A DNA stretch of 21,958 nucleotides from a virus. Of the stretch, positions 1 through 21,958 are shown piece after piece. Position numbers and translations under genes: made by a program. The DNA is taken from positions 1 to 21,958 of the IMG/VR virus record IMGVR_UViG_3300020183_000518, one strand, 5' to 3'. Numbering within the stretch: position 1 is the stretch's first letter; each line of letters starts with the position of its first letter. The notes under the pieces were generated by a model, which was not told the DNA's origin, did not search any database, and saw only the letters and a list, made by a program, of their open reading frames with translations.

Positions 1-2
1 GT

Positions 3-1028
3 TTCGACAAGTCGACGCTTGTGGCGGCAACCCGCGGCCTCTGGCATGTCGCAGGGGGCACGGTTAACACGGCAACACTTCAGCCAGGCCCGTCAGGGGT
101 GACGAATGCCGCAACAATGACCGCAGTGGGTGCGGTTGCAGGAATTCAACAGAGGATCGTCAATGCCGAAGACCTTGCAGGCAAGACCGTGCAATTTAGC
201 GTTTGGGTGAAAAACAACGTGGCAACGCCGGATAGCGACGTTCTTCTAAGCATTCAGGAATTCGGCACGGTTCCAGGCACGACTACGGGCAACCCTGCCA
301 ACGTCATCGACCAGTGGACAAGGGTCAGCGTGCAGCGCAAGCTTTCGACAGGCGTGACCGATGTCAGCGTGCAGATTGGGTCAAGCGGCACGATAACGTA
401 CCTTTTCGCTCATGCTCAAGTAGTTGTCGCGAGCGAAGGCGCGCATAACCTAACAAGCACTCACACGACAGCCGTCAGCGCGCCCTACATTGAAACTCAG
501 GCGACGCCGTATCAGGCGCAGGGCACTTGGACGTGGCCGGAATGGCTGACGCAGAACGGCTATTTGGAGGCTGACATATGCTTCAGCGAGACCGCTAACC
601 CGAACAACCGGACGACGATTATTCTTGGTGCTGCGTCATCTGCGTTCACTCCAATAATCGACGGCGGCACCATTTTTAGGTCAAGCGGCGACGCAGCAGC
701 AAGCAATATCATACGAAGCAACAAGACAAGCAACGCTGGAACGGCTGGCCCAACTTATACGCCGGCGAGCAGCCTGTTTGACGGAAGCTTCCACAAGTAC
801 CGCGCAGAGTGGGTCAACTACAAGATCGCGGGCATTCGCACGATCCAATTCAGGCTTTACGTTGACGGTCAATTGCAAGGCACGAACAGCCCGGCAGCTA
901 CTACATGGTCCAGGCCGCCCGCCCTGTTTGCGCTGCACCCAGCCGCGAACCAATCGTTTCAGACCATGAAGAACATCAAGATCGGTTCGCCGACCTTGCC
1001 CGCAGGGGCGATCCCCGAACCGTACTAG
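3..1028 (+). CDS. tail fibre/appendage protein, C-terminal part (5' end outside window)
   Basis: The frame is open from the left edge, so this is the C-terminal 341 residues of a larger protein; the GTG at 21 is probably internal. The first part is rich in Thr, Val, Ala and Gly and has a beta-sandwich look, resembling carbohydrate-binding modules. The last 170 residues (from about GTWTWPEWL through FHKYRAEW to LYVDGQLQGT) resemble a LamG/concanavalin-like fold. That would suit a virion protein that touches the host surface. The position directly before the lysis genes fits the end of a tail module. Codon use is less GC-biased than in the rest of the window (many GCA, ACA and AGC codons), which suggests a recently exchanged tip module. 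The fold is inferred from pattern only and the exact function is unknown. Confidence 0.6.
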   Translation, partial: FDKSTLVAATRGLWHVAGGTVNTATLQPGPSGVTNAATMTAVGAVAGIQQRIVNAEDLAGKTVQFSVWVKNNVATPDSDVLLSIQEFGTVPGTTTGNPANVIDQWTRVSVQRKLSTGVTDVSVQIGSSGTITYLFAHAQVVVASEGAHNLTSTHTTAVSAPYIETQATPYQAQGTWTWPEWLTQNGYLEADICFSETANPNNRTTIILGAASSAFTPIIDGGTIFRSSGDAAASNIIRSNKTSNAGTAGPTYTPASSLFDGSFHKYRAEWVNYKIAGIRTIQFRLYVDGQLQGTNSPAATTWSRPPALFALHPAANQSFQTMKNIKIGSPTLPAGAIPEPY

Positions 1029-1039
1029 AGGGTAGGCAA

Positions 1040-1270
1040 ATGATGGACGAGAACCAGGAGAAGATGTTGATCGAACTGCATGCCGCAGTCGTCGGAACCA
1101 CTCGGGATCCCGGTCTTCGCGAGAAGGTCGATCGGCTCGATGAGCGCGTCCGCAACATCGAAACGATCCGATCGGGCATCTCGCGGGGATTCTGGGAACG
1201 CGTCGGAACTGCGATCGTTGCAGCGGCCTCGGGATGGATCGCGGCCCACTTTGGAGGAACCCGGCCATGA
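1040..1270 (+). CDS. XhlA-like coiled-coil membrane protein of the lysis cassette
   Basis: A 76-residue protein. The N-terminal 45 residues are charged and heptad-like (MLIELHAAV, then REKVDRLDERVRNIETI), and a single hydrophobic segment follows near the C-terminus (VGTAIVAAASGWIAAHF). This layout matches the haemolysin XhlA family, small phage proteins that act with a holin and endolysin at the cytoplasmic membrane. I chose the first ATG of an ATG-ATG pair because a GAGGGTAGG ribosome site lies just upstream and upstream in-frame sequence overlaps the fibre gene. The stop overlaps the start of the endolysin gene (ATGA). Family assignment rests on architecture and context; a small spanin-like or anchor protein is an alternative. 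Confidence 0.6.
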   Translation: MMDENQEKMLIELHAAVVGTTRDPGLREKVDRLDERVRNIETIRSGISRGFWERVGTAIVAAASGWIAAHFGGTRP

Positions 1271-1725
1271 GCCTGTCGAAACACTTCACCGTCCTTGAGT
1301 TCCTGGCGGTCAAAGATCCGATCAAGCCGTCGCCCGAAGTCATCGACGCCCTCGGGGACCTGTGCGCTCTGGCCCTCGAACCCCTGCGGGAGGCCCTCGG
1401 GCGACCGCTCAAGATATCGAGCGGCTATCGGTCCCCAGCCTACAATCGGCTCATCGGCGGAGCCCCGGGGTCGCAGCATTGTGCCGGAATCGCGGCCGAC
1501 ATTCTGATGAACTCGGACGCCGAGCAACTCAAGGCCGCGGCGATTGCCAGTAACATCAAGGGCATCGGCGGGATCGGGATCTACCCGGGCCGAGGTTTCA
1601 TTCACGTCGACATTCGGCCACGCATCGGGGGCAAGCCGACAACTTGGGCGCAAATCAAGGGAAAGTACCGGGCGATCCCGGTCGAGCTCAGAATGGCGAT
1701 TAAGGCGCACGGGGGGAAAATCTGA
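1267..1725 (+). CDS. endolysin, M15 family zinc peptidase
   Basis: A 152-residue peptidase of the Peptidase_M15_3 type (VanY/D-Ala-D-Ala carboxypeptidase-like). It should cleave the peptide part of peptidoglycan to release virions. The hallmark SGYRS is at residues 52-56 (SSGYRSPAYN). The zinc ligands appear to be His71 in GSQH, Asp78 in AADI and His113 in FIHVD. There is no signal peptide and no cell-wall binding domain, so it probably needs a holin for export. The ATG at 1267 is preferred over an in-frame ATG at 1234 because GGAGG at 1254 sits at good spacing and the start overlaps the previous stop. Its own stop overlaps the next start (TGATG). Family length and motifs are complete. Confidence 0.9.
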   Translation: MSLSKHFTVLEFLAVKDPIKPSPEVIDALGDLCALALEPLREALGRPLKISSGYRSPAYNRLIGGAPGSQHCAGIAADILMNSDAEQLKAAAIASNIKGIGGIGIYPGRGFIHVDIRPRIGGKPTTWAQIKGKYRAIPVELRMAIKAHGGKI

Positions 1726-2030
1726 TGGAATGGCTCAACGTCGCGGGGCAGGCTGTGTCTTGGCTTGTTCAGCAACCCGCGGTCCAGGGCGTGGCGGTTG
1801 CCGCGGTGACTGAGGCAGTCAAGAAGGCCCCGGTCGGTCCGTCTAGCGGGTCAGGGGTGCGGTTGCTTGCCGCGGTCCTCGCCGTCGGGGCCTCGGTTGC
1901 CGGGGCTGCGGCCCAGGGCGGAATCGACACGCTCTCGCCCGAGGTTCTCGGGCAACAGGTTCTCGAGGCCGTGTCGGCATTCCTCGCGGCCGTCGGGGCG
2001 TGGCAACTTGCAAAGAAGGCGAAGGCCTGA
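1725..2030 (+). CDS. putative holin
   Basis: A 101-residue protein rich in Ala, Val and Gly. It has hydrophobic stretches at about residues 46-64 (RLLAAVLAVGASVAGAAA) and 79-95 (VLEAVSAFLAAVGAWQLA), a weaker amphipathic N-terminus and a Lys-rich end (AKKAKA). Small size, two probable membrane segments, a positively charged C-terminus and a position directly behind the endolysin are the usual signs of a phage holin, which makes the membrane pore that lets the endolysin out. The start overlaps the endolysin stop (TGATG), indicating translational coupling. The sequence itself does not match a holin family I can name, so the call rests on layout and context. Confidence 0.6.
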   Translation: MEWLNVAGQAVSWLVQQPAVQGVAVAAVTEAVKKAPVGPSSGSGVRLLAAVLAVGASVAGAAAQGGIDTLSPEVLGQQVLEAVSAFLAAVGAWQLAKKAKA

Positions 2031-2042
2031 TAGGATATCAAT

Positions 2043-2062
2043 CCGGTCGCTTCGGCGATCGG
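2043..2062 (+). terminator. UUCG-tetraloop hairpin after the lysis cassette
   Basis: The arms CCGGTCGC (2043-2050) and GCGATCGG (2055-2062) pair over all eight positions with one G-T pair, closing a TTCG tetraloop. The hairpin starts 12 nt after the holin stop. There is no T-run directly behind it, so it may act as an RNA-stabilising or Rho-linked end instead of a simple intrinsic terminator. Confidence 0.55.
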
Positions 2063-2126
2063 CGGCCGTTCCTTCCGCCTCCGGGTGGTTGACCCGCCGA
2101 CGCTCCCGCAAGGGGGCGGCTCATTC

Positions 2127-2182
2127 CCCGGCTCTTTCCCTCTCTTCGGACGAGGCAAAAGTGCCGGGGTTTCGTGTTTTTT
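2127..2182 (+). terminator. possible intrinsic terminator before the early region
   Basis: CCCCGGC (about 2127-2133) can pair with GCCGGGG (about 2163-2169), with a small inner CCTC/GAGG helix in the loop. A T-rich stretch, TTTCGTGTTTTTT, follows. Together with the hairpin at 2043 this would separate late lysis transcription from the early operon. The loop is long, so this is moderate evidence only. Confidence 0.4.
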
Positions 2183-2208
2183 ATATTCAAGCGTAGATTT
2201 TCCTGTTC

Positions 2209-2239
2209 GTGACGGCTATCATGTTCCCCGGGGTACATT
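2209..2239 (+). promoter_or_regulatory. operator palindrome and probable promoter of the HTH operon
   Basis: ATGTTCCCCGGGGTACATT occupies 2221-2239. Its 18-bp core (2221-2238) is an inverted repeat with only one mismatched pair. GTGACGG (2209-2215) lies just upstream and TATCAT (2217-2222) resembles a -10 box. The same palindrome with one base changed recurs at 4331, again behind TGACGG. It ends 3 bp before the HTH gene's ATG, which suggests autoregulation. Which hexamers RNA polymerase uses is uncertain: if TACATT at 2234 were the -10, the start codon at 2242 would not be in the transcript. Confidence 0.6.
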
Positions 2240-2241
2240 CC

Positions 2242-2460
2242 ATGGAATACTTTACGACGAGGCAGGTCGCCGACATCTTCGGTGTCCGGCCGATTACGGT
2301 CCGTCGGTGGATCTGGTCTGGGGATCTGGTCGCCGTCAATCCCAAGGGCGAAGGAGGTTCGAGGAAATGTCAGCAGTTCGTCATCGCAGGCGATTCAGTG
2401 GAGCGACTATTGCGGTTGCGCGGTGCGTCGCCCTCGCCGGGTTCTGGTTCGCATGCGTAG
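2242..2460 (+). CDS. helix-turn-helix DNA-binding protein, excisionase/MerR-like
   Basis: A 72-residue protein whose N-terminus, MEYFTTRQVADIFGVRPITV (residues 1-20) followed by RRW, is a typical winged helix-turn-helix of the HTH_17/excisionase type: helix 1 TRQVADIF, turn GVRP, recognition helix ITVRRWIWSGDL. DSVERLLRL closes the domain. Such proteins bind short operators as regulators or DNA-bending factors. I take the ATG at 2242, which has weak GGGG spacing; the in-frame ATG at 2221 lies inside the operator. It is the first gene of an overlapping run (2242, 2367, 2540, 2785). With no integrase in the window, a regulatory role is more likely than excision. It is a candidate binder of the palindrome at 2221. 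Confidence 0.7.
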   Translation: MEYFTTRQVADIFGVRPITVRRWIWSGDLVAVNPKGEGGSRKCQQFVIAGDSVERLLRLRGASPSPGSGSHA

Positions 2461-2543
2461 CTCTGGTCCATGGCGCGGCCTGGTTGGCCGGGAAGCTCGA
2501 GGGCAAGGTTCCGGGCGTCCATGCCCCGGTGATGCGGAAATGA
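2367..2543 (+). CDS. small membrane protein, overlaps the HTH gene
   Basis: A 58-residue product with a basic N-terminus (VRHRRR), a hydrophobic stretch at about residues 12-42 (ATIAVARCVALAGFWFACVA, then LVHGAAWLAG) and a short polar tail. One transmembrane helix with positive-inside topology is likely. AAGGAGG at 2351-2357 is a good ribosome site. The stop overlaps the next start as ATGA at 2540-2543, which argues that this frame is translated even though its first 94 nt lie inside the HTH gene. I do not recognise a family. Confidence 0.5.
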   Translation: MSAVRHRRRFSGATIAVARCVALAGFWFACVALVHGAAWLAGKLEGKVPGVHAPVMRK

Positions 2544-2788
2544 TTAGTCAAGGTCTTGACGACCTGTTCCGCGGTCTGCAACGAGCGGAGATCGACATTC
2601 AGGGCCGGGACCACGCCCTTCGACTGGCCTTTGAGTTTTGGCGGGTCACGAAGGAGGTCATGACCCATGGCCCGAACCGCGAGCTCCTGCGGAAGCTGAA
2701 CGATGCCGAGCGAGGGTTCCTGAATGCACTCGACGTACTCAACATGGGGGCCGATGTCCGAACGACGGTAGAAAGGATCGAGGCATGA
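2540..2788 (+). CDS. small early protein, unknown function
   Basis: An 82-residue, mostly alpha-helical acidic protein (LDDLFRGLQRAEI, then LLRKLNDAERGFLNALDVL). There is no membrane segment, cysteine cluster or enzyme motif. The start ATG at 2540 overlaps the stop of the small membrane protein, and the stop overlaps the ATG at 2785, so it sits in a translationally coupled chain. An in-frame open stretch further upstream is out of register with the coupled starts and was not used. Function not recognised. Confidence 0.65.
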   Translation: MISQGLDDLFRGLQRAEIDIQGRDHALRLAFEFWRVTKEVMTHGPNRELLRKLNDAERGFLNALDVLNMGADVRTTVERIEA

Positions 2789-3564
2789 TCAAGCTCAAGC
2801 CACAGGCCGTCCAGGACTTGTACCGAGCGGTTCAGGCACTCGACGCGGTCGAAATCCTCATCGACAAGGACCGGGACCTCGGGTTCCTCTGGTCCCAGGA
2901 TCGCGGGGCGGCATTTGCCGTCAAGCTATGGGGCAAGGACCACGAGGGTCAAGTTCCGATGGACATTTTAGACAAGACCCTAGGCAATCCCGAGACCCCG
3001 CACGAAGCCGACCTTGGCAGGGCGCAGGCCGTGACCGTGGCCCCGGGGCGCGATGTTTCGCCCCTGGTGCGGGCGGCCCTCGCCGACATTCAGGAGCGAC
3101 GCAGGCTTGCCCAGATCCACGGGGCAAAGGACAAGACCGTCGAGCTCGAGATCGGCGGCGGGTTCCTGCGGGTCGGCATGATGCGGATCGAGGCTCCCTG
3201 CTGGGGGGCCGCGACGACCGCGGTCAATGGCGGGTACTTGATGACCGCGATCGACCACGCCTTCGGGATGACGGCTCACGGCGTGCAACTTGAGATTCAC
3301 GAGTCCGGGGTGGTCCGCGTGATGATGCAATCGCCGAATCAGCAGACCGAACCGGACTCTCGCTGGCGTGGGCAGGCGGTCATCGCTCCGGTCGTCCATC
3401 GTGACCGCCTCGAGGGGCTCAAGAAGGCGGGCCCAGATGCCGCGAGGCCGCCGACGGCACGCAGCTCATCGCCGTGTACCGGCGCGAGCGACGCAGCACC
3501 CGCAACACGACCGCCGACAGCAGCAGCACCACCAACCCCAACAAGAAGGAGCAGTGACCAATGA
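2785..3564 (+). CDS. possible divergent sliding-clamp-like protein, C-terminus replaced by out-of-frame sequence
   Basis: A 259-residue frame. Residues 1-216 look genuine: MIKLKPQAVQDLYRAV at the start and, at about 150-205, a segment (NGGYLMTAIDHAFG, then VQLEIHESGVVRVMM and AVIAPV) whose order of elements recalls the last domain of DNA polymerase III beta clamps (YLLDAL, then a strand pair, then a proline-containing end). This resemblance is weak and inferred by eye. From about nucleotide 3430 the translation becomes low-complexity Pro/Ala/Thr/Arg (TRPPTAAAPPTPTRRSS), while frame 3 of the same DNA, open from 3405, gives a protein-like tail (DGTQLIAVYRRERR) ending at 3557. The gene is therefore probably truncated at a recombination junction. 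Confidence 0.55.
   Translation: MIKLKPQAVQDLYRAVQALDAVEILIDKDRDLGFLWSQDRGAAFAVKLWGKDHEGQVPMDILDKTLGNPETPHEADLGRAQAVTVAPGRDVSPLVRAALADIQERRRLAQIHGAKDKTVELEIGGGFLRVGMMRIEAPCWGAATTAVNGGYLMTAIDHAFGMTAHGVQLEIHESGVVRVMMQSPNQQTEPDSRWRGQAVIAPVVHRDRLEGLKKAGPDAARPPTARSSSPCTGASDAAPATRPPTAAAPPTPTRRSSDQ
3405..3557 (+). pseudogene. C-terminal remnant of a foreign gene at the left end of an insert
   Basis: In the frame offset from the preceding gene, the last 35 codons read naturally as ADGTQLIAVYRRERRSTRN followed by TTADSSSTTNPNKKEQ and a stop at 3555-3557. This frame opens only at 3405, has no start codon and is protein-like only from about 3450. It looks like the 3' end of a gene whose 5' part was lost when it was joined to the preceding gene. 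The ribosome site of the next gene (AAGGAG, 3545-3550) lies inside it, so the two probably arrived together. Confidence 0.45.
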
Positions 3565-4094
3565 CGAACAGCATGTGGCAGCAGACCGAAGAGATGGCGA
3601 AGAAGCACGACCAGGGCGGCTCGCTCTGGCTCAAGCTCGCGGGCGATGGCGACAAGGCCGTCGTCGTCTTCCTGGGTGAGCCGCACCCGCGCGACGTGGC
3701 CTTCGTCGACGGCAAGTACGTCGAGGTCGACGAGAAGATGAAGGCTGCGGGTACGAAGGCCTCGCTGCGCGTCGCGCTGAACGTCGCCCTCTACGACTCG
3801 AAGGAAGTGAAGGTCCTCGAGCAGGGCGTGATGTTCTTCAAGGACCTCGTCCGCGTCCGCGAGAAGTACGGCCTCGAGAAGTGGGCCTTCGAGATCCAGC
3901 GCCACGGCGCGGCGAAGGACCCGAAGACAACGTACTCAATCCTCCCGGAGCACCAGCTCTCGGTCGAGCAGCAGAAGGCCTTCCAGGCGCTGCCGCAGCA
4001 CGACCTCGCGAAGCTCTACTCCGGCGAGGTGGACGGACGGCTCGCTCATGGCGACCTGCAAGCCGTGCTTCCTCGAGTCCGATCGCAGGGCTAA
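3561..4094 (+). CDS. phage ssDNA-binding-like protein, C-terminally truncated
   Basis: A 177-residue frame. Residues 1-158 are protein-like: WQQTEEMAKKHDQGGSLWLK, then GDKAVVVFLGEPHPRDVAF, an MFFKDLVRVREKYGLEKWAF segment and a DPKTTYSILPE motif. This layout recalls phage single-stranded DNA-binding proteins of replication modules, a family assignment made from memory and without a search. After LYSGEVDG (about nucleotide 4035) the reading turns into RLAHGDLQAVLPRVRSQG, which is only the shadow of the next gene, so the natural C-terminus is missing. All five Arg codons in the genuine part are CGC and all five Pro codons are CCG, while neighbouring genes mix CGG, CGC, CGT, CGA and CCC. The ribosome site is AAGGAG. 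It is probably of foreign origin. Confidence 0.6.
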   Translation: MTNSMWQQTEEMAKKHDQGGSLWLKLAGDGDKAVVVFLGEPHPRDVAFVDGKYVEVDEKMKAAGTKASLRVALNVALYDSKEVKVLEQGVMFFKDLVRVREKYGLEKWAFEIQRHGAAKDPKTTYSILPEHQLSVEQQKAFQALPQHDLAKLYSGEVDGRLAHGDLQAVLPRVRSQG

Positions 4095-4323
4095 GCAAGC
4101 GCGGGCGAGGGCCAAGGCGAAGAAGGCCGAACCCAAGCCCGCGGAGTTGTTTTACGTTAACGTACGGACCGGGGCCGTTGATCCAACGTGCAGCCCGTGC
4201 AGGCGAGCGCAACAACGGAATCGGACGAAGAGAAACCAGATAACGTACGTCCTGGGCAAGCTTCTGCTCTGGCGAATGGCCTATGACGCGGCCTTCGCGA
4301 AGAACTTCTTACAAACCCCTTGA
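4048..4323 (+). CDS. small basic protein with two CxxC motifs
   Basis: A 91-residue, strongly basic protein. CKPC is at residues 4-7 and CSPC lies near residue 48. Between them is a Lys/Arg/Ala-rich helix (KQARARAKAKKAEPKPAE). The two CxxC pairs could bind one zinc ion, as in small phage HNH-like or zinc-ribbon proteins, but no HNH catalytic residues are visible. The first 47 nt overlap the tail of the preceding frame, and no good ribosome site precedes the ATG, as expected if the insert junction removed its natural leader. Function unknown. Confidence 0.6.
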   Translation: MATCKPCFLESDRRAKQARARAKAKKAEPKPAELFYVNVRTGAVDPTCSPCRRAQQRNRTKRNQITYVLGKLLLWRMAYDAAFAKNFLQTP

Positions 4324-4349
4324 CGGGTAAATGTTCCCCGTGGTACATT
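4320..4349 (+). promoter_or_regulatory. promoter with embedded operator palindrome
   Basis: TTGACG (4320-4325), an 18-nt spacer and TACATT (4344-4349) form a sigma70-like promoter candidate. The palindrome ATGTTCCCCGTGGTACATT (4331-4349) fills the spacer and covers the -10. It differs by one base from the site at 2221, and both follow TGACGG by 4-5 nt. Binding here would block transcription of the genes starting at 4430. Confidence 0.6.
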
Positions 4350-4429
4350 AGAAGCACGGTCGGGGCACGCCTCTCCAGGGTCGCCCCGGCCGACGATAAA
4401 CAGTTCCCCAGTTCCCCAAGGAGATTCAA

Positions 4430-4636
4430 ATGCAGTTCATCTTGTCCAATGGCGCTCCCGCTACGTTCGCGGTATCACAAGCAGCGGCCGAGGACTTGCT
4501 TGGCACTAGCGAGCTCCACGAAATGTCGGACGCCGACCTTTCTTCTAAGGATTGGGCCGCGATTGACGCGGCTCATCCCAACGCACTGTGGCCCGACGAT
4601 TTCGCGGGGTTGCGTGTGTTCGCGGTGGCCTGCTGA
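4430..4636 (+). CDS. small acidic early protein, unknown function
   Basis: A 68-residue acidic protein (MQFILSNGAPATFAV, then EDLLGTSELHEMSDADLSSK). AAGGAG at 4418-4423 gives a clear ribosome site. It is the first gene behind the operator-controlled promoter at 4320, so it is probably made early and under repression. The direct repeat AGTTCCCC-AGTTCCCC (4402-4417) lies just before the ribosome site. The stop overlaps the next start (TGATG). No family recognised; an anti-host or regulatory protein is possible but unsupported. Confidence 0.65.
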   Translation: MQFILSNGAPATFAVSQAAAEDLLGTSELHEMSDADLSSKDWAAIDAAHPNALWPDDFAGLRVFAVAC

Positions 4637-4821
4637 TGCGGGCCTCGATTGAGGCGCTTATCGAGGATATCCTGGCAAACCCCGAGGACCACGATGTTGA
4701 GCGGGTTCTTCTTGCCTTGCACCTGGCAGACCGGATCGGGATGAACGTCCCGCACCGCGTATGGGACATGCGGGCATTTCTGCTCGAGAGCCTGGAGCAA
4801 GAGAAAGGTGGCGAGGCATGA
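4636..4821 (+). CDS. small helical protein, unknown function
   Basis: A 61-residue acidic, helical protein (MRASIEALIEDILANPEDHD, then VERVLLALHLADRIG). The ATG at 4636 overlaps the preceding stop, and the stop at 4819-4821 overlaps the next ATG at 4818, so it is embedded in a coupled operon. There are no motifs or membrane segments. Function not recognised. Confidence 0.6.
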   Translation: MRASIEALIEDILANPEDHDVERVLLALHLADRIGMNVPHRVWDMRAFLLESLEQEKGGEA

Positions 4822-5048
4822 ATCTGAAAGAAGAAGTTGAGTCGAAGGGCTGGGCCTTCGTCAGCGGATGGCTAATTAGCGAGCTTGCTCGCTGCCTAAG
4901 CGATAGCGACATTGAGAAAATTGCTACAGGGCTTCCACGGGAGATCGTCCAGTTTTTAGAGCGCATGGTCGCGTGGCGAACCCTCTCGCCGGATGTTTCA
5001 GCACTCGATAAAATTATCCTCGCAACGCGGAAGAGGTCACAGGTATGA
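4818..5048 (+). CDS. small protein, unknown function
   Basis: A 76-residue protein (MNLKEEVESKGWAFVSGWL, then CLSDSDIEKIATGLPREIV and FLERMVAWRTLSPDVSAL). It is mixed helical with no obvious catalytic motif. Codon use is more AT-tolerant (TTA, ATT, ATA) than in the flanking replication genes. It is coupled at both ends, with ATGA at 4818 and ATGA at 5045. Being directly in front of the Cas4-like nuclease it may belong to the recombination module, but nothing in the sequence shows a role. Confidence 0.6.
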   Translation: MNLKEEVESKGWAFVSGWLISELARCLSDSDIEKIATGLPREIVQFLERMVAWRTLSPDVSALDKIILATRKRSQV

Positions 5049-6100
5049 GCCCGGACGAAATCAAGGCCGCCTGTGAGCGGACCATGGACCTGGCACTTGA
5101 TCGCCTCGGACAACGCGTTCGGGGCGAGTGGAGGGTTCGTCCTTCTGGGATTCATCGCTGCGACCGGGCGCAGGTCCTCGCGGCTCGGCTCGACCCGGCC
5201 GAGGTCATTCAGCTTCCCCGGAAGCTGGCCCTCGCCTTTGAGGTCGGGACGAAGACGCACGAGATCGTCCAAGGCAACCTGCCCGAGGTTCCGTCGGAAG
5301 AGACGTGGGACTCGGGCGTCATGATCGGGCATTCGGACCTGCGACTCGTGCGCGAGGGCATCTTGATCGACCTGAAGACCATCAACGTCGAAGGCTACAT
5401 CGAGGTAGCAAAGAAGGGTCCGAAGCCCGAGCACGTCGCGCAGGTCACCTGGTACGCGGTCCAGTCAAAGTCCATTCGGGCCGCGATTGTTTACGTGAAC
5501 AAGAACGGGTCGATACCCGCGGGGCTGAAGGCCCCGAAGGACCTTAATCCGACCTATCTGGTCTGTCCGCTCCCGATGTCTCGCGAATCAATCGCGATAG
5601 CCCAGGGGATGGATGCGCGGGCCGAGGGCATCATCTCTCATGTAACGAACAAGACCCTCCCGGCTTATCAGGAGGTGCTCGAGTGCCGCTGGTGCGATCA
5701 CAAGGCCGCATGTCACAAGGCCCTCGTCGAAGATGCGCGGGCAGCGGCTAAGCTGGTCTTTCGGCACATCAACACGAAGGTCGTCGGGACGACGTTTCGG
5801 GAAGGCGGGCCGGACTGGACAACGTGCGAGCCAGGTCATCCGCTCGAGCTAGCATGGGACAAGGACAACCCGCACGGTCCCCGCAGGACCGACGGAACAG
5901 CGCAGGCCGTCAAGGTCTTGCTCGGTGGCGAGCATATCGGGTTCCTCCCTGCGACGGGCAGCCCGACGGCAGAGATAGTTTCGGATCACCTGGCCGCAGG
6001 CGGAACCGCCTCGGCGCGGGTGAACGAGATTACCGGTGGTGGTCCCGGCAAGAACCACGGCATCAACATCGAGATCGAGCTTCACGGCTCGGACTTCTAG
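5045..6100 (+). CDS. Cas4/RecB-like PD-(D/E)XK nuclease fused to a C-terminal HIRAN domain
   Basis: A 351-residue two-domain protein. Residues 30-235 carry the Cas4/RecB exonuclease pattern: Cys39 in HRCDRA, His72 in KTHEIV, Asp98 in GHSD, Asp109-Leu-Lys111 in LIDLKT, Gln133 and Tyr137 in QVTWY, and Cys214, Cys217 and Cys223 in CRWCDHKAAC. The four cysteines match the spacing of the iron-sulfur cluster of Cas4 and AddB nucleases. Residues 243-347 look like a HIRAN domain: VVGTTF at the start, LELAWDKDNPHG, then AVKVLLGGEHIGFLP and the closing strands. HIRAN domains are known to bind DNA ends, as in HLTF. The protein is probably a DNA-end processing nuclease in phage recombination, next to a DUF669-like protein. 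Domain calls were made by eye. Confidence 0.85.
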   Translation: MSPDEIKAACERTMDLALDRLGQRVRGEWRVRPSGIHRCDRAQVLAARLDPAEVIQLPRKLALAFEVGTKTHEIVQGNLPEVPSEETWDSGVMIGHSDLRLVREGILIDLKTINVEGYIEVAKKGPKPEHVAQVTWYAVQSKSIRAAIVYVNKNGSIPAGLKAPKDLNPTYLVCPLPMSRESIAIAQGMDARAEGIISHVTNKTLPAYQEVLECRWCDHKAACHKALVEDARAAAKLVFRHINTKVVGTTFREGGPDWTTCEPGHPLELAWDKDNPHGPRRTDGTAQAVKVLLGGEHIGFLPATGSPTAEIVSDHLAAGGTASARVNEITGGGPGKNHGINIEIELHGSDF

Positions 6101-6117
6101 AGAAAGGCAAACCAGAG

Positions 6118-6531
6118 ATGAAGATGAAGCGGACCACGACGTTCGCCCAGGTCAGCCCGGGCACCTATCAAGCGATCCTTCACAACCTCGACGCGAAGAC
6201 GATCACCACGGCCGAGGGACCGACCGACATTGTCGAGTGGGTCTTCCGCATCGCGGACGGCGAGCACGAAGGCGACATGGTCTCGGGCTCGACCTCGCAG
6301 GCGTGGAGCGAGAAGTCTAAGGCCTTCGCCTGGGCTAAGTCGCTGAACGGTAACAAGGCATGGGACGGTGTCGACAAGGACGGGGACCCGGATATCGCGG
6401 GCCTGGTCGGGCTGTCTTGCTTCGTCGAGGTCAAGGAAAAGGTCTCGGCCAACGGTACCGCGAGGACCAAGGTTGAGGCCGTGCTTCCCGATCTGTCCGC
6501 GAAGAAGGCCGCGCAAAAGATCCAGTTCTAG
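6118..6531 (+). CDS. DUF669-like ssDNA-binding candidate
   Basis: A 137-residue protein of predicted beta-rich fold (GTYQAILHNLDAKTITTAEG, then EWVFRIADGEHEGDMVSG and LVGLSCFVEVKEK). It fits the OB-like DUF669 pattern of phage proteins encoded beside Cas4-like nucleases and helicases, which are thought to bind single-stranded DNA in replication or annealing. The start at 6118 was chosen because GAAAGG lies upstream at good spacing and the longer in-frame stretch overlaps the nuclease gene. The C-terminus (LSAKKAAQKIQF) is short and basic. The family name is a judgement from size, strand pattern and neighbours, not from a search. Confidence 0.6.
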   Translation: MKMKRTTTFAQVSPGTYQAILHNLDAKTITTAEGPTDIVEWVFRIADGEHEGDMVSGSTSQAWSEKSKAFAWAKSLNGNKAWDGVDKDGDPDIAGLVGLSCFVEVKEKVSANGTARTKVEAVLPDLSAKKAAQKIQF

Positions 6532-6553
6532 GGGGCAAGCCTCAGGTATGATG

Positions 6554-6584
6554 AAACCCCGGGGCGCGTGAGGCCTCGGGGTTT
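6554..6584 (+). terminator. 12-bp hairpin between the ssDNA-binding gene and the primase gene
   Basis: AAACCCCGGGGC (6554-6565) pairs with GCCTCGGGGTTT (6573-6584) over 12 positions with one G-T pair, leaving the 7-nt loop GCGTGAG. The right arm ends in TTT followed by CGATAT, so only a weak U-tract is present. It may be a partial terminator or attenuator setting primase levels. It also makes a GTG at 6568 inside the loop an unlikely start. Confidence 0.5.
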
Positions 6585-6609
6585 CGATATCCGCCCCACC
6601 ATAGAGAGG

Positions 6610-8778
6610 ATGATTCAATTGTACCCTATCGAATCACGTTTGCGAGAGCTCGAGTCCGTCGCCAGGCTAGGGCAAGTCTTCATCGCGGTGCATCACGTCA
6701 AGCCCGACGGCAAATGCACTTGCGGCCGCGAGACCTGCGACTCGCAGGGCAAGCATCCCATCGACCGAGGGTGGCAGGCCCCGGGGGCTCAGTACGACGC
6801 GGCCGAGGCGGCGAAGTGGTATCGGCAAGGCCGGAACGCGGGCATCGTCACCGGGGCCGAGACCGGGCTTCTGCTTCTCGACCTCGACAACGAGGACGCC
6901 GTTTGCTGGTTCGAGGAGCGGAATCAGGACACGCCGTTTTTCATGGTCAGGACCGGGCGAGGGGCGCACGTCTACTACAAGCATCCGGGCTGGGACGTGC
7001 GGAACTCGGTCGGCGCCTTGGCCTCGGGCGTCGATGTTCGCGGCGAGCGTGGCTTCGTCGTGGCCCCCGGGTCGATTCACAAAAACAAGCGCATGTACGC
7101 GGTTGACGTTGAGAGCCAGGACGAACCGCAGGCCGTTCCCGCGTGGCTCGACGAGGCATTGAAGCAGGCGACCCGGCCACGGGGCGAGGCGTCACCTGTC
7201 CGAACGGATGCCGACGGGATCATCCGCGAGGGCGGCAGGAACGAGGCGGTCTTCTCGACGGCGGGATCCCTGCGGCGGCAGGGGCTCGGGTATGAAGCGA
7301 TCCTCGCAGCGCTCCGGGGAATGAACGAGACCGCGGTGGTCCCCCCGCTCGAGGACCGGGTCCTTGTCGACATTGCCGAGCGGGTCGTCGACGGGTACGA
7401 GGCCGGGACTCCGGTTCGGCGGATCAAAATCGGCTTGGCGTCTGGGCTCAAGGTCGAGAAGCCCCAGGGCGACGCAAAGCAGGTCGTTCAGCCGGACGAC
7501 GTGGCCCGGGCATACATCGAGGCGACTGCGGACAAGCCCCTCGCCCAGCACCGGGGATTCTGGCTACAGTTCAACGGCAAGTGCTATGAGCTCATCACGG
7601 AAGAGGAAGTCGGGAAGTCGGTCCTCGCCAGGATGCAGCAGGCCCCGGAACTCGTGAGCAAGTGCAAGCGGGCATTCGTCGGGGATGTTGTGGCGAACCT
7701 CGCGCCTCGAGTTAGCATCCCGAAGCAAATCGAGCTCGGGGGCTGGACTTCCGGGGAAGGGACGCTGTCGATCGTCGCGCAGAACGGAATCGTCAATGTC
7801 GACGGCTACCTTGCCGAGCGGGACGGCTGGCTGAAGCCTCATGACCCGGCACTTCTGGCGACGGTCTGTTTGCCCTTCGCGGTCGATCCCGAGTCCGACT
7901 GTCCGCTCTGGTTGTCGGTGCTCGAGAAGATCATGCCGGATGCGGATACTCGGACCCGGCTTCAACAATGGTTCGGGCTCAACCTGGTCCCCGACATTTC
8001 GCATCAACTCGCCGCGATCCTGGTCGGGGACGGGTCGAACGGCAAGTCCACCGTCCTCGAGATCCTCGGCGACCTGGTCGGCCGGGGGAACTATTCAACG
8101 GTGCCGCTTGAGCGGTTCGGTGAGCGGTTCGACCTCGCCGCGATGGTCGGCAAGTCGGCCAACATCGCGCATGAAATGGGCGAGATCGACAAGGCCGCGG
8201 AAGGCGTCTTGAAGCAGTTGATCTCGGGCGAGGAAATGACTTTTGAGCGAAAGCACAAAGACCCGTATCAGGCACGGCCGACGGCGCGGCTGACCTTCTC
8301 GACGAATGTCCTTCCGCGGTTCGCGGATCGGACTGACGCGATCTGGCGGCGGCTCCTGATCTTTCCCTTCAACGTCAAGATTCGGCAGGAAGAGAAGGAC
8401 TACGGCATCCTCGGCAAGTTGCGCGGCGAGTTGCCCGGGATTTTCAACTGGGCGATCTACGGGCTCGAGCTACTGAAGGCCAACGGCATCGCCGAATCGC
8501 TCGAGATGGTTAACACGAAGGCGCGTTATCGCGAGGCCGTGAATCCCTTTCTTCAGTGGGTCGATGACCGGGTCGATGACACGGGCCTCGGCACCGTTGA
8601 GACCGCCAAGCTTCACGAGGACTATCGGTCCTGGTGCGGGACGAATGGATACCATCCCCTCGCGGCTCGGACTTTCGAGTCGGAACTTGAGCGGCACTTC
8701 CGCAGGGTCGTGACAAGGCCAAGGGATAACGGCGGGGCGAGGCCGAGGGTATTCCCTGGCCTGAGGATCGTGCGGTGA
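6610..8778 (+). CDS. primase-polymerase fused to D5-type SF3 helicase
   Basis: A 722-residue replication protein. The N-terminal Prim-Pol domain has a Cys/His cluster (Cys36, Cys38, Cys43, then GKHP), the catalytic DLD at Asp91/Asp93, His120 in GRGAHVYY, and VDVRGERGFVVAPGS at about 141-155. The C-terminal half is a D5-like SF3 helicase: Walker A GDGSNGKST (473-481), motif C FSTN (563-566) and an arginine finger in WRRLLIFPF (579-587). Such proteins prime and unwind DNA at the phage origin. The ATG at 6610 sits directly behind AGAGAGG (6603-6609), which is too close; an in-frame TTG at 6619 has ideal spacing and may be the true start. The non-coding island just downstream is a candidate origin for this protein. 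Confidence 0.92.
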   Translation: MIQLYPIESRLRELESVARLGQVFIAVHHVKPDGKCTCGRETCDSQGKHPIDRGWQAPGAQYDAAEAAKWYRQGRNAGIVTGAETGLLLLDLDNEDAVCWFEERNQDTPFFMVRTGRGAHVYYKHPGWDVRNSVGALASGVDVRGERGFVVAPGSIHKNKRMYAVDVESQDEPQAVPAWLDEALKQATRPRGEASPVRTDADGIIREGGRNEAVFSTAGSLRRQGLGYEAILAALRGMNETAVVPPLEDRVLVDIAERVVDGYEAGTPVRRIKIGLASGLKVEKPQGDAKQVVQPDDVARAYIEATADKPLAQHRGFWLQFNGKCYELITEEEVGKSVLARMQQAPELVSKCKRAFVGDVVANLAPRVSIPKQIELGGWTSGEGTLSIVAQNGIVNVDGYLAERDGWLKPHDPALLATVCLPFAVDPESDCPLWLSVLEKIMPDADTRTRLQQWFGLNLVPDISHQLAAILVGDGSNGKSTVLEILGDLVGRGNYSTVPLERFGERFDLAAMVGKSANIAHEMGEIDKAAEGVLKQLISGEEMTFERKHKDPYQARPTARLTFSTNVLPRFADRTDAIWRRLLIFPFNVKIRQEEKDYGILGKLRGELPGIFNWAIYGLELLKANGIAESLEMVNTKARYREAVNPFLQWVDDRVDDTGLGTVETAKLHEDYRSWCGTNGYHPLAARTFESELERHFRRVVTRPRDNGGARPRVFPGLRIVR

Positions 8779-8780
8779 CG

Positions 8781-8792
8781 TGTACCGTGGGG
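8781..8792 (-). promoter_or_regulatory. operator motif CCCC-NN-GGTACA, copy 3
   Basis: On the - strand this reads CCCCACGGTACA, an exact fit to the core shared by the palindromes at 2226 and 4336. On the + strand it directly follows TGACG, as the other copies follow TGACGG. It forms an inverted pair with the copy at 8836, 10 of 12 positions matching. Only the half-site core is conserved here, so binding by the same protein is inferred. Confidence 0.45.
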
Positions 8793-8835
8793 ACCGCTGG
8801 GGACCGCTTTTTTCCCGTGCCTGTTAGCTTTGATG

Positions 8836-8847
8836 CCCCTTGGTACA
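8836..8847 (+). promoter_or_regulatory. operator motif CCCC-NN-GGTACA, copy 4
   Basis: CCCCTTGGTACA matches the operator core on the + strand. It lies 43 nt from the inverted copy at 8781, at the edge of the AT-rich stretch. A degenerate relative (CCCC-AGC-GGTACC, within the imperfect palindrome at 8975-8994) lies further downstream. Confidence 0.45.
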
Positions 8848-8863
8848 CGGTCCTAGAAAAACT

Positions 8864-8899
8864 TAAATACATGAGAGAGAGAGAAGGAATAAATACATG
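8864..8899 (+). repeat. 10-bp direct repeat TAAATACATG, two copies
   Basis: TAAATACATG occurs at 8864-8873 and again at 8890-8899, 26 bp apart, with a GA-rich spacer (GAGAGAGAGA). The second copy runs into the palindrome at 8893-8913. Short AT-rich direct repeats near a helicase gene can be initiator-binding iterons, but two copies are few. Confidence 0.5.
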
Positions 8900-8913
8900 T
8901 CTCGTACATGTAT
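8893..8913. promoter_or_regulatory. perfect palindrome ATACATGT-N5-ACATGTAT
   Basis: Arms of 8 bp (8893-8900 and 8906-8913) are exact reverse complements around CTCGT. The symmetry suits a dimeric DNA-binding protein. The sequence is unrelated to the CCCC-NN-GGTACA sites, so a second regulator or an origin-binding protein is likely. It would also form an RNA hairpin if transcribed. Confidence 0.5.
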
Positions 8914-9018
8914 AAAGTTGCGGATCTCTGGGACCGGGAAAAAAGGGCGCAAACCCGCGTCAATGTTGAATTATTTGGTCCCCAGCGGTACCAACCCGGC
9001 CGAAGGAGGGCCGAAACG

Positions 9019-9357
9019 ATGAGAAAGAAGCCAGGAAGCCGGACGATTGAGAAGCCTGCCGAAGCCGAATGGACCCTCGTCCCCTGCTCGGAATGGACGC
9101 GGGAAGGCGAGCTCGAGGGATGGGACCGCGAGACCGGGGACCGGACGGTGTCTGAAATCCTGGCCGACATCGGCGCGACGGGGATGATCTGGTTCGAGTC
9201 GGACCCCGAGCGGGGGATTGCCTTGATGGTCCAACCCGGCTTTGAGGTCCCCGGTGACATCCTGACCCGGCTCCGTGATAATCGGGAAGGCATCATCCGA
9301 TGGTGGACAACCTACCGGACCCGCTACGAGCCCCTAGAAGCAACGCAAGAGGGCTAG
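9019..9357 (+). CDS. small phage protein with TubC-like C-terminal helix motif, unknown function
   Basis: A 112-residue acidic protein. The C-terminal part (FEVPGDILTRLRDNREGII, then RWW) has the leucine/arginine pattern of TubC-N-type docking segments that are common in small phage proteins; the function there is unknown. The ATG at 9019 has a strong AAGGAGGG 8 nt upstream and is preferred over an in-frame ATG at 8908 that sits inside the palindrome. It is the first gene after the control island and may be driven from it. Confidence 0.7.
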   Translation: MRKKPGSRTIEKPAEAEWTLVPCSEWTREGELEGWDRETGDRTVSEILADIGATGMIWFESDPERGIALMVQPGFEVPGDILTRLRDNREGIIRWWTTYRTRYEPLEATQEG

Positions 9358-9369
9358 GGGTGCGAAGGG

Positions 9370-9609
9370 ATGGGTGGATTGGGCAAGTCCCGCTCTGGGG
9401 GCTTACAGGGGCGGCAGAACCGCAGGACGCAGGCGAAGGGCGACGGGTTCCCTTGGCAGTGTCTCACCTGCGGCGAGTTCCTGACGATCTCTCATCATCA
9501 CTGTCGGGAGTGCGACCTGCACGAGGTCAGCGCCAAAAGGGGCCCGACGATCTGCCGCGGGTGCGGCAAAAGGCTGAGCGACGACTTCAAGACAATTTAC
9601 AACCCCTGA
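9370..9609 (+). CDS. small zinc-ribbon protein
   Basis: A 79-residue protein with a basic N-terminus (KSRSGGLQGRQNRRTQAKG) and three CxxC pairs: CLTC, CREC and CRGC, with a His-rich stretch (ISHHHC) before the second pair. This would bind one or two zinc ions, like small phage zinc-ribbon proteins that touch nucleic acid or replace a host subunit. GAAGGG precedes the ATG closely. It lies directly before rusA, with 23 nt between them. Function not known beyond metal binding. Confidence 0.65.
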   Translation: MGGLGKSRSGGLQGRQNRRTQAKGDGFPWQCLTCGEFLTISHHHCRECDLHEVSAKRGPTICRGCGKRLSDDFKTIYNP

Positions 9610-9632
9610 CCGTCGTCCTCGAGGCCGGGGTC

Positions 9633-9989
9633 TTGACGATCCGATCCGATGGATTCCCGGCCCGGGTCAAGCCTAGGCCAAGGACGACGCAGGGCGGGCA
9701 CGTTTACATGCCAGGCGAATACATGGCCTGGAAGAGACAGATTGCCGGAAGAGTTGCTCTGGCCTTGAGTGGATGCCCGGTCTGGCGTCAAGATAGACTC
9801 AGCCTCGAGCTCTGGTTCTGGACGGGAAAGGGGGATGTTGACAACCTCGCAGGAGGGGTGATGGACGCTCTGAATGGGATTGCGTGGCACGATGACGAGC
9901 AGGTGATCGACTTGGTCGTGAGAAAGCGACCGAAGGCAAAGACAAGTCCGCGATGGGTCGCGGTCGTCCGCGTCTCGGCCGATGCTTAA
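9633..9989 (+). CDS. rusA: RusA-like Holliday junction resolvase
   Basis: A 118-residue resolvase of the RusA family, which cuts four-way DNA junctions during recombination and before packaging. The core GDVDNLAGGVMDALNG has the paired acids Asp68 and Asp70, and WHDDEQVIDL gives Asp87/Asp88 as the third acid. The N-terminus, MTIRSDGFPARVKPRPRTT, fits family starts with a proline/arginine-rich beta strand. This start is a TTG at 9633 with GAGG 8 nt upstream; no ATG is available and the longer frame upstream is the shadow of the zinc-ribbon gene. The lysine that follows the DxDN motif in E. coli RusA (Lys76) appears here as Gly74, an unusual change at a residue known to matter for catalysis. 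Confidence 0.85.
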   Translation: MTIRSDGFPARVKPRPRTTQGGHVYMPGEYMAWKRQIAGRVALALSGCPVWRQDRLSLELWFWTGKGDVDNLAGGVMDALNGIAWHDDEQVIDLVVRKRPKAKTSPRWVAVVRVSADA

Positions 9990-10176
9990 ACCAGTTGAAA
10001 TACGATGCTCCGGTTGTGCTACGCTCGCCCTGGTACTCGACGGGACGAAGCTTCATCGGGAGCAGTTGTGTCGAAAGTGCTTCGATGAGTGGATGGACCT
10101 CGACCGTCGGGCATCGGCCGAACTGCAAAAAGAGCGGCGGCGATGGGTCAGGATCGATCATGGGGGCAGACAATGA
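9982..10176 (+). CDS. Com-like small zinc-finger protein
   Basis: A 64-residue protein with CSGC at residues 9-12 and CRKC at about 30-33, followed by an Arg/Glu-rich helix (RRASAELQKERRRW). The four cysteines and the size match Com-like translational regulators and other phage zinc fingers that bind RNA or DNA. The ATG lies within the last 8 nt of rusA, and the stop overlaps the next gene. The target cannot be told from the sequence. Confidence 0.6.
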   Translation: MLKPVEIRCSGCATLALVLDGTKLHREQLCRKCFDEWMDLDRRASAELQKERRRWVRIDHGGRQ

Positions 10177-10505
10177 CCCCGCTCGAGGCATTCCGGGCGA
10201 TACTCGCCGCGGGGGGGAAGTTTTCTATCGGCGAAACCGAGGGCGGAGACCTAATCCTGGGCATTGAGGGGAAGATGAGCGACAAGGTCCATCGGATGGT
10301 AGAGGAGGACCCGCGGGCGATCGCTGCGGTTGCCCTCGAGCACTTGCCCGACATGACCCCGGTCCTGGGGGATGCGACCCCGGTCCGGGTCGTGTTTATG
10401 CGGGCGAAGGATGGACTCGTGGCGCGATGGAAGACCGAGCGGGGCCAAGTGCGGATCTCGCAGGTCAAGGACCCGGACGGCAAGAAACGCAAGGGCAAGG
10501 ACTGA
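10173..10505 (+). CDS. small phage protein, unknown function
   Basis: A 110-residue protein (MTPLEAFRAILAAGGKFSIG, then GDLILGIEGKMSDKVHRMV and AIAAVALEHLPD) with a Lys-rich tail (DPDGKKRKGKD). The first 60 residues alternate short helices and strands in a way like TubC-type docking segments, similar in style to the gene at 9019, but this is weak. The start at 10173 overlaps the previous stop. No enzyme motif seen. Confidence 0.6.
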   Translation: MTPLEAFRAILAAGGKFSIGETEGGDLILGIEGKMSDKVHRMVEEDPRAIAAVALEHLPDMTPVLGDATPVRVVFMRAKDGLVARWKTERGQVRISQVKDPDGKKRKGKD

Positions 10506-10597
10506 TGCCAGACCTACCAGGGCGGGGCGAGATAAGGGATAGCGTCCGGCGCAAGAACGTCGGGCGGAACTACAATCACGAGATGGGGCGAGCTTGA
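10505..10597 (+). CDS. possible 30-residue basic peptide
   Basis: Starts with a TGATG overlap on the previous gene and reads MPDLPGRGEIRDSVRRKNVG, then RNYNHEMGRA. It fills an otherwise empty 109-nt gap before the small terminase gene. Coupling to the upstream stop is the main support; it could equally be leader sequence. Confidence 0.3.
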   Translation: MPDLPGRGEIRDSVRRKNVGRNYNHEMGRA

Positions 10598-10614
10598 GTT
10601 CGGGGGGCTATGAC

Positions 10615-10968
10615 ATGCCGAAGGTTGTTCCGCAGGTCGATGACAACATGCTACGCCAGGTGGAAGAGCTAGCCGGGTACGGTTTGAGCGTCGCGCAAAT
10701 CGGCTGCATTGTTGGCTTTTCCGAGCGGACGGTGCACGAGAGAGCGAAGGAAAACGAAGACTTTGGCGCGGCCTTACAGAGGGGCAGGGCCAAAGCCGCG
10801 GCAATCGTAGGAAAGGCCCTTTTTCAACGGGCGAAGGACGGCGACGTTCAGGCGATCCGATGGTGGGAAATGACCCGTGAAGGCAGGTCCGAAAAGCGGC
10901 AAGTGGAGCAGCAGGCGAAGGAAGAGATCATCATCCGGTGGCCTGACGAGGAAGGCGGCGAGGGGTGA
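10615..10968 (+). CDS. terS: terminase small subunit
   Basis: A 117-residue protein. A sigma-like helix-turn-helix occupies about residues 16-45 (VEELAGYGLSVAQIGCIVGF, then SERTVHERAKENEDFGAALQ). It is followed by an amphipathic oligomerisation region (GRAKAAAIVGKALFQRAKDG) and WWEMTREGRSEKRQVEQQ. This is the common layout of small terminase subunits, which recognise phage DNA for packaging by the large subunit encoded at 12723. The ATG at 10615 with GGGGGG 7 nt upstream is preferred over an in-frame TTG at 10594. The stop overlaps the GTG of the Dam-like gene. Two methyltransferase genes separate it from terL, which is unusual. Confidence 0.8.
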   Translation: MPKVVPQVDDNMLRQVEELAGYGLSVAQIGCIVGFSERTVHERAKENEDFGAALQRGRAKAAAIVGKALFQRAKDGDVQAIRWWEMTREGRSEKRQVEQQAKEEIIIRWPDEEGGEG

Positions 10969-11423
10969 GCAGGAAGAACCCGGAGGACAACAAGTTTCAC
11001 CGGGGCAACGGAGGAGACGGAAAGCACTACTGGCTTACTCCACCAGAGGTTTATGCCCCTCTCAACAATGAGTTTGGCTTCACCTTTGACCCGTGCCCAT
11101 ACCCAAAACCCGACGACTGGGACGGCCTGACGGGAGAGTGGGGAAGCAGCAACTACGTCAACCCTCCATTCGGTTCGATTATCCACGAAGGAAAGAAGAA
11201 GGGGCCGACTGCGTGGGTGCGAAAAGCCATTGAAGAACAGGCCAAAGGCAAAGATGTTGTTCTGGTCTACCCGGTCGACAAGTGGATCCTAATGCTGCTT
11301 CAGGCAGGCGCAGAGGTTCGCAACCTGGGCGACGTGAAGTGGTTGGCTACTGAAGACAACAGCCAAGGCAAAGGGACAGGAAGGCATATCGCCTGCTTCG
11401 TTTTAAAGGCCCATAAGGCATGA
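10965..11423 (+). CDS. phage Dam-like DNA N6-adenine methyltransferase
   Basis: A 152-residue protein of the phage Dam family (DNA N-6-adenine-methyltransferase). YWLTPPEVYAPLN at about 22-34 and FGFTFDPCPYPKPDDW match the family's TP-x-x-LY and D-P-C start. The catalytic motif is NPPF at 66-69. The product should methylate adenine in a short DNA site, perhaps GATC, to protect phage DNA or mark packaging sites. The start is GTG, in a GTGA overlap with terS. Codon use differs from the neighbours, with more AGG, GGA, CCA, ACT and CTT, so the gene was probably acquired recently. It is near the short end of the family. Confidence 0.82.
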   Translation: MSRKNPEDNKFHRGNGGDGKHYWLTPPEVYAPLNNEFGFTFDPCPYPKPDDWDGLTGEWGSSNYVNPPFGSIIHEGKKKGPTAWVRKAIEEQAKGKDVVLVYPVDKWILMLLQAGAEVRNLGDVKWLATEDNSQGKGTGRHIACFVLKAHKA

Positions 11424-12610
11424 CCCAAGCCGAGGTTCTGGTGGGCGACTGCATCGAGAAGATGCGGACCCTTGCCGATTCGTCCGTCGATTCCATCGTG
11501 ACCGATCCCCCCTATGAGCTCGGGTTCATGGGCAAGTCCTGGGACGCGTCGGGCGTCGCCTTCCGGGTAGACGTGTGGCGCGAGGCCCTGCGGGTGCTGA
11601 AGCCAGGCGGGCACCTGCTCGCGTTTTCGGGAAGCCGGACCTATCACCGGATGGCCGTGGCGATCGAGGACGCCGGGTTCGAGATCCGCGATCAAATCAT
11701 GTGGGTTTACGGGTCGGGATTCCCGAAGTCGCACGACGTGAGCAAGGCGATCGATGCGGCGGCGGGTGCGGTGCGGCAGGTGGTTGGCATCACAATTAAA
11801 GGCGCGCAGTCTGTTTCAACGGGTCGATATGGTTCCTGGGGCGAAGGCATAACGCCTACCGCTCCCGCCACGCCCGAGGCCGAACGCTGGTCCGGCTGGG
11901 GCACGGCTCTCAAGCCTGCTCACGAGCCTATCGTCGTCGCCCGCAAGCCGCTCGTGGGCACCGTGGCGCAGAACGTACTAGCGCACGGGACCGGGGCGCT
12001 GAACATCGACGGGTGCAGGGTGGGGACGGAGGGCGGAACCGCCAAAGCAGGCTTGCCGTCTTATGTTCAAGGGATTTCGTTGAAGGGTTCTCTTGACGGA
12101 TCATTGAATGGCGGCGGCCCCGTTTCGATTGATGCAGGCCGTTGGCCCGCGAACCTGATCCACGACGGGAGCGAGGAGGTCGTGGGGCTGTTCCCGGGGG
12201 ACGAGGGCGCGAGTGCAGCACGCTTCTTCTACAGCCCGAAGGCGAGCAAGGCCGACCGGGACGAGGGGCTACGCGACGGCGGCATCGGTGCGCTACGCGA
12301 CGGCGGCAGGCCGTCAGAGGCAAGGCGCAACATCCATCCGACGGTCAAGCCCTCGGACCTGATGCGCTATCTCTGCCGCCTAGTTACGCCGCTCGGCGGC
12401 TTGGTCCTCGACCCCTTCACGGGATCGGGCAGCACGGGCAAGGGTGCGGTCCTCGAGGGCTTCCGATTCTTGGGGATCGAGCTATCGCCGGAATATGCCG
12501 CGATTGCTCGGGCCCGCATCCGGCATGCCGTCGGGCATGTTGCGCCTGAGCCCGTGACCGAAGTCCAGGCTTCCGAGGCCCCTCGCGGGCAAATGAGGCT
12601 GTTCGCATGA
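11420..12610 (+). CDS. DNA methyltransferase, N4/N6 type, beta-class motif order
   Basis: A 396-residue methyltransferase. The catalytic motif TDPPYELGFMGKSWD is at residues 28-42 and the AdoMet-binding DPFTGSGSTGKG starts at 331, so the order is catalytic motif, variable target region, then AdoMet motif, as in beta-class enzymes that methylate N4-cytosine or N6-adenine. HPTVKPSDLMRYL (about 310) and FLGIELSPEYAAIARARI (about 350) are further family motifs. No restriction enzyme gene is adjacent, so it is probably an orphan enzyme for anti-restriction. Within the target region, LRDGGIGALRDGG comes from a 24-nt period duplication (12268-12308). The start ATGA overlaps the Dam-like stop. Confidence 0.92.
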   Translation: MTQAEVLVGDCIEKMRTLADSSVDSIVTDPPYELGFMGKSWDASGVAFRVDVWREALRVLKPGGHLLAFSGSRTYHRMAVAIEDAGFEIRDQIMWVYGSGFPKSHDVSKAIDAAAGAVRQVVGITIKGAQSVSTGRYGSWGEGITPTAPATPEAERWSGWGTALKPAHEPIVVARKPLVGTVAQNVLAHGTGALNIDGCRVGTEGGTAKAGLPSYVQGISLKGSLDGSLNGGGPVSIDAGRWPANLIHDGSEEVVGLFPGDEGASAARFFYSPKASKADRDEGLRDGGIGALRDGGRPSEARRNIHPTVKPSDLMRYLCRLVTPLGGLVLDPFTGSGSTGKGAVLEGFRFLGIELSPEYAAIARARIRHAVGHVAPEPVTEVQASEAPRGQMRLFA

Positions 12611-12732
12611 CAGGTCAACTCGCCCCGGCATCGTCGGACTGGTGCCTCTGGGACTTCGTGGCCTTGGCCGTCGTCCTGGCGGGGCACGTCGCGATCCTCG
12701 TGGCGCTAGCGAGCGGGGGGGGATGCCCCTGA
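12607..12732 (+). CDS. 41-residue single-pass membrane protein between methyltransferase and terminase
   Basis: Reads MTGQLAPASSDWCLWDF followed by a strong hydrophobic helix (VALAVVLAGHVAILVALA) and a short GGGCP end. Its ATG overlaps the methyltransferase stop (ATGA) and it ends 10 nt inside the terminase gene. The overlaps at both ends and the clean membrane helix argue for a real small gene. No family recognised. Confidence 0.5.
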   Translation: MTGQLAPASSDWCLWDFVALAVVLAGHVAILVALASGGGCP

Positions 12733-13886
12733 GGATTTGTCTTCCGAGGCTGCATCGGGCGCAACTCGAGGTCGCGAAGGATCCGACCCGGTTTCGAGTT
12801 CTTGTCTGCGGCAGGCGATGGGGCAAGACCCGCCTCGGTGCGTCCCTCGCCCTGCGGGCAGGCCTCGAGGGCAAGCGGGTATGGTGGGTGGCCCCGACTT
12901 ACTCGATCTCGGGGATCGCATGGGAGCAGGTCCGGGCCATGTCGCGGCATCTCGGGGCAACCGCAATCGAATCAACACGAACCCTAAAATTCCCGTCTGG
13001 CGGGTTCGTCGCCTTCAAGTCCGCCGACAACCCGGACAACCTGCGGGGCGAGGGGCTCGACTTCCTGGTGATGGACGAGGCCGACTTCGTTGCGCGTCGG
13101 GTCTGGGAAGAGGTCTTGCGGCCTGCTCTCGCGGACCGGAGGGGCAAGGCCCTGATCATCTCGACCCCGAACGTCGAGGGAGGATGGTTCCACGAGCTTG
13201 TGCAGCGGGGCCAGGGCGAAGACCTCGAGGTCCGGTCGTGGCAGTTGCCGAGTTGGACGAACCCGCACCTAGACGCGGCCGAGATTGACGCGGCCCGGTC
13301 TACCTTGCCCGCGATAGTCTTCCGTCGGGAGTTCGGTGCGGAGTTCGTGTCCGCGGCTGGGGCCCTGCTTCGCCGGGAATGGATCCGGGTCGCCGAGCCT
13401 CCCGAGCGGGAGGGGCTGGACGTGGCCGTCGGGGTTGACCTTGCGATCTCGACGAAGGACGGGGCCGACTGGACCGCGGCCGTGGCACTCGGGCGAGACC
13501 GCGATGGTAGGCTATGGGTCCTCGACGTGGCCCGGGCTCGCTTGCCGTTTCATCAGGTCCTCGGCTTCGTGGCCGGGTTCGCGAAACGATGGGATCCCCG
13601 GACCGTGGCCGTCGAGCAGGTGCAATTCCAAGCCGCGGTCGTGACCGAGCTTCTGAGGACGACGGATCTTCCGGTAGTCGGGGTCCGTCCCGACAAGGAC
13701 AAGGTGACGCGGTTCACGGGCATCCAGGCGCGATTCGAGCAGGGGATGGTGAACCTTGCCCCCGACCTACCCGGCGATTTCACGCGGGAGCTTCTGGGGT
13801 TCCCGGTTGCCGACCACGACGACATGGTTGATGCCCTGGTCTACGCGCACCGGGCGCTCGGGTACGGGTCGCTCGAGATGTCCTGA
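12723..13886 (+). CDS. terL: terminase large subunit (packaging ATPase and nuclease)
   Basis: A 387-residue motor protein that pumps DNA into the prohead and cuts it. ATPase domain: Walker A CGRRWGKT (29-36), Walker B LVMDEAD (115-121, acids Asp118 and Glu119) and coupling motif ISTPN (146-150). The RNase H-like nuclease domain has acids at Asp239 (GVDLAIS), Glu298 (AVEQVQF) and Asp366-Asp370 (DHDDMVDAL). The ATG at 12723 directly follows a run of eight G that can serve as ribosome site; the longer in-frame stretch overlaps the small membrane gene. The stop codon sits in TCC-TGA-G, and the +1 frame behind it stays open for 28 codons with coding-like composition. The length is short for the family but all motifs are present. 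Confidence 0.92.
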   Translation: MPLRICLPRLHRAQLEVAKDPTRFRVLVCGRRWGKTRLGASLALRAGLEGKRVWWVAPTYSISGIAWEQVRAMSRHLGATAIESTRTLKFPSGGFVAFKSADNPDNLRGEGLDFLVMDEADFVARRVWEEVLRPALADRRGKALIISTPNVEGGWFHELVQRGQGEDLEVRSWQLPSWTNPHLDAAEIDAARSTLPAIVFRREFGAEFVSAAGALLRREWIRVAEPPEREGLDVAVGVDLAISTKDGADWTAAVALGRDRDGRLWVLDVARARLPFHQVLGFVAGFAKRWDPRTVAVEQVQFQAAVVTELLRTTDLPVVGVRPDKDKVTRFTGIQARFEQGMVNLAPDLPGDFTRELLGFPVADHDDMVDALVYAHRALGYGSLEMS

Positions 13887-13971
13887 GGAATCTTTCGCCG
13901 AGGCGGCGCGGATCGGGAAGAGGCAGGGCGAGTTGATCGAGGAAATGGTGAAGGATCTCGTCCGGTCTTGA
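13885..13971 (+). other. possible +1 frameshift extension of the terminase
   Basis: Directly after the terL stop (TCC TGA, 13881-13886), the +1 frame reads EESFAEAARIGKRQGELI then EEMVKDLVRS and a stop at 13969-13971. Composition and third-base GC match coding DNA, yet no start codon fits. It is either a programmed frameshift extension, the remnant of a longer TerL C-terminus, or chance. The sequence then runs 32 nt to the portal gene with nothing else visible. Confidence 0.35.
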
Positions 13972-14003
13972 ACGGCCGCGGTCCCGGGCGGTACCCTTGA
14001 GTC

Positions 14004-15293
14004 ATGGGCATGCTCGAGCGGTGGAATGCGGCGGTCAAGGCGTGGCGACTTGGGGCGGCGACGGTCGCGACCGACGCGGGCTTCGCGTCCTTCGCTTTTG
14101 GTGACGAGCGACGCGGACTTTCGGCATCGAAGGTTGTCGAGCTCTCGACCGCGGTCTATTCCGCGACTGACCTTCGGGCGTCGGCCTTGTCCGCGATACC
14201 CGTCCGAATCATGGACTATAGCGGCGAGCACGGCGAAGAGGTCTTCGCGGGATCGGCCTATGACCTCTTCTCGAAGGTGAATCCTCACTGGACGCTCGGG
14301 CGTCTGCTCGAGGCCGTCGAGGTCTCGATGTGCACCTACGGTCAAGCGTTCCTGGTCGTTGAGAAGGACGGTCGCGGGGTTCCGATCGAGCTCTGGTTCG
14401 CCAATGCAGCGAAGATGCGGGTCCTTCCGCATCCGACGGAATACATCGCGGGCTACCTTTACAAGTCCGAGAACAAGGAAGTCCGACTCGACCCGGACGA
14501 CGTGGTGTGGATTCACGGGATCCCCGACCCGGCGAACGAGTTCCGGTGTCTGTCCCCGCTTGAGGCGGCGAGGCTGTCGGTTGAATCGAACCTCGACGCC
14601 CTCGAGAGCAATCGCAACATCTTCCGTAACGGAATGAATCCTGGCGGCATCATGTACCCGGCCGAGCAGGGGATCGCCCTGACGAAAGAACAACGGATGC
14701 AGATCGAGGAGCAGTTGAACATCCGGCTCAAGGGGAAGGACCGGGCGCATCGGCTCGCGGTCTTTTCTCATCCGATGAAGATTGAGACCCCGGCCCTGTC
14801 GCCTTCGGATGCCCAGTTCATGGAGCTCTTGAACTGGACACTCGGTGACGTAGCCCGGGCTTTCAAGATCCCGCCGACCAAGTTGCAGGACTTCTCGCGG
14901 GCGACTTACAACAACGTGAGCGAGGCGGACAAGGCTTTCTATACCGATTGTGTCATCCCCGAGGCCCGCAGGATCGCGGGGGCCTTGAATGAGCAGTTGA
15001 TGCCGATGTTCGGTCCCAACCTTGTTCTTGAGTTCGACTTCTCGAAGATCCCGGCGATGCAGGAAGACCAGACCGAGATCACCGACCAGATGGTCAAGCT
15101 TTACGGGATGGGCGTCCCGCTGAACAAGTTGCTCGAGGTCTACCGTCCCGATCTGCTGCCCGCAGGCGGCGAGGGTTACGCTTGGGGCGACGAGCCTCCG
15201 CTTGCCCCGGGGCTGTTTCCTGTCCCCCAGGCCGGACAGGCTAATCCCCCGGCACCGTCACCAGAACTGCGGGTCTTGCGGGGAAAAGCCTAG
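14004..15293 (+). CDS. portal protein, HK97 family
   Basis: A 429-residue portal protein, the dodecamer at the capsid vertex through which DNA enters. Family features are visible in order: SASKVVELSTAVYSATDLRA near the N-terminus, LGRLLEAVEVSMCTYGQAFL (about 98-117), the DDVVWIHG strand, LSPLEAARLSVE, NRNIFRNGMNPGGIM, the LNWTLGDVARAFKIPPTKL core (about 280-298) and the ATYNNVSEADKAFYTDCVIP segment. The ATG at 14004 has only a poor ribosome site (TTGAG); an ATG at 14010 is an alternative. The C-terminus is Pro-rich (PPLAPGLFPVPQAGQANPPA). It lies between terL and the MuF-like gene, the usual order. Confidence 0.92.
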   Translation: MGMLERWNAAVKAWRLGAATVATDAGFASFAFGDERRGLSASKVVELSTAVYSATDLRASALSAIPVRIMDYSGEHGEEVFAGSAYDLFSKVNPHWTLGRLLEAVEVSMCTYGQAFLVVEKDGRGVPIELWFANAAKMRVLPHPTEYIAGYLYKSENKEVRLDPDDVVWIHGIPDPANEFRCLSPLEAARLSVESNLDALESNRNIFRNGMNPGGIMYPAEQGIALTKEQRMQIEEQLNIRLKGKDRAHRLAVFSHPMKIETPALSPSDAQFMELLNWTLGDVARAFKIPPTKLQDFSRATYNNVSEADKAFYTDCVIPEARRIAGALNEQLMPMFGPNLVLEFDFSKIPAMQEDQTEITDQMVKLYGMGVPLNKLLEVYRPDLLPAGGEGYAWGDEPPLAPGLFPVPQAGQANPPAPSPELRVLRGKA

Positions 15294-15370
15294 GCCCTCG
15301 AGGACCTGTCTCGGTTCTCGGGGGGATCGACGCCGTCCCAGCCTTCGGGTCTGTTCTGCATCGTGCGGCG

Positions 15371-16150
15371 ATGACGGCTCGGGATCGAGCGATTCGTCCG
15401 TTCGAGCGGTCGATGAAGGCCGCGGTCCGGGGCGTACAAGAAGGGCTCATCGATCACTACTCAGCCCAGATCCGACGGACGGGAAAGGCAGAGGCCGGGG
15501 GGCTGGACCTGGACGACGACGACGAGAACCGGGACTTTATCGCGGAAGCCTATCGGACGACTTTCCCGGTCATGGACCGGACCTTCGCCGCGGGGGGGCG
15601 ATCTGGGATGATGAAGGCCCGAGTCGGCATCTCATTCGACGCTCGCAACGTACGATCCGAACTGTGGCTGCGGAGGCGCGAACAACGCTTCGTCGAGCAG
15701 GTTGCCGACAGCGCGTGGCGGGAGCTAAAGGCCAAGTTGACGCGGGCGATGGAAGGCGGAACGAGCATCGACAACCTCGTCGAGATCGTCCAAGAACTCC
15801 CGGCCTTTGGGCCCGAGAGGGCCGAAACGATCGCTCGGACCGAGGTCATCGGGGCCTACAACGGCGGGCTCGAGGAAGGCTTCCGTCAGTCGGGCAACGT
15901 GCAATCGAAGGTCTGGCTTGCGGCCCTCGACGATCGGACCCGCGAGACGCATGCGCTTCTGCACGATCAGCGGGTCGCCCTCGGCGCGAACTTTGTCTCG
16001 GTATCCGGGGCAAGCGGACCCGCTCCCGGGCAACTCGGGGAACCTGGCGAGGACATCAACTGCCGATGCAGCATTGAGGCGATTGTCGGCTTTGCCCCGG
16101 GCATCGATGAGATCGCCCCAGGCGTGAATGAGACCGAGGTTCTAGAGTAG
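15371..16150 (+). CDS. MuF-like minor head (head morphogenesis) protein
   Basis: A 259-residue protein with the phage Mu gpF-like C-terminal domain: ERAETIARTEVIGAYNGGLE, then VWLAALDDRTRETHALLHDQ and the end motif GEPGEDINCRCSIEA. Such minor capsid proteins sit inside or near the portal and help head assembly; some are injected with the DNA. The ATG at 15371 has no visible ribosome site. The frame is open further upstream through the 77-nt gap and into the end of the portal gene but offers no other start codon. An acidic patch (LDLDDDDENRD) lies near residue 45. The stop is directly followed by the next ATG. Confidence 0.85.
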   Translation: MTARDRAIRPFERSMKAAVRGVQEGLIDHYSAQIRRTGKAEAGGLDLDDDDENRDFIAEAYRTTFPVMDRTFAAGGRSGMMKARVGISFDARNVRSELWLRRREQRFVEQVADSAWRELKAKLTRAMEGGTSIDNLVEIVQELPAFGPERAETIARTEVIGAYNGGLEEGFRQSGNVQSKVWLAALDDRTRETHALLHDQRVALGANFVSVSGASGPAPGQLGEPGEDINCRCSIEAIVGFAPGIDEIAPGVNETEVLE

Positions 16151-17641
16151 ATGCCGATCACGAACTTCCCCGAGGCCGGGGACGACTCGCCCGTGTCCCT
16201 GCGGTCGAGCAGGTATCCCCTCTTCCCGCTAAACGAGGCGCAAGCACTAAAGGATGACTATCCCGAGATATGGGATAGGGGCGGCAACATCCTCGGAAGC
16301 AAGCAGTTCAATCGACTTGCGCCGATGGCCCGGGATCGTCGGTCCCCCGAGACCGACACTGAGGAAGAGGCGGTTCGATTGCGTGAGGCCTGGGCTGCGC
16401 GGCATCTCGAGGACTTCCGACTTGCAGGGGTTATTGCTCAGGTCAAGTGGCTGGTGATAGGCTCAAGAGGCCTGGACCATATGCGAGACGTGATCATGGC
16501 AGAGAAAGAACGGCTTCGGGATCGTCGCGAGTTCCGAGCGCCCCTGTCCCTGAAGGACGGGAAGGCGTCATTCGTGATGACGACCGACGCCCTCGATCGG
16601 CAAGGCGAGGTTGTCGAGGCTGAAGGATGGGACTTTGCAAATTACTTGAAGAACCCGGTCATTCTGGACACTCATCGCTACGAGTCGATCGAGGACATCG
16701 TCGGCAAAGCCGTGGGTGAGCCCCGAAGGGAGGGTTCCGGCTACGTTGTCGACATTGAGTTCGCCAACACGGAACGGGGCAAGGTGGCGAAGGCCTTGGT
16801 CGAGCAAGGCATGCTCAATGCGGTCTCGGTCGGCTTTCGATCGACGCAGCGGCGGAAGGAAGGCCGCACGGTCCACCATGTGCAGAAGGAGTTACTCGAG
16901 GTAAGTCTTGTTGCGATCCCGGCAAACCCGACCGCACTTCGGGTCAAGGCCGTTCAGCCGTTCCGCGACTTGCCCATGGCATCGGACGATCTGGTATGGA
17001 ATCAGCCCGAGGCGCAAGACCGCGTTCGGCGATGGGCATCCTCGGACAAGTCGGGCGATAAAGACAAGATGGAATGGGACCGTTATGCTCGGGCCTTCAT
17101 GCTTGTCCGCGACGGAATGGAAGAGGACTTCGGCGGTTACGCGTACCCGTTCGCGGACGTGGTCGGCGATCGCCTGGTCGCGCATATTCGTCCGGTGCAA
17201 ATCATCGCGAACATCCTCGCAGGCGGACAGGGCGGCGGCAGCCTGAGCCCGGAGGATCGCAGGCGCATGGCGCGGGTTGTTGAGCGGTACTACGAGAAGG
17301 CGGGCGTCGACTTGCCGGAGTCAGTGGCGGATCTCGCCAAGGGGAGCTATATGAACAGGCCAGATGACGACGAGCAGGACATGATCGGCGAGAAGCCGAA
17401 AAAGCCCATGGCAAAGAACGAGCGCTTGCTCGCCCTGCGGGATCATCTTGTGTCGGCGGCTGCGGTTGTTGACGCCCTTCTCGAGGGCTACGACGAGAAC
17501 GAAGAAATGCCCGAGGACGAAGCCCCGGTCGTCGAGGACTCCGCGAAGGCGGGGGGGGCTAGACAAGAAGCGGCCAAGCCGGAAACACTGGTGAGAGCAC
17601 TTAAGGCGGCGGTAGCCGCAATTGGAGGAGTTAACAAGTGA
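16151..17641 (+). CDS. prohead protease (S78) with extra N- and C-terminal domains
   Basis: A 496-residue, three-part protein. Residues 1-125 (EIWDRGGNILGSKQFNRLAP, then GVIAQVKWLVIGSRGLDHM) are an N-terminal extension. Residues 130-270 are an HK97-type S78 serine protease, with catalytic His175 (LDTHRYES) and Ser226 (NAVSVGFRS) and the EVSLVAIPANP end motif. Residues 281-390 (WNQPEAQDRVRRWASSDK, then DFGGYAYPFADVVGDRLV and ARVVERYYEK) are a domain often seen attached to phage proheads' protease genes. The acidic, helical C-terminus (ENEEMPEDEAPVVEDSA) may act as scaffold. A run of eight G at about 17551-17558 lies in frame. The protein should cleave the scaffold part and the capsid N-terminus during maturation. 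Confidence 0.88.
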   Translation: MPITNFPEAGDDSPVSLRSSRYPLFPLNEAQALKDDYPEIWDRGGNILGSKQFNRLAPMARDRRSPETDTEEEAVRLREAWAARHLEDFRLAGVIAQVKWLVIGSRGLDHMRDVIMAEKERLRDRREFRAPLSLKDGKASFVMTTDALDRQGEVVEAEGWDFANYLKNPVILDTHRYESIEDIVGKAVGEPRREGSGYVVDIEFANTERGKVAKALVEQGMLNAVSVGFRSTQRRKEGRTVHHVQKELLEVSLVAIPANPTALRVKAVQPFRDLPMASDDLVWNQPEAQDRVRRWASSDKSGDKDKMEWDRYARAFMLVRDGMEEDFGGYAYPFADVVGDRLVAHIRPVQIIANILAGGQGGGSLSPEDRRRMARVVERYYEKAGVDLPESVADLAKGSYMNRPDDDEQDMIGEKPKKPMAKNERLLALRDHLVSAAAVVDALLEGYDENEEMPEDEAPVVEDSAKAGGARQEAAKPETLVRALKAAVAAIGGVNK

Positions 17642-18996
17642 GCGACGTTGAGAAGCTCCTGGGCGACCTCGTCGCGCAGGTCGAGGCCAAGGGCGCAAGC
17701 CTCGAGGGCCGCATCGGTGAGATCGAGGCCGTCGTGAAGGCGAACCCGGGCCTCGCCCGCAAGATGGCGTTCTCGGGCGACGCCAACACCCAAGGCAGCA
17801 AGTTCGCCGGGATGGCCTCGGGTGACGTGCAGATGCTCAACGACATCATGAAGTCCGCTCATCGGCAGACCGGGATCGGTCCTTCCGAGGAACTGAGCAA
17901 CGCGGCCGAGGCCGTGAGCAAGCGGTACATCAAGGCCTACCCCGCGAGCCTCGCCGCGGTGCCCTTCACCAAGGCGACTCAGAACGAGGGCGCGACTGGC
18001 TTCGGTCAAGAGCTCGTCGGCGTTCAGTACGTCTCGGAACTCTGGGATGCCGCTCGGCAGGATAGCCGGGTCTTCGGCCTGCTCGACACCTTCGAGATGA
18101 TTCATCCCTCGGCCTTCCTGCCTGTCGTTGCTGATTTGCCCGAGCCCATCCTCGCGGCAGAGAACACCACCGAGAACAGCTTCCTTGCTGGAACTGGACG
18201 CGTCGGCAGCAATCGGGTCTCGGTGACGGCGAAGAAGATGTTGATCAATCAACTCTGGACCTACGAGCTCGAAGAGGACGCAATCATCCCCTTCTTGCCT
18301 TTCATCCGGGCCCAGGTTGCCGCGTCGCTCGCGTTCTTCAGTGACTCGGTCGTCCTCAACGGCGACACGACGGACGCGGCGACCGGGAACATCAACTCAG
18401 ATGACGCAGACCCGGCGAACGATAAGTTCTTCCTGGCCTTCGACGGCATCCGGCATGTCGGCCTGGTTGACAATGCGAGCAACGGCATCAACGCGTCGGG
18501 CGCGATTGCCTTGAGTCAGCTTGCGGCCCTGAAGGGCAAGATGCTGGACTCGACTTTCAAGATCGACTGGGGGCATCCCGTCAGGTCGCAGGATCTCATT
18601 TATGTGTGCGATCCGCAGACCGCCGACGCGATCGCCCAGCTTGATCAGGTCGTGACGGTCGACAAGTTCGGCCCGCAAGCCGGGGTTCTTGTCGGTCAGG
18701 TCGGCAACGTCCTCGGATGCCCTGTCATCTCGACGATGGCGATGGGTCTGACCGAGGCGGACGGCAAGATCAGCGCGACCGCGGCCAACAACACGAAGGG
18801 TCAACTCGTTGCCTTTAACCGTAACGGATTCAAGGTCGGTCTCCGCAAGGCCGTGACTCTTGAGCTCGAGAGGATGCCTGGCATGCAGCAGTCGCGCCTC
18901 GTGGCCTCGTTCCGTCTCGGCCTCGGCCGCTACTCGCCGACTGGTGCAGCCAGCGGGATCGAGTGCGCGTCCGTGCTCTACAACATCAGCTTGTAG
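17638..18996 (+). CDS. major capsid protein, HK97 fold
   Basis: A 452-residue capsid subunit. The N-terminal 70 residues are helical and charged (MSDVEKLLGDLVAQVEAKG, then SLEGRIGEIEAVVKA), the typical delta/scaffold domain removed by the prohead protease. The rest follows HK97-type capsid proteins: VPFTKATQNEGATGFGQEL, TFEMIHPSAFLPVVADLPEP (the E-loop region) and DDADPANDKFFLAFDGIR through FKVGLRKAVTLELERM. It starts with GTG behind a strong GGAGGAG (17624-17630), in a GTGA overlap with the protease. Codon use is more regular than in early genes (GAG, AAG, GGC), as expected for the most abundant virion protein. Confidence 0.9.
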   Translation: MSDVEKLLGDLVAQVEAKGASLEGRIGEIEAVVKANPGLARKMAFSGDANTQGSKFAGMASGDVQMLNDIMKSAHRQTGIGPSEELSNAAEAVSKRYIKAYPASLAAVPFTKATQNEGATGFGQELVGVQYVSELWDAARQDSRVFGLLDTFEMIHPSAFLPVVADLPEPILAAENTTENSFLAGTGRVGSNRVSVTAKKMLINQLWTYELEEDAIIPFLPFIRAQVAASLAFFSDSVVLNGDTTDAATGNINSDDADPANDKFFLAFDGIRHVGLVDNASNGINASGAIALSQLAALKGKMLDSTFKIDWGHPVRSQDLIYVCDPQTADAIAQLDQVVTVDKFGPQAGVLVGQVGNVLGCPVISTMAMGLTEADGKISATAANNTKGQLVAFNRNGFKVGLRKAVTLELERMPGMQQSRLVASFRLGLGRYSPTGAASGIECASVLYNISL

Positions 18997-19008
18997 GGGA
19001 CTGCGAAA

Positions 19009-19443
19009 ATGCCAAAGCAGTTCGAGCAGATTGCCGCTCGGGGGCAGATTGTCCCGCTCGTGTTCGTTCAAGATGCCGTCGCGGCATCTCAGACGGACGC
19101 GCAGCTGAACATTCAGGAAGTGAGCGGCGGCATGGCCTTGACCGTGCAGGGCCTCTCGCTTCCTTGGGCCGGGTCGGTGGTGGGTATCTCGGTGGACACA
19201 ACGCTCGCGGCAACGGCGGGATCCCTCGCGGTTGGCGTGACGCTGGACGGGACCGAGCAGGCAACGACCACTCAGACATTGACGACGGGCGTCGCGGCCT
19301 CGGCCGTCTTCCCGCAGACGGCGGTGCCGTTTACAGTGGGCCAGAAGCTTGGCGTCGAGATAACGACCAGCGCAGCATGGGATGCCGTAACGGCGGATCT
19401 TGCGGTCGTTGTCTACGTCCTGCTCGACTGTCAAGGCGTCTAG
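19009..19443 (+). CDS. probable head decoration protein
   Basis: A 144-residue, beta-rich protein with almost no charged residues in its second half (SVDTTLAATAGSLAVGVTLD, then QATTTQTLTTGVAASAVFPQ and ADLAVVVYVLLDCQGV). It follows the capsid gene by 12 nt with AGGGG before the ATG. Size, Thr/Ala/Val composition and place behind the major capsid gene suggest a decoration or head-fibre protein that stabilises the capsid. It has no family signature I recognise. Confidence 0.6.
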   Translation: MPKQFEQIAARGQIVPLVFVQDAVAASQTDAQLNIQEVSGGMALTVQGLSLPWAGSVVGISVDTTLAATAGSLAVGVTLDGTEQATTTQTLTTGVAASAVFPQTAVPFTVGQKLGVEITTSAAWDAVTADLAVVVYVLLDCQGV

Positions 19444-19457
19444 GCAAACGGCAAAGC

Positions 19458-19489
19458 CGAGGGGCCGGGGCTTCGGTCTCGGTCCCTCG
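19458..19489 (+). terminator. 14-bp UUCG hairpin after the capsid/decoration genes
   Basis: The arms 19458-19471 and 19476-19489 pair at all 14 positions (three G-T pairs) around a TTCG tetraloop closed by C-G, an exceptionally stable RNA fold. No T-run follows (CATAATAAGG), so it may limit read-through or protect the 3' end of the abundant capsid transcript. Confidence 0.65.
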
Positions 19490-19521
19490 CATAATAAGGA
19501 AAGACCGGAAAGGCTGGCGTC

Positions 19522-19722
19522 ATGTTGAAGTGTGTCTCGAAATACGCCTCATCTGCTGGGGCGTTTGTTCCTGGCGACATAATCGAGGATCCCAAGCTTG
19601 AGGCCGTGCTCATCGCGGACTCTCCCGCGTCCTTCGTTGACGTTGAGTCCCGGGCTCAGGCCGAGGACGACGTTGACGCAGAGCCTAGGTCGCGGATTCG
19701 CGGATTGCGTCAGAAGGCCTAG
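19522..19722 (+). CDS. small head-tail region protein, unknown function
   Basis: A 66-residue protein (MLKCVSKYASSAGAFVPGDI, then IEDPKLEAVLIADSPASFVD) with an Asp/Glu-rich and finally Arg-rich tail. Its pattern of a short strand, a PGD turn and a helix before a P-x-x-V strand is like that of the gene at 21267, so the two may be distant relatives. It sits between the capsid hairpin and the connector gene. The ATG has GGAAAGG upstream. Function unknown. Confidence 0.6.
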   Translation: MLKCVSKYASSAGAFVPGDIIEDPKLEAVLIADSPASFVDVESRAQAEDDVDAEPRSRIRGLRQKA

Positions 19723-19724
19723 AC

Positions 19725-20336
19725 GTGGCGATCGTCAACGGGTATGCGACCCTGAACGAACTCAAAGCGAGGCTTTCTATCCCGGCGGCCGACACCGCGG
19801 ACGATAGCATCCTCGAGGCGGTTGTTGAGGCCGCGTCCCGGGCGATCGACAAGGTGTGCAATCGTTACTTCTTCTCAACGGCTGCGGGGCAGGTGCGCTA
19901 CTTCACCGCGGCATCCTCTGTCCTCGTTTTGATCGAGGACTGTCAAGCTGTATCGGCCGTGGCTACGGATCGGAATCTTGATCGGACCTGGTCAAACGCG
20001 ATCCCTGCGGCCGATTACGAGCTCGGGCCCCTGAACAATCCCTCGATTTCTTACCCTTACACCGAGCTTAGAATGAAGCCACTCGCGGGCGAGGCTTTCG
20101 ACCTGAGTCGCGAGGCGGTCAAGGTGACGGGTACCTTCGGCTTCTCGGCCGTGCCCGACGCAATCAATGAGGCCTGTCTCATTTTGGCGGGTCGTCTATT
20201 CAAGAGAAAGGACGCCCCGTTCGGCGTCGCCGGGGGCGGCGAGGTTGGACAGTCGATTGCCATTCGGGCAATCGATCCTGACGTTCAGGTTCTGATCGCC
20301 CCCTATCGCAAGATCGGCCTCGTGGGCTTGGTCTGA
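19725..20336 (+). CDS. head-tail connector protein, gp6-like
   Basis: A 203-residue protein starting with GTG. The N-terminal helices (YATLNELKARLSIPAADTAD, then DSILEAVVEAASRAIDKVCN) and RYFFSTAAGQVRYF strand match the gp6-like head-tail connector family, which forms a ring under the portal. LFKRKDAPFGVAGGG (about 161-175) and VLIAPYRKIG at the C-terminus are also typical. The stop overlaps the next ATG (TGATG). Gene order, connector before gp10-like, agrees. Confidence 0.82.
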   Translation: MAIVNGYATLNELKARLSIPAADTADDSILEAVVEAASRAIDKVCNRYFFSTAAGQVRYFTAASSVLVLIEDCQAVSAVATDRNLDRTWSNAIPAADYELGPLNNPSISYPYTELRMKPLAGEAFDLSREAVKVTGTFGFSAVPDAINEACLILAGRLFKRKDAPFGVAGGGEVGQSIAIRAIDPDVQVLIAPYRKIGLVGLV

Positions 20337-20866
20337 TGTCTTCTTATGACTTGCAGGTCCGAGGCCTGGACCAGATCGTCCGGGCCTTGAACGTCGAGCG
20401 CGACGCGGTTGACGTGCTCAGGGAATACATCGACGCGGCCGCTCAGGTCGTCGCGGGCGAAGCGCGCAGGCGGGCTCCTGTCGATGTCGGCTTGCTCAAG
20501 ACCTCGATCAACTATCAGATGAAGATTGAAGGCCAGAAGGTCACGGCGTCCATCGGGACGAACGTCCGCAAGAACGGCAAGCCGTACGGGGCCTACATGG
20601 AGTTCGGTACGGGGCTCGTGCACGATCATCCGTCTTGGCCTCGGAAGCGGCACGTCGTCCCACCTGGGGCCCTGATGGGATGGGCCGAGCGCAAGGGCCG
20701 AGGCGGCACGTTCCACGATGCCGAGGTCATCGCCGATGCGATCACGCGGCGGGGGGGCCTGCTTCCCCGTCGGTACCTGCGGGGATCGCTTGAGCAGTAC
20801 GAAAGCCAGATTGTCCGCAACCTTGACGAGGTCGTCCGCAAGCTACGAGCGAGGAGGGGCCTGTGA
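20336..20866 (+). CDS. HK97 gp10-like head closure/tail-joining protein
   Basis: A 176-residue protein with the family motif RRRAPVDVGLLKTSINYQM (about 44-62) and the second motif YGAYMEFGTG (about 85-94), followed by PPGALMGWAERKG. The long C-terminal helix (SLEQYESQIVRNLDEVV) is standard. HK97 gp10-like proteins join the filled head to the tail. It overlaps the next gene (GTGA). Confidence 0.85.
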   Translation: MSSYDLQVRGLDQIVRALNVERDAVDVLREYIDAAAQVVAGEARRRAPVDVGLLKTSINYQMKIEGQKVTASIGTNVRKNGKPYGAYMEFGTGLVHDHPSWPRKRHVVPPGALMGWAERKGRGGTFHDAEVIADAITRRGGLLPRRYLRGSLEQYESQIVRNLDEVVRKLRARRGL

Positions 20867-21267
20867 ATCTCGCCTCAGTTCGAGCGGGGCTGAAGACCCG
20901 GCTAGCGACGATCTCGGGCCTGCGGTGTTACGAGACAATACCCGACAACTTCGCAGCCCCCGCGGCAATCGTCGGCATGCCTTCGTCGATTGTTTTCGAT
21001 TACGTCGCGGCCCGTGCCGCCGATCGAATGACATATCCGATCCGCTTGCTGGTAGCGAAGGCCACGGATCGATCCGCACAAGAACGGCTCGAGCAGTATT
21101 TAGACGGTTCCGGTGCCTTGTCGGTCAAGGCCGCGATCGAGGGCGACACGACCCTCGGTGGCGCGGCGAATCTGACCCGGGTCTTGAGTGCTCAAGGTCT
21201 CGGGGTTTACGATATGGGCGGCGTGTCATACCTGGGATGCGACTTCACCGTCGAGGTAATCTGCTGA
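20863..21267 (+). CDS. probable tail terminator/completion protein
   Basis: A 134-residue protein starting with GTG. The N-terminal helix (NLASVRAGLKTRLATISGLR), then CYETIPDNFAAPAAIVGMPS and a PIRLLVAKATDRSAQERLEQ strand-helix unit followed by YLDGSGALSVKAAI, match the general pattern of tail terminator proteins that cap the tail tube. Its place between gp10-like and the tail tube gene fits. The assignment is by pattern and order. Confidence 0.7.
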   Translation: MNLASVRAGLKTRLATISGLRCYETIPDNFAAPAAIVGMPSSIVFDYVAARAADRMTYPIRLLVAKATDRSAQERLEQYLDGSGALSVKAAIEGDTTLGGAANLTRVLSAQGLGVYDMGGVSYLGCDFTVEVIC

Positions 21268-21533
21268 TGCCGAAGGTCTACGTCTCGCGGGCGCATATTC
21301 AGAACGACAAGCTCGGGATCGAGGTCTTCCCGGGCGACGAAGTTCCTGCGGCCCTCGTTAAGGCGTCGCCTTGGCTTGTCGATGAGGGTGCCGTGGTCGA
21401 CAAGGCTCAATTTCTGGCCGATGCCGAAAAAGTGACCGCGCAGGATGCCCCAGAAGCCCCGCTCGACGATGCCCCCGATGGTGGAGACCTTGGCGATGCC
21501 GTCGAGGCCCCTGCGGCCGCTGAGGGGGCTTAG
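21267..21533 (+). CDS. small tail-region protein with acidic tail
   Basis: An 88-residue protein. The N-terminal 40 residues (MPKVYVSRAHIQNDKLGIEV, then FPGDEVPAALVKASPWLVD) share a layout with the small protein at 19522. The C-terminal 40 residues are disordered and acidic (DAPEAPLDDAPDGGDLGDAV). The ATG overlaps the previous stop (TGATG). Function unknown. Confidence 0.65.
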   Translation: MPKVYVSRAHIQNDKLGIEVFPGDEVPAALVKASPWLVDEGAVVDKAQFLADAEKVTAQDAPEAPLDDAPDGGDLGDAVEAPAAAEGA

Positions 21534-21538
21534 AAAGC

Positions 21539-21958
21539 ATGGCATTTGTATCAGGTCATCGGGCGCGGGTCTATGTTGGCGAATTCAACCTTTCGTCCTT
21601 CCTGAACAACGTATCAGCCGCTAGCGTCGCCGACACGGTAGACTGCTCGACTTTCGGGGACGGAAACCGCGACTATTTCAAGACCCTCCAGGCCGCGACG
21701 GTGACGATGTCGGGATTTATTGACGGCGCGGCGGGAGGATCAGAGCCCGTTCTCGCGGACTTGCTGGCCGCAACTGCGGGGAAGGCGGTCTCGATCTTCT
21801 GGGATGCCGACGCAATTGCGAGTCCCGGCATCTGCGGTGCCGCGTTGGAGGCTTCCTATGAAGACACGGCGCCCATCGACGGCGTCCAGGCAATCGCGGC
21901 GAATCTGACGTTTACCGGAGCGGCCCCCCGGGCGGTATCGCTTCATGCCCTCGGGACC
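21539..21958 (+). CDS. probable major tail (tube) protein, 3' end outside window
   Basis: Open to the right edge, so 140 residues are visible. It reads MAFVSGHRARVYVGEFNLSS, then SVADTVDCSTFGDGNRDYF and ATVTMSGFIDG. The opening strand (ARVYVGEFNL), DTVDCSTFGD and the TMSGF strand resemble tail tube proteins of phages with long non-contractile tails. AGAAAG lies just before the ATG. The place after the tail terminator is the usual one. Confidence 0.7.
   Translation, partial: MAFVSGHRARVYVGEFNLSSFLNNVSAASVADTVDCSTFGDGNRDYFKTLQAATVTMSGFIDGAAGGSEPVLADLLAATAGKAVSIFWDADAIASPGICGAALEASYEDTAPIDGVQAIAANLTFTGAAPRAVSLHALGT

Follow-up and report, generated by a model that had tools for sequence, protein, structure and literature searches.

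HIRAN domains are small modules that bind DNA and are familiar chiefly from repair proteins of humans and yeast. In human HLTF the domain binds single-stranded DNA (ssDNA), with Y72 and Y93 stacking on a dinucleotide and with N90/N91 being needed (PMC4666394). The HIRAN domains of Rad5 also bind ssDNA, but blocked 3' ends are bound equally well, and a difference from HLTF in the β2-β3 loop accompanies the lost preference for a 3'-OH (PMC7804152). Cas4-type nucleases are widespread in phages. Cas4 SSO0001 is a 5'-3' ssDNA exonuclease whose four cysteines bind Fe-S and which is inactive on D99A exchange (PMC3466216), and Cas4 has been described fused to Cas1 and also to UvrD-like helicases (PMC5704561).

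Here we analysed a 21,958-nucleotide stretch of viral DNA (the window; IMG/VR record IMGVR_UViG_3300020183_000518), in which a sequence-only reading had seen a gene joining a Cas4-like nuclease to a C-terminal HIRAN-like domain. Our analysis confirmed this fusion as a real domain combination, apparently a rare one (Table 1), and the residue positions given earlier (H72, D98, D109, K111, Q133, Y137 and the cysteines C39, C214, C217 and C223) were correct. The start ATG overlaps the stop codon of the preceding small ORF and lies just 3' of a purine-rich GGAAGAGG stretch. As the full-length AlphaFold model is of low confidence (mean pLDDT 58), the two-domain arrangement is not readable from it.

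Table 1. The fusion gene, its two domains and the replication genes downstream of it.
Feature	Coordinates	Strand	Remarks
Cas4-type nuclease-HIRAN fusion protein	5045..6100	+	one intact open frame, 351 aa
Cas4/RecB-type PD-(D/E)XK nuclease domain	5117..5713	+	residues ~25-223 (about 25-225); PHROG, alignment, hhalign, Foldseek
HIRAN domain	5762..6097	+	residues 240-351; Pfam sub-threshold, Foldseek, hhalign
DUF669-like protein, probable ssDNA-binding protein	6118..6531	+	immediately downstream; Pfam DUF669 E 0.022, PHROG 378 (SSB) E 0.023, both weak
Prim-Pol / D5-type primase-helicase	6568..8778	+	Pfam Prim-Pol E 5e-22, DUF5906 E 2e-22; PHROG 1156 E 5e-85
RusA-type Holliday junction endonuclease	9639..9989	+	Pfam RusA E 4e-15

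For the N-terminal half, motifs, PHROG matches and profile-profile comparison agree on a Cas4-type nuclease signature. The motifs comprise C39, GH96-x-D98, D109-x-K111, Q133-x3-Y137 and C214-x2-C217-x5-C223, the cysteine and active-site layout described for Cas4 and AddB, with D98 falling in the motif that corresponds to D99 of SSO0001 (PMC3466216). The protein matched PHROG 1706 (E 5.8e-14, residues 25-236) and PHROG 1990, 'Cas4-domain exonuclease' (E 1.3e-10), as did all six family members scanned, and a profile of nine phage Cas4 exonucleases aligned with the family profile over residues 36-224 (hhalign E 1.2e-17). Across 13 aligned proteins, ten of them other phage or plasmid Cas4-like nucleases, H96, D98, K111, Q133, Y137, C39, C217 and C223 are invariant and C214 is nearly so. 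H72 is retained in tail-less relatives and is mostly Glu in those with a cysteine tail, which leaves H96 of the GHxD motif as the better-conserved histidine. Foldseek with the low-confidence full-length model listed alkaline exonuclease 3syy, Cas4 SSO0001 (4ic1), RecE, lambda exonuclease and the Argonaute-associated Cas4-like ACE1, phage alkaline exonucleases being among the matches. VRR-Nuc was not matched in Pfam scans of the window protein and family members, and the nuclease is of Cas4 type, not FAN1 type; an NCBIfam scan gave nothing useful. We dismissed matches to PF20056 (DUF6455) and RPB9 near residues 182-236, judging that the surroundings of the cysteine motif resemble these families by chance. 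By analogy with SSO0001, the fusion protein would be an exonuclease of 5'-3' polarity (PMC3466216). The earlier label 'iron-sulfur' holds as far as the four-cysteine pattern goes; the metal was read from that pattern only, with zinc possible in the same site (PMC3466216), and the cluster is a predicted one.

The C-terminal half proved to be HIRAN-like by fold and by profile-profile comparison. Scanned alone, the domain scored 19.1-19.2 bits against Pfam HIRAN (E 0.0011-0.0012), short of the curated gathering cut-off of 24.7 bits, which is a convention and not a structural feature, and we therefore call it a divergent HIRAN. In scans of whole proteins, HIRAN showed in two of six family members and was not reported for the window protein at E<=10. 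Searches of PDB sequences with the protein or with family profiles returned nothing meaningful, so that fold comparison was needed. The HIRAN part modelled by AlphaFold on its own reached a pLDDT of 72 and a pTM of 0.70, and Foldseek with residues 240-351 matched lp_0118 (3k2y; E 9e-4) and the human HLTF HIRAN (4xzg; E 5e-3), each with probability 1.00 and a TM of about 0.6, while every other match among the PDB matches listed had a probability of 0.10 or less. We count 3k2y as a HIRAN relative because the standalone phage HIRAN A1432 finds both HLTF (E 1.7e-5) and lp_0118 (E 0.007) by sequence. A profile of ten phage HIRANs matched the C-terminal profile of the family (hhalign E 8e-8) and, when compared with the whole fusion protein, aligned on residues 243-327; an unrelated family, taken as a negative control, gave a probability of 0.6%.

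In IMG/VR, pattern scans were run with the whole fusion protein, with its HIRAN half and with the two family alignments; each time the same six other contigs came up. Both domains lie in frame and without stops in all seven contigs, the sixth relative's contig ending inside the HIRAN part. An annotation artefact, meaning a C-terminal part with no kinship to HIRAN or a join made by misassembly or a frameshift, would fit the sub-threshold Pfam score, but this open frame, the hhalign match to phage HIRANs and the standing of HLTF and lp_0118 as the sole PDB matches near full probability among those listed already contradict it, and we find it scarcely credible. Both halves are under purifying selection, with dN/dS spanning 0.07-0.32 for the nuclease part and 0.07-0.31 for the HIRAN part; retention of the fusion in seven contigs together with these low ratios indicates more than chance. 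No protein spanning both halves was found by tblastn in 50,697 phage records or in 72,556 plasmid records, and a pattern scan of GTDB contigs with the fusion found no relative, these searches being of limited sensitivity, in that a highly diverged fusion would escape both tblastn and seeding by exact patterns. The terminase of the window matched nothing in GTDB contigs and the major capsid candidate (17638-18996) nothing in INPHARED; the phage lineage to which the capsid/terminase region (12642-18996) belongs is represented in these collections by neither an isolate nor a sequenced host. No tRNA was found in the relatives' contigs.

The HIRAN half had also been proposed to sense 3' DNA ends, on the ground that HIRAN domains bind such ends, and here our results depart from the earlier reading. 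Recognition of the 3'-OH is established for HLTF; it is not a general property of HIRAN domains, to judge from Rad5 (PMC7804152). In the fusion protein the β2-β3 loop is rebuilt (residues 275-291, NPH-GPRRTDGTAQ-AVKV). The loop motif N-x-[YHF]-D-x-[NH]-A was present in all 32 other phage or viral HIRAN sequences inspected, whereas the fusion family has N275-P276-H277-G278-PRRTDGTAQ-A288-V289 at this site, with N275-P-H277 kept and the Asp displaced by an insertion. The segment GPRRTDGTAQ after H277 is conserved across the family except at two positions, and Asp283, five residues beyond the usual place of the loop Asp, is invariant. By alignment, the HLTF ligand positions Y72, N90, N91 and Y93 correspond to F251, D274, N275 and H277 and are only partly kept, His at the Y93 position being common among phage HIRANs; the Arg-containing insertion follows these positions. 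A true sensor, with HIRAN gripping a 3'-OH and the nuclease cutting back the complementary 5' strand, could draw on the need of the HLTF domain for a free 3'-OH, on the retained N275 and aromatic F251 and on Asp283, which might stand in for the usual Asp. The loop insertion and the changed Y93/D94 positions argue against it, as does the precedent of Rad5, whose HIRAN has an altered loop and has lost the 3'-OH preference; such a sensor is possible, but we do not favour it and regard it as improbable.

Alternatively, the domain might act mainly by docking to proteins of the phage replisome (clamp, SSB or primase-helicase), which would tether the nuclease there and not to DNA; we consider this rather unlikely. 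A positively charged region of the Rad5 HIRAN binds PCNA as well as DNA (PMC7804152), the HLTF-like ligand positions are incompletely retained, and the HIRAN half is generally better conserved than the Cas4 half (79-97% versus 63-96% identity), as expected for a docking surface. However, among the conserved HIRAN residues are two invariant Arg and the N-P-H of the loop that binds DNA.

The proposed neighbourhood of DUF669-like, Prim-Pol and RusA genes was borne out by Pfam and PHROG matches (Table 1). The DUF669-like gene adjoins the fusion in all relatives whose contig reaches there, and its product has a probable SSB-like role, judged from the weak DUF669 match and from the DUF669 protein of phage HK620, a distant homologue of phage SSBs (PMC5928155). 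Where contigs extend, the order small genes, fusion, DUF669-like, primase-helicase, RusA, terminase, portal is kept. A second SSB-like gene lies at 3561-4094 (PHROG 14578, E 9e-14); it is missing in four relatives (G001, G002, G003, G005) and in two others (G004, G006) its last 22 residues alone match, so that this slot is exchanged among them. At 10965-12610, two adjoining genes match DNA methyltransferase families (PHROG 111, PHROG 67), the smaller being absent from the relatives' matches. The window showed no recognisable single-strand annealing protein.

A link to the acquisition of host-derived spacers has been drawn for phage Cas4-like proteins (PMC4283603, as related in PMC5704561), and the fusion protein might be a nuclease of attack or defence, one that breaks down host DNA or, like the Cas4-like protein of Campylobacter phages, interferes with CRISPR adaptation. 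Yet no cas1, cas2 or CRISPR-linked family was found among the window proteins scanned, leaving the nuclease without the linkage to cas1/cas2 that would place it with the CRISPR-associated Cas4 proteins, and the gene sits within a conserved block in a phage replication context; we think this role very doubtful. We lean instead towards a phage recombination/replication nuclease, a Cas4-type exonuclease with HIRAN as its DNA anchor. The Cas4-type domain would trim one strand at DNA ends, probably 5' to 3', and the C-terminal HIRAN, binding DNA as its described counterparts do, would hold the enzyme on exposed ssDNA or ss/ds junctions. The ssDNA product would be taken up by the adjoining SSB-like DUF669 protein and, together with the primase-helicase and RusA, would feed into recombination-dependent replication. 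A single chain guiding its own resection, HIRAN holding the free 3' strand while the Cas4 domain degrades the 5' strand, has not been described before, and we give it a low probability.

Phage Cas4-domain exonucleases (PHROG 1706 / 1990; among them those of Pseudomonas phage NP1, Thermus phage YS40, Achromobacter phage vB_Ade_ART) share with the fusion the nuclease core and the four Fe-S-type cysteines, and they too usually lie in replication/recombination neighbourhoods. Unlike the fusion, the nucleases of YS40, PA_L9 and pMESIL02 stop at the cysteines or shortly beyond them and have no HIRAN, and those of NP1, ART and M39, as well as 80 further IMG/VR proteins, carry a short CRTC...C...C tail in its place. 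These 80 were the best of at least 571 IMG/VR Cas4 exonucleases by sister-group profile, and the HIRAN profile matched none of them. A strict pattern placed the C-x2-C...C...C tail in 76 of the 80; on inspection the other four also had a CRTC/CRSC tail, with wider spacing or with the contig end cutting it. The tail (NCRTC...W.C...GC), which follows the Fe-S cysteines in essentially all sampled sister exonucleases (L083-L162), has no confident Pfam match and resembles a small zinc ribbon. Descent of the fusion from these exonucleases by a simple module swap is unsupported: the zinc-tailed proteins group by themselves (100/99), separate from both the window family and the nucleases lacking a tail, in a tree that is unrooted, with long branches and unsure position. 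Since nearly all sister exonucleases have a cysteine-rich module right after the Fe-S cysteines, this position tolerates an accessory module. A natural HIRAN fusion where nearly all sampled sister-group relatives carry another small module suggests that the C-terminal slot holds a targeting module, an idea for which this compact two-domain protein offers a test case.

The standalone phage HIRANs (DLP4, PaMx28, AXL1, A1432 and relatives) are homologous to the HIRAN of the fusion but are unfused, of about 95-100 aa and canonical in their loop. A Cas4-type nuclease is present in their phages too, but as a gene of its own, far from the HIRAN gene in Pamexvirus-type phages. In none of 22 IMG/VR loci with a phage-type HIRAN was the domain joined to a nuclease; it stood alone or behind short N-terminal stretches, some membrane-spanning (hydrophobic, membrane-like stretches precede HIRAN in the viral contigs L071, L072, L077 and L081). 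With the sampled relatives of the nuclease lacking HIRAN and the sampled phage-type HIRANs lacking a nuclease, the fusion is confined, within this sample, to one uncultured phage lineage. Among viral structures, the full model matched best BFVD A0A8S5T8B4 and A0A8S5P580, proteins of 405 and 454 aa that carry the annotations helicase and DNA polymerase III alpha; the alignments covered HIRAN-sized stretches of about 120-130 columns, a hint that phages have further HIRAN fusions. In agreement with the sequence-only reading, we found no characterised phage enzyme of Cas4-HIRAN design, and those of the papers searched that name HIRAN and Cas4 together have them as separate genes.

HLTF and Rad5 have the same HIRAN fold, used for ssDNA binding and fork remodelling, but joined to a SWI/SNF ATPase and a RING domain and without a nuclease. 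VRR-Nuc, the nuclease domain of plant FAN1, likewise belongs to the PD-(D/E)XK superfamily. Akin to the fusion, plant FAN1 holds a nuclease and a HIRAN in one chain (PMC4402529), but it is eukaryotic, its VRR-Nuc is not of Cas4/RecB type and lacks the four-cysteine staple, and its HIRAN precedes the nuclease. Both domains are therefore well known and a nuclease-HIRAN fusion is known in plant FAN1; what is new is the Cas4-HIRAN combination, which would be a prokaryotic/viral parallel to the plant enzyme.
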